Below are positions 1-64,000 of a DNA stretch of 64,000 bases, in pieces. The position numbers and the translations under genes are program-made. Position 1 is the first letter of the stretch. Each line of letters begins with the position of its first letter. The notes under the pieces are model-generated. The model ran no database searches, was not told where the DNA came from, and saw only the letters and a program-made list of their open reading frames with translations. Location of the stretch: the NCBI RefSeq assembly GCF_002250625.1, contig NZ_NMVQ01000046.1:1-64000 (forward strand), given 5' to 3'. The DNA comes from Enemella dayhoffiae (GTDB taxonomy: Bacteria; Actinomycetota; Actinomycetes; Propionibacteriales; Propionibacteriaceae).

Positions 1-2
1 AG

Positions 3-53
3 ATCACCTGGACCCCACCCGACCCCGCCGGCCTCAAAATCCGCGCCAGCTGA
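3..53 (+). CDS. C-terminal fragment of an unidentified protein (5' end outside window)
   Basis: An open frame enters from the left edge and stops at TGA 51-53, giving the C-terminus ITWTPPDPAGLKIRAS. It is too short to assign. The other two plus-strand frames are also open over this stretch, so the frame choice is uncertain. The ending vaguely resembles tails of actinobacterial DUF222/HNH proteins, but I cannot support that identification. Confidence 0.25.
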   Translation: MTWTPPDPAGLKIRAS

Positions 54-63
54 CCCCCACTCT

Positions 64-123
64 CGCGGGGAAAACTATGTGAGGCACAGCCCCCCACCAC
101 GCGGGGACTTGACTATGAGGCAC
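64..123. repeat. Two imperfect 24-bp direct repeats
   Basis: Copy 1 (64-87) and copy 2 (100-123) both read CGCGGGG, a short variable part, ACTATG, then GAGGCAC. The starts are 36 bp apart. They lie between the stop of the edge fragment and the 3' end of the convergent lipoprotein gene. Function unknown; they could be remnants of a gene-end repeat. Confidence 0.5.
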
Positions 124-137
124 CACGGTCGAGAGGA

Positions 138-806
138 TCACGCCCTGTAGTACTTGACGCTGGCGGTCTTGAGCACCAGCACCTTGGCCTTCGACCCGGT
201 TAGCCTGGCCCGTGTGGCCTCGTCCGGGACTTTTTCGGACAGCACCCGGTCTCGGGCCAACGCCCCCTGCGACCAGGCGTCGAGAACCGGTCCGGTGGAG
301 AGGCTGGGATCGCTCGGATCGGAGATCTTCACCCCCACGGCGACCTGGTGGGCACAGAGATACCGCACGCTCGGCAGTTTGTGGGGCGAACTCGCATACT
401 TCTCGTAGTGATCGAGCATCACCGGCAGGCCGCGGCGTTGTTCGTTGTCGGTCTGGTCGGGCTGGCAGCCGGCAGCCAGGAGCCGCTGGTGCTGGGCCTC
501 GATCACCTCGCGGAGGGTGCCGTTGGCCTCCACCGCCTGGTAGCGGTGGAAGCCGCAGTCCCAGTCGAAATCGTCCTTCACCTTCCAGTTGTGCTGCCCG
601 CGGCGACAACCGTCGCGAAAAGCGGCGGCAAGCGGGTCGCCATCGCTCAGTTGCTCCAGCATCCGATCGGCGGCCGTCCCCGCTGCCGCGGCACGGGCAC
701 GGATCTCGGGGCTTCCGGGGTCCGCGGGCGAACAGGCGCCGAGGAGCGGCGTACCGACCAGCATCGCCGCGGCCGTGAGGACGAGGCGGGCTCGGCCTGG
801 CGTCAC
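138..806 (-). CDS. Predicted secreted lipoprotein, unknown function
   Basis: A 222-residue protein starting at GTG 806 with a hydrophobic signal segment (about residues 8-24) and a lipobox LLGAC, so Cys25 should be lipidated and the protein anchored outside the membrane. Further cysteines occur in the mature part (for example in RDGCRRG and WDCGF), suggesting disulfides. I recognise no family. The start overlaps the stop of the upstream rhomboid gene by 4 bp (GTGA), so the two are probably co-transcribed and translationally coupled. An in-frame read-through upstream of this GTG runs antisense-like across the rhomboid gene and is not part of the protein. Confidence 0.8.
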   Translation of the reverse strand: MTPGRARLVLTAAAMLVGTPLLGACSPADPGSPEIRARAAAAGTAADRMLEQLSDGDPLAAAFRDGCRRGQHNWKVKDDFDWDCGFHRYQAVEANGTLREVIEAQHQRLLAAGCQPDQTDNEQRRGLPVMLDHYEKYASSPHKLPSVRYLCAHQVAVGVKISDPSDPSLSTGPVLDAWSQGALARDRVLSEKVPDEATRARLTGSKAKVLVLKTASVKYYRA

Positions 807-1411
807 ACCATCACCTTGCGGCTGGCCCTCCGATGCATCAGCCAGGCGGCGAGTACGCCGCCGATCGCGCCGCCCAGGTGGGCCTGCCAGGAGACTCCCT
901 GCTGGGTCGGGAAGACGCCCCAGAGCACGCCGCCATAGACCAGGAATACCAGCACCCCGATGACGATGTGCTTCCAGTCCCGGGCGAAGATCCCGCGCGC
1001 CATCAGGTAGGTGAGCCAGCCGAAGATGACCCCGGAGGCACCCACGATCACGGTGTGTGCCGGGGTGAGCACCCAGGCGATCAGGCCCGAGCAGACCGCC
1101 GAGATGATGGTCGACCACAGCATCCTGGCCGCCCCACCGCGACCGATCAGGATCAGGAACCCGAGCACCAGCAGCGGAATCGTGTTCGCCAGCAGGTGGC
1201 CGAACCCGAAGTGCAGGAACGGCGCGAACAGGATGCCCACCCAGCCGGTGGGTTCCTGGGCGTGGATGCCGAGCCGGTCGAGCAGGTGCATCAACACGGT
1301 GTCGATGGCCTCCAGCACCCACAGCAGCAGGACGGCGCCGATCATGAAGACCGCCGCGCCCTTCGGGGTCTCGACCTGCCGGCGCCCCGCGCTGGGGTTC
1401 TGATAGCTCAT
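803..1411 (-). CDS. Rhomboid family intramembrane serine protease
   Basis: 202 residues with about six hydrophobic segments. The rhomboid signature is clear: HFGFGHLLAN (residues 67-76) in the second helix, the nucleophile motif GASG with Ser126, and the partner His178 in SWQAHLGG. This family cleaves transmembrane substrates within the membrane. All catalytic residues are present, so activity is expected. The ATG at 1411 is preceded on the minus strand by AACAAT six bases upstream, fitting a leaderless start. The following lipoprotein gene overlaps it by 4 bp and could be a substrate or partner, but that is only neighbourhood inference. Confidence 0.92.
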   Translation of the reverse strand: MSYQNPSAGRRQVETPKGAAVFMIGAVLLLWVLEAIDTVLMHLLDRLGIHAQEPTGWVGILFAPFLHFGFGHLLANTIPLLVLGFLILIGRGGAARMLWSTIISAVCSGLIAWVLTPAHTVIVGASGVIFGWLTYLMARGIFARDWKHIVIGVLVFLVYGGVLWGVFPTQQGVSWQAHLGGAIGGVLAAWLMHRRASRKVMV

Positions 1412-1493
1412 GCACCCATTGTTCCCGGGGGTGGGGCCAGTCCCAAGGGGGCGGCCCTGTGAGGGTGCTGTGAGTGCTCCGGTATGCCGCCGC

Positions 1494-2048
1494 TCACTCG
1501 CCGGAGCTGTCGCCCTCGGCCTTGCGCATGGTCTGTTCGGGCGCCTTCACGTAGGCCTCCGGGTCCTTGTCGATCGGGGGGATCCCGTCGGCCTCGCGCA
1601 GCGCCTGAAAGCGCAGGAACTGCACCGCGATGTCGTGGCGCTGCTGCAGGCTGGCGGTGCGGCGGAAGTCGGTCAGGTCCTGTCGCTCCTCCTCGCCCAT
1701 GTGGTCGGAGTTGGCGACGTTGGCGTCGGTGACCGCCTGCCACCAGTCGTCGGAGCCGACCTTGCACGTGGCTGCCCGGCGTACCGCGTCGCGGATCTGG
1801 TTGTGGTCGGAGATCGCGTCCTCGACCTCCTCGTCGACCGAGTCGGCGTCGGCGGCGCCGTGACCCTGCCGGACCAGGTGCGGATAGAAGTAGCGCTCCT
1901 CGGCCTCGGCGTGCAGTTCCAGGAAGATGGCCAACCGGTGCCACAGGGCACCCAGGCCTTCGAGGTCGTCGGCCGGGAACTGCTCGACGGCGGCGAAGTC
2001 CCGTCGCTGTTGACCGTGCTGATCGAGGATGACCTGGGTGATGTCCAT
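1494..2048 (-). CDS. Hemerythrin HHE-domain protein
   Basis: 184 residues from the ATG at 2048, chosen over an ATG 45 bases further upstream because GAAAGAG sits six bases before it. The helical-bundle iron-binding pattern is visible: an N-terminal DQH, then [24 protein letters not shown] and SDHMGEEE, which supply the His/Glu ligands of a di-iron HHE site. Such proteins bind oxygen or NO, or sense redox state in the cytoplasm. The acidic, lysine-poor tail has no recognised domain. It stands alone between rhomboid and lepA and is divergent from lepA. Confidence 0.88.
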
Positions 2049-2173
2049 TTCGGGCTCTTTCGTCGACTGGGTTGTACGCCACCACGCTTTCACACCGCGG
2101 AATCGGCATCCGAGGCGGGCGCGTGAGAGGATGGTATGTCCCAGCCCCGACCGACACGACGACCAGGAAGCAC

Positions 2174-4054
2174 ATGGCCCCGAGCATTCCCAGCGCCGGC
2201 CGGACCGATCCGGCCATCATCCGGAACTTCTGCATCATCGCCCACATAGACCACGGCAAGTCGACCCTGGCCGATCGGATGCTGCAGCTGACCGGGCTGG
2301 TAGACGACCGAACGATGCGGGCGCAATACCTGGACCGGATGGACATCGAGCGCGAGCGCGGGATCACCATCAAGTCCCAGGCCGTGCGCATGCCGTGGAT
2401 TGTGTCTGGGGGGTCTCCGGGGGGCGAAGCCCCCCGGACGTTTGTTCTCAATATGATCGACACCCCCGGTCACGTCGACTTCACCTACGAGGTGTCGCGC
2501 TCGCTGGAGGCGTGCGAGGGAGCCGTGCTGCTGGTCGACGCGGCGCAGGGGATCGAGGCGCAGACGCTGGCCAACCTCTACCTCGCCCTGGACGCCGATC
2601 TCGAGATCATCCCGGTGCTGAACAAGATCGACCTGCCCAGCGCCAACCCCGAGAAGTACGCCGCCGAGCTGGCCGGCATCATCGGTTGCGATCCCGGCGA
2701 CGTGCTCAAGGTGAGCGCCAAGACCGGCGAGGGCGTACGCGAGCTGCTCGACCACATCGTCGACAAGATTCCCGCCCCGGTCGGTGACGCCGACGCCCCG
2801 GCCCGGGCGCTGATCTTCGACTCGGTCTATGACACCTATCGCGGCGTGGTCACCTATGTCCGGGTGGTCGACGGGGAACTCAGCCACCGCGAGAAGATCC
2901 TGATGATGTCCACCCGCGCCACCCACGAGGTGCTCGAGGTGGGGGTGATCTCCCCCGAGCCGATGAAGGTGGACCGGCTCGGCGTGGGGGAGACCGGCTA
3001 TCTGATCACCGGGGTGAAGGAGGTCCGCCAGTCCCGGGTCGGCGACACGGTCACCTCCGCGAACAACCCCGCCTCGGAGATGCTGTCGGGCTACAAGCAC
3101 CCGAACCCGATGGTCTATTCCGGGTTGTTCCCGATCGACGCGAACGACTTCACCGAGCTTCGCGAGGCGCTCGACAAGCTGCAGCTGAACGACGCCGCGC
3201 TCACCTACGAACCGGAGACCTCGACCGCACTCGGCTTCGGGTTCCGCGTGGGATTTCTCGGCCTGCTGCACATGGAGATCGTGCGCGAGCGGTTGGAGCG
3301 CGAGTTCAACCTGGATCTGATCTCCACCGCCCCCAACGTCGTCTATCGGATCGTGATGGAGGACGGCACCGAGCACGTGGTCACCAACCCCAGCGAATAT
3401 CCCAACAACGGCAAGATCGCCGAGGTGCACGAGCCGGTCACCAAGGCGACCATCCTGGCCCCGGCCGAATACATCGGCACGATTCTTGAACTGTGCCAGC
3501 AGAAGCGCGGCATCCAGCTCGGCCTGGACTACCTGTCCGAGGACCGGGTCGAGATCCGCTATCAGCTGCCCCTGGCCGAGATCGTGTTCGACTTCTTCGA
3601 CGCGCTGAAGTCGCGCACCAAGGGCTACGCCTCGCTCGACTATGACGAGGCCGGGGAGCAGGTGTCCGATCTGGTCAAGGTGGACATCCTGCTGCACGGC
3701 GAGCCGGTGGACGCGTTCTCGGCGATCGTGCACAAGGACAAGGCGTACGCCTATGGCGTCGCGATGGCGGGCAAACTCAAGGAACTCATTCCCAGGCAGC
3801 AGTTCGAGGTGCCGATCCAGGCCGCGATCGGCGCCCGGGTGATCGCCCGCGAAACCATCCGCGCGATCCGCAAGGACGTGCTCGCCAAGTGCTATGGCGG
3901 CGACATCTCCCGCAAGCGAAAGCTGCTGGAGAAGCAGAAGGAGGGCAAGAAGCGGATGAAGGTCGTCGGCCGCGTCGAGGTCCCCCAGGAGGCGTTCGTC
4001 GCCGCGCTCTCCACCGGCGAGGGCGGCAAGGACAAGGGCGAGAAGAAGGGCTGA
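2174..4054 (+). CDS. lepA: Elongation factor 4 (LepA), back-translocating ribosomal GTPase
   Basis: 626 residues from ATG 2174 (AGGAAG lies just upstream). G1 AHIDHGKST lies near residue 25, the G3 box DTPGH is at 96-100 and G4 NKID follows. The LepA-specific C-terminal domain (from about residue 490) ends in the usual Lys-rich tail. LepA acts on stalled or mistranslocated ribosomes. Unusual here: residues about 77-90, just before G3, are replaced by [12 protein letters not shown] encoded by a perfect palindrome, making the protein a few residues longer than typical in a loop close to switch II. Flanking codons (ATT, TCT, TTT, GTT, AAT) are AT-ending, unlike the rest of the gene. Confidence 0.97.
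2416..2438. repeat. Perfect palindromic element inserted in frame in lepA
   Basis: TCCGGGGGGC (2416-2425), loop GAA, GCCCCCCGGA (2429-2438): a 10-bp perfect stem with a 3-nt loop. It is translated as part of SPGGEAPR between the effector region and the G3 box of LepA. It resembles REP-like palindromes usually confined to intergenic DNA. Confidence 0.85.
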
Positions 4055-4062
4055 GCCGGCGC

Positions 4063-4620
4063 ATGTCCGCTCTCGTCCTGGTCGCCCACCGGTGGGAGGC
4101 CACCGGTCTGCCCGCCGATGCCGACCTGGTGATCACCGGGGTCGGGATGACCGCGGCGGCCGTGGCGGCGACGCGCGCGATTCTGGAGCGCTGCCCGGAT
4201 CCGCAGTCACGTAACGGTTTACGGGTGATCAACCTCGGCTCCTGTGGCGCCCTGGTCGACGGGATGCAGGGGATCTTCGAGCCGTCGGCGGTGATCAACC
4301 GTGACGTGGACGAGCAGGTCCTGGGGGCCGCGGGCCTGGCAGTGGACAACAGGATCGACCTCGGCGGTGACGGTCCGGTGCTCGGTACCGGCGATTCGTT
4401 CGTGGCCGGCGGTTCCGCCCGGGAGGCGCTGCTCGGGCGCTGCGAGCTGGTCGACATGGAGGGGTTCGCGATTGCGTACGCCTGCCGCACGTTGGGCGTA
4501 CCCCTGCGGATGGTCAAGCACGTCTCGGATTCCGCCGACTCCGACGCGTTGGCATGGAAGGACCTGGTCGAGGTCTCGGCGCGTGCGCTGGCCGAGGCGT
4601 ACGCCGACCTGGCTGACTGA
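4063..4620 (+). CDS. Nucleosidase of the PNP/MTAN (phosphorylase) superfamily
   Basis: 185 residues starting 8 bp after the lepA stop. The fold signature is present: an N-terminal beta strand (SALVLVAH), ITGVGMTAAAV, NLGSCGALVDG and the ribose-binding VDMEGFAIAYAC motif, followed by VKHVSDSAD, where the catalytic Asp of nucleosidases lies. It is expected to cleave a purine or methylthio nucleoside at the N-glycosidic bond in the cytoplasm. At 185 residues it is shorter than classical MTA/SAH nucleosidase (about 230), which fits the short actinobacterial branch. Substrate is not determinable from sequence. It is probably co-transcribed with lepA. Confidence 0.85.
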   Translation: MSALVLVAHRWEATGLPADADLVITGVGMTAAAVAATRAILERCPDPQSRNGLRVINLGSCGALVDGMQGIFEPSAVINRDVDEQVLGAAGLAVDNRIDLGGDGPVLGTGDSFVAGGSAREALLGRCELVDMEGFAIAYACRTLGVPLRMVKHVSDSADSDALAWKDLVEVSARALAEAYADLAD

Positions 4621-4628
4621 ACCCAGGC

Positions 4629-5492
4629 TCAGGATCCGGTGCTGGCCAGCCCTCCGGAGGTCTCCTTGCCGCCGCTGACCGTCGTGGGCCGGGTCGCGGT
4701 CGCCGACCCGGTCGGCCGGGCCGTGGTCGGGGCCGGTGACGGGATCGCGGTCGTGGTGGGGGTGGCCGTCGGTGTTGCCGACGGCGACGGCGACGAGGTA
4801 TAGCAGGCGTGGACCCGGACCACCTCGGAGTCCCGGGTCTCGGGGACGGGCCTGGACGAACCCCGCCGTGAATCGGCCCAACACCGCGCTCGAGCAGATG
4901 GCGATCACATTGTTGAGGCTGTGCATCACGACGGCGGCCTCCATCCCTCCGGTACGCCAGGTGACCAGCCCGGCGGCGGCCGCGAACACCGCCAGGTCGA
5001 GCAAGGCCCACGGGTGCACCGATCCGTGGAGCACGACGAACAGCAGGCTGGACAGCGTCAGCGGCACCAGCCAGGCCAGCAACGGTCTGCGGAACCAGCC
5101 GCCCACGTTCAGCACCGGCCAGGCGCGGAAGGGAACCGACCGGCCACCGAGTGCACGGACCCGGGGCGGAGCCGCTGCGCGAGCGCGGTGGCGCCCACCA
5201 CGGCCGGGATGAGGGCGGCCAGAACCACGTTGTTGGCCAGCAGCCCCCGCGGCTCCGTCCTCGGAGGCCAGGTCACCGAGTGCCCGAGGCACACCTGCCA
5301 GCAATCCCTGCAGGACGACGAGCAACAGCACCAGGCCGATGCCCGCGGCGGCGAACACCGCGAACAGCACCAGGACAGCAAAGGGCGCCACCAGGCGTGG
5401 TGGGCGGTCCGGGACAGCCCGCCATAGTCGGCCGGTCCGGCCGGTCCGGCGAAGAAGCGACGAAGTGTCTGTGTGGGGGTGATCTGTGTCAT
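4629..5492 (-). pseudogene. Decayed CPBP-family intramembrane protease with LASTGS-ending tail
   Basis: A CPBP (Abi) membrane protease can be pieced together from three frames. The N-terminus MTQITPTQTLRR starts at 5492. A hydrophobic stretch APFAVLVLFAVF follows in another frame (about 5250-5395). The frame then returns to RGLLANNVVLAAL. A deletion follows near 5130 that joins HSVAGRF to PFRAWPVLNVGG. The second half continues through FVVLHGSVHPW and VVMHSLNN. A last shift near 4850 leads into a Thr/Pro tail ending KETSGGLASTGS. The EExxxR catalytic motif that should precede FRAW is missing, so this copy cannot be an active protease. Two of the shifts could be assembly errors, but the missing block could not. 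Confidence 0.82.
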
Positions 5493-5549
5493 ACCCCCAC
5501 TGGGATCAGGATTCCGCGAGCTCCGGTAGCCAGTTATCCACAGGCCGTT

Positions 5550-5568
5550 CCCTGAGCCTGTCGAAGGG
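5550..5568. repeat. Interspersed inverted repeat CCCTGAGCCTGTCGAAGGG
   Basis: A 19-bp imperfect palindrome abutting the ino1 stop codon (5569-5571). From memory, similar TTCGACAGGCTCAGG elements are dispersed between genes of many high-GC actinobacteria. It could act as a weak terminator hairpin between ino1 and the CPBP pseudogene. Confidence 0.6.
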
Positions 5569-6654
5569 TCAGCGCTCCTCGTCGCCGACGATGAACGCCT
5601 CGAGCCGCTCCCGGGCGATGTTGTCGGGACGCTGCTCGGGCGGGCTCTTCATCAGGTACGCCGAGGCGGAGGTGAGCGGGCCGCCGATGCCACGGTCCAG
5701 ACCGATCTTCGCAGCGCGGACCGCGTCGATGATCACCCCGGCGGAGTTGGGCGAGTCCCACACCTCCAACTTGTACTCGATCGACATCGGCGCGTTGCCG
5801 AAGCCGTGGCCCTCCAGGCGTACGAATGCGAACTTGCGGTCCTCCAACCAGCCCACATAGTCCGACGGTCCGATGTGCACGTCGGACGCCGCGAGCTCGT
5901 GTGGGATGTTGGAGGTGACCGCCTGGGTCTTGGAGATCTTCTTCGACTCCAGCCGGTCGCGTTCGAGCATGTTCTTGAAGTCCATGTTGCCGCCGACGTT
6001 CAGCTGATAGGTGCGATCGACCACATAGCCGCGCTCCTCCATCAGCCGCGCCATCACCCGGTGGGTGATGGTGGCGCCGACCTGGGACTTGATGTCGTCG
6101 CCGACGATCGGCAGCCCGGCGGCGCGGAACTTCTCCGCCCACTCCGGCGTACCGGCGATGAACACCGGCAGAGCGTTCACGAACGCGCAACCGGCGTCGA
6201 TCGCACACTGGGCATAGAACTCGTCGGCCTCCTGCGAGCCGACCGGCAGATAGCTGACCAGCACATCGACCTGCGCGTCCTTGAGCGCCGCGACGACGTC
6301 GACCGGCTCGGCCTCGGACTCGGTGATCGTTTCGCGGTAGTAGCGGCCGAGACCGTCCAGGGTGTGCCCGCGCTGCACGATCACCCCGGTGGGGGCGACG
6401 TCGCAGATCTTGATGGTGTTGTTCTGCGAGGCGTTGATCGCCTCGGCCAGATCGCTGCCCACCTTCTCCGCGTCCACGTCGAACGCGGCCACGAACTCGA
6501 CATCGCTGACGTGATAGTCCCCGAACCTGACGTGCATCAGGCCCGGCACCGACTCGGTCTCGTCGGCGTCGGCATAGAACGTCACCCCCTGCACCAGCGA
6601 AGAGGCGCAGTTGCCCACGCCGACGATGGCTACACGGATCGGGTTCTTGCCCAC
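5569..6654 (-). CDS. ino1: Inositol-3-phosphate synthase (myo-inositol-1-phosphate synthase)
   Basis: 361 residues from GTG 6654, which has AGGAGG nine bases upstream; this matches the usual actinobacterial length. The NAD-binding Rossmann motif [13 protein letters not shown] is at the N-terminus. Other family blocks are [31 protein letters not shown] and [12 protein letters not shown]. The enzyme converts glucose 6-phosphate to inositol 3-phosphate, the precursor of phosphatidylinositol and mycothiol in actinobacteria. It is monocistronic here, divergent from hemW, with no adjacent PadR-type regulator as is sometimes seen. Confidence 0.96.
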
Positions 6655-6781
6655 GGTGGTCTGCCTCCTGTGAGGTGGTCGTCCGGCCCGCTTGAGGGCC
6701 ACGGGCCAGCGTAGTTGAAATTTCCAGTGGCGCGTGAACCGGCGGCTAGGGTTGGGCCTCGAACCCGACCTGAGGAGGGGT

Positions 6782-7993
6782 ATGCCGTCCACGCTCCCCG
6801 AGGGAGACCCCGCTCCGCGCGACGGCTCGCTGCCCGACGCCGCGCTGGCGGAACTACCCGATCATCGCTTCGGGATCTATCTGCACGTGCCGTTCTGCCG
6901 CACCCGCTGCGGCTACTGCGACTTCAACACCTACACCGCAGCCGAGCTGGGCCCGGGTGCCTCGCGCACGGACTACGTCGACAGCGCGCTGGCCGAGCTG
7001 GATCTGGCGGCCCGGGTGCTGGGGGATCGGGTGCCGAAGGTCGACACGGTCTTCGTCGGCGGGGGTACGCCGACCCTGCTTCCGCCGACCGAGCTGGGGC
7101 GGCTGCTCGGTGGCGTTGACGAACGCTTCGGTTTGGCCGACGACGCCGAGGTGACCACCGAGTCCAACCCCGATTCGGTGTCCGCCGCGGACCTGGCCCG
7201 GCTGCGCGAGGCCGGGTTCACCCGGATCTCCTTCGGCATGCAGTCGGCGGCCGAGCACGTGCTGCGGGTGCTGGACCGCGAACACACCCCGGGACGGGCG
7301 CAGCAGGCCGTGGCCGAGGCACGGGCGGCCGGCTTCGATCAGGTCAGCCTGGACCTGATCTTCGGTACGCCGGGGGAGACCCTCGACGACTGGCGCGCCT
7401 CGCTGCAGGCGGTGCTGGACGCCGAGGTGGACCACGTCAGCGCCTACGCGCTGATCGTCGAGGAGGGCACCCGGCTCGCTTCGAGGATCCGCCGCCGCGA
7501 GCTGCCCGCCCCCGATGATGACGACCTGGCCGACAAGTATCTGCTGGCCGAGGAACTGCTGTCCGCACAGGGATTCTCGGCCTATGAGGTGAGCAACTGG
7601 GCGCGTACGCCACAGGCCCGGTGCCGGCACAACCTGGCCTACTGGCGCGGCGACAACTGGTGGGGGGTCGGTCCCGGGGCGCACAGCCACATCGGCGGCG
7701 TACGGTTCTGGAACGTCAAGCATCCCACCGCCTACGCCGGTCGGTTGGTCGCGGGGGAGAGTCCGGCGTACGCCCGGGAGGCCTTGGACGCCGAGACCCG
7801 CCGGATGGAGCGCGTGTTGCTGGAACTGCGGCTCGCCGACGGGCTGCCGCTGGCGGTGCTCACCGACAGCGAGCGGTCCCGGGTCACCGACCCGGTACGC
7901 CGCGGCCTGGCCGAGCTGCGCGACGACCGCCTCGTGCTCACCCTGACCGGCCGCCTGCTCGCCGACGGCGTCGTCCGCGACCTCCTCGACTGA
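6782..7993 (+). CDS. hemW: Radical SAM heme chaperone HemW
   Basis: 403 residues from ATG 6782, preceded by GAGGAGGGG. The radical-SAM cluster motif CxxxCxxC is formed by Cys39, Cys43 and Cys46 in [11 protein letters not shown]. The SAM-binding block VGGGTPTLL and the HemN-like SFGMQSA and ISFGMQ region follow, with a C-terminal HemW domain ([14 protein letters not shown]). HemW delivers heme to apo-cytochromes rather than oxidising coproporphyrinogen; the spacing of the cysteines fits HemW, not HemN. A TAGGGT -10-like box lies about 30 bases upstream of the start. Confidence 0.95.
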
Positions 7994-8040
7994 CCCGGCA
8001 AAGGTGGGCGTGGGGGCGTGAGTCCGGCCAGCGGGGTGCC

Positions 8041-8046
8041 TATCAT
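8041..8046 (+). promoter_or_regulatory. -10 box of a leaderless promoter (DUF3097 gene)
   Basis: TATCAT ends six bases before GTG 8053, so transcription should start at or next to the start codon. No Shine-Dalgarno sequence is present. Confidence 0.6.
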
Positions 8047-8052
8047 CGCCGG

Positions 8053-8913
8053 GTGCCTTCCCACGATCGATATTCAGGTGACGTACTGAGCGCCGGCTGG
8101 CAGAAGGCCGGCAAGAAGACCTCCCGGGAGCTGCCGGTCGAGCGCGACCTGGTGCTGGAGGATCCGAGCACCGGCTTCTGCGGAGCCGTGGTGCGCTGGG
8201 AGAACGGGGTGGTCGTCCTGGAGGACCGCCGGGGCAAGCGACGCAGCTTCCCGATGGGGCCCGGGCTGTGGCTCGAGGGCGAGCCCGTCAGCCTGGTCGT
8301 CGGCAAGAAACAGGCGCCGCCGCGGGCGCTCACCCACACCGCGTCCGGGTCGCGCCGTAGTGCCCCGACCAAGCAGGCTCGGGTGGCCCTGCCCAGCCGG
8401 ATCTACGTCGAGGGACGCCACGACGCCGAGCTGGTGGAGAAGATCTGGGGCGACGACCTGCGCCACGTCGGCGTGGTCGTCGAATATCTCGGCGGTATCG
8501 ACGACCTGCCCGAGATCGTGGCGAAGTTCGCCCCCGAACAGGGCCGCCGACTCGGCGTACTCGCCGATCACCTGGTACCCGGCAGCAAGGAACAGCGCAT
8601 CGCCGACCAGGTCGCCGACGGACCGTACGCCGACTGGGTGTTAGTCACCGGCCACCGGTTCATCGACATCTGGGCGGCCATCAAACCCGAACGGGTCGGG
8701 CTGAGGGCGTGGCCGGACATCCCCCGCGGCACCGACTGGAAGTCCGGCATCTGTGACCACCTCGGACTGCCGCACCGCAACCAGACCGACATCGCCAAGG
8801 CCTGGCAAATGCTGCTGGGCAAGGTGAACTCATGGTCAGACCTCGACCCGAAGCTGCTCACCGAGGTGGAGAAGCTGATCGACTTCGTGACCGCCGATCA
8901 TCCCCAGGGTTGA
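8053..8913 (+). CDS. DUF3097 family protein
   Basis: 286 residues from GTG 8053. The sequence matches the actinobacterial DUF3097 family: an N-terminal SAGWQKAGKKTS region, a basic middle (GKRRSFPMGPG) and a conserved core RIYVEGRHDAELVEKIWGDDLRHVG followed by VLADHLVPGSKE and VTGHRFIDIWAA. The IYVEGRHD...VLADH pattern resembles a TOPRIM-like nuclease/primase metal site (Glu, then Asp further on), which hints at nucleic acid processing, but the function is unknown. It usually lies near hemW, as here. Leaderless start inferred. Confidence 0.88.
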   Translation: MPSHDRYSGDVLSAGWQKAGKKTSRELPVERDLVLEDPSTGFCGAVVRWENGVVVLEDRRGKRRSFPMGPGLWLEGEPVSLVVGKKQAPPRALTHTASGSRRSAPTKQARVALPSRIYVEGRHDAELVEKIWGDDLRHVGVVVEYLGGIDDLPEIVAKFAPEQGRRLGVLADHLVPGSKEQRIADQVADGPYADWVLVTGHRFIDIWAAIKPERVGLRAWPDIPRGTDWKSGICDHLGLPHRNQTDIAKAWQMLLGKVNSWSDLDPKLLTEVEKLIDFVTADHPQG

Positions 8914-8930
8914 GGCTCCGGCCCCAGACC

Positions 8931-9140
8931 TCAGTGGGCCGAGGTGGCCCACTGCGGCCGCGGCTGCGGGCGGTCGATCCGCTGCGCCATTCGCAGTTGG
9001 GCCTGCGCCAGTCGGCGCAGCGTCACCGCGACGGTACGCCGCAGCGGCGTCGCTTCTGCGCCCGGCAGCACGGGCGCCTGGGGGAGGGCGGACTGGTTCT
9101 GCCGACGGGCGGCGTCGGTGGCGTTGGTGAAGACGTACAT
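8931..9140 (-). CDS. Small basic hypothetical protein (69 aa)
   Basis: An ATG at 9140 preceded by AAGGGAA on the minus strand opens a 69-residue frame starting MYVFTNATDAARRQ and ending QWATSAH. It is Arg/Ala/Gln-rich with no cysteines, no membrane segment and no recognisable domain. It lies just downstream of lacI in the same orientation, separated by three 14-bp tandem repeats. It may be real because it has a plausible ribosome-binding site and fills the gap exactly. I cannot exclude a spurious frame. Confidence 0.45.
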   Translation of the reverse strand: MYVFTNATDAARRQNQSALPQAPVLPGAEATPLRRTVAVTLRRLAQAQLRMAQRIDRPQPRPQWATSAH

Positions 9141-9151
9141 GCGTGTTCCCT

Positions 9152-9193
9152 TCAGGTTCGTGGGGTCAGGTTCGTGGGGTCAGGTTCGTGGGG
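9152..9193. repeat. Three perfect 14-bp tandem repeats at the 3' end of lacI
   Basis: TCAGGTTCGTGGGG occurs at 9152-9165, 9166-9179 and 9180-9193 without a mismatch. The third copy contains the stop codon of the lacI-type gene (9180-9182 on the minus strand). The number of units could vary between strains. Confidence 0.9.
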
Positions 9194-10238
9194 CGGGGCC
9201 GGTGCTGCGGCGCACGACCAGCTCGACCGGGAGGATCACCTGTCGTTCGGTGAGGCTGGGGTCGAGCAGCAACCTGCCGACGCGCAGCCCCTTTTCGTGG
9301 CTGGGTTGATGGACCGTGGTGAGCCCGGCGGAGGTCGCCGCGGCGATGTCGTCGATCCCGCACACGGACACATCGCCGGGAGCGCTCAGCCCACGGGCGC
9401 GCATCGCATCGAGCACGCCGAGCGCCATCACGTCCGACATGCAGACGATGGCGGTGCTCCGCGTCGCCTGGTCCAGGGCGTACGCCCCAGCGGTCCGGCC
9501 CGACTCGAGCGAGTTGATCCCACCCTCGACCAACCGGAACCGGGCTCCCGGCATGCCCTCGGCCACCCCGCGGAAGCGGTCGACCCACATCCGGTCCAGC
9601 TGCTCGTAGTGGCTGGTCGTCGACGCGTCGGCCGGGACCTCCCGCGGGCTGGACCCAGGGGGACGGGCCGAGTCCCACAGCACGGTCACATCCCGATGCC
9701 CGAGCCGGTGCAGGTGCTCACCGAGCAACCGCCCTGCGTCGACGTCGTCGATGGCCACGTAGTCGTTGTCCGGGTTGATGAACGTGCCGACGAAGGGCAG
9801 GCCACGGCGCCGGGTCAACTCGTTCACCGAGGCCACCACATGGGTCAGGCAGATCTCGGTGAGCCCGTCGATGTTCGCCCGCCGCAGTGCGCCCAGATCG
9901 GGCTCCTGGTCGGGCTCCCCGGCCAGCGGCAGCAGCACCAGCGCGGCCCGCTGCTCGCTGCACGCCTCGCTCAACCCGGCCAGGAAGTCCACCGCGAACG
10001 GGTCCGAGAAGGCATAGGGCAGGTGATAGCTGAGCAGCACCCCGATCGCGTTCGCCCGGCCGCTGCGCAGGGACTGGGCGGCCGCGTTGGGTCCGTCGTA
10101 ACCGAGCTCGGCCGCCTTGGCCAGCACGCGCTCCCGCAGGGCGGCGGACAGTTGGTCGGGCTTGTTGTAGGCGTTGCTGACCGTGGCCGCGGACACGCCG
10201 ACGGCCTTGGCCACGGTCTTGATGGTCACCCGACTCAT
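9180..10238 (-). CDS. LacI/PurR family transcriptional regulator
   Basis: 352 residues from ATG 10238, with GAAGGAGT upstream. The N-terminal helix-turn-helix TIKTVAKAVGVSAATVSNAYN (residues 5-25) and hinge (AAQSLRSGRANAIGVLL) are canonical, followed by a periplasmic-binding-protein-like sensor domain ending LPVELVVRRST. A perfect palindrome lies immediately upstream and is the likely autoregulatory operator. No sugar transporter or catabolic gene is adjacent, so the effector is unknown. The IMPase-like gene is divergent and could share control. Confidence 0.93.
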   Translation of the reverse strand: MSRVTIKTVAKAVGVSAATVSNAYNKPDQLSAALRERVLAKAAELGYDGPNAAAQSLRSGRANAIGVLLSYHLPYAFSDPFAVDFLAGLSEACSEQRAALVLLPLAGEPDQEPDLGALRRANIDGLTEICLTHVVASVNELTRRRGLPFVGTFINPDNDYVAIDDVDAGRLLGEHLHRLGHRDVTVLWDSARPPGSSPREVPADASTTSHYEQLDRMWVDRFRGVAEGMPGARFRLVEGGINSLESGRTAGAYALDQATRSTAIVCMSDVMALGVLDAMRARGLSAPGDVSVCGIDDIAAATSAGLTTVHQPSHEKGLRVGRLLLDPSLTERQVILPVELVVRRSTGPAPRT

Positions 10239-10253
10239 TCCGACTCCTTCTTA

Positions 10254-10272
10254 ATCGTTCTAGTAGAACGAT
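10254..10272. promoter_or_regulatory. Candidate LacI-family operator
   Basis: ATCGTTCTAGTAGAACGAT: perfect 8-bp arms around AGT, 15 bp upstream of the lacI-type start and between it and the divergent phosphatase gene. Location and symmetry fit an autoregulatory LacI operator. Confidence 0.75.
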
Positions 10273-10323
10273 ACAGAGGGAACGGTTCGTGGTCAACGGG
10301 CCTGATGCGGCAGGCTGAGGCCC

Positions 10324-11097
10324 ATGAGCCTGGACACCGACGGCGTGCTGGAACTGATCAAGGGGACCGCCGAAGCGGTGGTCCGCCCCCGTTGGCGTGC
10401 CCTCTCCCGGGGTGAGGTGGCCGAGAAGAAGCCGGGTGACTACGTCACCATCGCCGATCGCGAGGCCGAGGTGATCCTGACCGATGCACTGCACCGCGCC
10501 TTCCCCGGCGCGGTCGTGATCGGCGAGGAGGCGACCGCCGCCGACCCGGGCCTGGTCGACGCCCTGGCCGGTGCCGAGCACGCGTTCGTCGTCGACCCGG
10601 TCGACGGGACCCGCAACTTCGTCGAGGGCTCCCCCGACTATGCGGTGATGATCGGTGAGCTGCGCGGTGGCGAGATCACCCGCGGCTGGATCTGGCAGCC
10701 GGAGCACGACGCCGCCTGGGTGGCCGAGCGCGGCGCCGGGCTGACCCGCAACGGCGCCCGGGTGACCCGGCCGGCCCCCAACAGCTCAGCGCTGCGGGGC
10801 GAGACCTCCAACCGCCGGCTGCTGCACCACGATGTCCCCTCCGGTGTCGACCTCGGCTGGACGGCGTTCAGCTGCGGGATCGACTATCCGAAGCTGTGCG
10901 CCGACGGCAGCGACTTCCTGATCTATCGCGCCCTGAAGCCGTGGGATCACGTCCCGGGAAGCCTGATGGTGCGCGAGGTGGGCGGTGTGGCTCGGATGGT
11001 GGGCGGCGCCGAATATCAGGGTCGGGGCGTGGGCGGCCCCTTGCTGGTGGCCGCCGACGAGGCGACCTGGCAGGTCGCGAAAGCCTGTCTGCGTTGA
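10324..11097 (+). CDS. Inositol monophosphatase-family phosphatase (histidinol-phosphatase-like)
   Basis: 257 residues. The Mg-dependent IMPase motifs are present: DYVTIADREAE (near residue 40), GEE with Glu68/Glu69, DPVDGTRNF with Asp91 and Asp94, and the C-terminal KPWDHVPGSLMVREVGG with the third metal-site Asp. Family members hydrolyse inositol phosphate, histidinol phosphate or 3'-phosphoadenosine phosphate; the actinobacterial HisN subgroup has a similar length. The substrate cannot be settled from sequence. ino1 is about 4 kb away, so an inositol-phosphate role is possible but not shown. Confidence 0.88.
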   Translation: MSLDTDGVLELIKGTAEAVVRPRWRALSRGEVAEKKPGDYVTIADREAEVILTDALHRAFPGAVVIGEEATAADPGLVDALAGAEHAFVVDPVDGTRNFVEGSPDYAVMIGELRGGEITRGWIWQPEHDAAWVAERGAGLTRNGARVTRPAPNSSALRGETSNRRLLHHDVPSGVDLGWTAFSCGIDYPKLCADGSDFLIYRALKPWDHVPGSLMVREVGGVARMVGGAEYQGRGVGGPLLVAADEATWQVAKACLR

Positions 11098-11124
11098 GCT
11101 TCCGGCGATTCCTCTGAGCCGTGG

Positions 11125-12003
11125 TCAGTGTCCTCCGGCCAGCGGCAATCGAGTGCGTACGCCATCGGCGGCCAGTTCGGCGTACGCCCGGCGTACCCCC
11201 TCCTCCACGTTGGCCCACGGCAGCTGCCACTCGCCCTCCCGCTCGGCGTCGGACAGGCGTACGCCGGCTCGCACCAGCCGCTCCGCCTCGGGCGGCAGCG
11301 ACGCCAGCGCCGCGAGCTGGCGCACCACGAAATCGAGATCGACCACCGAACCGTGCCCGGGGACCACAACGACCTCCGGCCGCACCATGCCGAGCACCAT
11401 GTTCAACACCTCGGGCCAGCCGCGCGGCGATGAGGTGGCCCCATAGAACGGGTGCGGCTGCTCCACCAGGTCGCCGGTGAACAGCACCCCCGGCCCACCC
11501 TCGGCGGTGCGCGGGACGTTGACCAGCACGTCGCCCTCGGTGTGCGCCGGCCCCAGGTGCAGCAGCTCCAGGTGCACCCCGCCCAGGTCGATCGAGGCGG
11601 CCACCGAGAACAGGTGCTCCGGCACCCGCAGGTCGGCGGCGGTCAACCCCAGCGACTGAGCCTCACCCAGCGTCTCGGCGTCATCGAGCCGCTCCGCCAG
11701 CGACTCGTGCCCCCAGGCCGGCACTCCGAGCAGGCCGCCGAGCCCGAACCAGTGATCGCGATCGGCATGGGTGACCACGCCGCCGATCAGCGGGACGTCG
11801 GTCACCTCAGTGACGCGAGCGGCCAGTCGGCGGCCCTGCTCGGGGGTGGAACCGGTGTCGATCAGCACCGCCCCCTGCGAGCCGGCGACCAGTCCGAGGT
11901 TCACCGCATCCGGCTCGGCCACCAGCGTCCACACGCCCGGCGCCACCGAGCGCCACCCGCCCTCGCGGGAACCCGAATTCGCTGCCGGGGTCTGTTCGCT
12001 CAT
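11125..12003 (-). CDS. MBL-fold metallo-hydrolase
   Basis: 292 residues from ATG 12003. The metallo-beta-lactamase zinc motif appears as THADRDHWFG (HxDxDH variant), followed by GPAHTEGD, FTGDLVEQP and the late VVPGHG histidine. The first motif reads HADRDH, so the usual HxHxDH second His is Asp. This is seen in some detoxification and phosphodiesterase subgroups, and substrate prediction is unsafe. The start is divergent from hrcA, and CAGTCT lies seven bases upstream, fitting a leaderless promoter next to the CIRCE element. Heat-shock co-control is therefore conceivable. Confidence 0.88.
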   Translation of the reverse strand: MSEQTPAANSGSREGGWRSVAPGVWTLVAEPDAVNLGLVAGSQGAVLIDTGSTPEQGRRLAARVTEVTDVPLIGGVVTHADRDHWFGLGGLLGVPAWGHESLAERLDDAETLGEAQSLGLTAADLRVPEHLFSVAASIDLGGVHLELLHLGPAHTEGDVLVNVPRTAEGGPGVLFTGDLVEQPHPFYGATSSPRGWPEVLNMVLGMVRPEVVVVPGHGSVVDLDFVVRQLAALASLPPEAERLVRAGVRLSDAEREGEWQLPWANVEEGVRRAYAELAADGVRTRLPLAGGH

Positions 12004-12009
12004 ACCCGC

Positions 12010-12040
12010 TAGACTGGCACTCGCGCCAAATGAGTGCCAA
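12010..12040. promoter_or_regulatory. CIRCE operator and -10 box upstream of hrcA
   Basis: CTGGCACTC (12014-12022), a 9-bp spacer, then GAGTGCCAA (12032-12040): the classic 9-9-9 CIRCE layout bound by HrcA. It overlaps the -10 box TAGACT (12010-12015), so HrcA should block its own transcription. The same bases read on the minus strand give the -10-like box of the divergent MBL gene. Confidence 0.92.
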
Positions 12041-12108
12041 ACTCCCGATCCGGTCCGGATTCGACCGACCGGTCCGGACCCGGAGCCACGAGACGGCAGG
12101 AGGTGGAG

Positions 12109-13122
12109 ATGCTCGACGAACGGAAGCTGCAGGTGCTGCGGGCCATCGTCACCGACTACGTCTCCAGCCGCGAGCCGGTCGGGTCGAAGGCGTTGGCCGA
12201 CCGCTATGACCTCGGCGTCTCGCCGGCCACGGTGCGCAACGACATGGCGGTGCTGGAGGAGGAGGGCTACATCGCCCAGCCGCACACCAGCGCCGGGCGG
12301 ATCCCGACCGACAAGGGTTACCGGTTGTTCGTCGACCGGCTCGCCGGGGTGAAGCCGCTCTCGGCGGCCGAGCGCCGCGCCATCCAGACCTTCCTGTCCG
12401 GTGCGGCCGACGTGGACGACATCGTCACCCGCACCGTGCGGCTGCTGGCCCAGATCACCCAGCAGGTCGCGATCGTGCAATATCCGGTGCTGTCCGCGAC
12501 CACCCTGCGGCACGTCGAGGTGGTGTCGCTGACCCCGGATCGGGTGCTGCTGATCGTGATCAACTCCGCCGGCCGGGTGGAGCAGCGCACGGTGGAGTTG
12601 CCCGGTCACGGCGAGGATGACCTGGCCGTGCTGAAGACCCGGCTCAACGACTCGGTGGTGGGGCGTACGCCGGCCGACGCGGCTTACGAGCTGTCCCGGT
12701 TGAGCAGCCTGGTCGGGTCGGAGGAGCAGTCCCGCACCCAGGTCGCGATCGCCGCCCTGCTTGAAGTTCTGGGCACCGGAGCCTCGACCCGAGTCGTGGT
12801 GGGTGGGGTGCCCAACCTGACCCGACTGGGGGATTTCAGCAGCACCGTGCAGCCCGTGCTCGAGGCGCTGGAGGAGCAGGTGGTGCTGCTCAAGCTGCTC
12901 GGTGAAACGGTCAGCGGTCCGGACGTGACGGTGCGGATCGGGCACGAGAACGAATACGTGCCGTTGCAGACCACCTCGTTGGTCGCCTCGGCCTACGGCA
13001 GTCCCGAAGACGTGTGGGCGAGCCTCGGCATCGTCGGGCCGACCCGGATGGACTACCCCTCAACGATGGCGACGGTACGCGCGGTGGCGCGTTACGTCGG
13101 CCGGTTCCTCAACGAAGGATGA
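12109..13122 (+). CDS. hrcA: Heat-inducible transcription repressor HrcA
   Basis: 337 residues from ATG 12109, with AGGAGG five bases upstream. The N-terminal winged helix has the diagnostic [23 protein letters not shown] and [18 protein letters not shown], then [14 protein letters not shown]. The C-terminal domain has IGHENEY. HrcA represses chaperone genes by binding CIRCE, and a CIRCE element sits directly upstream, indicating autoregulation. It forms a unit with dnaJ (13 bp gap) and rsmE. Confidence 0.97.
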
Positions 13123-13134
13123 CGAGAAGGCCAG

Positions 13135-14307
13135 ATGACTGACTACTACGAGATCCTCGAGGTGGCCCGCGACGCGAGCGCCGACCAGATCAAGAAGGCC
13201 TATCGGCGGATGGCGATGCGCTATCACCCCGACGTGGCCACCGATGACGGCGCCGCGGAGAAGTTCAAGCAGGTGCAGGAGGCCTACGACGTGCTCTCCG
13301 ACCAGCGCAAGCGCAGCATCTATGACCGCGGTGGCAACCCCAGCGGACGCAGCGCCGCGGGCTTCGGCGGCGGCGCGGGGTTCGGCGACTTCGGTGGGGC
13401 CGGCTTCGACTTCACCAACCTGGTGGACGCGATGTTCGGCCAGCAGTCCGCGCGTGGCCCGCGCTCTCGGGTACGCCGCGGCCAGGACGCGCTGGTCCAA
13501 CTCCAGTTGGAGTTGCACGAGGCGGCGTTCGGGGTGTCCCGGGTGATCGCGATGGAGACAGCTGTGCTGTGTCCCCGCTGTCAGGGGGCGGGTGCGGCCG
13601 AGGGGTCGAAGCCCGAGCAGTGCCGCACCTGTCACGGCCGTGGCGACGTGACGCAGATCCAGCGCTCCTTCCTCGGTGACATCCGGACCAGTCAGCCGTG
13701 CCCGAACTGCCGCGGCTATGGCAGCGTGATTCCTCAGCCCTGTGGGGAATGCGATGGTGAGGGCCGCATTCGCACCGCCCGCGAGATCACCGTCAAGATC
13801 CCCGCCGGGGTGGACACCGGGATGCGGGTGCACCTGGCCTCCCACGGCGAGGTCGGCCCAGGTGGTGGACCCGCCGGTGACCTCTACGTCGAGATCGTGG
13901 TGGCCGAGCACCCCCTGTTCAAGCGCAACGGCAACGACCTCGAGATGGTGGTCCGGCTCCCGATGACCGCCGCCGCACTGGGCACCGAGGTGAACGTGCG
14001 GACACTGGAGGCCGATCAGCCGGATTCCGATCCGGAGCAGGATTCGGTACGCCTGGAGGTCCCGGCCGGCACGCAGTCGGGGACCCGGCTCACCATCCCC
14101 GGGCGGGGAATCCCGCAGCTGCGCGGCAAGGGTCGTGGCGAGCTCTGTGTGACACTGCTGGTGCTGACCCCGACCAGGGTGAACGCCGAGCAGCGGGACC
14201 TGCTGCGCCAGCTGGCCGAGCTCCGTGAGGAGACCAACGCCGAGGCGGAACAGGTGCACAAGCGGGAGAAGGGCCGCTTCGAGCGGTTCTGGGAATCGCT
14301 GCGCTGA
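13135..14307 (+). CDS. dnaJ: Chaperone DnaJ (DnaJ2 type)
   Basis: 390 residues. The J-domain starts [13 protein letters not shown] and includes YHPD near residue 33. A Gly/Phe-rich linker ([13 protein letters not shown]) follows. Four zinc-binding repeats are complete: [24 protein letters not shown] and CGECDGEG. The C-terminal substrate-binding domain follows ([20 protein letters not shown]). It stimulates DnaK and works with the HrcA regulon. Being directly downstream of hrcA rather than grpE-dnaK identifies it as the second actinobacterial DnaJ. Confidence 0.97.
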
Positions 14308-14308
14308 C

Positions 14309-15040
14309 GTGACCAGACCCCTGTTTCTGGCCGAGCTGGCCGACCCGCTGCCGCCGGTCGGTTCGGGCGTACGCCTGGCCGGTGACGAGGGGCGGCATGC
14401 CGCGGTGGTGCGCAGAATCACCGCCGGGGAAGAGATCCTGCTCGCCGACGGCGAAGGCCGCGGGCTGGTCGCCGCGGTGGTCGGCGCCGACAAGCAGGGG
14501 CTCGACCTGGAGGTGCGAGAGCACCTGGCGTCGGCTCAGCGACCGCTGCGGATCACCGTCGCGCAGGCCCTCGCCAAGGGCGATCGAGGTGAGCTGGCGG
14601 TCGAGATGATGACCGAGGTGGGGGTCTCGGAGATCCTCGCCTGGCAGGCGTCCCGCTCCATCGTCAAGTGGTCGGGGGAGCGCGGGGAGAAGTCCTTGCG
14701 CAAGTGGGCGGCGACCGCGCGTGAGGCGACCAAGCAGAGCCGCCGGTTGACCGTGCCGGCGGTGGCCGGCCCGCTGTCGACCAGGCGGCTGCTGGAGCGG
14801 ATCTCCGCCGCCGACCTGGCCCTGGTGCTGCACGAGGACGCGACCGAGTCTCTCGCCCAGGTGGACATTCCCGCTGCAGGGGAGATCCTGCTGGTGATCG
14901 GCCCCGAGGGTGGCATCAGTTCCGACGAGTTGGACGCGATGGTGGGTGCCGGCGCGACACCGGTGCGGATCTCCGACGCCGTGTTGCGCACCTCCACCGC
15001 TGGGGTCGTGGCGATCGGGGCACTCCGGCTCCGAGCGTGA
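14309..15040 (+). CDS. rsmE: 16S rRNA (uracil1498-N3)-methyltransferase
   Basis: 243 residues from GTG 14309, one base after the dnaJ stop. It has a PUA-like N-terminal region ([19 protein letters not shown]) and a SPOUT methyltransferase C-terminal domain with [17 protein letters not shown] and the knot motif [12 protein letters not shown]. The middle block [18 protein letters not shown] is typical. It methylates U1498 in the decoding region of the 30S subunit. The hrcA-dnaJ-rsmE order is the standard actinobacterial one. Confidence 0.95.
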
Positions 15041-15079
15041 GGGAGCGGGCTTGACCTTCTCACCTGTCACCATCGGGGG

Positions 15080-15499
15080 ATGGGACAACGGGCGAGGATG
15101 ACAGCGGGACTCCTGATCGCACCCCTGGCTTTGGGGACGGTGCTTGCCACGGGCGGTTGCTCGACCTGGAAGACGGGCCAGACGAAGTGCCCGCTGATGA
15201 GCCTGGACTGCACGGTCAGTCTGAAGGGTGCCGGGGCCGAGGCGAAGCTGGAGCACAAGCGCTTTGACGCACCGCGCACGCGCGGCAGCCGGCCCACCCC
15301 GGACAAGAACGACAAGAAGAATCAGGACCGGATGCGGCTGCAGTCGGCCGAAGAGGGGGGCATCGCCCGGATGTCTGCCATCGGGCGTACCCGCAGCTAC
15401 AGCTTCGAGTGCACCCAGGGGCAGGTGCAGGAGGTCGCCGGGGTCACGGTCACCTGCACCAAGGTGGCCAAGAACGAGGTCGAACTGCTGCTCCAGTGA
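15080..15499 (+). CDS. Small predicted lipoprotein, unknown function
   Basis: 139 residues with a signal segment (TAGLLIAPLALGTVLATGGC) whose lipobox ATGGC predicts lipidation near Cys27. The mature part is Lys/Arg-rich in the middle (PTPDKNDKKNQDRMR) and carries further cysteines, for example in TKCPLMSLDC and SFECTQG. It resembles no family known to me. It follows rsmE by 39 bp in the same direction. A Shine-Dalgarno sequence is not obvious. Confidence 0.7.
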   Translation: MGQRARMTAGLLIAPLALGTVLATGGCSTWKTGQTKCPLMSLDCTVSLKGAGAEAKLEHKRFDAPRTRGSRPTPDKNDKKNQDRMRLQSAEEGGIARMSAIGRTRSYSFECTQGQVQEVAGVTVTCTKVAKNEVELLLQ

Positions 15500-15533
15500 G
15501 GTCGAGCCGGCTCGTGCGGTGAGCCGGGGGCGA

Positions 15534-15539
15534 TAGCCT
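15534..15539 (+). promoter_or_regulatory. -10 box of a leaderless promoter (tgt)
   Basis: TAGCCT ends eight bases before ATG 15548, and no Shine-Dalgarno sequence separates them. Confidence 0.5.
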
Positions 15540-15547
15540 CGGACATC

Positions 15548-16780
15548 ATGAGCGAACAGGATTTCGGCTTCCGGATCGACACCCGCCTCGAGGGCGAACT
15601 GGGGCGTACCGGAGTGATCCGGACCCCGCACGGCGAGATCGAGACCCCGGCGTTCATCGTGGTCGGCACGCAGGCGACCGTGAAGGCGGTGCTGCCCGAG
15701 GCCATCCGGGAGCTGGGTGCCCAGGCGGTGCTGGCCAACGCCTATCACCTCTATCTGCAACCGGGTGCCGACATCGTCGATCAGGCCGGCGGCCTGGGCA
15801 CCTTCATGAACTGGCCCGGGCCCACCTTCACCGACTCCGGTGGCTATCAGGTGATGAGCCTGGGGGCGGGATTCAAGAAGGTGCTGGTGATGGACGCCAG
15901 CCGGGTCGGCGACGACGACGTGATCGCCGAGGGTCGGGAGCGACTGGCCCACGTGGACGATGACGGCGTCACCTTCAAGTCCCACCTGAACGGGTCCATG
16001 CACCGGTTCACCCCCGAGGTGTCGATGCAGGTGCAGCACCAGCTCGGCGCGGACATCATCTTCGCGTTCGACGAGCTGACCACCCTGATGAACACCCGCG
16101 CCTATCAGGAGGAGTCGCTGGAGCGTACCCGCCGCTGGGCCGAACGCTGCCTGGTCGAGCATCGCCGGCTCACCGACGAGCGCGCCGGAAAGCCTTACCA
16201 GGCACTGTTCGGCGTGCTGCAGGGTGCGCAATATGAGGATCTGCGGCGCAAGGCGGCCCGCGACCTGGGGGCGATGGAGCTGGCCGGGCAGCGGTTCGAC
16301 GGATTCGGCATCGGCGGGGCATTGGAGAAGGAGAACCTGGGCACCATCGTCGGCTGGGTCGCCGAGGAGTTGCCGGAGGACAAGCCGCGGCACCTGCTCG
16401 GCATCTCCGAGCCCGACGACTTCTTCGCCGCGATCGCCAACGGGGCGGACACCTTCGACTGCGTACAGCCCTCCCGGGTCGGTCGCAAGGCGGCCGTCTA
16501 TACCGCCGACGGCAGGTTCAACGTGACCAACGCCGCCAATCGTCGCAACTTCAACCCCATCCAGGAAGTCTGCGACTGCTACACCTGCGCCCACTACACC
16601 CGGGCCTATCTGCACCACCTGTTCAAGGCCAAGGAGAGCGTCGCCGGCACCCTGGCCACGATCCACAACGAGCGGTTCACCGTACGCCTGGTCGACGACA
16701 TCCGCGCCAGCATCAGGAGCGGTGAGTTCAAAGCGTTCCGAGACGAGTTCCTCGGCCGCTTCTATGCCATGCGCCGCTGA
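15548..16780 (+). CDS. tgt: tRNA-guanine(34) transglycosylase
   Basis: 410 residues. The signatures of bacterial Tgt are present: FTDSGGYQVMSL, the nucleophile region IFAFDELT, base-recognition GVLQGAQYEDLR, GFGIGGALEKEN, and the zinc site CDCYTCAHYTRAYLHHL near the C-terminus. The enzyme swaps guanine 34 for preQ1 (or queuine) in GUN anticodon tRNAs. No preQ1-synthesis genes are nearby, but a YhhQ-type precursor transporter lies 3 kb downstream, so salvage is the likely route. Confidence 0.95.
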   Translation: MSEQDFGFRIDTRLEGELGRTGVIRTPHGEIETPAFIVVGTQATVKAVLPEAIRELGAQAVLANAYHLYLQPGADIVDQAGGLGTFMNWPGPTFTDSGGYQVMSLGAGFKKVLVMDASRVGDDDVIAEGRERLAHVDDDGVTFKSHLNGSMHRFTPEVSMQVQHQLGADIIFAFDELTTLMNTRAYQEESLERTRRWAERCLVEHRRLTDERAGKPYQALFGVLQGAQYEDLRRKAARDLGAMELAGQRFDGFGIGGALEKENLGTIVGWVAEELPEDKPRHLLGISEPDDFFAAIANGADTFDCVQPSRVGRKAAVYTADGRFNVTNAANRRNFNPIQEVCDCYTCAHYTRAYLHHLFKAKESVAGTLATIHNERFTVRLVDDIRASIRSGEFKAFRDEFLGRFYAMRR

Positions 16781-16783
16781 ACC

Positions 16784-17788
16784 TCAGCCGGGTTCGTGCG
16801 CGGCGCAGAACGCCAGCACCGCCGGGTCCAGCTCTGCGCCGAGCTCACCGTGGATGGCGTGCGTGGCCTCCGGCCGGATCGAGATCTCGATCCCGGGCAC
16901 GTTGGCCCGGCCCCGAGCCTCCGCCGCCCTGGCATCGTGCAGCACGCTGCGGCCCGCGATCACTGCCCACACAGGGATTCGCAGGGCGCGGAGGTCCGCC
17001 TCCGGGATCACGTCCGGGGTGGGGGAGGCCACCGCATAACCGTCGATCCCGGCGTTCACGACCCGCGCCTCCGGCACCGAGTCGTCGGCGGGTGCGCCAC
17101 CGGCCGTCCAGCCGGTGAACCACTCGGTGAACCCCGGCGGCGCCAGCGGGAACGACGACACCATCGCGGCGACGACGAACCCCGGCTTCGGGGGCGCGAA
17201 CACGAAGGCCGGGTCGAGCAGGCTGACCGAGGCCACCCGCCCCGGATGGTGCCGGGCCAGATTCACCGCGGTCCAGCCGCCGAAGGAGACCCCGAGCAGG
17301 TGCGCGCGCTCGGCACCCATCCCGGCCAAGGCCTGGTCGAGCCAGCGGGCCTGGTCGGCATGTCTCCGCACCGGCCGGGTCTGCACCGACAGCCCCGCCT
17401 GACCGAGCAGGTCGATCGCGATCACGGGACGCTCGGCCACCAGCCGCGGGATGTTCCCCAACCACATCGGGGTCGGGGCCGCCTGCCCGGGCAGCAGCAC
17501 CAAGGGCGCGAGCCGACGATAGCTCTCGTCGGCCCCCGGGCGTTCGAACCGGTACGCCCGCACGGTGCCGAAGTCGGTGGGTACGTCGGCGGTCCGGGCC
17601 GGCGGAGGCAGCAACGTCATCGTGTCGGCGTACGCCCGCTCGAACCGCTGCCGCGCGGCGTCGGACTTCCAGTGACCGGTCGGGCTGGGGTCCCACAGCA
17701 GTGCCAGATTGAGTCCGACATAGAACACCGGGAGGGCCACGGCTATCGCGATCCCGATGAGCAGCCTCCTGCGCTTCAAACGTGCCAT
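16784..17788 (-). CDS. Membrane-anchored alpha/beta hydrolase
   Basis: 334 residues from ATG 17788, preferred over GTG 17791 because AGGAG then sits six bases away. An N-terminal hydrophobic anchor (RLLIGIAIAVALPVFYVGL) follows a basic stretch. The hydrolase core has a nucleophile elbow GVSFGGW and a late His in ATHAIHGE. The substrate is unknown. The stop is 4 bp from the tgt stop (convergent). It is divergent from the tetR-nucleoside hydrolase pair, with two palindromic operators between, so it is probably repressed by that TetR. Confidence 0.88.
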   Translation of the reverse strand: MARLKRRRLLIGIAIAVALPVFYVGLNLALLWDPSPTGHWKSDAARQRFERAYADTMTLLPPPARTADVPTDFGTVRAYRFERPGADESYRRLAPLVLLPGQAAPTPMWLGNIPRLVAERPVIAIDLLGQAGLSVQTRPVRRHADQARWLDQALAGMGAERAHLLGVSFGGWTAVNLARHHPGRVASVSLLDPAFVFAPPKPGFVVAAMVSSFPLAPPGFTEWFTGWTAGGAPADDSVPEARVVNAGIDGYAVASPTPDVIPEADLRALRIPVWAVIAGRSVLHDARAAEARGRANVPGIEISIRPEATHAIHGELGAELDPAVLAFCAAHEPG

Positions 17789-17802
17789 CACCGACTCCTT
17801 TG

Positions 17803-17853
17803 CAATGCGAATGCATTGTTACAACTCGACCATAACTCAATGCGGGTGCATTG
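17803..17853. promoter_or_regulatory. Two TetR-type operators in the divergent promoter
   Basis: CAATGC-GAAT-GCATTG (17803-17818) and CAATGC-GGGT-GCATTG (17838-17853) have identical arms and 4-bp spacers, with centres 35 bp apart. The second ends just before the tetR -10 box TAAACT (17855-17860). The first lies close to the alpha/beta hydrolase start. A TetR dimer pair could repress both directions. Confidence 0.88.
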
Positions 17854-17866
17854 CTAAACTGGGCGC

Positions 17867-18427
17867 GTGCCCAGACGCGTCGACCACGAGCAACGCCGGA
17901 CCGAGATCGCCCTCGGTGTCCTGGCCGTGGTCGCCGACGGTGGTCTGGCCGCGGTCAGCCTGCGCTCGGTCGCCGAGGCCGCGGGGGTGTCGATGGGTCG
18001 GGTGCAGCACTACTTCGGCAGCAAGCGGGAGCTGGTGCTGCACGCTTGCCGCACCGTGATGGACCTGGCGGAGGAGCAGCACCTGGCCGCGGCCGGGCTC
18101 TCCCCGCACGAGCGGATCCGGCACCTGCTGGTGATGGGCATTCCGACGACGGTCGACGGTCGCCGGGGGGTCGGGGTCTGGTACGCCTTCGTCGTCGGCG
18201 CGGCCACCGACCCGGAACTGGCCGGACTGGTCACCGAGGGGTGGCGCAACCTGCGCGCCGACCTGGTGTCGTTGCTGGCCGAGGCGGGCGCCGTGGAGTG
18301 CGAACAGCTCGCCGACGCCCTGGCCGCGATGGTCGACGGTCTGGTGCTGCGGGTCGCCCTGGGCAGCCTGACCGCGAGCCAGGCGCAGGCCGCGGTCGAA
18401 CGACAACTTCAGGCGGTGTTGCGATGA
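17867..18427 (+). CDS. TetR family transcriptional regulator
   Basis: 186 residues. The N-terminal helix-turn-helix is clear: RRTEIALGVLAVVADGG, then SLRSVAEAAGVSMGRVQHYFGSKRELVLH. The C-terminal ligand-binding domain is all-helical. The GTG start at 17867 lies six bases after TAAACT, so the mRNA is probably leaderless, and a palindrome overlaps this promoter, giving autoregulation. The stop overlaps the next start by 4 bp (ATGA), so tetR and the nucleoside hydrolase form one unit. The ligand is unknown. Confidence 0.93.
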   Translation: MPRRVDHEQRRTEIALGVLAVVADGGLAAVSLRSVAEAAGVSMGRVQHYFGSKRELVLHACRTVMDLAEEQHLAAAGLSPHERIRHLLVMGIPTTVDGRRGVGVWYAFVVGAATDPELAGLVTEGWRNLRADLVSLLAEAGAVECEQLADALAAMVDGLVLRVALGSLTASQAQAAVERQLQAVLR

Positions 18428-19461
18428 GACTGCTCGCCGACGTGGACACCGGGATCGACGATGCCCTGGCACTGATCTGGCTGGCCGCCCGTGAGGACGT
18501 CGACCTGGTCGGGGTGTCCACCACCTCAGGCAACACCACCGCAGAGCAGGCCGCCTGGAATTCCCTGGCTGTGCTGGAATCCTGCGGTCGGTTCGGGGTC
18601 GAGGTGTGCACCGGTACGCCGACCCCGCTGCAGGTCCCGCCGAGCACCACTCCCGAGACCCACGGGGACGAGGGGCTCGGCCACGCCGTGCTGGCAGAGC
18701 CGCGGGGATCGCTGTCCCAGCGCGGATTCCTCGACCTGTGGCTCGACGAGCTGCGCACCCACCCTGGTGAGACGACGCTGTTGGTGACCGGTCCGCTGAC
18801 CAACCTGGCGGTGGCGTTGCGCGCGGAGCCGCGGTTGCCCGAGCTGATGGGCCGGGTGGTGATCATGGGTGGTGCCTTCGAGCATCCCGGCAACACCACG
18901 CCGACGGCCGAGTGGAACGCCTGGGTCGACCCGCACGCAGCAGCCGAGGCGTACGCCGCCTGGCAGGGGCGTCCGGCGCCACTGCCCACCGTCTGCTCGC
19001 TGGGCGTGACCGAACCGGTGACCCTCGACCCGGCCTGGCTCGACGCGCTCGCCGAACGGCTCGGCGTACCCGCCCCGCGGCTGTCACCCCAGCGTCCACG
19101 CGCGGACCGCGTGCCGCCCACCCAGCTCGCCTGGTTCGACCTGCTGGTCGAGTCGCTGCGGTTCTATTTCGAGTTCCACCTGGACTGGGGCTACGGCTAT
19201 CTCGCCCAGGTGCACGACCTGTGCGCAGCCATGGTCGCCCTCGACGCGGTGGCCTACCAAAGTGAGCCCGTCTGGGTCGGGGTGGAGACCGACAGCCCGC
19301 TCACCCGCGGAACCACCGTCCGCGACACGCGCAAGCTGCTGGGACATCCGGCCAACGCCGAGGTGGTCACCGCCGTGGATCCGGCTGCCATCCGCGAGCG
19401 GCTGCTGCAGGACCTGCTCAGTCGGTCAGCGCGGCCTGATAGCTCGGCTCCCGCTTCTTGA
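18424..19461 (+). CDS. Nucleoside hydrolase (IUNH family)
   Basis: 345 residues. The Ca-binding N-terminal motif appears as ADVDTGIDDALAL (family DTDxGxDD). LLVTGPLTNLA, VIMGGAFEHPGNTTPTAEWNAWVDPHAA and the late HDLCAAMVALD supply the remaining active-site residues. It should hydrolyse purine or pyrimidine ribonucleosides to base and ribose. It is translationally coupled to tetR (ATGA overlap). The last 44 bp overlap the convergent transporter gene, an unusually long convergent overlap, so the C-terminal tail SARPDSSAPAS may be a read-through extension. Confidence 0.9.
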   Translation: MRLLADVDTGIDDALALIWLAAREDVDLVGVSTTSGNTTAEQAAWNSLAVLESCGRFGVEVCTGTPTPLQVPPSTTPETHGDEGLGHAVLAEPRGSLSQRGFLDLWLDELRTHPGETTLLVTGPLTNLAVALRAEPRLPELMGRVVIMGGAFEHPGNTTPTAEWNAWVDPHAAAEAYAAWQGRPAPLPTVCSLGVTEPVTLDPAWLDALAERLGVPAPRLSPQRPRADRVPPTQLAWFDLLVESLRFYFEFHLDWGYGYLAQVHDLCAAMVALDAVAYQSEPVWVGVETDSPLTRGTTVRDTRKLLGHPANAEVVTAVDPAAIRERLLQDLLSRSARPDSSAPAS

Positions 19462-20119
19462 TCCACCCGATGACCGCCGCGGTCACCGGCATCACCGCAT
19501 ACTGCACCAACACCTTGTAGAGGAATCCGAAGAAGGTGTAGTTGGCCCACTGCCCGATCGAGGTGATCCCGATCGCTGTGGCCGCGACCGTGCAGAACAC
19601 CAACGTGTCAATGAATTCCCCGACCCCGGTCGAGGACGCCATCCGGGCGAACAGGCCCTTCTCCCGGTTGCGCCGCTTCATCGCAACCATCACCAGCGTG
19701 TTCAGGTTCTGCCCGGCCAGGAAGCCGAGGATGCCGGCCAGCACCACCTGCCAGACCGGCCCGAGGGCCGTCTCCAGTGCCGCCTGCTTCTCCGCGCCAT
19801 AGTCGTCACCCATGCCGGGCAGCGCGATGATCACCGCATAGCAGAGCACCGACAGCACGTTGGCGCCGAAACTGACCCAGATCGCCCGCCGAGCCGCGCG
19901 GCCGCCGTAGATCTCGCTGATCACGTCACCGACGATGTAGGCCAGCGGGAACAGGAAGAAGGCGCCGTCGGTGATCACCGGGCCGAACATCACCCCCTTG
20001 CTGGCCCCGATCCCGGACAGGATCACCACCACGCACATCAGCGCCAGCAGATGGGCATAGTGCACCGAGCCGGTGTCGGCGTAGGCAACGGGGCGGGGGA
20101 TTGCAGTCGGTCGAGTCAC
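19418..20119 (-). CDS. yhhQ: Queuosine precursor transporter (VUT/YhhQ family)
   Basis: 233 residues from GTG 20119, which lies eight bases after TAGAAT on the minus strand (leaderless). About six transmembrane segments. Family blocks GPVITDGAFFLFPLAYIVGDVISEIYGGRAARRAIW, GFLAGQNLNTLVM and the C-terminal FIDTLVF are clear. YhhQ proteins import preQ0/preQ1 or related deazapurines. tgt lies 3 kb upstream, so the two probably act together in tRNA queuosine modification. The 3' end overlaps the convergent nucleoside hydrolase gene by 44 bp. Confidence 0.92.
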   Translation of the reverse strand: MTRPTAIPRPVAYADTGSVHYAHLLALMCVVVILSGIGASKGVMFGPVITDGAFFLFPLAYIVGDVISEIYGGRAARRAIWVSFGANVLSVLCYAVIIALPGMGDDYGAEKQAALETALGPVWQVVLAGILGFLAGQNLNTLVMVAMKRRNREKGLFARMASSTGVGEFIDTLVFCTVAATAIGITSIGQWANYTFFGFLYKVLVQYAVMPVTAAVIGWIKKREPSYQAALTD

Positions 20120-20127
20120 GGCGGGCC

Positions 20128-20144
20128 ATTCTAGGTGGCAGCAT
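20128..20144. promoter_or_regulatory. Back-to-back leaderless promoters (yhhQ / DUF5709)
   Basis: On the minus strand TAGAAT (20128-20133) serves yhhQ. On the plus strand CAGCAT (20139-20144) ends six bases before ATG 20151. The two start codons are only 31 bp apart, leaving little room for other control elements. Confidence 0.5.
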
Positions 20145-20150
20145 GGAGCC

Positions 20151-20660
20151 ATGAGTGACACGGATTCGGAGTTCATCGACGAGCAGGTCCCCGACGAGTC
20201 GGTCCAGTGGGACCAGCAGGACAGCGAGCGGAGCCTCGTCGACCGCAACGGGGTGGACCCGCTCGACGAGGGGTACATCCCGCCGGACCAGTGGTCACCG
20301 GCCGAGGGCTTCGGAAACACCGCCGCCGAGATGCACCAGGGCGAGACTCTCGATCAGCGGGTCAAGCAGGAGGAACCCGAATCCGGTTATGACCCCGATC
20401 GCCTGTCCGAGGGGGAGGGCGAGGAGGATCTCGACGATCACGAGGTCGGCCGCCGCCGCGCCGGGCGGCTCGTGGACGCCAACCACGGCTATTCCGGAGA
20501 GGACACCGAGGCGGAGCTGGTCGGAGAGGACGTGGGCATCGACGGGGCTGCGGCGAGCGCCGAGGAGGCCGCGATGCACGTCATCGACGACTCCACCGAC
20601 GACGACTTCGACGATGATTACCGGGGCGGACCGGACCGGGCCCGCGGCGGGCGGCGCTGA
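20151..20660 (+). CDS. DUF5709 domain protein, highly acidic
   Basis: 169 residues, strongly acidic and probably disordered. The DUF5709 pattern is clear: SLVDRNGVDPLDEGYIPPD, then ETLDQRVKQEEPE, RRAGRLVDANHG and AELVGEDVGIDGAAASAEEAAMHVIDD. No enzyme motif, signal peptide or membrane segment. The family is actinobacterial and its function is unknown. The next gene starts one base after its stop, so the two are co-transcribed. Confidence 0.88.
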   Translation: MSDTDSEFIDEQVPDESVQWDQQDSERSLVDRNGVDPLDEGYIPPDQWSPAEGFGNTAAEMHQGETLDQRVKQEEPESGYDPDRLSEGEGEEDLDDHEVGRRRAGRLVDANHGYSGEDTEAELVGEDVGIDGAAASAEEAAMHVIDDSTDDDFDDDYRGGPDRARGGRR

Positions 20661-20661
20661 G

Positions 20662-21099
20662 ATGGCGTACCACCGGATGAGCGAGGCCGAGGTCCGCGAC
20701 TTCCTCGAGCGGGACCCGGCCCGGCCGGCCATCCTGGGCACCACCCGCAAGGACGGTCGCCCGCACCTGGCGCCGATGTGGTATGCCCTGGACAGCGACG
20801 GCAGCATCTGCTTCAACACCGGCGCCGACACGCTCAAGGGCCGCACGCTGCGGCGTACCGGCTATGCCGTGCTGACCGTCCAGGACGATCGGCCGCCCTT
20901 CTCGTTCGTCACGGTGCAGGGTCCGGTGGAGCTGGTCGACGACCTCGAGCAGGTACGCCGGTGGGCGGGGATGATCGGCGGTCGCTACATGGGGGCCGAT
21001 CGGGCCGGGGAGTACGCCGCCCGTAACGGGGTGCCGGGCGAGCTTCTGGTCCGCCTGCGCGTCAACCACACGGTGAGCGCCGCGGACGTCGCCGACTGA
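20662..21099 (+). CDS. PPOX-class split-barrel flavin/F420-dependent protein
   Basis: 145 residues. The split beta-barrel fold is indicated by ILGTTRKDGRPHLAPMWYALDSDGSICFNTGADTLKG and FVTVQGPVELVDD near the middle. Proteins of this class bind FMN or F420 and reduce small substrates such as biliverdin or nitro compounds. The cofactor cannot be decided from sequence. It directly follows the DUF5709 gene. The N-terminus (YHRMSEAEVRDFLE) is a typical short helix before the barrel. Confidence 0.82.
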   Translation: MAYHRMSEAEVRDFLERDPARPAILGTTRKDGRPHLAPMWYALDSDGSICFNTGADTLKGRTLRRTGYAVLTVQDDRPPFSFVTVQGPVELVDDLEQVRRWAGMIGGRYMGADRAGEYAARNGVPGELLVRLRVNHTVSAADVAD

Positions 21100-21111
21100 G
21101 GCGTACGCCGG

Positions 21112-21465
21112 TCAGCTCAGCTTGAAGTGCTCGCCCAGCGCGACCGGGTTCATCGACATCAGCCGGTAGTCGAGCAGGATCAGCTGCTCAAAGGTGCTGT
21201 CCCGGCCGCGGATCCGGGTGCTGGCCGCCAGGGCCCGCTCCCAGACCAGGATGCAGCGGGCCTCGCAGATCTCCACCGGCATCACGTCGCCCGTGTTGAT
21301 CCCCAGGAATTTCGGCCCCTTCTGCACGCAGAAATCGCGCAGTACGACGTCCAGGTGATTGCGGTCCACCAGGGGCTGGTAGGCGAAGGTCGCCAGGAAC
21401 GCGTCCGCGGCGAGGCGGTGCGGGTCGGCGGCAACCATCTGGTCGAAGGTCTGGAACAGCGGCAT
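21112..21465 (-). CDS. Conserved-looking hypothetical protein (117 aa)
   Basis: 117 residues from ATG 21465, chosen because GGAGGT lies five bases upstream; longer in-frame starts lack one. The sequence starts MPLFQTFDQMVAADPH and includes FLATFAYQPLVDRNHLDVVLRDFC and LGINTGDVMPVEICEARCILVWE. It has two cysteines, no signal peptide and no membrane segment. I do not recognise the family. It is convergent with the PPOX gene (a GGCGTACGCC copy lies between them) and divergent from phoH. Confidence 0.72.
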   Translation of the reverse strand: MPLFQTFDQMVAADPHRLAADAFLATFAYQPLVDRNHLDVVLRDFCVQKGPKFLGINTGDVMPVEICEARCILVWERALAASTRIRGRDSTFEQLILLDYRLMSMNPVALGEHFKLS

Positions 21466-21525
21466 CGGATACCTCCCTGGCAGCATCGTGCCGCAACTCA
21501 GGCGCACACTGGTGGCACAGGTCAC

Positions 21526-21561
21526 TAGACTGGGTGATCACACCGAGCATGGAGGGACACC
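21526..21561 (+). promoter_or_regulatory. phoH promoter, leader and Shine-Dalgarno sequence
   Basis: -10 box TAGACT at 21526-21531, then a leader of about 24 bases containing GGAGGG (21551-21556). GGAGGG is spaced five bases from the ATC codon at 21562, which decides the start of phoH. An out-of-frame ATG at 21549 opens a 10-codon frame that ends at 21581, overlapping the start. Confidence 0.6.
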
Positions 21562-22589
<1,028 letters not shown>

Positions 22590-22593
<4 letters not shown>

Positions 22594-23051
22594 GCATCGA
22601 CCTGAACAACGAGTCCGGACTCGAGGCCGACGAACAGGGGCTGGTGGCGCTGGCCCGGTTCGCCCTGGACGAGTTGCGGATCCACCCGCAGGCCGAGCTG
22701 TCGGTGCTGCTGGTGGACGAGGACACCATGTCCGCCTATCACGAGAAGTACATGAACGAGCCGGGGCCGACCGACGTGCTCTCCTTCCCGATGGACGAGT
22801 TGCGCCCGCCGAGCGATGGTGACGAGCCGCCGCTGGGCCTGCTCGGCGACATCGTGCTCTGCCCGGCGGTGACCTCGCGGCAGGCGGCCGAGCACGGGCG
22901 GAGCGCCGATGACGAGGCGGAATACCTGCTGGTGCACGGTTTGCTGCACCTGCTCGGCTTCGATCACGGTACGCCGGAGGAGAAGCAGGCGATGTTCTCG
23001 TTGAAGGACAGGCTGCTCGCCGACTGGTCCACCAGGCAGGACCGCGCGTGA
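22590..23051 (+). CDS. ybeY: Endoribonuclease YbeY (rRNA maturation factor)
   Basis: 153 residues from GTG 22590 (GTGA overlap with phoH). The zinc motif H3xH5xH is complete in HGLLHLLGFDH. The upstream PGPTDVLSFPMDE and LGDIVLCP blocks are typical. YbeY processes 16S rRNA 3' ends and takes part in ribosome quality control. It is translationally coupled to phoH and to the CNNM/CBS gene downstream (another 4-bp overlap). Confidence 0.95.
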
Positions 23052-24406
23052 CCAACACCGACTGGCTGATGCTGGGCGTTGCCGCCCTGTTGACCGTCAT
23101 CGCCGGGTTGGTCGCGGCCGCCGAGGCGTCGCTGTATTCCTTCTCGAAGGCGCGCGCGGAACACCTGGTGGAGGAGGGGCGAAGCGGGGCCGCACGGGTG
23201 CTGCAGATCGCCGAGGACCCGCCACCCTATCTGAACACGGCCCTGTTCTTTCGTACCCTGCTTGAGATCGCGGCGACCGCACTGGTCGCACTGGTGGTGT
23301 TCGGCAACTTCGAGGTGACCTGGGCGCGGCTGCTCGTGGTGATCGGCTCGATGGTGCTCGTCTCCTACATCCTGTGGGGGGTGGCCCCGCGTACGCTCGG
23401 TCGCCAGCACGCGGATCGGGTCGCCTGCGCGGCCGCCGGGCCGTTGTCGGTGCTCACCACGGTGCTGGGTCCGCTGCCGCAACTGCTGATCCTGTTGGGA
23501 AATGCGCTCACTCCGGGCCGAGGGTTCGCCGACGGCCCCTTCTCCACCGAGGCCGAGCTGCGCGAACTCGTCGACCAGGCGGTGGCCAGCGAACTGATCG
23601 AGGCCGGCGAGCACCGGATGATCAGCTCCGTGTTCGAGCTGGGCGACACCATCGTCAAGGAGGTGATGGTGCCTCGGACCGACATGGTGTTCATCGAGGA
23701 GAACAAGACCCTGCGACAGGCGATGTCGCTCGCCCTGCGCTCCGGCTTCTCCCGGATCCCGGTGGTGTCCGAGAGAGGGCTGGACGACGTCGTCGGCGTG
23801 CTCTATCTGAAGGACCTGATGAAGCGGGTCTATGACAACGCCGACGCCCAGACCAGCGAACGTGTGTCCTCGATGATGCGCCAGCCCGTCTGGTGCCCCG
23901 ACTCCAAGCCGGTGGACCAGTTGCTGAAGGAGATGCAGGCCAGCCGCAGTCACCTGGTGGTGGTCGTCGACGAGTTCGGCGGCACCGCGGGGATGGCGAC
24001 GATCGAGGACATTCTGGAGGAGATCGTCGGCGAGATCGTCGACGAATACGACGACTCGGAGCGTCCGCCGTTCGTACGCCTCGGCGAGGACCGGTTCCGG
24101 GTGTCGACGCGGCTGCCGGTCGACGAGTTGGGTGAGCTGTTCGGCCTGGCGATCGACGACGAGGAGGTCGACTCCGTTGGCGGCCTGATGGCCAAAGAAC
24201 TGAACAAGGTGCCGATCCCCGGGTCGACGGTCCGCGTGCACGGCCTCGAACTGGTCGCCGAACGCGGCGGCGGCCGGCGCAACCGGATCGAGTCGCTGCT
24301 GGTCACCAGGGTCCCCGAGGCCGAAGACGATGCCGACTCCGAGGACGACGCCGGGGCCGCGGCAGCGGCGCGACTGGCCGCAGAGTCCGCCGAACGGGCC
24401 ACCTGA
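23048..24406 (+). CDS. CNNM/CorC-type hemolysin family membrane protein (CBS domains)
   Basis: 452 residues starting at GTG 23048. An N-terminal DUF21/CNNM membrane domain has about four hydrophobic segments (AALLTVIAGLVAAAEA; LVVIGSMVLVSYIL). A CBS pair follows with EVMVPRTDMVFIEENKTL, SGFSRIPVV and ASRSHLVVVVDEFGGTAGMATIEDILEEIVGEI. A CorC_HlyC C-terminal domain with DRFRVSTRLPVDELGELF completes it, then an acidic Ala-rich tail. Such proteins are linked to Mg/Co efflux. It is part of the phoH-ybeY-CNNM-era cluster. Confidence 0.93.
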   Translation: MTNTDWLMLGVAALLTVIAGLVAAAEASLYSFSKARAEHLVEEGRSGAARVLQIAEDPPPYLNTALFFRTLLEIAATALVALVVFGNFEVTWARLLVVIGSMVLVSYILWGVAPRTLGRQHADRVACAAAGPLSVLTTVLGPLPQLLILLGNALTPGRGFADGPFSTEAELRELVDQAVASELIEAGEHRMISSVFELGDTIVKEVMVPRTDMVFIEENKTLRQAMSLALRSGFSRIPVVSERGLDDVVGVLYLKDLMKRVYDNADAQTSERVSSMMRQPVWCPDSKPVDQLLKEMQASRSHLVVVVDEFGGTAGMATIEDILEEIVGEIVDEYDDSERPPFVRLGEDRFRVSTRLPVDELGELFGLAIDDEEVDSVGGLMAKELNKVPIPGSTVRVHGLELVAERGGGRRNRIESLLVTRVPEAEDDADSEDDAGAAAAARLAAESAERAT

Positions 24407-24432
24407 TGGTTCGGCGTACCCGTCGTGACGGA

Positions 24433-24438
24433 TAGCAT
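24433..24438 (+). promoter_or_regulatory. -10 box of a leaderless promoter (era)
   Basis: TAGCAT ends eight bases before ATG 24447 (five before an alternative GTG at 24444). No Shine-Dalgarno sequence is visible, although era also lies only about 40 bp after the CNNM gene. Confidence 0.5.
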
Positions 24439-24446
24439 CAACGGTG

Positions 24447-25394
24447 ATGACGACGACTGCTGATGCCGCGACCCCGCCCGGATTCCGCTCCGGATTCGCC
24501 TGCTTCGTGGGCCGACCGAACGCCGGGAAATCAACGCTGACCAACGCGTTGGTGGGCTCGAAGATCGCGATCACCTCCAGCAAACCGCAGACCACCCGGC
24601 ACGCGATCCGCGGCATCGTCACTCGCCCCGACGCCCAGCTGGTGCTGATCGACACCCCCGGGTTGCACAAGCCGCGCACGCTGCTGGGGGAGCGGCTGAA
24701 CACGCTGGTGCACGACACCTGGAGCGAGGTGGACGTGATCGGGGTGTGCCTGCCCGCCGATCAGCGGGTCGGCCCGGGCGACACCCACCTGGTGTCCGAG
24801 ATCGCCGCCCTGCCGAAGCGACCGAAGCTGGTCGCGCTGGCGACGAAGTCGGACCTGGTGGGTGGTGACCGGATGCGTCAACACCTGCTTGCGATCTCTG
24901 GCCTGGAAGAGAAACTCGGCATCACCTGGGAACATATCGTGCCGGTGTCCGCGGTCTCCGGGGAACAGGTCGTCGAGGTGGCCGACGTCCTGATCGCCCT
25001 GTTGCCGGAGGGCCCGGCGTACTATCCGGACGGTGAGATCACCGACGAGCCGACCGAGACCCTGGTTGCCGAACTGATCCGCGAGTGTGCACTCGAGGGC
25101 GTCCGCGACGAGCTGCCGCACTCCATCGTGGTCACCGTCGAGGAGATGGGTCTGCGCGACGGTCGCCCCGAGGACAAGCCGCTGCTGGACATCTTCGCCA
25201 ACCTGATCGTCGAGCGGGATTCCCAGAAGGGGATCATGATCGGCCACAAGGGGGCACGACTCAAGGAGGTCGGCACGGCGGCCCGACAGCAGATCGCCCG
25301 ATTGCTCGGCACCCCGGTACATCTCGACCTGCGGGTCAAGGTGCTCAAAGAGTGGCAGCGCGACCCGAAATATCTGAACCGCCTCGGATTCTGA
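24447..25394 (+). CDS. era: GTPase Era
   Basis: 315 residues. G1 GRPNAGKST, G2 region QTTRH, G3 DTPG and G4 TKSD are all visible. The C-terminal KH domain has ANLIVERDSQKGIMIGHKGARLKEVG. Era binds the 3' end of 16S rRNA during 30S assembly. The start is ATG 24447, or GTG 24444 adding one residue; the TAGCAT box makes either leaderless. In related actinobacteria recO follows closely. Here about 20 kb of accessory genes separate them. Confidence 0.95.
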   Translation: MTTTADAATPPGFRSGFACFVGRPNAGKSTLTNALVGSKIAITSSKPQTTRHAIRGIVTRPDAQLVLIDTPGLHKPRTLLGERLNTLVHDTWSEVDVIGVCLPADQRVGPGDTHLVSEIAALPKRPKLVALATKSDLVGGDRMRQHLLAISGLEEKLGITWEHIVPVSAVSGEQVVEVADVLIALLPEGPAYYPDGEITDEPTETLVAELIRECALEGVRDELPHSIVVTVEEMGLRDGRPEDKPLLDIFANLIVERDSQKGIMIGHKGARLKEVGTAARQQIARLLGTPVHLDLRVKVLKEWQRDPKYLNRLGF

Positions 25395-25661
25395 CCCCTG
25401 CGGGGGCGATTGTGCGAGCCTCGAAGTAACCTGATCGTTATCTTATCGCGCTATTAGGATTGGCTGAGAGGTGTCAAGCTTCTCCTCAGCGGGATGGGTC
25501 CGGTTTCGGGGGGCGGGCTCGACCCGGGGGCACTGACCCCGCATTCGCGGGAGCTGCGGTCGTGGTTGACCCTGCTCCAACGGGAGCGTGGAGACTCAGT
25601 GTCCCCGGGGTGCCCGCTGGGTTGTGCACGGCCCACGATCTGACCCCCGTCGGGGGCACCA
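25395..25661 (+). promoter_or_regulatory. Gap holding an AT-rich promoter-like patch and a structured leader
   Basis: After era an AT-rich patch (CGTTATCTTATCGCGC, then CTATTAGGAT, about 25436-25460) looks like the promoter of the surface-protein pseudogene. The following 200 bases fold into short hairpins: CCCGC-ATTC-GCGGG (25538-25551), GCTCC-AACG-GGAGC (25574-25587) and CCCCCG-T-CGGGGG (25644-25656). The last hides the only Shine-Dalgarno-like G run before ATG 25662. I could not match a known riboswitch class. Confidence 0.45.
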
Positions 25662-27345
25662 ATGAACACCCATTCTCGCCGTACGTCGTTCGGCATCAAC
25701 CGTCGCACTGGCCGTCGCCCCGGGCGACGCTCTCTGCACAACCCAGGATGGGCGCGGCTGCTCCACCTCGTCCTGGCGTTCGTGTCCGCGGTGGCGTTCG
25801 CCCTGATCGCGCCGAACCCGTCCTTGGCAGCACCCACTGCTGCGCCGAGTCCCACTCCTGCGCCCACACCGCCGTTTCCTGCGGCCTCGGCGGCGCCGAG
25901 CGCGGCCCCACGCGCCACCTCAATTCCGACGTCGTCACCGGCGCCGACCGCCGCACGCACCACGGTCACTCCCAGCAGCTCGCCCCAGGCGCTTGCGCCG
26001 GCCGCTGCGGCCGCCCCGCCGAGCGCCACCGGGAGCATCCAGCAGCTCTGGCAGTGTGATCCGCCCGCGGGCGCGAACCAGAGCACCTACAACTGCGCCG
26101 ACGGGTGGGTGACCGGCAACAACGACGGCCCCTATCTGGAGGGTCAGACCGTTCCCTACCGGACCCGGTTCGAAGGGCTGACTCCCGGAGCCCAGTACTA
26201 CGTCACCATTGAGTGGGACACCACCAAGAGCGGCAAGCACGCCTCGACTATCTGACCTCCTACACCAGGACGCTGACCTCACCAGAGCCGTGCGCCGATC
26301 TCAGGATCCCGGCCAGCTGGGGCACCAGTCCCAACTCGTGCGGGAAGTATGTTGGTGACACCAGCACGGAGATCCTGGTCCTGTTCACGGCCACCAGCTC
26401 CGACGCGGTTCTCGCCCGGGGCGGGCACATCGCCAGCCGCAAGGACTGGGGCAACGGCAACGCGGCGGTGTCCATCTCCGGTTCGCCCTACCACATGCGC
26501 CTGGTCGGTTGGGGGGACGCCGTGACGAGTGATTCACTCAACATCGGTTACCGGGATCTCAGTCTGAGTTCCGACGCCGTGATCTATCCCGGTCGCATCA
26601 CGATCATCAAGCAGGCCAATCCGCAGAGCGCCAGCACCATCTTCTCCTTCACCGCCAGCCCGTCACCCCTGGCTGACTTCATCCTGAACGGAGGCAACGC
26701 GCCGCCGGGCAACACGAAGGTGTTCGACAACCTGACGAGCTTCACCACGTACACGGTGACGGAGTCGGTGACGGCCAACTGGGCCCTGACGGGGCTGACT
26801 TGCACGGTCGACGCGAGCACCGCCGACTTGGGTAGTTAGACGGTCAACGGAGCCACCGCGACCATCGCCCTGATGGGGGGTGAGTACGGTCTCGCCCCGC
26901 ACCGGTGACGATCACCAAGGGCACGGCTGAGACAGCCCAGCTCGTCACCGTGACGAACCGGATCCGGAAGGGGACCGCTCAGATCGCGCCGACTCAGACG
27001 ACCTGTCAGATGTTCCGTGCAACGACAGTGGTCCCCCCGCCTGGAAGGATCTGGCCAACAAGGACGTGTTCCTCTGGGATGCCAACTGTGGCAAGGTCGG
27101 TCAGGTCCGGCTGACACGGTCTGCGGACGGGCACCCTGTGCTGAACGTGAGCGGAGCCCAGCCCGGTCAGACCTACTATCTCAGTGTCAAGTACGACATG
27201 AGCAGTCTGGCGGTACGCGGATCGGTGCCCCGGCGCCTACGGTCAGCTACACTTTCCAGACCTTGGTCAACGGGGTGCTGATAGACACCAGCTCGGACAG
27301 CATCGCCGTCCGGCCGAAGCCCCGGTCGCAGTGCGATAAGGAGCG
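25662..27345 (+). pseudogene. Decayed surface adhesin with prealbumin-like/DUF11-type repeats
   Basis: The gene starts MNTHSRRTSFG with a long signal peptide (LVLAFVSAVAFALIAPNPSLA) and a Pro/Ala/Ser/Thr-rich stalk. An N-terminal module follows (GSIQQLWQCDPP to SGKHA). Reading then breaks: a 1-nt loss near 26247 (KHA to DYLTSYTRT), an in-frame TAG at 26837-26839 inside GS-TVNGATATIAL, and shifts near 26890, 26990 and 27215. In between, clear domain pieces survive: GRITIIKQANPQSASTIFSF, TYTVTESVTANW, VTITKGTAETAQLVTVTNR, DVFLWDANCGKVGQVR and TVSYTFQTLVNGVLIDT. At least five lesions make it non-functional. The natural C-terminal anchor is not recoverable. Confidence 0.85.
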
Positions 27346-27356
27346 GATTGCCCAAG

Positions 27357-27390
27357 CGAGGGGCCCCGGGCAACAGCCCGGGGCCCCTCG
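27357..27390. terminator. Bidirectional terminator hairpin
   Basis: A perfect 14-bp stem, CGAGGGGCCCCGGG (27357-27370), loop CAACAG, then CCCGGGGCCCCTCG (27377-27390). It sits between the convergent surface-protein pseudogene and phoD, and has no U-tract on either side, as is common in actinobacteria. Confidence 0.88.
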
Positions 27391-27397
27391 GCCGCAC

Positions 27398-29434
27398 TCA
27401 GTGGTGCGAACCGGTGCTGGCCAGTCCCCCCACCGACTCCTTCGGCGGGGTGCCGTTCGTCGACGGGGCGCCCGGGGACGGTGGGGTCTGCGTGCCCGGT
27501 GCCGTCGGGGTCGACTGCGGCTGGCAGGGGGCGGCGTACGGCTGATCCCGCCGCGCTCCGACCGGTCCACGTGCCTCGGTGGCCACCCGGGAACCGGCCA
27601 ACGTCTGCCACGAGCTCGCGTAGGTGACCGCGGCGTCCCGCCGCCTCCGCGGGTCGGGGTCGGTCTCGCTCGGGGTCGGGGTGTAGTAGTAGTCGGCCTG
27701 CACCCGCTGCGGGGTCACATCGATCAGGATGTAGCCGTGGCCGACCCCGTTGAAGTACTGCAGCGACGGGTTCAGCACCCGGAGCACGGGCTCGGCGGCG
27801 GTCACAGCCGCCAGCGAAAGTGTGGGGGACTGCACCGCCTGCCGTGCGAACTCGTAAAGGCCGTCACTGGTGATCGAGGGGCAGACGAACTCGACCCCAG
27901 CCGGGGTCAGCGCGCGGGCGCTGGCTGGCGTACCCGGCTGAACCACCAGCCGCTGGTGGACCCCACGCGGGATCGCCGTGCCCTGATCGCCCGCCCCGGT
28001 GATCTCCCCGCTGCGCCGTCCGGCCGCGGGACCGGTCGGGGTGGTCCCCGGGGCCGCCTGCACCTGGGCGGCAGCGGCACGGGCGGCGCGCACCTGGGCG
28101 GCGGGATCGCCGACCAGATTTTCCACCCAGCTGGAGTGGATGTCGCCGGTCAGCACCACCGTGTCGCCGTTGGACTTCGGCTGGGCCGCCATGTGGGACA
28201 GCAATTCCTGTTGCTGGGCGCGATATCCGTCCCACGCGTCGGTGTTGGACAGGATCGTGCCCTGCGGGGCGCCGAGATACTGCCCGGGCCAGGCCAGCGG
28301 GCTCACCATCACCTGGTTGCCGATCAGGTGCCAGGTGCGGGCCGTGGTCAGGCCGCCCTTGAGCCACCGCATCTGCTCGAGCTCCATGATCTGGCGGCCG
28401 GGATCGTTGATCGTGGCGTCGGTCGCCGGGTCGCCGACCAGCACGAAGGCGTACTTCCCACCCACCTGTTCGGACCGGTTCTGCCGCGTCTCGATCACCG
28501 ACAGGTCGGCCAGGCTGCCAAAGGTGAACCGGCGGAAGAACTGGGTCCCCCGGTGCGGGTCGGCATTGGTGATGCGGACCGGGAGCCATTCGGCGTACGC
28601 CTGGTAGCCCGCCCGCTTGCGGTCGGCATACGATCCCTCGCCGGGATTGTGGTTCTCCGCGCCGTCGGACCAGGCGTTGTTGGCGGTCTCGTGGTCGTCG
28701 AAGATCGCGATGAACGGGTGCCGCTGGTGGCAGCGTCGGCAGTCCGCGTCGGCGCGATGGGTCGCGTAGCGCAGCCGGTAGTCGGCCAGGCTGATCGTCT
28801 CGTGGGCGGGCTCTGCCGCCCGCTCGCCGGACCCGAACGGGCCGGAGTCGTTGGCGTACTCGTAGATGTAGTCCCCAAGGTGCAGCACGAAGTCGAGGTC
28901 GTCCCGATCGGCCATGGCCCGGTACGCCTGGAAGTAGCCGCTGGTGTAGCTGGAGCAGGAAACCTGGCCGAAGCGCAGGGCGTGCATCTTGCCGGCCTCG
29001 TCGGGCGCGGTCCGCATCCGCCCGACTGGGCTGGTCTCGCCGCGGGCGGTGAACCGGTAGTAGTAGGCGGTGTAGGGCTGCAGGCCGGGGACGTCGACCT
29101 TCACGGTGTGGTCCGAGGCGGCGGTTGCGGTCACGTTCCCGCTGGCGACCAGGCAGGTCAGCGCGGCATCGGCGAACACCTCCCAGCGCACCGGGAGCGG
29201 ATCGCCCAGCCCGGATCCGGGCAATGCCGGTCGCCCGCCGACGAGCGGGGTCACCCGGGTCCAGATGATCACCCGATCCGCGAGCGGGTCACCGGACGCG
29301 ACGCCGTAACCGAAGCCGCCGGCCTCGGCGGCTCGGGCCACGGCCACCCAGTCGATCCCGTCGGTCAAGGGGAGCGCGGCCAGGGCTGCGGCGGCGGCAG
29401 AGCCACCCAGCAGGAGACGGCGGGTCATGGGCAT
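27398..29434 (-). CDS. phoD: Alkaline phosphatase D (PhoD-like), Tat-exported, with LASTGS-ending tail
   Basis: 678 residues from ATG 29434, with GAGGAG seven bases upstream. The Tat signal (MTRRLLLGGSAAAAALAALPL) predicts folded export. An N-terminal PhoD_N domain (GVASGDPLADRVIIWTRV) is followed by the metallophosphatase domain with CSSYTSG, HLGDYIYEY, FDDHETANN, LIGNQVMVS and LTGDIHSSW. PhoD is a Ca/Fe phosphodiesterase that releases phosphate outside the cell. The last 40 residues are Pro/Thr/Ser-rich and end KESVGGLASTGSHH, a LAXTG-like motif with no hydrophobic anchor behind it. A terminator follows immediately, so the end is genuine. Confidence 0.95.
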   Translation of the reverse strand: MPMTRRLLLGGSAAAAALAALPLTDGIDWVAVARAAEAGGFGYGVASGDPLADRVIIWTRVTPLVGGRPALPGSGLGDPLPVRWEVFADAALTCLVASGNVTATAASDHTVKVDVPGLQPYTAYYYRFTARGETSPVGRMRTAPDEAGKMHALRFGQVSCSSYTSGYFQAYRAMADRDDLDFVLHLGDYIYEYANDSGPFGSGERAAEPAHETISLADYRLRYATHRADADCRRCHQRHPFIAIFDDHETANNAWSDGAENHNPGEGSYADRKRAGYQAYAEWLPVRITNADPHRGTQFFRRFTFGSLADLSVIETRQNRSEQVGGKYAFVLVGDPATDATINDPGRQIMELEQMRWLKGGLTTARTWHLIGNQVMVSPLAWPGQYLGAPQGTILSNTDAWDGYRAQQQELLSHMAAQPKSNGDTVVLTGDIHSSWVENLVGDPAAQVRAARAAAAQVQAAPGTTPTGPAAGRRSGEITGAGDQGTAIPRGVHQRLVVQPGTPASARALTPAGVEFVCPSITSDGLYEFARQAVQSPTLSLAAVTAAEPVLRVLNPSLQYFNGVGHGYILIDVTPQRVQADYYYTPTPSETDPDPRRRRDAAVTYASSWQTLAGSRVATEARGPVGARRDQPYAAPCQPQSTPTAPGTQTPPSPGAPSTNGTPPKESVGGLASTGSHH

Positions 29435-29555
29435 CGGAGGGCTCCTCGAGTGACGCGCGGGTTGTCAGCCGTCCGAGTCCATCGGGGGAAGGTGAACCCC
29501 GGCTGAACACAGGGTGTGGAGCAGCGTTCAACTGCGTGCCCACCAGGGGCCAATC

Positions 29556-31020
<1,465 letters not shown>

Positions 31021-31122
31021 CCGGGCGAAGGCGACGCGGCCACCGGCCCAGGCTGGCCACGTGACCCGGGCCAGGGCGAGACCGAACGGTCGAGGACTCA
31101 GGACCGCATTGCCTGACGCGTC

Positions 31123-31250
31123 GACCCAGCGCGACTCCGCGTACCGAGTGTCACCTCGCGCGCCGAACGTCACTTCGCGGACCACCGGTGGCACGCGAGG
31201 TGGTGTTGGGTACGCGAGGTGAGCTTCGGTACGCGAGGTGGCCTCGGCCG
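31123..31250. repeat. Mirror-symmetric array of six 19-bp units around CCACCGGTGG
   Basis: The 332-bp gap between argG and lutC (31021-31352) holds no gene. It contains three 19-bp units pointing right (31194-31212, 31213-31231, 31232-31250), each starting CGCGAGGTG. Three 19-bp units point left (31161-31179, 31142-31160, 31123-31141). They are placed exactly symmetrically about a central CCACCGGTGG palindrome (31182-31191). Outward consensus is CGCGAGGTGAC.TTCGGTA. Matches between mirrored units run from about 10/19 (outer) to 16/19 (middle). Function unknown. Confidence 0.85.
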
Positions 31251-31352
31251 GCTCAGCCACCGGGCGTCGACAGGCGCAGCCACCGGATGGGCAGACTCAG
31301 CCGACGGGGGCCAGGGGGTTCCCGCCGTGGAAGTGGGTGGCTCGCGGGGCGC

Positions 31353-32012
31353 TCACCCGGCGAGGATGACCACCAGGGTGCGGGGCCCGTGGACACCCTC
31401 GACCCGGTCCAGCTCGATGTCGGAGGTGGCGCTCGGACCGCTGATCCAGGTGAGCGGCAGGCCGGCGGCCACCGATTCAGCCAACCGCGCCACGGCCTCC
31501 GGCACGTCGGACACCACCTGATCGGCGCCCACCACACACACGTGCACGTCCGGCACCAGGGTCAGCGCCCGCCGTCCCTGATCGGGGCGATGGTCGAGGA
31601 CCAGGGTGCCGGTCTCGGCGATCCCGACGGCCGCCGCCGAAACCACCGCGTCGATCCGGTCCAGCTCACTCGCGTCGAGTGTCACGGCCCCGGAAGGGTC
31701 CAACACCAGGTCGAACCCGGACTCCCGCAGCTGCTGCTGCCACACGACATCCAGTCCCTCAGGTGCGACAACACGGCGTGCCCCGGTGGCACTCAGCGCG
31801 GCCGTCACCTGCCCCGCCACCTCGTCGGCGGAGCAGCGGACGACCCGGGCGCGATAGTCCTCGACCCGTTCGGTGAACCGGTCCCAGATGTCGGGCATGG
31901 GTGTGCTGCGGCCAAACTGCCACGGCACCTCGACGTCCTGGGTCGGATCGCCGCCGCCGACATCGGCGATGGCTCGGCGTACCCGGCCCAGAATCTCCTC
32001 ACGGGCGTTCAT
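31353..32012 (-). CDS. lutC: Lactate utilisation protein C (LUD domain)
   Basis: 219 residues. LUD-domain features: an N-terminal helix NAREEILGRVRRAI, VVAPEGLDVVW and the late GIAETGTLVLDH...LTLVPDVHVCVV, ending SATSDIELDRVEGVHGPRTLVVIL. With LutA and LutB it forms the iron-sulfur L-lactate oxidation complex. Its start overlaps the lutB stop by 4 bp (ATGA), the last gene of a four-gene chain in which every junction has the same overlap. Confidence 0.95.
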   Translation of the reverse strand: MNAREEILGRVRRAIADVGGGDPTQDVEVPWQFGRSTPMPDIWDRFTERVEDYRARVVRCSADEVAGQVTAALSATGARRVVAPEGLDVVWQQQLRESGFDLVLDPSGAVTLDASELDRIDAVVSAAAVGIAETGTLVLDHRPDQGRRALTLVPDVHVCVVGADQVVSDVPEAVARLAESVAAGLPLTWISGPSATSDIELDRVEGVHGPRTLVVILAG

Positions 32013-33514
32013 CGGTCCTCCTCACGGTTCTTGCGCCACCAGGTGCGGAAGGTTTCCCGCGGGGGCAGCGGGATGTCGCGGGCACCGCTCCATGCGGACG
32101 CGATCGGCAGCGGGATCGCCCCCAGCTTCTGCTTGCGCCCGAACAGGCGCCCGCCCAGGCTCGCGGCGGCCTGACCACGCTCAAGGTTGCGGTGATCGGC
32201 CATCAGCCAGGCGGCCGCCTTCATCGCCGCCCGTTCGGCCAGATCGGGATGATCCCGGGTCACCCGATTGCGCAACTCCACCAGCATCTCCGGGATCTCG
32301 ATCCGGACCGGGCACACCTCGAAGCAGGCCCCGCACAGCGAGCTGGCATAGGGCAGCGACGCGTCCAGGTCGGTGTCGACCCCGCGCAACTGCGGGGTGA
32401 GCACCGCGCCGATCGGACCGGGATAGACCGACCCGTAGGCGTGACCGCCGACCCGCTCATAGACCGGGCAGATGTTCAGGCAGGCCGAACAGCGGATGCA
32501 GCGCAGCGCCTGGCGACCCAACTCGTCGGCGAGGGCGTTGGTGCGCCCGTTGTCGACCAGCACCACGTGCACGTTCTGCGGCCCGTCACCAGAGCTGTTG
32601 CCGGACCACATCGAGGTGTAGGGGTTCATCCGCTCCCCGGTCGAGGAGCGGGGGAGCAACCGCAGGAACACCTCCAGGTCTGCAAAGGTGGGCACCAGCT
32701 TTTCGATGCCCACAACCGAAATCAGCGTCTCGGGCAGGGTCAGACACATCCGCCCGTTGCCCTCGGACTCGACCACGACCAGGGTGCCGGTCTCCGCGAC
32801 GGCGAAGTTGGCGCCCGAGATGGCGACCTTGGCCCGAAGGAACTTCTCCCGCAGGTGTGCCCGCGCCGCGGCGGCCAGATCGGCGGGCCGATCGCTCAGC
32901 CCCGCCGGCGCCGGTACGCCCCATTCGCCCATCTCCTGCAGGAAGATCTCCCGCACCTCGGCGCGGTTGCGGTGGATCGCCGGCACCAGGATGTGCGAGG
33001 GGTGGTCGTGTCCGAGCTGGACGATCAGCTCGGCCAGGTCCGTCTCCCAGGCGGCGATTCCGGCCTCTTCGAGGGCCTCGTTGAGCCCGATCTCCTGGGT
33101 GGCCATCGACTTGACCTTGACCACCTCGTCCGAGCCGGTGGCGCGGGTCAGCTCGATCACGATCCGGTTCGCCTCGTCGGCGTCGCGGGCCCAGTGCACG
33201 TGCGCCCCGGCCCGGGTCAACGACTCCTCGAGCTGGGTCAGATAATCGTCCAGGTGGCGCAGGGTGCGGTCCTTGATCGCCGCCCCGGCCACCCGCAGCT
33301 GCTCCCACTCGTCCACCTCGGCGACCACGTTGGCCCGCTTGGCGCGGATGGTGCCGGTGGCGTGGCGCAGGTTGACGCGCAGCTGGCTGTTGCCGAGCGC
33401 CTTCTTTGCCCCCACAGGGAATTTCGGCATCCCGAGGAAGGTCTCTGCCGGCGGTGCCGGCGTACGCCTGACCGGCGCTGCGGCGGGTGTGGTGCGGTTC
33501 AGCTCGCTGTTCAT
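32009..33514 (-). CDS. lutB: Lactate utilisation iron-sulfur protein LutB
   Basis: 501 residues from ATG 33514 (ATGA overlap with lutA). An N-terminal LUD domain (LDDYLTQLEESLTRAGAHVHWA, then ISGANFAVAETGTLVVVESEGNGR) is followed by two 4Fe-4S ferredoxin motifs, CIRCSACLNICPVY and CGACFEVCPVRIEIP. LutB passes electrons from L-lactate oxidation. The extended N-terminus (about 25 residues, Pro/Ala-rich) has no known role. Confidence 0.96.
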   Translation of the reverse strand: MNSELNRTTPAAAPVRRTPAPPAETFLGMPKFPVGAKKALGNSQLRVNLRHATGTIRAKRANVVAEVDEWEQLRVAGAAIKDRTLRHLDDYLTQLEESLTRAGAHVHWARDADEANRIVIELTRATGSDEVVKVKSMATQEIGLNEALEEAGIAAWETDLAELIVQLGHDHPSHILVPAIHRNRAEVREIFLQEMGEWGVPAPAGLSDRPADLAAAARAHLREKFLRAKVAISGANFAVAETGTLVVVESEGNGRMCLTLPETLISVVGIEKLVPTFADLEVFLRLLPRSSTGERMNPYTSMWSGNSSGDGPQNVHVVLVDNGRTNALADELGRQALRCIRCSACLNICPVYERVGGHAYGSVYPGPIGAVLTPQLRGVDTDLDASLPYASSLCGACFEVCPVRIEIPEMLVELRNRVTRDHPDLAERAAMKAAAWLMADHRNLERGQAAASLGGRLFGRKQKLGAIPLPIASAWSGARDIPLPPRETFRTWWRKNREEDR

Positions 33515-34290
33515 CCGTCCTCCTCGGTGCTGGCCAGGATCTCGGCCAGGTGGATCGGGCGTACGCCGGTGCGCTGCCGGGAGAGCAGCCCACCGAGATG
33601 GGTCAGGCAGGAGTTGTCGCCGGCGACGAGGTATTCCGCGCCGGTGTCGAGCACCCGGCGTACCTTGTCGCCACCCATGGACACCGACACGTCGGCGTTC
33701 TTCACCGCGAAGGTGCCGCCGAACCCGCAGCACTGGTCGGCCTCTGCCAGCGGGGCCAGGGTCAGCCCGCGCACCTGCTGCAGCAGTTGCAGCGGGCGGT
33801 CCCCGACGTGGCAGACCCGCAGCGAGTGACAGGTCGGGTGATAGGTGACCCGGTGCGGGAAATAGGCGCCCACGTCGGTCACCTTGAGCACGTCCACCAG
33901 GAACTCCGACAGCTCGCGGGTGCGCGGCACCAGCTGCTGCACCTCGGCGGTCAGGCCCTGGTCGCCGTGCCGGCGGGCCAGCATCGGATGCTGCTCCCGG
34001 ATCGAACCGGCGCAAGATCCCGAGGGCACCACCACGTGGTCCTGGTCGGCGAACGAGTCGACGAAGGTGCGTACGCTTCCCATCGCCTCGTCGAAATAGC
34101 CGGTGTTGGTGAACGGCTGACCGCAGCAGGTCTGGGTGAGCGGAAACTCGACGGTGCAGCCCAGCCGCTCCAGCAGGGTGACCACCGCCCTGGCCGTGCC
34201 GGGATACAGCGTGTCGTTGATGCAGGTGGCGAACAGGGCGACCCGCACCCCCTCGCCGGGACGGTCGGTCTGTCGGGTGAGCTCGGTCAT
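33511..34290 (-). CDS. lutA: Lactate utilisation (Fe-S)-binding protein LutA
   Basis: 259 residues from ATG 34290. Two CCG (cysteine-rich) domains: FATCINDTLYPG with QTCCGQPFTNTGY, then VTYHPTCHSLR with EADQCCGFGGTFAVKN. These hold Fe-S clusters like those in GlpC and heterodisulfide reductase. It starts within the last bases of lldP (ATGA overlap) and ends within the start of lutB, so the four genes should be translated as a coupled unit from the lldP promoter. Confidence 0.96.
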   Translation of the reverse strand: MTELTRQTDRPGEGVRVALFATCINDTLYPGTARAVVTLLERLGCTVEFPLTQTCCGQPFTNTGYFDEAMGSVRTFVDSFADQDHVVVPSGSCAGSIREQHPMLARRHGDQGLTAEVQQLVPRTRELSEFLVDVLKVTDVGAYFPHRVTYHPTCHSLRVCHVGDRPLQLLQQVRGLTLAPLAEADQCCGFGGTFAVKNADVSVSMGGDKVRRVLDTGAEYLVAGDNSCLTHLGGLLSRQRTGVRPIHLAEILASTEEDG

Positions 34291-35966
34291 GGCAGCATCC
34301 AGGCGAGCACCGGGGTGGACTGCAGACCGATCAGCAGGCAGAGCACGATCAGCAGGCCCACGCTCCAGGGCAGGCACTTGCGCAGGATGTCCGACTCCCT
34401 GCCGTGCAGGCCCACCGCGGTGGCGGCGATGGCCAGGTTCTGCGGGCTGATCATCTTGCCGACCACGCCACCGGAGGTGTTGGCGGCGACCAGCAGATGC
34501 GGATCGATGCCCGCCTTGGTGGCCGCGGTCTGCTGCAGGGTGGCGAACAGGGCGTTGGCGGAGGTGTCCGAGCCGGTCACCGCGGTCCCCAGCCAGCCGA
34601 GGGTGGGGGAGAAGAAGGCGAACGCCGCGCCGGTGCCGGCGATCCAGGTGCCGATGGTGATGGTCTGTCCGGACAGGTTCATCACATAGGCCAGGCCCAG
34701 CACCGAGGCGATGGTCAGGAAGGTCCAGCGCAGTTTGACCAGGGTGCCGCTGAACTCCTTCCAGGTGTCCTTTGCGTTGACCCGATAGACCAGCGCGACG
34801 ATGATCATGCAGATCAGCAGCGTGGTGCCCGGGCTGGACAGCCACTGGAAGTTGTAGACGGTGGAGGAGTTGGGCGTCCCGGCCAGGGTGAGGACGTGGC
34901 CGTCGAGCCCGGGCCACTTGATCTTGATGTCGGTGCTGGCCAGCCATTTGCTCACCGGCTTGATCAGCTTGGTCACGGCGAACGCCGCGATCACCAGCAG
35001 GTAGGGGAAAAGCGCCATGAAGATCTGCCCGCCGGTCAGGGACCGCTTCTGCAGTGCCGGGGTCTCGGTCACGGCGGCCCGCTGCTCCTCGGTCATGCTG
35101 GCCAGCTCCGCCTCGCGCACCTGGTGCATCCGCTCGGTGGCCGCGGAACCACCCTTGGGGCGCCACAGGCGCAGGATGACGACGGCGGCGAGCAGGCCGA
35201 GCAGGGAGGCGATGATATCGGTCAGCTCGACCGACAGATAGGTGGCCGCGGCCCACTGGGCGACGGCGAAGACGAGTCCGGTGCCCAGGGCGACCGGCCA
35301 GATCTCCTTCATGCCGCGGACCCCGTCGGCGATGAACACCAGGATCAGCGGCACGAAGACGGCCAGCACCGGGGTCTGATGCCCCACGTAGGCGCCGATC
35401 TCGGCGTAGGGGATCTTGGTGAGCGTGCCGGCGGTGATGATCGGGGTGGCGATGGCGCCGAAGGCGACCGGAGCGGTGTTGGCGACCAGCACGATGACGG
35501 CCGCGCGCAGGGCGGAGAAGCCGGTCGCCATCACCATCACGCCGGTGATCGCCACCGGGGCGCCGAAGCCGGCCAGCGCCTCCATCAGCCCGCCGAAGCA
35601 GAAGGCGATCACCATCGCCTGCACCCGCGGGTCGTCGCTGATCAGCGCGAACACCTGACGCAGGTCCTCGAAGCGGCCACTGGCGACGGTGACCTGATAG
35701 AGCACGATGGCGGTGAACACGATCCAGGCGATCGGGAACAGGCCGAACACCGCGCCCTCGCTGGCCGACAGCAGGGCCAGGCCGAAGGGCATCTTGTAGG
35801 CCGCCACGGCGACCACGATCGCGGTGGCCAGGGCGGTCAGGCCCGCCCAGTGCGCCTTCCAGCGCAACCCACCGAGGGTGATGAAGATGGCGAGCAGCGG
35901 CAGCAGCGCGATCAGCGACGACAGCCACAGGCTGCCGAGCGGCGCGAGTTGGGGCTGATAGGTCAT
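34287..35966 (-). CDS. lldP: L-lactate permease
   Basis: 559 residues from ATG 35966, with GGAG five bases upstream. About 12-14 transmembrane segments; LctP-family blocks include FCFGGLMEALAGFGAPVAITGVM, NTAPVAFGAIATPIITAGT, GWLGTAVTGSDTSANALF and NTSGGVVGKMISPQNLAIA. It imports L-lactate (and glycolate) with protons. It is first in the lldP-lutA-lutB-lutC operon, the source of carbon for the oxidation complex. It is divergent from a GntR/FadR regulator with a TGGTC-N-GACCA operator between. Confidence 0.97.
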   Translation of the reverse strand: MTYQPQLAPLGSLWLSSLIALLPLLAIFITLGGLRWKAHWAGLTALATAIVVAVAAYKMPFGLALLSASEGAVFGLFPIAWIVFTAIVLYQVTVASGRFEDLRQVFALISDDPRVQAMVIAFCFGGLMEALAGFGAPVAITGVMVMATGFSALRAAVIVLVANTAPVAFGAIATPIITAGTLTKIPYAEIGAYVGHQTPVLAVFVPLILVFIADGVRGMKEIWPVALGTGLVFAVAQWAAATYLSVELTDIIASLLGLLAAVVILRLWRPKGGSAATERMHQVREAELASMTEEQRAAVTETPALQKRSLTGGQIFMALFPYLLVIAAFAVTKLIKPVSKWLASTDIKIKWPGLDGHVLTLAGTPNSSTVYNFQWLSSPGTTLLICMIIVALVYRVNAKDTWKEFSGTLVKLRWTFLTIASVLGLAYVMNLSGQTITIGTWIAGTGAAFAFFSPTLGWLGTAVTGSDTSANALFATLQQTAATKAGIDPHLLVAANTSGGVVGKMISPQNLAIAATAVGLHGRESDILRKCLPWSVGLLIVLCLLIGLQSTPVLAWMLP

Positions 35967-36020
35967 GGGAACTCCGTCGTTCGGCGGGCTCTGTGGCGGG
36001 TTGTCGGCACCGGGCGAGAA

Positions 36021-36055
36021 TGGTCGGACCAATGCGGATGGAAGGATGCTAGACT
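36021..36055. promoter_or_regulatory. GntR/FadR-type operator and -10 box in the lldP/regulator intergenic region
   Basis: TGGTC-G-GACCA (36021-36031) is the palindrome expected for lactate-responsive FadR-subfamily GntR repressors. The box TAGACT (36050-36055) is the -10 of the regulator gene, so the operator covers its -35 region. Confidence 0.8.
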
Positions 36056-36116
36056 GCCTCCCATTCCCGCGTCAAGAGTGGGCCACATCAAGGGTGGGTG
36101 GATCAAGGAGGTGCCC

Positions 36117-36854
36117 GTGTCGGCCGCGGTGAGCGACCCGTCGCCTCTGCCCGACGCCCGAGGTGGGCGCAAGGCGTACGAAGTGGTGCTGCGCCACATC
36201 GAGGATGAGATCCTCTCCGGCAGGCTCCAGGTCGGGGCGCAACTGCCCCCGGAGCGCGAGTTGGCCGCCGAATTGTCGGTGAGCCGCCCGGCGGCCCGTG
36301 AGGCGATCCGGGCGCTGGAGGCCCAGGGGGTGCTGACGTCCGGGGTCGGCGTCGGTCCCGCCAGTGGCACCCGGGTGACCAACGAACGCTCCCGCGCCCT
36401 GACCCGGCTGCTGCGGCTGCAGGTCGCGCTGGCCCAGTTTCCGATCGACGAGGTGATCGAACTGCGCGTCGGGCTGGAACGCTCCGCGGTCGCGCTGGCC
36501 GCCCGGCAGGCCGCAGCGGAGGAGTTGGCCCAGCTCGAGGACCTGCTGGCACAGATGCGGCGCCCCGACATCGAGCTGGAGGAGTTCAACACCCTGGACA
36601 ACGACTTCCACGTGATGATCGCCCGAGCCGGGGGGATGGGGCTGATCTCGGACCTGTGCGTCGCCGTGCGGGAGTCGGTACGCCTCCCCATCCTCGATTC
36701 GTCACGGCGGTTGCCCGACTGGGGGGCGCTGCGAGCCGACCTGGAGCGGCATCATCAGCAGATCTTCAACGCCATCGCCGCCGGTGACGGCGAGCGGGCC
36801 GCCGATCTGGTGGAGGATCACATCCGGATGGCCTACTCGGTGCTGCTGGGCTGA
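36117..36854 (+). CDS. GntR family (FadR subfamily) regulator of lactate utilisation
   Basis: 245 residues from GTG 36117, six bases after AAGGAG; GTG 36111 would be too close. The N-terminal winged helix has GAQLPPERELAAELSVSRPAAREAIRALEAQGVL. The C-terminal FCD domain has metal or ligand-binding residues in ELRVGLERSAVALA, DNDFHVMIARAGG and HHQQIFNAIAAGD. By position it corresponds to LldR/LutR, which releases DNA on L-lactate. Divergent from lldP-lutABC. Confidence 0.92.
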   Translation: MSAAVSDPSPLPDARGGRKAYEVVLRHIEDEILSGRLQVGAQLPPERELAAELSVSRPAAREAIRALEAQGVLTSGVGVGPASGTRVTNERSRALTRLLRLQVALAQFPIDEVIELRVGLERSAVALAARQAAAEELAQLEDLLAQMRRPDIELEEFNTLDNDFHVMIARAGGMGLISDLCVAVRESVRLPILDSSRRLPDWGALRADLERHHQQIFNAIAAGDGERAADLVEDHIRMAYSVLLG

Positions 36855-36874
36855 GGGGGTTCTGGGGAGCCGCC

Positions 36875-36880
36875 TACAGT
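36875..36880 (+). promoter_or_regulatory. -10 box of a leaderless promoter
   Basis: TACAGT ends seven bases before ATG 36888. An in-frame GTG at 36879 overlaps the box and is therefore unlikely to be the start. Confidence 0.55.
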
Positions 36881-36887
36881 GGATCCG

Positions 36888-39291
<2,404 letters not shown>

Positions 39292-39328
39292 GGCGTACGC
39301 CGGCTCCTCGCCCTGCAGGAAGTGGACC

Positions 39329-39349
39329 TGAGGACGTGATCTGTCCTCA
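39329..39349. repeat. Palindrome TGAGGAC-N7-GTCCTCA downstream of leuA
   Basis: Perfect 7-bp arms at 39329-39335 and 39343-39349, 20 bp before the next start codon. It could be the leuA terminator hairpin or an operator for the DinB-like gene. A GGCGTACGCC copy (39292-39301) directly follows the leuA stop. Confidence 0.5.
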
Positions 39350-39369
39350 TTGTCATCGAGACTGGTGAC

Positions 39370-39903
39370 ATGAGCGAAATCGAAGAACTGGTCGAGACGC
39401 TGGCCCGGCACCGCGGCTTCCTGCTGCAGACGGCCGAGGGGCTAAGTGAGGAACAGGCACGCAGCCGCAGCACGGTCAGCAAGCTGACCGTGGCTGCGCT
39501 GCTCAAGCACGTCGCCGACACCGAGGAACAGTGGATGCACTTCGCGGTCGAGGGCGCGAACGCGTTTCAACAGGTGTACAACGAGGACGTCGACTGGGAC
39601 CGGGTCGAGGCCAAGTCCGCGGAATCGGCCGACCTCGAGGACCCCCGTTTCGTGCTCGAGGAGTCGGAAACCCTGCCAGTACTGCGGGAACGGGTGCTCG
39701 CGGTGGGTCGTACGACGGCCGAGATCTTGCGTACCGCGGACCTGGACTCGACCCATCCGCTGCCCGAGGCGCCCTGGTTCGAGCCGGGCGTCAGCTGGTC
39801 GGTACGCCGGGTCGCGATCCACATGCTCGCCGAGATCTCACAGCACGCCGGCCATGCCGACATCATCCGGGAGGAGATCGACGGTCAGCGCACCATGGGC
39901 TGA
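39370..39903 (+). CDS. DinB-superfamily protein (mycothiol-transferase-like)
   Basis: 177 residues forming a predicted four-helix bundle. The DinB metal triad is visible: His in LLKHVADTEEQW and two His in HMLAEISQHAGHADIIRE. It matches the DUF664 branch common in mycothiol-producing actinobacteria, where members act as thiol S-transferases. Substrate unknown. It stands alone, convergent with glpK. Confidence 0.88.
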   Translation: MSEIEELVETLARHRGFLLQTAEGLSEEQARSRSTVSKLTVAALLKHVADTEEQWMHFAVEGANAFQQVYNEDVDWDRVEAKSAESADLEDPRFVLEESETLPVLRERVLAVGRTTAEILRTADLDSTHPLPEAPWFEPGVSWSVRRVAIHMLAEISQHAGHADIIREEIDGQRTMG

Positions 39904-39927
39904 CTCGTGCTGGCCGGTCGCCAAGGT

Positions 39928-41451
39928 CTAGTTGGTGTCCTCGTCCACCCAGTCGAGGGTGCGCTCGACCGCTTTGTTCCACTGGCGGAACAGGCGTTCG
40001 CGCTCCTCGTCGGGCATCTCCGGATCCCAACGGCGCCCCTCGGCCCAGTTGTCCACCACGTCCTGCTCGGACCAGAATCCGACCGCGATACCCGCGGCGT
40101 ACGCGGCGCCGAGTGCGGTCGTCTCGATCACCTTCGGGCGGATCACGGGTACGCCGAGTTGGTCGGCCTGGAACTGCATCAGCAGCTCGTTCGCGGTCAT
40201 TCCGCCGTCCACCTTGAGCTCGGCCAGATCGGTGCCGGAATCGGCCTGCATCGCCTCGACCACCTCGCGGGTCTGGTACGCCGTCGCCTCCAGTGCGGCG
40301 CGGGCCAGGTGTCCCGAGTTCACGAACCGGGTCAACCCGACGATCGCGCCGCGGGCATCGTCGCGCCAGTGCGGGGCGAACAGGCCGGAGAAGGCGGGCA
40401 CGATGTAGGCACCGCCATTGTCCTCCACACCGCGGGCCAACGACTCGACCTGGCTCGTATCGCTGAACAGGTTGAGATTGTCGCGCAACCACTGCACCAG
40501 CGAACCCGCCACCGCGATCGATCCCTCCAGGGCGTACACGGGGTCGGAGTCGCCGATCTGGTAACAGAGCGTGGTCAGCAGCCCGTTCTCGGAGCGGACG
40601 ATTTCGTTGCCAGTGTTGAGGATCAGGAAGCACCCCGTGCCGTAGGTGTTCTTGGCCGTGCCGACCTCGAAACAGGCCTGGCCGAAGGTGGCCGCCTGCT
40701 GGTCACCCAGGATGCCCGCGAGCGGTACGTTGGTGAGGAATCCACCCTTGCGGCCGACGCCGTACTCCTCAGCCGAGGAACGGATCTCCGGCAGCATCGA
40801 CAACGGGATGCCCATCGCCTCGGCCACGGATTCGTCCCACTGCAGGGATTTCAGATCCATCAGCATGGTCCGCGAGGCATTGGTCACGTCGGTCACATGG
40901 ACGCCGCCGTCCGTGCCGCCGGTGAGATGCCACATCAGCCAGCTGTCGATGGTGCCGAGAGCGAGGTCGCCGGCTTCGGCACGTTCCCGGGCGCCGTGGA
41001 CGTTGTCCAGGATCCATTTCACCTTCGGCCCGCAGAAGTAGGTGGCCAGGGGCAGCCCGCAGATGTCCTTGAACCGGTCGGCTCCCTCGTCGCCAGCGAG
41101 CTCACGGCAGATCGCGCTGGTGCGCGTGTCCTGCCAGACGATCGCGTTGTAGACCGGCTCACCGGTCTTGCGGTCCCAGACCACGGTGGTCTCCCGCTGG
41201 TTGGTGATGCCGACCGCCGCCAGATTGTCGGCGTTCAGGCTGGCTCGCGACAGTGCCAGTGCCACCACTTCGCGAGCATTGCGCCAGATCTCCTCCGGAT
41301 CGTGCTCCACCCACCCGGCGCGGGGGAACAACTGCCGGTGCTCCAGCTGCCCGGTGGAGACGATCGATCCGTTGTGGTCGAACACGATCGCCCGGGTGCT
41401 CGTGGTGCCCTGATCGATGGCCAGGACGTATTTGCTGTCGTGTTGCGTCAT
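39928..41451 (-). CDS. glpK: Glycerol kinase
   Basis: 507 residues from ATG 41451, with GGAGAG five bases upstream. FGGY-kinase motifs: [64 protein letters not shown] and [18 protein letters not shown]. It makes glycerol 3-phosphate from glycerol. No glpF or glpD is adjacent, but a ugp-like importer lies at the right end of the window. It starts 43 bp after the uppS stop in the same direction and may be co-transcribed with it. Confidence 0.97.
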
Positions 41452-41494
41452 TGCATCTCTCCGGTGGCTCGAAGTGGACGACCAGCGTAGTGAA

Positions 41495-42295
41495 TCAGGA
41501 GACCTGGTTGGGCAGGGCTCCGCCATAGCGGCGATCGCGCCGGGCAAAGGTCTCGATCGCCTGCCACAGGTTGCGCCGATCCCAGTCGGGCCACAGGGTG
41601 TCGGAGAAGACCATCTCGGCGTAAGCCGACTGCCAGAGCAGGAAATTCGAGAACCGCTGCTCACCCGAGGAGCGGACGAACAGGTCGACATCGGGGATCC
41701 CCGGCTCGTCGAGAAACTGCCGGAAGCGATCCTCGGTGAGCCGGGCGGGGTCCAGTTTTCCCTGCCTGGCCAGCTCGGCGACCTGCCGGGCGGCGTCCAC
41801 GATCTCGGCGCGGCCGCCATAGTTGACGCAGAACTGCAGGGTGAGCGTGGTGTTGTGTTTGCTCTGTTCCTCGGCGACCTCGAGTTCCTTGATCACCGAC
41901 CCCCACAGGCGCGGGCGGCGACCGGCCCAACGGACGCGTACGCCGAGGTCGTCCAGCTCGTCACGGCGCCGGTGGATCACGTCGCGGTTGAACCCCATCA
42001 GGAACCTCACCTCGTCGGGGGAGCGCCGCCAGTTCTCGGTGGAGAACGCGTACACCGACAGGTGGCGTACGCCGATCTCGATCGCCCCCTCGATCACGTC
42101 GAACAGCACCGCCTCACCGGCCTCGTGACCCCTGGTCCGGGGCAGGTTGCGTGCCTTCGCCCACCGCCCGTTGCCGTCCATCACGATCGCCACGTGGTTC
42201 GGCACCAGCTCGGCCGGCAATTGTGGCGGGAGGGCCCCCGACGGATGGGGCGTCGGCTGCCGCCGGGCGGGTCGGGAGGATGGTTTCGGGCTCAC
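41495..42295 (-). CDS. uppS: Isoprenyl transferase (cis-prenyl/undecaprenyl diphosphate synthase)
   Basis: 266 residues from GTG 42295, six bases after TAGGCT on the minus strand. UPP-synthase motifs: [18 protein letters not shown] with the catalytic Asp, [25 protein letters not shown], and [25 protein letters not shown]. It builds the long-chain polyprenyl carrier for peptidoglycan synthesis. In relatives it sits next to recO; here glpK follows and recO is 3 kb away on the other strand. Confidence 0.95.
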
Positions 42296-42301
42296 CCGAC
42301 G

Positions 42302-42330
42302 AGCCTAGCCGAGCGGGCGAGGCGCATAAT
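42302..42330. promoter_or_regulatory. Divergent leaderless promoters (uppS / NTF2-like gene)
   Basis: TAGGCT on the minus strand (42302-42307) ends six bases before the uppS GTG. CATAAT on the plus strand (42325-42330) ends six bases before ATG 42337. The two start codons are 41 bp apart. Confidence 0.55.
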
Positions 42331-42336
42331 GGAGCC

Positions 42337-42837
42337 ATGGAGTTGCAGACCGACACCGTCACCCACCGGTTTGCCGCCGCGGATCAGCGTGCAGATCTCG
42401 CCGCCATCGGCGAGTTGCTGAGCGAGGACTGCGTCCTCGATTCCCCGATCACCGACGCCTTCGTGTTCGAGGGGCGTCGGTCGGTCCTGGCGGTGTACGC
42501 CGCCGCGTTCGAGCTGTTTCGCGACATCCGGGTGCACACCGTGCTGGCCGATGAGGAGACCGGGGCCTTCTTCATCACCGGGAGGCTCGACGGGATCCGG
42601 TTCGAGGAGTGCCAGCTGCTCCGCATCGCGGACGGCGAGGTGTGCCGGATCACGATGATCGGTCGTCCGGTGCCCGCCCTGCTCCGGGTGATGGCCAGGA
42701 TCGGGGCGCCGATGCAGCGCCACGGGCTGCTGTCACCGGTGGCCGCGGTGGTGGGCGGCGGCGTGCGCCCGATTGCGGATCTGCTCCGGCTGGTCGAGCA
42801 GCACGTGCTGCCGCGGCTGCGACCTCGCCGGCTCTGA
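42337..42837 (+). CDS. NTF2/SnoaL-like protein
   Basis: 166 residues. The cone-shaped SnoaL-like fold is suggested by ADLAAIGELLSEDCVLDSPITDAFVFEGRRSVLAVYAAAFELF and FFITGRLDGIRFEECQLLRIADGEV. The C-terminal 50 residues (PVAAVVGGGVRPIADLLRLVEQHVLPRL) lie outside the usual fold. Members include epoxide hydrolases and ketosteroid isomerases, but without clear catalytic residues no reaction can be named. It precedes phosphoketolase by 90 bp in the same direction. Confidence 0.75.
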   Translation: MELQTDTVTHRFAAADQRADLAAIGELLSEDCVLDSPITDAFVFEGRRSVLAVYAAAFELFRDIRVHTVLADEETGAFFITGRLDGIRFEECQLLRIADGEVCRITMIGRPVPALLRVMARIGAPMQRHGLLSPVAAVVGGGVRPIADLLRLVEQHVLPRLRPRRL

Positions 42838-42927
42838 GCCGAGGCTGGGGCCGCCACGGCCGCTTCGGGCGTGGGTACTAGGTTGGGGGGAAGGCACGGA
42901 CTTACAATCCTGATCCCGGGAGCGACC

Positions 42928-45402
42928 ATGACCGAACCCACACCCAACCCCACGCGCAACGCCTGGACCCGCCGCGACGCGGTCACCGAGGACCCCGTCA
43001 GCGAGCAGCAGCTGACCGCGATCGACCACTGGTGGCGAGCCGCCAATTATTTGTCGGTGGGACAGATCTATCTGCTGGACAACCCCCTGCTGCAGACCGA
43101 GTTGGCGCCGGAGCACGTGAAACCGCGGCTGCTCGGGCACTGGGGCACCACCCCCGGGTTGAATTTTCTCTACGCCCACCTGAATCGCGCCATCATCGAG
43201 CGCTCGCTGAACGCGTTCTATCTGACCGGGCCCGGGCACGGCGGGCCGGGTCTGGTCGCGAACACCTGGCTCGAGGGAAGCTACAGCGAGACCTACCACG
43301 ACATCACCCGCGACGCCGACGGGATGCGGCGGCTCTTTCGGCAATTCTCCTTCCCCGGAGGGATTCCCTCGCACGTGGCACCGGAGACCCCCGGATCGAT
43401 CCACGAGGGCGGTGAGCTCGGGTACGCCCTCTCCCACGCGTACGGGGCCGTGTTCGACAACCCGGACCTGCTGGCCTTCGCCGTGGTCGGCGACGGCGAG
43501 GCGGAGACCGGTCCGCTGGCCACCTCCTGGCACTCCAACAAGTTCCTCAATCCGGTGCACGACGGGGTGGTGCTGCCGGTGCTGCACCTGAACGGGTACA
43601 AGATCGCCAACCCGACCGTGCTGGCGCGGATCCCGGAGAATGAGCTGGTCGACCTGATGAAGGGATACGGCCACACGCCGTATCTGTTCACCACCGACGG
43701 CACCGATCACGCCGAGGCGCATCAGCGGTTTGCGGGGCTGCTGGACGAGGTGCTGGACCACATCGCCGACATCAAGGCGACCGGGGACCAGGAGCGGCCG
43801 GCCTGGCCGATGATCGTGTTCCGTACGCCGAAGGGCTGGACCGGTCCGAAGACGATCGACGGGAAGGTGACCGAGGGCTTCTGGCGCTCCCACCAGGTGC
43901 CGCTGTCGAACGCCCGGGACACCCCGGAACACCTGCAGGACCTGCGCGAGTGGTTGGAGTCCTATCGGGCTGAGGAACTGTTCGACGACTCCGGCGTACC
44001 GACCGCGTCGATCGACTCGTTGGCGCCGGAGGGGACGCTGCGGATGGGGGCCAACCCGCACACCAACGGGGGCGTACTGCTGCAGAACCTGCGGCTGCCG
44101 GACTTCCGCGACTTCGCTGTCGAGGTCGAGGATCGAGGGCTGCCGATGGGGGAGGCCACCCGCACCCTCGGCAAATATCTGACCGAGGTGATCCGCCGCA
44201 ACCCGGACAACTTCCGGATCTTCGGTCCCGACGAGACGGCGTCGAACCGGTTGCAGGCGGTCTATGAGGCGACCGACAAGCAGTGGGGCGCGGAATATCT
44301 GCCGGTCGACGAGGAGGATCATCTGGCGCGGGCCGGTCGGGTGATGGAGATGCTGTCGGAGCACCAGTGCCAGGGCTGGTTGGAGGGTTATCTGCTCACC
44401 GGGCGGCACGGGATGATGAACTCCTATGAGGCGTTCATCCACATCGTCGACTCGATGTTCAACCAGCACGCGAAATGGTTGAAGGTGACCAACCACATCG
44501 AGTGGCGTCGCCCACTCGCATCGCTGAACTACCTGCTGTCCTCGCACGTGTGGCGCCAGGACCACAACGGGTTCTCGCACCAGGATCCGGGGTTCATCGA
44601 TCACGTGGTGAACAAGAAGGCCGACATCATCCGGGTCTACCTGCCGCTGGACACCAACACGCTGCTGTCGACCTGGGACCACGTGCTGCGCTCGCGGCAG
44701 TACGTCAACGTGGTGGTGGCGGGCAAACAGCCGACCCCGAGCTGGCTGCCGATGGACGAGGCGATCAAGCACTGTACGCGGGGACTGGGCATCTGGGACT
44801 GGGCCGGCACCGAGGAAGCGGGCACCGATCCCGACGTGGTGCTCGGCTGCGCCGGTGACGTGCCCACCCTGGAGGTGTTGGCGGCCGCGTCGATCCTGCG
44901 TGAGCACATCCCGGACCTGAAGGTGCGGGTGGTGAACGTGGTGGACCTGATGCGGCTGCAGGACGAGAAGGAGCACCCGCACGGTCTGAGCAATCGCGAC
45001 TTCGACACCCTGTTCACCGCCGACCGGCCCATCATCTTCGCCTATCACGGCTATCCGTGGCTGATCCACCGGCTGACCTATCGGCGGGCGGGTCACGGAA
45101 ACCTGCACGTCCGCGGTTACAAGGAGGAGGGCACCACCACCACGCCGTTCGACATGGTGATGCTGAACGATCTGGACCGCTATCACCTGGTGATTGACGT
45201 GATCGACCGGGTACCGGGGCTGGCCACGAGGTATGCCGGGTTGCGCCAGCAGATGCAGGACGCCCGACTGGACGCCCGGGCGTACACCCGGGAGCACGGC
45301 GAGGACATCCCCGAGGTCGCAAAATGGATGTGGGGCGACGCCGGGGATTCCCCGCAAAGCCCTGCCGACGGCACCGCTGCCACCGCCGGGGACAACGAAT
45401 AG
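42928..45402 (+). CDS. xfp: Xylulose-5-phosphate/fructose-6-phosphate phosphoketolase
   Basis: 824 residues. Thiamine-diphosphate signature [25 protein letters not shown], with other family blocks [70 protein letters not shown] and [14 protein letters not shown]. The enzyme splits xylulose 5-phosphate (and fructose 6-phosphate) into acetyl phosphate plus a shorter sugar phosphate, bypassing glycolysis. The Ala/Thr-rich tail is short. TACAAT (42903-42908) is a likely -10 box and GGGAGCG the ribosome-binding site. No acetate kinase or phosphotransacetylase is adjacent. A hairpin follows. Confidence 0.97.
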
Positions 45403-45425
45403 CCAACGACGTGTCAGCAGTTGTG

Positions 45426-45449
45426 CACAGTGGCCCTGCCGCCACTGTG
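45426..45449 (+). terminator. Terminator hairpin after phosphoketolase
   Basis: CACAGTGGC (45426-45434), loop CCTGCC, GCCACTGTG (45441-45449): a perfect 9-bp stem 23 bp after the xfp stop, without a U-tract. Confidence 0.75.
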
Positions 45450-45534
45450 GAATCTCCGGGCACACCCCTGACAAGTTGGGTGAGCGCGGGCGTGGTGGGC
45501 GTACGCCGATTGCGCGGTGGGGGAGAATCGCAGG

Positions 45535-46275
45535 GTGCCGACGTACCGAGACACTGCGGTGGTCCTGCGCACCCACAAGCTGGGGGAGGCGGACCGCATC
45601 ATCACGCTGCTCTCGCGCAACAACGGCAAGGTGCGCGCGGCGGCGCGGGGGGTGCGGCGTACGTCGTCGAAGTTCGGCGCCCGACTGGAGCCGTTCAGCC
45701 ACATCGACATCCAGTTCGTCACCGGTCGCAGCCTCGACATCGTCACCCAGGTCGAATCGCTGCACGCGTTCGGACGACCGTTGGCGACCGACTTCGCCGG
45801 GTACACCGCCGGTCAGGTGATGCTGGAGACCGCCGATCGGCTGGTGGTGGAGGAGCGGGAGCCGGCCATCCAGCAGTACCAGCTGCTGGTCGGGGCGCTG
45901 CGCGTGCTCGGCGAGGGCACCAGCGACGGGCACCGTCCGCCGGTCGTGGTGCTCGACTCCTATCTGCTGCGCTCCCTGGCGGTCGCCGGCTATGCGCCCA
46001 GCTTCACCGACTGCGCCCGCTGTGGGCGCTCGGGTCCGCACCGCGCGTTCTCGCCCTCGGCCGGGGGCATGGTGTGCGCCGGCTGTCGCCCCCCGGGCTC
46101 GGCCCACCCGCGCCCGGACACCATCCGCTATCTGACCGCCCTGCTCACCGGCGACTGGCCGGCCACCCGTGAGGCGACCCCCGAGGTGATCCGCGAGGGC
46201 AGCGGCCTGGTCGCGGCCTTCGCCACCTGGCACCTGGAACGCGGATTGAGGTCCCTGGCCCATGTGGAACGGTGA
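45535..46275 (+). CDS. recO: DNA repair protein RecO
   Basis: 246 residues from GTG 45535, six bases after GAGAAT (leaderless). The N-terminal OB fold is typical: YRDTAVVLRTHKLGEADRIITLLSRNNGKVRAAARGVRR. The C-terminal zinc finger has CARCG and CAGCR. RecO loads RecA with RecR on SSB-coated DNA. A GGCGTACGCC copy lies in the upstream gap (45498-45507). The downstream M1 peptidase gene overlaps its last 14 bp. Confidence 0.94.
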   Translation: MPTYRDTAVVLRTHKLGEADRIITLLSRNNGKVRAAARGVRRTSSKFGARLEPFSHIDIQFVTGRSLDIVTQVESLHAFGRPLATDFAGYTAGQVMLETADRLVVEEREPAIQQYQLLVGALRVLGEGTSDGHRPPVVVLDSYLLRSLAVAGYAPSFTDCARCGRSGPHRAFSPSAGGMVCAGCRPPGSAHPRPDTIRYLTALLTGDWPATREATPEVIREGSGLVAAFATWHLERGLRSLAHVER

Positions 46276-47857
46276 CCGACCGCCGCACCCCGGCCCCCCG
46301 CAGCACTATCCGCCACACCAGAATTTCCCACCTCCACAACAGTTCCCGCCGCCCCAGCCCCTCGGTTTCCAGCAACAGCGACCCGATTTCCGGCCCCCGA
46401 GCAGCGGTGGTGGTCCGCGCTGGCCCTGGTTCGTCGGCGGGCTGACCGCGCTGCTCGTGCTCGGTCTGGTGGCGTTCCTGCTGCTGCGTCCGGGGCTGAT
46501 TCCGCTCGGGCCGCTCACCCCGCCCGGGATCGCGGCCGACGGCGGCGACGGGGTGGGCGACCCCTATTTCCCGGAGGCGGGTGGGGGCGGCTATGACGCC
46601 CGCGGCTATCGGATCGAGGTCAGTTGGGACGAGGCGGCGGAGCGCCTGGACGGGGTCACCACCATGACTGCGGTCGCCACTCGCATCCTGGGCCGATTCC
46701 ATCTCGATCTCGCTCTGCCGGTGCAGGAGGTACGCCTCGACGGCGCCGTTGTGCAGCACCAGCAGCAGGGCACCGACCTGAGCCTGACGGCGGCCAAGAA
46801 CCTGCAACAGGGACAGGAGTTCCGGGTCGAGGTCCGCTACGGCGGCAACCCCAGGGAGGCCGGCAAACGGACCAGGGGAACCGTCTGGCAGCAGGACCGC
46901 GAGCTGCTGTTCGCCGACGAGCCGTTCGGTGCCCCGCTGTGGTTTCCCAGCAACGACCACCCCAGCGACCCGGCCACCATGGAGGTGATCGCCCGCGTCC
47001 CCCAGGACCTGCAGGCGATAAGCGTCGGCGCCCTGGTCAGCCGGGATGAGGCGAACGAACCCGACCACGACACCTGGCACTGGCGCAGCACCCAGCCGAT
47101 GGCGACCTATCTGAACTTCCTCGCCATCGGGCCGTTCACCGTGATCGAGGGCCAGAGCGACGGCCGCCCCCACGTGTACGCCATCAGCAAGCAGCTCAAC
47201 GGCCCGCTCGCCGCCGGCTGCGAGGCCGCGCTGCGGCGTACCCCCGAAACGGTCCGCCGTCTCGAGGAGATCTGGGGCCCCTACCCGTTCAGCGAGCTCG
47301 GCGGCGTGGCCACCTCGACCAGGGTCACCTGGGGTGCGCTGGAGAACCAGACCCGGCCCGTCTATCAGGCCGAGGCGCTGGCCAGAGATCCGGATCGGCT
47401 GCTCACCCACGAGTTGGCGCACATGTGGTTCGGCAACAACGTGACCGTGCGGGGCTGGAACGACATCTACATGAACGAGGCGTACGCCTCCTTCAGCGAG
47501 TGGGCGGTGGCCGAGCGACACGGCGGAACGCCAGCTAGGGACAAGCTCCGCAGCGCCTATCGTTCCGCGCCCGACCGGGTCTGGCAGGTGCCGATCGGCA
47601 ACCCGGGTCCGAACGAGCTGTTCGGTGCGGTCTATCTCCGCGGTCCGATGTCGCTGCAGGCGCTGCGCAACGTGCTCGGGGACGAGCAGTTCTTCGCCCT
47701 TGGCCGGGAGTGGGCGACCGAGCCGGGCTCTCGTGGTGTGGCCGACTGGCAGCAGCGTGCCCAGCGCCGGACCCGGACCGATCTCGGCCCCTTCTGGCAG
47801 GCGTGGCTGATCGCCCGCGAGAAGCCCGCGGACACCCCCGCCAACGGCCTCGGCTGA
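46262..47857 (+). CDS. Membrane-anchored M1-family metallopeptidase
   Basis: 531 residues. A Pro/Gln-rich N-terminus (about residues 1-50) precedes one transmembrane segment (WFVGGLTALLVLGLVAFLLL), giving a cytoplasmic proline-rich tail and an outside catalytic domain. The gluzincin motif HELAHMWFGN with the third ligand Glu in NDIYMNEAYASFSEW is intact, and the substrate-binding loop WGALENQTRPVY corresponds to the GAMEN motif (here GALEN). It is shorter than classical M1 enzymes and lacks the full C-terminal ARM domain. It overlaps recO by 14 bp. Confidence 0.9.
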   Translation: MWNGDRPPHPGPPQHYPPHQNFPPPQQFPPPQPLGFQQQRPDFRPPSSGGGPRWPWFVGGLTALLVLGLVAFLLLRPGLIPLGPLTPPGIAADGGDGVGDPYFPEAGGGGYDARGYRIEVSWDEAAERLDGVTTMTAVATRILGRFHLDLALPVQEVRLDGAVVQHQQQGTDLSLTAAKNLQQGQEFRVEVRYGGNPREAGKRTRGTVWQQDRELLFADEPFGAPLWFPSNDHPSDPATMEVIARVPQDLQAISVGALVSRDEANEPDHDTWHWRSTQPMATYLNFLAIGPFTVIEGQSDGRPHVYAISKQLNGPLAAGCEAALRRTPETVRRLEEIWGPYPFSELGGVATSTRVTWGALENQTRPVYQAEALARDPDRLLTHELAHMWFGNNVTVRGWNDIYMNEAYASFSEWAVAERHGGTPARDKLRSAYRSAPDRVWQVPIGNPGPNELFGAVYLRGPMSLQALRNVLGDEQFFALGREWATEPGSRGVADWQQRAQRRTRTDLGPFWQAWLIAREKPADTPANGLG

Positions 47858-47914
47858 ACCCGACCACCCCGAGGCGGACGTTGACTGAGACGGCCCAGTG
47901 CTTCACTGGACCGC

Positions 47915-49951
47915 ATGGAACAACCGCGTCCCATCGACAACCACCCCGACTCGGATCAGCCGCTGCGCGTCACCGCCGTCACCGTGTTCCGCAACGGGGT
48001 CGGCCAGTTCACCCACGAGGGAACGATTTCCGGTGACCGGGAGGTACGCCTGCAGGTCGCCCCCGAGGCCATCGACGACCTGCTGCAGAGCCTGCTGGTG
48101 GCCGACCCGGAGGGGTCCGCTCCGCAGGTGCGATTCCCGGCCAAGGATCCGCTGGAGCGGATTCTGGCCAGCTATTCCCTGGACCTGACCCACGCCGACA
48201 CGCTCGGTCAGGTGCTCCGCCAGGCCCGGGGCGAGGCGGTCACGGTCACCTCCACCGAACAGCTGAGCGGCCGGATCATCGGCGTGGACACGGTGACCGA
48301 CCCTCGAGGTCCCGAACAGACCTTCCTCGGGCTGAGCACCGCCAGCGGGTTGCGCCGGCTCGCGCTGGGTGACCTGCGTTCCATCCGCTTCGACGACGAA
48401 CAGGTGCAGGCCGACCTCGACGCCGCGCTGGCGGCCGTGGCCGTCCACCGTTCCCGCGACGAGCGCGAGGTGGTGGTCCAATTCCGCGGCACCAGCGAGC
48501 GCCGGGTCAGTCTGGCCTACGTGCGCCCGATGCCGGTGTGGAAGACCGCCTATCGACTCAGTCTGACCGACGACGGGTACGCCGACCTGCAGGGCTGGGC
48601 GATCGTGGACAACCCGACCAGCACCGACCTGACCGAGGTCAGCGTCTCGGTGGTGGCCGGACAGCCGATGTCGTTCACCACCAACCTGGCCGAGCCGCGT
48701 CACGTCGACCGTCCCCGGGTCGACCCAGCCGTCACCGAGAACGTGGTGCCGACCGCCTATCGGCAGCGAGCCGCGCGCGCCATGGCGGCCCCCGCCCCGG
48801 CGGCGGTGCAGGGGGAGTGGATGAGCTCGGCCGATCTCGCCGCGCCCGCCTTCGCGGCGCCCCAGCGGGTGGGCGGCGGCTGGGGGCAGGAGCTGTCAGC
48901 CGACGTCCGCCCCGAGGCGGACGCCGCGCAGGTGGGGCTGGAGGTGGCGTACACGGTGCGCGAGCCGGTCAGCATCCCCCGCTATTCCTCGGCGATGATC
49001 CCCATCCTGGCCGAACGCTTCCCGGCCGCCCGGCTGTCGGTCCTCGATCCCACGGTGGACGCCGACCACCCGATGCGTGGATTGCTGCTGCGCAACGAGT
49101 CCGAACTGCAGTTGGCCGCCGGGCCGGTCACCGTCTTCGACGGCGGGTACGCCGGAACCGCAGAGTTGCAGGATTTCCTGCCCGGTGACCAGCAGGTGCT
49201 CACCCACGCCCGCGACCTGGCGGTCACCGTGCACCAGGGCGACGACCGGCCGGTGCAGCGACGCAACGAGACCGCCCTGGTGGACGGCATGGTGCGCACC
49301 ACCACGACCCAGACCGCGGCCCTGGTGTTCGAGCTCGACTCCACGGCGGCGACCGACCGACTCGTGATGCTGATCGTCCCGGACGTCCCGGGAGCCGAGC
49401 TGCTGAGTGTCGGCCCGGAGCCGCTGCGTGAGGGAGGTCAGCGCCGTTTCGGGGTGTTCCTGCGTGGGCGCCGGGGAGAATCCGGCGGGGATGACCCCGA
49501 GTCGATCCCGGTGCAGGTCACCGGTGAGGCGGGGGAGCGGGTCAGCCTGGAGATCGCCGTCCGCACGGTGCAGCACCGGGACGTGGCGGTCGCCTCGGCG
49601 CCCGGGGTGCAGCTGCGGCTCTGCCTGGATCACGGCGAGCTGACCGAGCAGCAACGTGGCGTGCTGACCGATCTGGCCCAGGTGGCGGCCCAGCGGACCA
49701 CGGTCGAGCAGGAGCTGGCCGAGGTGCAGCGCCACCGGGGACGCATCAGCGACGATCAGGAGCGGATCCGCGGCAACCTGAACAGCCTCGACCACAGTTC
49801 CCAGCTCTACCAGCGCTATCTGGCCACGTTGAACGGGCAGGAGGACGAGCTGGTCGAGCTGTGGGACACCGAGCAGCAGCTCGGCGAGCGACTGCAGCAG
49901 CTGTGGGCCCGCGGCACCGACCTCGCCCGGCAGCTGAGCCGGGCCCAGTGA
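47915..49951 (+). CDS. DUF4139 (mucoidy-inhibitor-like) protein
   Basis: 678 residues, no signal peptide. The N-terminal portion (VTAVTVFRNGVGQFTHEGT) and the DUF4139 region (VWKTAYRLSLTDDGYADLQGWAIVDNPTSTDLTEVSVSVVAGQPMSF) are recognisable. The C-terminal 100 residues form a heptad-rich coiled coil (RTTVEQELAEVQRHRGRISDDQERIRGNLNSL). Function unknown; relatives were linked to exopolysaccharide phenotypes. The stop abuts the convergent nadC stop with no gap. TTCACT seven bases before the ATG could be a leaderless -10 box. Confidence 0.8.
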   Translation: MEQPRPIDNHPDSDQPLRVTAVTVFRNGVGQFTHEGTISGDREVRLQVAPEAIDDLLQSLLVADPEGSAPQVRFPAKDPLERILASYSLDLTHADTLGQVLRQARGEAVTVTSTEQLSGRIIGVDTVTDPRGPEQTFLGLSTASGLRRLALGDLRSIRFDDEQVQADLDAALAAVAVHRSRDEREVVVQFRGTSERRVSLAYVRPMPVWKTAYRLSLTDDGYADLQGWAIVDNPTSTDLTEVSVSVVAGQPMSFTTNLAEPRHVDRPRVDPAVTENVVPTAYRQRAARAMAAPAPAAVQGEWMSSADLAAPAFAAPQRVGGGWGQELSADVRPEADAAQVGLEVAYTVREPVSIPRYSSAMIPILAERFPAARLSVLDPTVDADHPMRGLLLRNESELQLAAGPVTVFDGGYAGTAELQDFLPGDQQVLTHARDLAVTVHQGDDRPVQRRNETALVDGMVRTTTTQTAALVFELDSTAATDRLVMLIVPDVPGAELLSVGPEPLREGGQRRFGVFLRGRRGESGGDDPESIPVQVTGEAGERVSLEIAVRTVQHRDVAVASAPGVQLRLCLDHGELTEQQRGVLTDLAQVAAQRTTVEQELAEVQRHRGRISDDQERIRGNLNSLDHSSQLYQRYLATLNGQEDELVELWDTEQQLGERLQQLWARGTDLARQLSRAQ

Positions 49952-50857
49952 TCAGACGGGCCCGGTCCTCAGGTCCAGGCCCAGGTCGAGCACCGGCGCG
50001 GAGTGGGTGAGCGCGCCCACCGCGACGAAGTCGACCCCGCTGGCGCCGACCGCGGCCGCGTCCGAAAGGCTGAGCCCCCCGCTCGCCTCGGTGCGTACGC
50101 CGGCGGGTCGGCACAGCGCCACGGCCTCGGTCAGCTCCACCGGGCTCATGTTGTCCAGCAGCACCAGGTCGGCGCCGGCCTCGATCGCCTCGCGGACCTG
50201 GCCCAGGGTGTCGCACTCCACCTCCACCGGGACCGCTGGGGCGTACCGGCGGACCGCCGCGAAGGCGGCCGCCACCGACCCGGCGGCGGCGACGTGGTTG
50301 TCCTTGACCAGCGCCGCGTCACCGAGGCCCATCCGGTGGTTCACCCCACCGCCGCAACGGACCGCGTACTTCTGCAGGATTCGCAACCCTGGCACGGTTT
50401 TCCGGGTGTCCCGGACCCGGGTCCCGGTACCACTCAGCGCATCGGACCAGGCGGCGGTCGCCGTCGCCACCCCGGACAGCTGGCCGAACAGGTTGAGCAG
50501 GCTGCGTTCGGCGGTGAGCAGGCAGCGCAGCGGCCCGGTCAGGGTGAGTGCCACGTCACCGGGCCGGACCCGGTCGCCGTCGTGGGCGACCAGTTGCACC
50601 TCCACCCGCACGCCCTGCTGCTCGGCGAGGGTGTACGCCACCGCGGCCGCGACCGGTACCCCGGCCAGACAGCCGGGCCGACGGGCCACCACGTCGGCGG
50701 TCCCCGCCGCGTCCTGCGGAAGGGTCGCCAGCGAGGTGACGTCGGGGCCCCAACCGAGGTCCTCGGCGAGGGTCCGCCCCGCCACCTCCAGCACGTGGTC
50801 GACGGGGAGCCCCGCCGCGGTCAGCGCGTCGGTGACCTGCTCGGGCAGGGTGTTCAT
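49952..50857 (-). CDS. nadC: Nicotinate-nucleotide pyrophosphorylase (quinolinate PRTase)
   Basis: 301 residues. Family blocks: LAEDLGWGPDVTS, RRPGCLAGV, LLNLFGQLSGVAT, RVRDTRKTVPGLRILQKYAVRCGGGVNHRMGLGDAALVKDNH, VEVECDTLGQV and EASGGLSL. It converts quinolinate and PRPP to nicotinate mononucleotide. Its start overlaps nadB by 4 bp (ATGA). It is the third gene of nadA-nadB-nadC under NrtR control. Confidence 0.96.
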   Translation of the reverse strand: MNTLPEQVTDALTAAGLPVDHVLEVAGRTLAEDLGWGPDVTSLATLPQDAAGTADVVARRPGCLAGVPVAAAVAYTLAEQQGVRVEVQLVAHDGDRVRPGDVALTLTGPLRCLLTAERSLLNLFGQLSGVATATAAWSDALSGTGTRVRDTRKTVPGLRILQKYAVRCGGGVNHRMGLGDAALVKDNHVAAAGSVAAAFAAVRRYAPAVPVEVECDTLGQVREAIEAGADLVLLDNMSPVELTEAVALCRPAGVRTEASGGLSLSDAAAVGASGVDFVAVGALTHSAPVLDLGLDLRTGPV

Positions 50858-52518
50858 GCGGCGTACTCCTTCAGATCGGTGGTGATCGGTTCCCATCCGA
50901 TGGCGAGGGATCCGTCGGCGTCCAGGGACAGCGTGCTGCGGCCGAGCCAGCGCGCGTCGGGTTCGGGGTGGTCGGCCCGGCGGTGGCAACCGCGCGACTC
51001 GGTACGCCGCAGCGCCGCGGTCGCGACGAGGGTGGCCAGCACCTGCAGGTTGGTCGCGGTCAGTGACTGGTCGTCGACGGGGCCGGGGCGGGTGGGCAGT
51101 CGGCGCAGGGCGCTCAGCGCCCGCGCCAGGCCCGGTCCGCTGCGGCGTACGCCCACCTCGGTGTCCATCAGCCGACGCAGAGGCGCCGTGGTCGCGGGCG
51201 ACATCGCCACGCCCTGCCGGCGGGGGACCGGGGTCGAGCCGGTGCCCAGGGCGAACCGGTCGCCGACCAGCAGTCTGCCCACCCGATCACCGGCGACCAG
51301 GGCCTCGGTGACCGAGTTGGAGGCGAGCCGGTTGGCTCCCTGAACGCCGGTGCCGGCCACCTCGCCGACCGCGTACAGCCCGGGCAGCGAGGTCCGTCCG
51401 TCGAGATCGGCGGCCACCCCGCCGCACAGGTAGTGGGCGCCGGGGCGCACCGGGATCGGCTCGTTCACCGGATCCACGCCGCGCTCGCGGCACATCGCCA
51501 GGATCGCCGGGAAGTGATCGCGCCAGCGGCGTTCGCCGAACCCGGTGGCGTCCAGCAGGCACCCGTCGCTGCCGGTGCTCGCCATCCGGGCCTGCATGGC
51601 GGCGGCGACCACATCGCGCGGGGCCAGGTCACCCAGCGGATGGATTCCTTCCATCACGGGGTTTCCGGCGAGGTCGAGCAGGCGGGCTCCCTCGCCGCGG
51701 ACGGCTTCGGAGACGAGTACGCCCCGGTCGCCCGGTCGGCCATGGCCGGGCGGCACCACCAGCAGGGTGGGGTGGAACTGGACGAACTCGAGGTCGCGCA
51801 GCACGGCCCCGGCGCGCAGGGCGGCGACCAGTCCGTCACCGGTCGCCACGGCCGGGTTCGTGGTCAACCCCCAGGCCTGACCGACTCCACCGGCGGCCAG
51901 CACGACGGCCCCGGCCAGCAGCTCCCCGACCCTGCCGTCGGCGTCCAGCACCCGTACGCCGCAGCACGCCCCCGCGGCGTCGGTCAGCAGGTCGACCAGC
52001 CGGGTGCCCGTGGACAACCGCACCACCGGATCGGGGCCAGACCAGGCGGCCGCCACCGTCGCGACCAGCGCCCGCTCGACCTCGGCCCCGCTCGAATCTC
52101 CGCCGGCGTGCAGAATCCGCCGGGCGTGGTGTCCGCCCTCGAGGTGCAGGTCGAGGGCACCGTCGGGGGTGCGGTCGAACTGCGCACCGAGTGCGATCAG
52201 CCGGCGGATCGCCGCCGGAGCCTGGTCGACCAGCTCGGCGACGGCCCGCGGGTCGCACAGACCGGCCCCGGCGGTGAGGGTGTCGGAGAGGTGCAGCTCG
52301 GGGTTGTCGTCGACCGACCAGACCGCGGCCAGCCCGCCCTGGGCCCATGCGGTGGCCGAGTCGGTGACCGCCGCCCGGGTGACCAGCTCGGTCGGGATCC
52401 CCGCCGCGGCCAGCCGCGCGCTGGCGGCCAGTCCGGCGGCGCCGCTGCCGACGACGACGACCGCGGTGCGGCGGCGCCAGGCCGGTGCGGTGGTGGGGAG
52501 TTCCGCTGCGATCCTCAT
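50854..52518 (-). CDS. nadB: L-aspartate oxidase
   Basis: 554 residues. FAD-binding motif VVVVGSGAAGLAASARLAAAG, succinate-dehydrogenase-family loop SATAWAQGGLAAV, EFVQFHPT with a substrate-site His, RPGAHYLCGGVAADL, and GANRLASNS with the substrate Arg. The usual TGxHGANR reads TGVQGANR here (CAG at 51340-51342), a His-to-Gln change next to the active site. The C-terminal helical domain is longer and Arg-rich. It oxidises aspartate to iminoaspartate for NadA. Coupled to nadC by a 4-bp overlap. Confidence 0.95.
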   Translation of the reverse strand: MRIAAELPTTAPAWRRRTAVVVVGSGAAGLAASARLAAAGIPTELVTRAAVTDSATAWAQGGLAAVWSVDDNPELHLSDTLTAGAGLCDPRAVAELVDQAPAAIRRLIALGAQFDRTPDGALDLHLEGGHHARRILHAGGDSSGAEVERALVATVAAAWSGPDPVVRLSTGTRLVDLLTDAAGACCGVRVLDADGRVGELLAGAVVLAAGGVGQAWGLTTNPAVATGDGLVAALRAGAVLRDLEFVQFHPTLLVVPPGHGRPGDRGVLVSEAVRGEGARLLDLAGNPVMEGIHPLGDLAPRDVVAAAMQARMASTGSDGCLLDATGFGERRWRDHFPAILAMCRERGVDPVNEPIPVRPGAHYLCGGVAADLDGRTSLPGLYAVGEVAGTGVQGANRLASNSVTEALVAGDRVGRLLVGDRFALGTGSTPVPRRQGVAMSPATTAPLRRLMDTEVGVRRSGPGLARALSALRRLPTRPGPVDDQSLTATNLQVLATLVATAALRRTESRGCHRRADHPEPDARWLGRSTLSLDADGSLAIGWEPITTDLKEYAA

Positions 52519-52525
52519 CGTGGCC

Positions 52526-53557
52526 TCACTCCCCGCCGGCGGGCCGGCCGATGGCGACCATCCGCTCCACCGCACGCCGGGCCCGGGCGGCGAGGTCGGG
52601 GTCGACGACGACCTCGTCGGTGCCCTCGAGCAGGCTGCGCAGCACCTTGGGTGGGGTGATCTGCTGCATGAACGGGCAGGCGGCGCGCGGGTTGACGGGC
52701 CGGAAATCCGTGTGCTGGTTGACCTTTCGGAGCTGGTGCAGCATGCCGATCTCGGTCGCCACCAGTACCGTGCCGGCGCGGGTGGTGCGGGCCTGGTGGA
52801 GCATGCCACCGGTGGACAGCACGTGGGTGCGCTCGGCCGGCAGCTCACCGCGCCCGGCCAGCCAGAGGGCGCTGGTGGTGCACCCGCACTCGGGGTGGAC
52901 ATAGAGCTCGGCACCGGGGTTGGCCCGCACCGTCTGTTCCAGGTCGGCGGGTGAGATGTCGGCGTGCACGTGGCACTCACCGAGCCAGACCCGGATGTTG
53001 TCCCGTCCGGTGACTCGGCGCACGTGGGCGCCCAGGAACTGGTCGGGGCAGAACAGGATCTCGGTGTCCGTGGGGATCGAGCGGACCACGTCGACCGCGT
53101 TGGACGAGGTGCAGCAGATGTCGGTCTCCGCCTTCACCGCGGCGGTCGTGTTGACATAGGAGACCACCACCGCGCCCGGGTGCTCGGCCTTCCACGCCCG
53201 CAGCTGTGCGGCATCGATGGTGTCCGCCAGGGAGCACCCCGCGGTGGCGTCCGGGATCAGCACGCGCTTGTCGGGGGAGAGGAGCTTGGCGGTCTCGGCC
53301 ATGAAGTGGACCCCGGCGAAGACGATGGTGCGCTGCGGGGCGGCAGCTGCGATCCGGGACAGCGCGAGCGAGTCGCCGACGTGGTGGGCCACGTCCTGGA
53401 TCGCCGGCAGCTGGTAGTTGTGCGCCAGGATCACCGCGTCCTGCTCGTCCGCGAGTCGGCGTACCCGCTCCTGCCAGTCCCGCAGCTGGGTGGCGTCCCA
53501 ATGGCGCCATTCGTCATCGGTGCTGAACCGATCGGTGTCGAGCTGGGTGGTGGTCAT
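52526..53557 (-). CDS. nadA: Quinolinate synthase
   Basis: 343 residues from the second of two adjacent ATGs (53557), which is better spaced from AAGGAG than the first (53560). NadA blocks: [86 protein letters not shown] and NPRAACPFM. Three Cys needed for the 4Fe-4S cluster are present. It condenses iminoaspartate with dihydroxyacetone phosphate. First gene of the operon, preceded by two NrtR-type operators. Confidence 0.97.
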
Positions 53558-53566
53558 CATCGCTCC

Positions 53567-53612
53567 TTTTCGACTGTCGGACGAAAACCAGTTTGCGACT
53601 ATTAGGCGGAAA
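53567..53612. promoter_or_regulatory. Two NrtR-type operators between nadA and nrtR
   Basis: TTTTCG-N9-CGAAAA (53567-53587) and TTTGCG-N9-CGGAAA (53592-53612) have the same 21-bp layout, start 25 bp apart and share the CGACT core. They fill the space between the divergent nadABC operon and nrtR, so NrtR can control both directions. Confidence 0.8.
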
Positions 53613-53635
53613 ATGCAAGCGCTAGGGTTCGGATC

Positions 53636-54361
53636 GTGGACGCGCAGGTGGATCGGTTCCGGCACGAAGCCCTCGCCGTGGTGCTGCAGGTGCGCGGCCT
53701 CGACCAGCAGGAACCGCGCCTGCAGGTGCTGCTGAAGCAGCGTCATCGCGATCCGTTCGCCGGTGCCTGGGCGCTGCCGAGCGGCCCGGTGGGAGCGGGG
53801 GAATCGTTGGGGGAGTCGGTGCGCCGACACCTGGCAGCCCTGATGCAGGTCCGCGAGCTGGCCCACCTGGAGCAGCTGGAGACCCGGGGAGAGGTCGGGC
53901 GCGATCCCAAGCAGCGCACGATCGCGACGGCCTACCTCGGGCTGGTGCCGTGGACCAGCGAGCCGGAATTGCCGCCCCGAGTCGGTTGGCATCCGGTGGA
54001 CGCGCTGCCGGAGATCGCCTTCGACCACGCGGAGGTGGTGCGCGACGGCGTACGCCGGCTGCGATCGAAACTGTCCTACACCAACATCGCCTTCGCGCTC
54101 GCCCCGCAGCGGTTCACCCTGGCCGAGCTGAGGGACATGTACGCCGCCGCTCTCGATCGCAAGGTGTCGGTCACCAACCTGCAGCGGATCCTGCTGCGAC
54201 GCGGTCAGCTGGAGTCGACCGGGGAGCAGCGCACCCAGCAGGGGCGCGGGGGCGGCCGGCCGGCGGGGCTGTTCCGGTTCACCGAGTCCCGGCTGCGGGT
54301 GACCGATCAGTTCGCCACGCTCCGTCCCGGGGGCGAGCGGTCCGCCCGGGCCAAGCCCTGA
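53636..54361 (+). CDS. nrtR: Nudix-type transcriptional regulator NrtR
   Basis: 241 residues from GTG 53636, seven bases after TAGGGT (leaderless). The N-terminal Nudix domain ([54 protein letters not shown]) has a degenerate Nudix box, typical of NrtR regulators that bind ADP-ribose rather than hydrolyse it. The C-terminal winged helix ([41 protein letters not shown]) binds DNA. It is divergent from nadABC and represses NAD synthesis. Confidence 0.95.
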
Positions 54362-54374
54362 GTGGCTGAGCGGG

Positions 54375-54809
54375 TCAGTCGGGGCAGTTGGCGCAGAGCC
54401 CGAACAGCTCCAGCTCGTGACCGACGTCGCGGTAGGAGTGCTCGGCGGCCACCTTGCTGGCCCAGCGCTCCACCGTCGGGCCGGAGATCTCCACGGCCCG
54501 GCCGCAGCGTCGGCACACCAGGTGGTGATGGTGCTCGGTGGATTCGCAGCGTCGGTACGCCTGCTCGCCGTTGACCCGGATCACATCCAGTTCGCCGCTG
54601 TCGGCCATCGCCTGCAGCGTCCGATAGACCGTGGTCAGTCCGACGGATTCGCCGGCGGCGCGCAGCAGGTCGTGGGTCTGCTGGGCGGTGCGGAAGTCCT
54701 CGACCTCGGCCAGCAGGGCGGCGATGGCGGCCCGCTGGCGCGTCTTGCGCTGTCCGGGCTGGGCCGGTGCCGGGGTTCCGACGCAGGGGTCGATCGCGGG
54801 TGCGTTCAT
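54375..54809 (-). CDS. zur: Fur-family zinc uptake regulator (Zur)
   Basis: 144 residues from ATG 54809. The Fur winged helix has [52 protein letters not shown]. The metal sites are [12 protein letters not shown] and a C-terminal pair CANC. It overlaps the znuB stop by 4 bp (ATGA), so it is the last gene of znuA-znuC-znuB-zur. That context, and the candidate Zur box upstream of znuA, support zinc rather than iron specificity. Confidence 0.93.
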
Positions 54810-55690
54810 CGCGCAGATCCTTCCTGGGCAACAGATTCGGCGGGGCTGTGCAGACCGGGTTCCGTCGTGACGGTGGGTCGGGTACGCCGCTGGCGCAGCC
54901 GGGTCAGCGGCCACGACAGCACGAACACGCTGATGGCGAGCACCACGATCAACGCACCCGGCGCCACGTCGAGATAGAACGACCCGGCGGCACCGCTGAC
55001 CGAGACGACCACCCCGATCACCATCGACGCGCCGAGCGCGGCGGCGAACCCGCGCACCAGGTTGCTGGCGGCGGCGACCGGGACCACCATCAGCGCGCTG
55101 ACCAGCAGCAGTCCCACCGTGCGCATCGAGATCGTCACGGTGACCGCGGCCAGCACCACGATCAACAGGTTGTACGCCTGGACCCGCAGCCCCTGGGTGC
55201 GGGCGAAGTCCTCATCGGCGGTCACGGCGAACAGTTGCGGCGCCAACCCCACCGCGCAGCTGAGCACCACCACCGCCAGCGCCGCGACGAACCACACGTC
55301 GGCCGAGGACACCGTGGTCAGTGACCCGAACAGGTACTGCGCCAGCGCCCCGGCGCCCTGGCCGGCAACCCCGGCCATCAGCACCCCGGAGGCGAGGCCC
55401 CCGTAGAACAGGATGGCCAGACCCACGTCTCCGGTCGCTTTTCCCTGCTGGCGCAGCAGTTCCACGGCGATCGCACCGAGCACGGCGACCACGACCGCGA
55501 CCGGGGTGGGGGCACTGCCGGTCATCAGTGCCAGCCCCACGCCCGCGATGGCGACGTGTCCGAGGCCGTCGCCGAGCAGGCTGAGCCGTCGCTGCACGAT
55601 GTAGGTGCCGATCGCCGGGGCCATCAGTCCGGTGAGCAGCGCCGCGATCAGCGCCCGCTGCATGAAGTCATAGCCGAGGAGTTCGATCAC
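54806..55690 (-). CDS. znuB: Zinc/manganese-type ABC transporter permease (ZnuB)
   Basis: 294 residues from GTG 55690 (GTGA overlap with znuC). About eight transmembrane segments; ABC-3 family blocks include FMQRALIAALLTGLMAPAIGTYIVQRRLSLLGDGLGHVAIAGVGLAL and TISMRTVGLLLVSALMVVPVAAASNLV. It forms the membrane channel for zinc import with ZnuC and ZnuA. An in-frame GTG at 55699 would also be possible but gives no better signal. Confidence 0.93.
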   Translation of the reverse strand: MIELLGYDFMQRALIAALLTGLMAPAIGTYIVQRRLSLLGDGLGHVAIAGVGLALMTGSAPTPVAVVVAVLGAIAVELLRQQGKATGDVGLAILFYGGLASGVLMAGVAGQGAGALAQYLFGSLTTVSSADVWFVAALAVVVLSCAVGLAPQLFAVTADEDFARTQGLRVQAYNLLIVVLAAVTVTISMRTVGLLLVSALMVVPVAAASNLVRGFAAALGASMVIGVVVSVSGAAGSFYLDVAPGALIVVLAISVFVLSWPLTRLRQRRTRPTVTTEPGLHSPAESVAQEGSAR

Positions 55691-56487
55691 CGCTGCCACT
55701 CCCGCTCCACTGCACCGTCCACCAGGGACAGCTCGGGTTCGCGGCCCGGTTCCTCACAGTGCGGATCGTGGTGATCGTGCCCCGCCGACCGCGGCGCACC
55801 GTCGTGCACCAGCCGCCCGTTGCGCAGCACCCACGCCCGGTCCATCATCCGATCCAGCGGCCCGAGGTCGTGCAGCACGACCAGCATGGCCATCCCCTGT
55901 CGCTTCAGCCCGTCAAGTACGCCGGTGAGCTCGGCCTGGGTGGGTAGGTCGACCCCGGCCATCGGCTCGTCGAGCACCATCAACCGCGGTTCGCTGGCCA
56001 GTGCCCGCGCGATCAGCGCCCGCTGCTGCTGGCCGCCGGAGAGCTCGCCCAGCTCCAGCCCGGCCTGGTCGCCGAGCCCGACCCGCTCGATGCACTGCTG
56101 CACCAGCCGGCGATCACGGGCCCGAGCGGGCAGCAGGGGGCGACGTTGCGCGAGTCGTCCCGACGCGACGACCTCGCGGACGGTGGCTCCCTGCAGTGAG
56201 GTGGCGGACCGCTGCGGCACGTAGCCGACCTTGGCCCAGTCGCGGAACCGCTGCTGCGGCGTACCGAACAGCGAGATCTGGCCGCGGTGGGGGACCAGGC
56301 CGAGCAGCGCCCGGACCAGGGTGGTCTTGCCGGACCCGTTGGCGCCCATCAGCGCCACCGCCTCGCCGGCGTACAGCTGTCCCGAGACCGACGACACCAC
56401 CGCCACGCCGCCCAGGCTGACGCGGAGGTCGGTCAGGGTGACCACCTCGGTGGGTGAAGTCGGTCGGGTCTCGCGGGTCAGTTGCAC
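55687..56487 (-). CDS. znuC: Metal ABC transporter ATP-binding protein (ZnuC)
   Basis: 266 residues. Walker A GANGSGKTT, Q-loop VPQRSATSLQG, signature LSGGQQQRALIARAL, Walker B LMVLDEP and the switch His in VLHDLG are all present. The C-terminal tail is His/Asp-rich (SAGHDHHDPHCEEPG), which may bind zinc. It starts at GTG 56487, overlapping the znuA stop by 10 bp. It powers import through ZnuB. Confidence 0.95.
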   Translation of the reverse strand: MQLTRETRPTSPTEVVTLTDLRVSLGGVAVVSSVSGQLYAGEAVALMGANGSGKTTLVRALLGLVPHRGQISLFGTPQQRFRDWAKVGYVPQRSATSLQGATVREVVASGRLAQRRPLLPARARDRRLVQQCIERVGLGDQAGLELGELSGGQQQRALIARALASEPRLMVLDEPMAGVDLPTQAELTGVLDGLKRQGMAMLVVLHDLGPLDRMMDRAWVLRNGRLVHDGAPRSAGHDHHDPHCEEPGREPELSLVDGAVEREWQR

Positions 56488-57413
56488 TCGTTCGCAGCCT
56501 TGAGGGAGTTGAGATTCGATTTCATCACCTCAATGTAGTTGGTGCCGCGGGAATCCTTGGTCAGCCCTTCCAGCGGATCCAGCACGTCGACCTTGAGGCC
56601 GAGGTCGCCGGCCACCGCCTTGGCGACCTCGGGGGAGACCAGCGTTTCGTAGAAGATGGTCGTCACCCCGTGCTGCCGGGCCTCCTGCTGCACGCTGGCC
56701 ACCCTGGCCGGCGACGGTTCCTCGTCGGGGCTGAGGTCGCGGATGCCGATCTGGGTCAGCCGGTAGCGGTTGGCGAGGTAGCCGAAAGCCGCGTGGGAGG
56801 TGATGAACTCCTTGCGCCTGCAGTTCGCCAACCCGGTCTGGAATTCCCGGTCCAGGTTGGTCAACTCTGTCTCGACGGTCTGCGCGTTCTGCGCGAACGT
56901 CGTGCCCTGTTCGGGTTTGGCGGCGCTCAGCTCCCTGCTGACGGCCTGGCTGATCTTGACCATGTTGGTGGGGTCCAGCCAGGCGTGCGGGTCGTTGGCC
57001 TCCCCGTGGCCGTGGTCATGCCCGTGGCCGTCATCGCCGCCTGCCTGGGGGGCGAGGGTGACCACGGTGGCCAAATCGAGGGCGCGCTTCGGCCGGGCCT
57101 GCTCGATCGCCCTGTCCACCGCCGGCTGGAATCCCTTCTGATAGACAACGACGTCGGCATCACTCAGCGAGGCGACCTGCCGCGGGGTGAGCTCGAGGTC
57201 GTGCGGCTCGGAGCCGGGCTGGGTCAGATTGGTCACCTTGGCGGACGCCCCACCGACCCGCTCGGCGGCGTACTGGAAGGGATAGAACGCGACCACGACC
57301 TTCAGCTGACCAGGCTGGGCCTTTCCGGGGTCGGCGCTGCCCCCGCCACACCCGGCCAGGAGGAGGACCGAGGTGAGGAGCAGGCTGCCGAGCAGGTGAT
57401 GGGGCTTCCGCAT
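56478..57413 (-). CDS. znuA: Zinc ABC transporter substrate-binding lipoprotein (ZnuA)
   Basis: 311 residues. Signal peptide with lipobox LLAGC, so it is tethered to the outer face of the membrane. Cluster 9 binding-protein features: VVVAFYPFQYAAERVGG, GSEPHDLELTPRQ (first metal His), a His/Asp/Gly-rich loop GHGHDHGHGE just before NDPHAWLDP (second His), then TSHAAFGYLANRY (third His). The His-rich loop marks zinc specificity. First gene of the operon. Confidence 0.95.
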   Translation of the reverse strand: MRKPHHLLGSLLLTSVLLLAGCGGGSADPGKAQPGQLKVVVAFYPFQYAAERVGGASAKVTNLTQPGSEPHDLELTPRQVASLSDADVVVYQKGFQPAVDRAIEQARPKRALDLATVVTLAPQAGGDDGHGHDHGHGEANDPHAWLDPTNMVKISQAVSRELSAAKPEQGTTFAQNAQTVETELTNLDREFQTGLANCRRKEFITSHAAFGYLANRYRLTQIGIRDLSPDEEPSPARVASVQQEARQHGVTTIFYETLVSPEVAKAVAGDLGLKVDVLDPLEGLTKDSRGTNYIEVMKSNLNSLKAANECN

Positions 57414-57437
57414 GGGTCGATCCTGCCATTGTGCAGG

Positions 57438-57452
57438 TGAAAATCAAAATCA
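57438..57452. promoter_or_regulatory. Candidate Zur box upstream of znuA
   Basis: TGAAAATCAAAATCA has the left half TGAAAAT of the actinobacterial Zur consensus and a degenerate right half. It lies 25 bp before the znuA start and is much more AT-rich than its surroundings. Confidence 0.6.
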
Positions 57453-57501
57453 ATAAGGAGTTCCCCTGCATACGCCGCCCGCGCCGAGTAGCGTGGGTGC
57501 G

Positions 57502-57798
57502 GTGATCGTGGTGAACCGTTTCCGGGCCGGCTCCGGGTTCGAGGCGCGGCTGGCGCCGGTGGTCGAGCTGCTCAGCGGCAGGGACGGGTTCGTCGACGCC
57601 GAGGTGGGTCGCAACCTGGACGAGCCCGACCTGTGGGTGCTGGTCACCCGCTGGCGCGATGTCGGCTCCTATCGCCGCGCCCTCGGGGGCATGGAGTCGA
57701 AGCTGATCGTGGTCCCGCTGCTCAGTCAGGCGATCGACGAGCCGTCGGCGTACGACGCCTCCGACGCGGTGGGGGAGAACCGGCCGCGCGGCAGCTGA
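57502..57798 (+). CDS. Antibiotic biosynthesis monooxygenase (ABM)-domain protein
   Basis: 98 residues, a dimeric ferredoxin-like ABM fold indicated by IVVNRFRAGSGFEARLAPVVELLSGRDGFVDAEVGRNLDEPDLWVLVTRWRDVGSYRRAL. GTG 57502 lies seven bases after TAGCGT (57489-57494), so it is leaderless; an in-frame GTG at 57493 overlaps the -10 box and is rejected. Small proteins of this type are monooxygenases or heme-degrading enzymes, but no heme-binding signature is visible. It is divergent from znuA and upstream of glyS. Confidence 0.8.
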   Translation: MIVVNRFRAGSGFEARLAPVVELLSGRDGFVDAEVGRNLDEPDLWVLVTRWRDVGSYRRALGGMESKLIVVPLLSQAIDEPSAYDASDAVGENRPRGS

Positions 57799-57920
57799 GG
57801 CCTCGACGGGCTCGGCCGGCGGTGAAAGTCCGATAGCCTGTGCGATGGACCAGAAGCGGGTGCCAGCCGGGTGCCCGTGGGTCGTCCGCCACGGCGTACG
57901 ACCATTCGAGGAGGAGAGAC

Positions 57921-59318
57921 GTGGCCCCGACCAGCAAGCTCGACAAAGTCATCAACCTGTGCAAGGACCGCGGGTTCGTCTTCCCGTGTGGCGAGATCTA
58001 CGGCGGTACCCGTTCGGCGTGGGACTACGGGCCGTTCGGCGTGGAGCTGAAGGAGAACATCAAGCGCCAGTGGTGGCGGTCGATGGTCACCTCCCGCGAC
58101 GACATCGTCGGGCTCGATTCGTCGGTCATCCTGCCCACCAAGGTGTGGGAGGCCTCGGGCCACCTGAAGGCGTTCGTCGACCCGCTGATCGAGTGCAGGT
58201 CCTGCCACAAGCGGTTCCGTGAGGACCACCTGCAGGAGGAGTACGCGGAGAAGAAGGGGATCGCCAACCCCGACGACGTCGACATGGCGCTGATCGCCTG
58301 TCCGCACTGCGGATCCAAGAATCAGTGGAGCGAGCCGCGGCAGTTCAACGGGCTGCTGAAAACCTTCCTCGGACCCGTCGAGGACGAGTCCGGCCTGCAC
58401 TACCTGCGGCCAGAGACCGCCCAGGGCATCTTCGTCAACTTCGCCAACGTGATGACCGCAGCCCGGATGAAGCCGCCGTTCGGCATCGGCCAGGTCGGCA
58501 AGTCGTTCCGCAACGAGATCACGCCCGGCAACTTCATCTTCCGCACCCGCGAGTTCGAGCAGATGGAGATGGAGTTCTTCGTCAAGCCGGGCAGCGACGA
58601 GGAGTGGCACCAGTACTGGATCGACGAGCGAATGGGCTGGTACACCGGCCTCGGCATCGACGCCGACAACCTGCGGCTCTATGAACACCCGCAGGAAAAG
58701 CTGTCGCACTATTCGAAGCGCACCGTCGACATCGAATACCGCTTCGGCTTCGTCGGCTCGGAGTGGGGGGAGCTGGAGGGGGTCGCCAACCGCACCGACT
58801 TCGACCTCACCACGCACGGTCAGCACTCCGGCAAGGACAAGCAGCTGCAGTACTACGACCAGCAGGCCAACGAGCGCTGGACCCCGTATGTGATCGAGCC
58901 GGCGGCCGGGCTGACGCGCTCGCTGATGGCGTTCCTGGTCGACGCGTACGCCGAGGAGGAGGCCCCCAACGCCAAGGGCGGCACCGACACCCGCACCGTG
59001 CTGAAGCTCGACCGTCGCCTCTCCCCGGTCAAGGCCGCGGTGCTGCCGCTGTCGCGCAACGAGGCGCTCTCGCCGAAGGCGCGCGACCTGGCCAAGCAGC
59101 TGCGGCAGCACTGGAACGTCGACTTCGACGACGCCCAGGCGATCGGGCGCCGCTATCGCCGCCAGGACGAGATCGGTACGCCGTTCTGCATCACCGTCGA
59201 CTTCGACACCCTCGAGGACAACGCGGTGACCGTGCGCGACCGCGACACGATGGCGCAGGAGCGGGTGGGGCTGGACCAGGTCGAGAGCTACCTGGCCCAG
59301 CGACTGATCGGCTGCTGA
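57921..59318 (+). CDS. glyS: Glycyl-tRNA synthetase (single-chain, alpha2)
   Basis: 465 residues from GTG 57921, preceded by GAGGAGGAG. Class II motifs: [24 protein letters not shown], a zinc-ribbon insertion with CRSCHKRF and CPHCGSKN, motif 2 [33 protein letters not shown], and motif 3 [14 protein letters not shown]. The C-terminal anticodon-binding domain has [10 protein letters not shown] and [17 protein letters not shown] (57834-57839) is the likely -10 box, giving a leader of about 75 bases with no T-box features. Highly conserved. Confidence 0.97.
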
Positions 59319-59357
59319 GGGGTTCTCGCTGACCCTGCGGCCGGGGGATGATGAGCC

Positions 59358-60008
59358 ATGCGAACGAAACTCCCGGCCCTGGCGGCGCTGCTCCTGCTGG
59401 CCGGGTGCTCGGCGCAGGGGACCCCGGCCACCCCGTCCGCCCCCGCGCCGCTGCCCGAGGCGAGCGCTCCCGCCACCTCCAGCGCCCCGGCCGCCACCCC
59501 CTCGGGTACGCCCCAGCCGTCCCGCGGTCCGTCCGCGGCGGCATCCACCGGCTCGCGCGCCGCGACGCCCACCTCTGGCCGGTCCGGAACGCCCAGTGGC
59601 GGAGCGGCGCCCGCCGGGCCGGTCGATCCGGAGGGCTACCGGGTCGACCGGGCGTACTATTTCAAGTCGCCCAGCGGAAACATCTTCTGTGCCATCCAAC
59701 CGCGCAGCGACGTGCAGACCGTGGGATGCCAGTCCGACCAGGTGATCCCCACCCTGCCGAAGTGCAACAAGCCCGATTCCCTGGCGCCCGGCGCGTGGTT
59801 CGGCTCGGACGACAACTCACCGGTGCACAAGGACTGCGTCAACCAGGGCTTCTTCATCGGGCAGAACCCGAAGGTGCTCGGCTATGGGCAGGTGCTCACC
59901 GTCGGCCGCTATCGCTGCGAATCACGAACCACCGAGGTGCGCTGCGGCGTCGACGGCACCGACCGGGGCTTCCGGATCTCGAAGGAGCGGATCGACACCA
60001 GCGGCTGA
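59358..60008 (+). CDS. Predicted lipoprotein with Ser/Pro/Thr linker (DUF6636-like)
   Basis: 216 residues. Signal peptide (KLPALAALLLLAGC) with lipobox LLAGC. A long low-complexity Ala/Pro/Ser/Thr linker (about residues 20-85) would hold the C-terminal domain away from the membrane. That domain has a Cys-rich pattern (SPSGNIFCAIQ, VGCQSD, KCNKPD, KDCVNQG, YRCESR, VRCGVDG) typical of small extracellular domains annotated DUF6636. I am not certain of the family. No operon partner is evident. Confidence 0.72.
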   Translation: MRTKLPALAALLLLAGCSAQGTPATPSAPAPLPEASAPATSSAPAATPSGTPQPSRGPSAAASTGSRAATPTSGRSGTPSGGAAPAGPVDPEGYRVDRAYYFKSPSGNIFCAIQPRSDVQTVGCQSDQVIPTLPKCNKPDSLAPGAWFGSDDNSPVHKDCVNQGFFIGQNPKVLGYGQVLTVGRYRCESRTTEVRCGVDGTDRGFRISKERIDTSG

Positions 60009-60088
60009 GAGGCTGGTCTCCTGGTCCAGATCTGCGCCTCGAGTCGCAGGAAGGGACCAGATGTGGCAGCCGGGAGTCACGGCCCGGA

Positions 60089-61192
60089 TCAGTCCCGGCC
60101 CGCCAGGTTCAGCCCGCTGTCCCCGTCGAAGAAGTGCAGCTCATCCGCGAGCGGGCGTACGTGCAGCACGTCACCGATCTGCGGGCGGGTCCGCTTGTCC
60201 AGCCGGACGGTGATCCGGTCCTGGCGGACGGAGGCCGCCTCGTCCTGGGTGATCCGCGGGGTGGCGTACACGAAGAACTCCGAACCCAGCGCCTCCACCA
60301 GGTCGACCTGCAGGGCGATCGCGTCGGGTTCGGTCTCACCCACCAGCTGCCACGATTCCGGGCGTACGCCGAAGGTCACCGTCGCCGCGTGGGCGCGGGC
60401 GGGCAGCGCAAACCGATGCCTGCCGAGGATTGCTGCTCCCTCGCGCACCTCGAGTCCGTCGATCAGGGTGATCGCCGGTGAACCGATGAAGCCGGCCACG
60501 AACGTGTTGCGGGGCTGGTTGTAGAGCTCCTCGGGCGAGGCGACCTGCTGCAGCCGGCCGTCCAGCAGCACGGCGACTCGGTCGCCCATCGTCATCGCCT
60601 CGGTCTGGTCGTGGGTGACGTACACCGTGGTGATGCCGAGGCGGCGCTGCAGGGCGGCGATCTCGGAGCGGGTGGAAACCCGAAGTTTCGCGTCCAGGTT
60701 GGAAAGCGGCTCGTCCATGCAGAACACCGCCGGCTGGCGGACGATCGCCCGGCCCATCGCCACCCGCTGCCGCTGGCCGCCGGACATCTTGCCCGGCTTG
60801 CGATCCAGCAACTCCTGCAGCTGCAGGATCTTCGCCGCCTCGTCGACCCGTTGGGTGATCTCCCTGCGCGACAACTTGTGGTTCTCCAGCGCGAACGCCA
60901 TGTTCTGCCGGGCCGTCATGTTCGGATAGAGCGCATAGGACTGGAACACCATCGCCACGTCGCGGTCGCGGGGGCGTACGCCGGTCACGTCCTTGCCGTC
61001 GATCCGGATGTGCCCCTCATCGGTGGGCTCCAGCCCGGCCAGCATCCGTAGGCTGGTGGACTTGCCGCAGCCCGAGGGTCCCACCAGGACAAGGAATTCG
61101 CCGTCGGTGATCTCCAGGTCGAGAGCGTCCACGGCGGGACGGCTGCCGGCCTCGAAGATGCGTGAGGCCTGATCGAAACTGACCGTTGCCAT
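60089..61192 (-). CDS. ugpC: Sugar/glycerol-phosphate ABC transporter ATP-binding protein (UgpC/MsmK type)
   Basis: 367 residues from ATG 61192. Walker A GPSGCGKST, Q-loop VFQSYALYPNMT, signature MSGGQRQRVAMGRAI, Walker B CMDEPLSNLD and switch His THDQTEAM are intact. A C-terminal TOBE/MalK regulatory domain follows (VTFGVRPESWQLV, DVLHVRP). It energises the permeases further upstream. The gap to the binding-protein gene (61193-61286) holds no gene. Confidence 0.92.
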   Translation of the reverse strand: MATVSFDQASRIFEAGSRPAVDALDLEITDGEFLVLVGPSGCGKSTSLRMLAGLEPTDEGHIRIDGKDVTGVRPRDRDVAMVFQSYALYPNMTARQNMAFALENHKLSRREITQRVDEAAKILQLQELLDRKPGKMSGGQRQRVAMGRAIVRQPAVFCMDEPLSNLDAKLRVSTRSEIAALQRRLGITTVYVTHDQTEAMTMGDRVAVLLDGRLQQVASPEELYNQPRNTFVAGFIGSPAITLIDGLEVREGAAILGRHRFALPARAHAATVTFGVRPESWQLVGETEPDAIALQVDLVEALGSEFFVYATPRITQDEAASVRQDRITVRLDKRTRPQIGDVLHVRPLADELHFFDGDSGLNLAGRD

Positions 61193-61286
61193 GGTGGGTC
61201 CTTCGTTGTCCGTGTGAGCTGGGCCGGTGGCCCGTGGCCGCCGGCGGGTGTCCGCCCGGGGCAGGAGTGGGCCCCGGGCGTACCGG

Positions 61287-62579
61287 TCAGAGCTTCGGCT
61301 TGATGTCGCGCTCGTAGGTCTTCCTGGAGTCCTCGTCCAGCTGGGCGAAGACGGCGGCGACGTCCTGGCCGCCGGTGGTGATCTTGTCCAGACCCTCACC
61401 GATTCGACGACCGCCACCCGGAACGAACACCCGGGCGTAGTCCTGCGGCCCGGTGTTCTCCTGCAGCTGCTTGATGGCGGTCATCGCCCGGGGCTCGCCC
61501 TGCAGGTATTTCTGCTCCGAGGGGTCCTGCATCGCCGACTTGCGCACCGGCATGTACCCGGTGGCCTGGGTGAAGGTGGCGGTGTTCTGGGCGTTGGTGA
61601 TGAAGTCGATGAACTTCACGGCCAGCTTCTTGCGCTCGTCGGAGATGTTCGCAGGCACGGCCAAGCCGGCACCACCGGTCGGACAGCCCGGCTTCGGGCC
61701 GGGCAGATAGGCGGTGCCGAAGTTCACCTTGGCCTGCTTGATCAGGCCGCCGAGCGAGCCGGTCGACTCGAGCAGGGCGGCGGACAGGCCGGTGCCGAAC
61801 TCGTTCGTCGGGTCCTTGGTCACCTTGATCTTGTTCGCCTTGGACATCGAGGCGAGGAACTTGCCGGCCTCCAGCGACTGCGGGGAGCTGAACTTCATGT
61901 CCCACTTGTCGGAGTACTTTCCGCCGAAGGTCCAGATCATCCCCTGGAAGTACCAGTCCAGGTAGTTGGTGCCGTTGGACACCGTCAGCGGGGCGACGTT
62001 GCCGTTGGCCTGCTGCAGCTTGCTGGCGAACTGGTCGAACTCCTGCCAGGTGGTCGGTCCGCGGTCCTCCAGCCCGGCCTTCGCCCACATGTCCTTGTTG
62101 TAGTAGAAGAGGCAGGTCGAGCGGGCGTACGGCATCGCATAGTGCTTGCCGTTGAACGTGTAGTCCTCGCGCAGGGTGTCGATGTAGTCGTCGGCTTTCA
62201 CCCCGACCTGGCTCCACAGCTCATCGAGCGGGGTGATCGCCTTGTTCAGCGCGAAGTTGAACCAGGTCACGTCGGAGGCGACGAGCACGTCGGGCAGGTC
62301 GCCGCCGGTGAGCGCGGCGTTGAACTTCTGGGCGACCTCTTCGTAGTTGGCGCCGGCGTCGACCAGCTCCACCTTGGTGCCGGGGTTGGCGGCGACGAAG
62401 GCGTCGATCAGCTTCTGCTCGATCTCCTTCGACTTGCCCGGGTGGTTGGACCAGAACTTGATCACCCCCTCCTCGCCCTTCTGGACGGGAGCCGAACCGG
62501 TGCCGGCGCAGGAGGTGAGGGTGGTGGCGGCGGCGACGCCACCGGCCAGGGTGAGGAAGTTTCGGCGGTTGATCTGCAT
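61287..62579 (-). CDS. ugpB: Extracellular solute-binding protein (UgpB-like)
   Basis: 430 residues. A twin-arginine motif (NRRNFLTLAGG) and lipobox TSCAG at the N-terminus predict a Tat-exported lipoprotein. SBP family 1 blocks: IKFWSNHPGKSKEIEQKLIDAFVAANPGTKVE, GGDLPDVLVASDVTWFNFALN, YNKDMWAKAGL, TWQEFDQFASKLQ and GMIWTFGGKYSD. The closest overall pattern is the glycerol-3-phosphate binder UgpB, supported by glpK in the same window, but other sugar phosphates are possible. Confidence 0.88.
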   Translation of the reverse strand: MQINRRNFLTLAGGVAAATTLTSCAGTGSAPVQKGEEGVIKFWSNHPGKSKEIEQKLIDAFVAANPGTKVELVDAGANYEEVAQKFNAALTGGDLPDVLVASDVTWFNFALNKAITPLDELWSQVGVKADDYIDTLREDYTFNGKHYAMPYARSTCLFYYNKDMWAKAGLEDRGPTTWQEFDQFASKLQQANGNVAPLTVSNGTNYLDWYFQGMIWTFGGKYSDKWDMKFSSPQSLEAGKFLASMSKANKIKVTKDPTNEFGTGLSAALLESTGSLGGLIKQAKVNFGTAYLPGPKPGCPTGGAGLAVPANISDERKKLAVKFIDFITNAQNTATFTQATGYMPVRKSAMQDPSEQKYLQGEPRAMTAIKQLQENTGPQDYARVFVPGGGRRIGEGLDKITTGGQDVAAVFAQLDEDSRKTYERDIKPKL

Positions 62580-62627
62580 GGTTCTCCTTGTGGTGCGGGG
62601 ATCGGGGACGGTTGAAGTCGTGTGCGG

Positions 62628-63473
62628 TCAGCCCTTGACCGCGCCGGCGGTGAGGCCCTTGATCATCTGTTTCTGCAGCACCAGGAAGATGACCAGGATC
62701 GGCAGCATGGTGAGCACGGTGCCGGCCATCACCGGGCCCCAGTTGGTCAGGCCCTCGTTGTTCTGCAGCAGGGTCAACCCGACCGGCAGCGGGGCGACCT
62801 TGTCGTTGTTGGCCATCAGGAACGGCCACAGGTATTCGTTCCACTCGTTGACGATGGTGATCAGCGTGAACGCGATCAGGGTGGGCCACGACATCGGCAG
62901 CACGACCCGGAACAGCAGCTTGAGCGGACCGGCGCCGTCCATCCGCGCCGCCTCGATGATTTCGGTGGGCAGTGAGCCGAAGTGGTTGCGCAGCAGGAAG
63001 GTGCCGAAGGCCACCCCGGCCAGCGGGATGATGATCCCCTGGAAGGTGTTGCGCCAGCCGAGCTGGGCGACCAGGGCGTAGTTGGAGATCACCGTGATCT
63101 GGTTGGGCACCATCAGCGCCGAGATCACCACGATGAAGAGCAGGTTGCGCCCGGGGAAGCGCAGGAAGGACAGGGCGTACGCCGACATCACCCCGAGCGT
63201 CACCTTGGCGATCGTCAGCGCGGTGGTGATCACGATCGAGTTGACCAGGTAGTTGAGGAAGGGCACCTCGGTCATCACCGTCACAAAATTCGCACCGGTG
63301 AAAGGATTCGGCAGCCACGTCACCGGCTGGGCATAGATGTCGGGCCGCTCCTTGAGCGAGGTGATCACGATGAAATAGATCGGCACCAGGATCATCAGCA
63401 CCGTGACCAGCAGTCCGAGATAGCCGAGGGTACGCCCCAGCGTGCCGCGGCGGGTCGAGGAGTTCTCCGCCAT
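62628..63473 (-). CDS. ugpE: Carbohydrate ABC transporter permease (UgpE-like)
   Basis: 281 residues with six transmembrane segments and the EAA loop ATEIIEAARMDGAGPLKLLFRVVLPMSWP-like sequence PTEIIEAARMDGAGPLKLLF. A basic N-terminus precedes the first helix. It pairs with the UgpA-like permease; its ATG lies one base after the upstream stop. The C-terminal KGLTAGAVKG ending is typical of the family. Confidence 0.92.
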   Translation of the reverse strand: MAENSSTRRGTLGRTLGYLGLLVTVLMILVPIYFIVITSLKERPDIYAQPVTWLPNPFTGANFVTVMTEVPFLNYLVNSIVITTALTIAKVTLGVMSAYALSFLRFPGRNLLFIVVISALMVPNQITVISNYALVAQLGWRNTFQGIIIPLAGVAFGTFLLRNHFGSLPTEIIEAARMDGAGPLKLLFRVVLPMSWPTLIAFTLITIVNEWNEYLWPFLMANNDKVAPLPVGLTLLQNNEGLTNWGPVMAGTVLTMLPILVIFLVLQKQMIKGLTAGAVKG

Positions 63474-63474
63474 C

Positions 63475-64000
63475 TCAGTCCTGCCTGTCCTGCAGCCGCA
63501 CCTGGATCAGCGTGATCATCAGCAGGATCAGGAACATGATGGTGGCTACCGTGGCCCCGTAGCCGGCGCGGGTGTTGACGAAGGTCTCCTGATAGACCTG
63601 ATAGACCATCGTCGTGGTGCCGGTGCCGTAGGGGCCGCCGCGGGTCATCACGTTGATGATGTCGAACACCTGCATGGAATTCAGCAGCACGGTGACCGAC
63701 AGGAAGAAGGTGGTCGGCCGCAGCTGCGGAAAGACGACCCGCCAGAATCTGCGCCACGGTGAGGTTCCGTCGATCTCGGCGGCCTCGTCCAGCTCGGAGC
63801 GCCGGGCCTGCAGCGCGGCCAGATAGATCACGAAGACGTAGCCGACGGTCTTCCAGATGTAGGTCGCGGTGACCATGAACAGGGCCCAACCGGCGTTCTG
63901 GTAGAAGTCCGGCGGGGTCAGCCCGACGCGGCGCAGCAGGTCCTGGATCAGCCCGAACGACGGGTCGAAGACGAACTGGAAGGCGACCCCGATCGCGGCC
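63475..64000 (-). CDS. ugpA: Sugar ABC transporter permease (UgpA-like), 5' end beyond the window
   Basis: The reading frame is open to the right edge, so the N-terminal part is missing; 174 codons are visible. Transmembrane segments and the EAA loop RSELDEAAEIDGTSPWRRFWRVVFPQLRP-type block SELDEAAEIDGTSPWRRF identify a binding-protein-dependent permease. An internal ATG at 63876 is not the true start because conserved sequence (FDPSFGLIQDLLRRVG) precedes it. It is upstream of ugpE with a 1-bp gap, giving the order ugpA-ugpE-ugpB-ugpC. Confidence 0.9.
   Translation of the reverse strand, partial: AAIGVAFQFVFDPSFGLIQDLLRRVGLTPPDFYQNAGWALFMVTATYIWKTVGYVFVIYLAALQARRSELDEAAEIDGTSPWRRFWRVVFPQLRPTTFFLSVTVLLNSMQVFDIINVMTRGGPYGTGTTTMVYQVYQETFVNTRAGYGATVATIMFLILLMITLIQVRLQDRQD

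Follow-up and report, generated by a model that had tools for sequence, protein, structure and literature searches.

A 19-bp-spaced palindromic array between argG and lutC in Enemella dayhoffiae matches the repeats that bracket a putative AbiEi/PD-(D/E)XK-like gene

In the 64,000-nucleotide stretch of Enemella dayhoffiae DNA that we analysed, hereafter the window, an array of six short cores lying between two convergent genes probably derives, as one of its scattered and non-autonomous copies, from the palindromic array cognate to another gene of this species, P0001, and would belong to a REP/RAYT-like system driven by a protein of a nuclease family. The neighbours that converge on the array are argG, encoding argininosuccinate synthase (29602-31020, forward strand; Pfam PF00764/PF20979), and a lutC-like LUD-domain gene (31353-32012, reverse strand; Pfam PF02589), and no predicted gene covers the array itself. 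Its dyad axis falls between 31186 and 31187, inside the centre CCACCGGTGG (31182-31191), as read from the sequence and an alignment of the two arms. Moving outwards from this centre, the left arm carries on the reverse strand the cores CGCGAAGTGA (31170-31179), CGCGAGGTGA (31151-31160) and CGCGGAGTCG (31132-31141), and the right arm carries on the forward strand CGCGAGGTGG (31194-31203), CGCGAGGTGA (31213-31222) and again CGCGAGGTGG (31232-31241). The arm alignment located these cores together with a pattern search, or with the sequence itself for the outermost left one, and places them in mirror symmetry, three per arm, with every step being 19 bp, just as an earlier note on this DNA had described when it reported six units of exact period in a place without a gene. 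Each unit combines a variable spacer of 9 bp with a conserved core of about 10 bp, CGCGARGTGR. Complementarity between the two arms (31131-31186 and 31187-31242) is 75%. When up to three mismatches were allowed, the 19-mer had four matches in the 64-kb window, all of them in the array, where 0.28 would be expected by chance. Folding, which the note had proposed to predict, gave a strong hairpin on both strands (z of -7.35 on the forward and -5.57 on the reverse strand). The array also abuts a degenerate hairpin repeat of the GGCTTCGACAGGCTCAGCC type (31240-31262, forward strand), which is likewise found beside the array downstream of P0001. This second hairpin family, comprising GGCTTCGACAGGCTCAGCC and GGCTTCGACTCGCTCGTTCCTCGCTCGCTCAGCC, adjoins many arrays (besides the window site, it was seen beside the array at 3174 of the P0001 locus L024 and at L027, L029, L030 and L083) and also occurs within the argG-lutC gap of Enemella evansiae.

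The flanks of the window array bear on its origin. Over 189 columns, positions 31099-31286 (forward strand) show 90% identity to DNA at the 3' end of P0001 (L024), where the matched stretch begins 18 nt ahead of the end of the stop codon and reaches 170 nt past it. Because this match extends across the stop, the window holds the last five codons and the stop codon of P0001, the array downstream of it and the start of the adjoining hairpin repeat. The codon remnant (31099-31116, forward strand, read from the sequence) is CAG GAC CGC ATT GCC TGA in the window and CAG AAC CGC AGC GCC TGA in P0001, and the next most similar pairs of arrays have little in common outside the array itself. The claim in the earlier note that the array was not a recent duplication is therefore contradicted, since it is a close copy of a segment downstream of a nuclease-like gene. 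The segment may have been copied in as a larger piece, or it may be what is left of a second gene cassette that was formerly present and lost.

P0001 encodes a protein of 305 aa, lies between two copies of the array (G000:C7:43887-44804, G000 being the genome of E. dayhoffiae itself) and is the sole gene of this species that is bracketed on both sides by window-type arrays, as is its orthologue in E. evansiae. The two orthologues are 63% identical, versus 93% for argG in the same species pair. We read P0001 as an AbiEi-like N-terminal domain fused to a putative C-terminal PD-(D/E)XK-like domain. The N-terminus is matched by PADLOC AbiEi models, and the C-terminus contains E190, D223, E234-x-D-G and K240-Y, with E190, D223, E234 and K240 being invariant in 24 homologues. 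The Pfam matches of the C-terminus to DUF559 and MTES_1575 were both sub-threshold, so the PD-(D/E)XK assignment is our own reading of the motif pattern; a single-sequence structure prediction of the protein reached a pLDDT of 36. The arrangement D...ExDG..K and the weak profile matches are what P0001 shares with the DUF559/MTES_1575 PD-(D/E)XK families, from which it differs in falling below the Pfam thresholds, in being fused to an AbiEi-like domain and in being bracketed by cognate arrays. Two paralogues look disrupted: in E. dayhoffiae, the match at L128 (G000:C11:26494-27399) has one internal TGA with both flanking arrays intact and is possibly a decaying copy, and L139/L141 (G004:C1:277353-278053) is split over two reading frames, with near-identical palindromes still bracketing it.

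The association of gene and repeat extends well beyond Enemella. Of the 117 genomes of Propionibacteriaceae searched, 75 carry homologues of P0001, in many cases several of them, and when the 350 bp upstream and downstream of 47 homologue loci were compared, a gene-specific repeat was common to both flanks in 41 of them and undetectable in the other 6. None of the 45 control genes from the window, compared over 400-bp flanks, gave such a result (highest score 31; the 99th percentile for mismatched loci was 34). These flank repeats have an internal period of 19 bp in 32 flanks and of 20 bp in 12, with 0.27 expected per shift. The 19-bp period is thus kept while the sequence changes completely, and it characterises the class as a whole. 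Its recurrence in unrelated sequences across the family bears out the earlier suggestion that symmetry and period are under constraint. Furthermore, 30 of the 38 shared flank sequences form hairpins with z below -3, as against 1 of 47 in-gene controls. Over all pairs, repeat similarity and protein similarity were uncorrelated (Mantel rho -0.14, p 0.99), although several of the pairs with the greatest repeat sharing also rank near the top in protein similarity (ranks 1, 2, 3, 5 and 9 of 741). Among three distant homologues from Tsukamurella and Collinsella, two have repeats on both sides. The Collinsella repeat has a different geometry, with inverted pairs 43 and 37-38 bp apart, and occurs at 21 places in one 900-kb record. 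At the Collinsella aerofaciens locus (L172, NZ_OY725717.1:410745-414395) eight repeat sites lie upstream and four downstream of the distant homologue, in strictly alternating orientation, which resembles a BIME-like variant with 43- and 37-38-bp spacing in another bacterial class.

Beyond the bracketed gene, window-type arrays are dispersed. The E. dayhoffiae genome contains 13 symmetric arrays, including that of the window, and a few weaker ones of two units. A pattern of paired cores at the fixed 19-bp period, with at most two mismatches, gave 33 + 39 = 72 matches, against 3 + 1 = 4 for the reversed control, and all 26 arms of the 13 arrays have GG as their innermost pair of bases. In the comparison genome, E. 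evansiae NML 020265 (G002), about 11 arrays follow the same design with a diverged sequence; their centre is TGCATGCA, and each arm has two units. Since copies recur both elsewhere in this genome and in a related species, as a search of the kind that the earlier note had called for revealed, the array is not the single-locus expansion that the note had allowed for. The exact four-core pattern, searched among 84,980 species genomes, was matched elsewhere in E. evansiae only, so the array sequence is genus-specific; in addition, a different repeat of E. evansiae, of the L131 type, has two flanking and two remote copies there and none in E. dayhoffiae. By eye, exactly one of the two arms starts with a TCC centre in about 10 of 13 E. 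dayhoffiae arrays and in 8 of 10 arrays of E. evansiae, so that the elements look oriented. The arrays had no Rfam match above the gathering score, and searches of phages and of viral contigs gave no match.

Arrays that bracket the nuclease-like gene are the only ones found in the same place in both Enemella species. At all 8 syntenic sites without this gene (argG-lutC and seven others) the flanking genes are adjacent in E. evansiae and the array is absent, and neither a target-site duplication nor a clean empty site was seen at the sites compared. This difference may reflect gain in one lineage or loss in the other, which two species do not tell apart.

The position and the folding of the arrays could suggest that they are bidirectional transcription terminators, or stabilisers of mRNA 3' ends, acting as RNA hairpins. 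Their potential to form hairpins is strong, and the genes around them converge in 8 of 13 cases in E. dayhoffiae (p 0.015) and in 14 of 23 when E. evansiae is included (p 0.0015), against a background of at most 0.29, which is itself small and derived from heuristic gene calls. We nevertheless regard this explanation as unlikely, because in arrays of the window type the mirror arms show no covariation, being no more alike within than between arrays, and G-U wobble pairs show no bias towards one strand; because the arrays are missing at every syntenic site compared; and because they also lie upstream of nuclease-like genes, with one Collinsella copy in a divergent gap. The absence of covariation and of wobble bias favours a geometry of protein sites over an RNA stem for this type of array, and an RNA stem under selection is ruled against by these two tests. 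Of the two options offered by the earlier note, binding geometry or an RNA/DNA cruciform, the former has thus gained support, and a selected RNA stem has not. In some other gene-specific arrays, for example L128 and L158, the spacers pair as well. The enrichment between convergent 3' ends fits with tolerance of insertion there or with a side role in termination, and termination may be a side effect of the arrays.

Another possibility is that the AbiEi-like protein regulates transcription and the arrays are its operators, those flanking the gene serving autoregulation and the scattered ones forming a regulon. The N-terminal domain makes this conceivable, since AbiEi_4 is matched by 19 of 24 homologues and since the promoters of AbiEi and Rv2827c contain several inverted repeats to which these proteins bind, Rv2827c having four such sites upstream of its own gene (PMC7319586). 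On the other hand, the arrays are found downstream of the gene as well as upstream, and the dispersed ones are located mainly at 3' ends, in many cases where two genes converge. Moreover, array positions are not conserved, and the invariant nuclease-type residues would be left to explain, so we find this operator reading quite improbable. P0001 resembles the AbiE type IV toxin-antitoxin system (AbiEi, Rv2827c) in its related N-terminal domain, whose relatives bind several inverted repeats by their own gene (PMC7319586), and differs from it in its C-terminal nuclease-like domain and in having repeats on both sides of the gene and dispersed. No AbiEii toxin gene was noticed among the annotated neighbours of three Tsukamurella and Collinsella loci from a plasmid collection, nor in the Pfam matches at L024 and L086.

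We hypothesise instead that the protein itself spreads the arrays. The AbiEi-type N-terminal domain would bind the 10-bp cores, with several copies of the protein sitting side by side in 19-bp steps along each arm of the palindrome, and the C-terminal PD-(D/E)XK-type domain would nick or cut within the array or close to it. When the cut DNA is repaired or copied, copies of the array could then come to lie at new intergenic sites, mostly at the 3' ends of genes. Binding, cleavage, copying and protein-driven spread are all steps that we infer, and the spread of an array by a nuclease-like protein would parallel that of REPs by RAYT.

In REP/RAYT systems, a fast-evolving gene sits between two palindromic repeats, which are gene-specific and have dispersed, non-autonomous intergenic copies (PMC2817692, PMC8049555; for the fast evolution of rayt genes, PMC2817692). 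The likeness lies in an enzyme gene, here encoding a different enzyme, that lies, at most homologue loci, between two copies of a palindromic repeat specific to it, in the dispersal of the Enemella repeats in intergenic DNA, where they vary between relatives, and in the fast evolution of P0001. In contrast, P0001 is AbiEi-like and PD-(D/E)XK-like, not a Y1/HUH tyrosine transposase; the consensus of the 26 E. dayhoffiae arms has neither the GTAG/CGTC tag nor the 20-40 bp palindrome size; the arrays measure about 70-125 bp and have 2-4 cores on each arm at a 19-20-bp period; and the copy numbers seen are about 4-21, compared with hundreds for REPs. Since the Y1 (HUH) tyrosine transposase (PF01797) was detected in none of five Enemella genomes, with control genomes positive, and since protein and repeat are both unrelated, the system is not a member of REP/RAYT, and that candidate assignment is ruled out. 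The same absence bears on the idea that an unrelated transposase moves the arrays as ordinary MITEs or REPs, with the nuclease-like gene as one of their hosts. Presence or absence between species and species-specific amplification would be expected of such elements, but this account fails to predict that each of the 41 bracketed homologues has its own, different repeat, and we consider it very improbable. The statement in the earlier note that the array fits no class of repeat holds for those named classes that could be tested.

The REP-like way of life is known already; the players, both protein and repeat, are not, and we found no earlier description of this pairing of gene and repeat in the open-access literature, subscription journals being outside the scope of the search. 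We judge it about evenly balanced whether Actinomycetota harbour mobile repeat systems of a new class, in which each AbiEi/PD-(D/E)XK-like gene recognises, spreads and is bracketed by its own array with 19-20-bp spacing, in convergence with REP/RAYT and unrelated to it. Proteins of the P0001 type, which are frequent among Propionibacteriaceae and also present in other Actinomycetota, are labelled only as 'AbiEi family antitoxin domain-containing' or 'hypothetical', and the gene-specific DNA partner on both sides gives each of them a predicted and directly testable target sequence. If the protein does spread the arrays, a mode of living like that of REP/RAYT would have arisen in a nuclease lineage unrelated to the known REP transposases, and an origin would be at hand for a group of so far unexplained palindromes between the genes of these bacteria.
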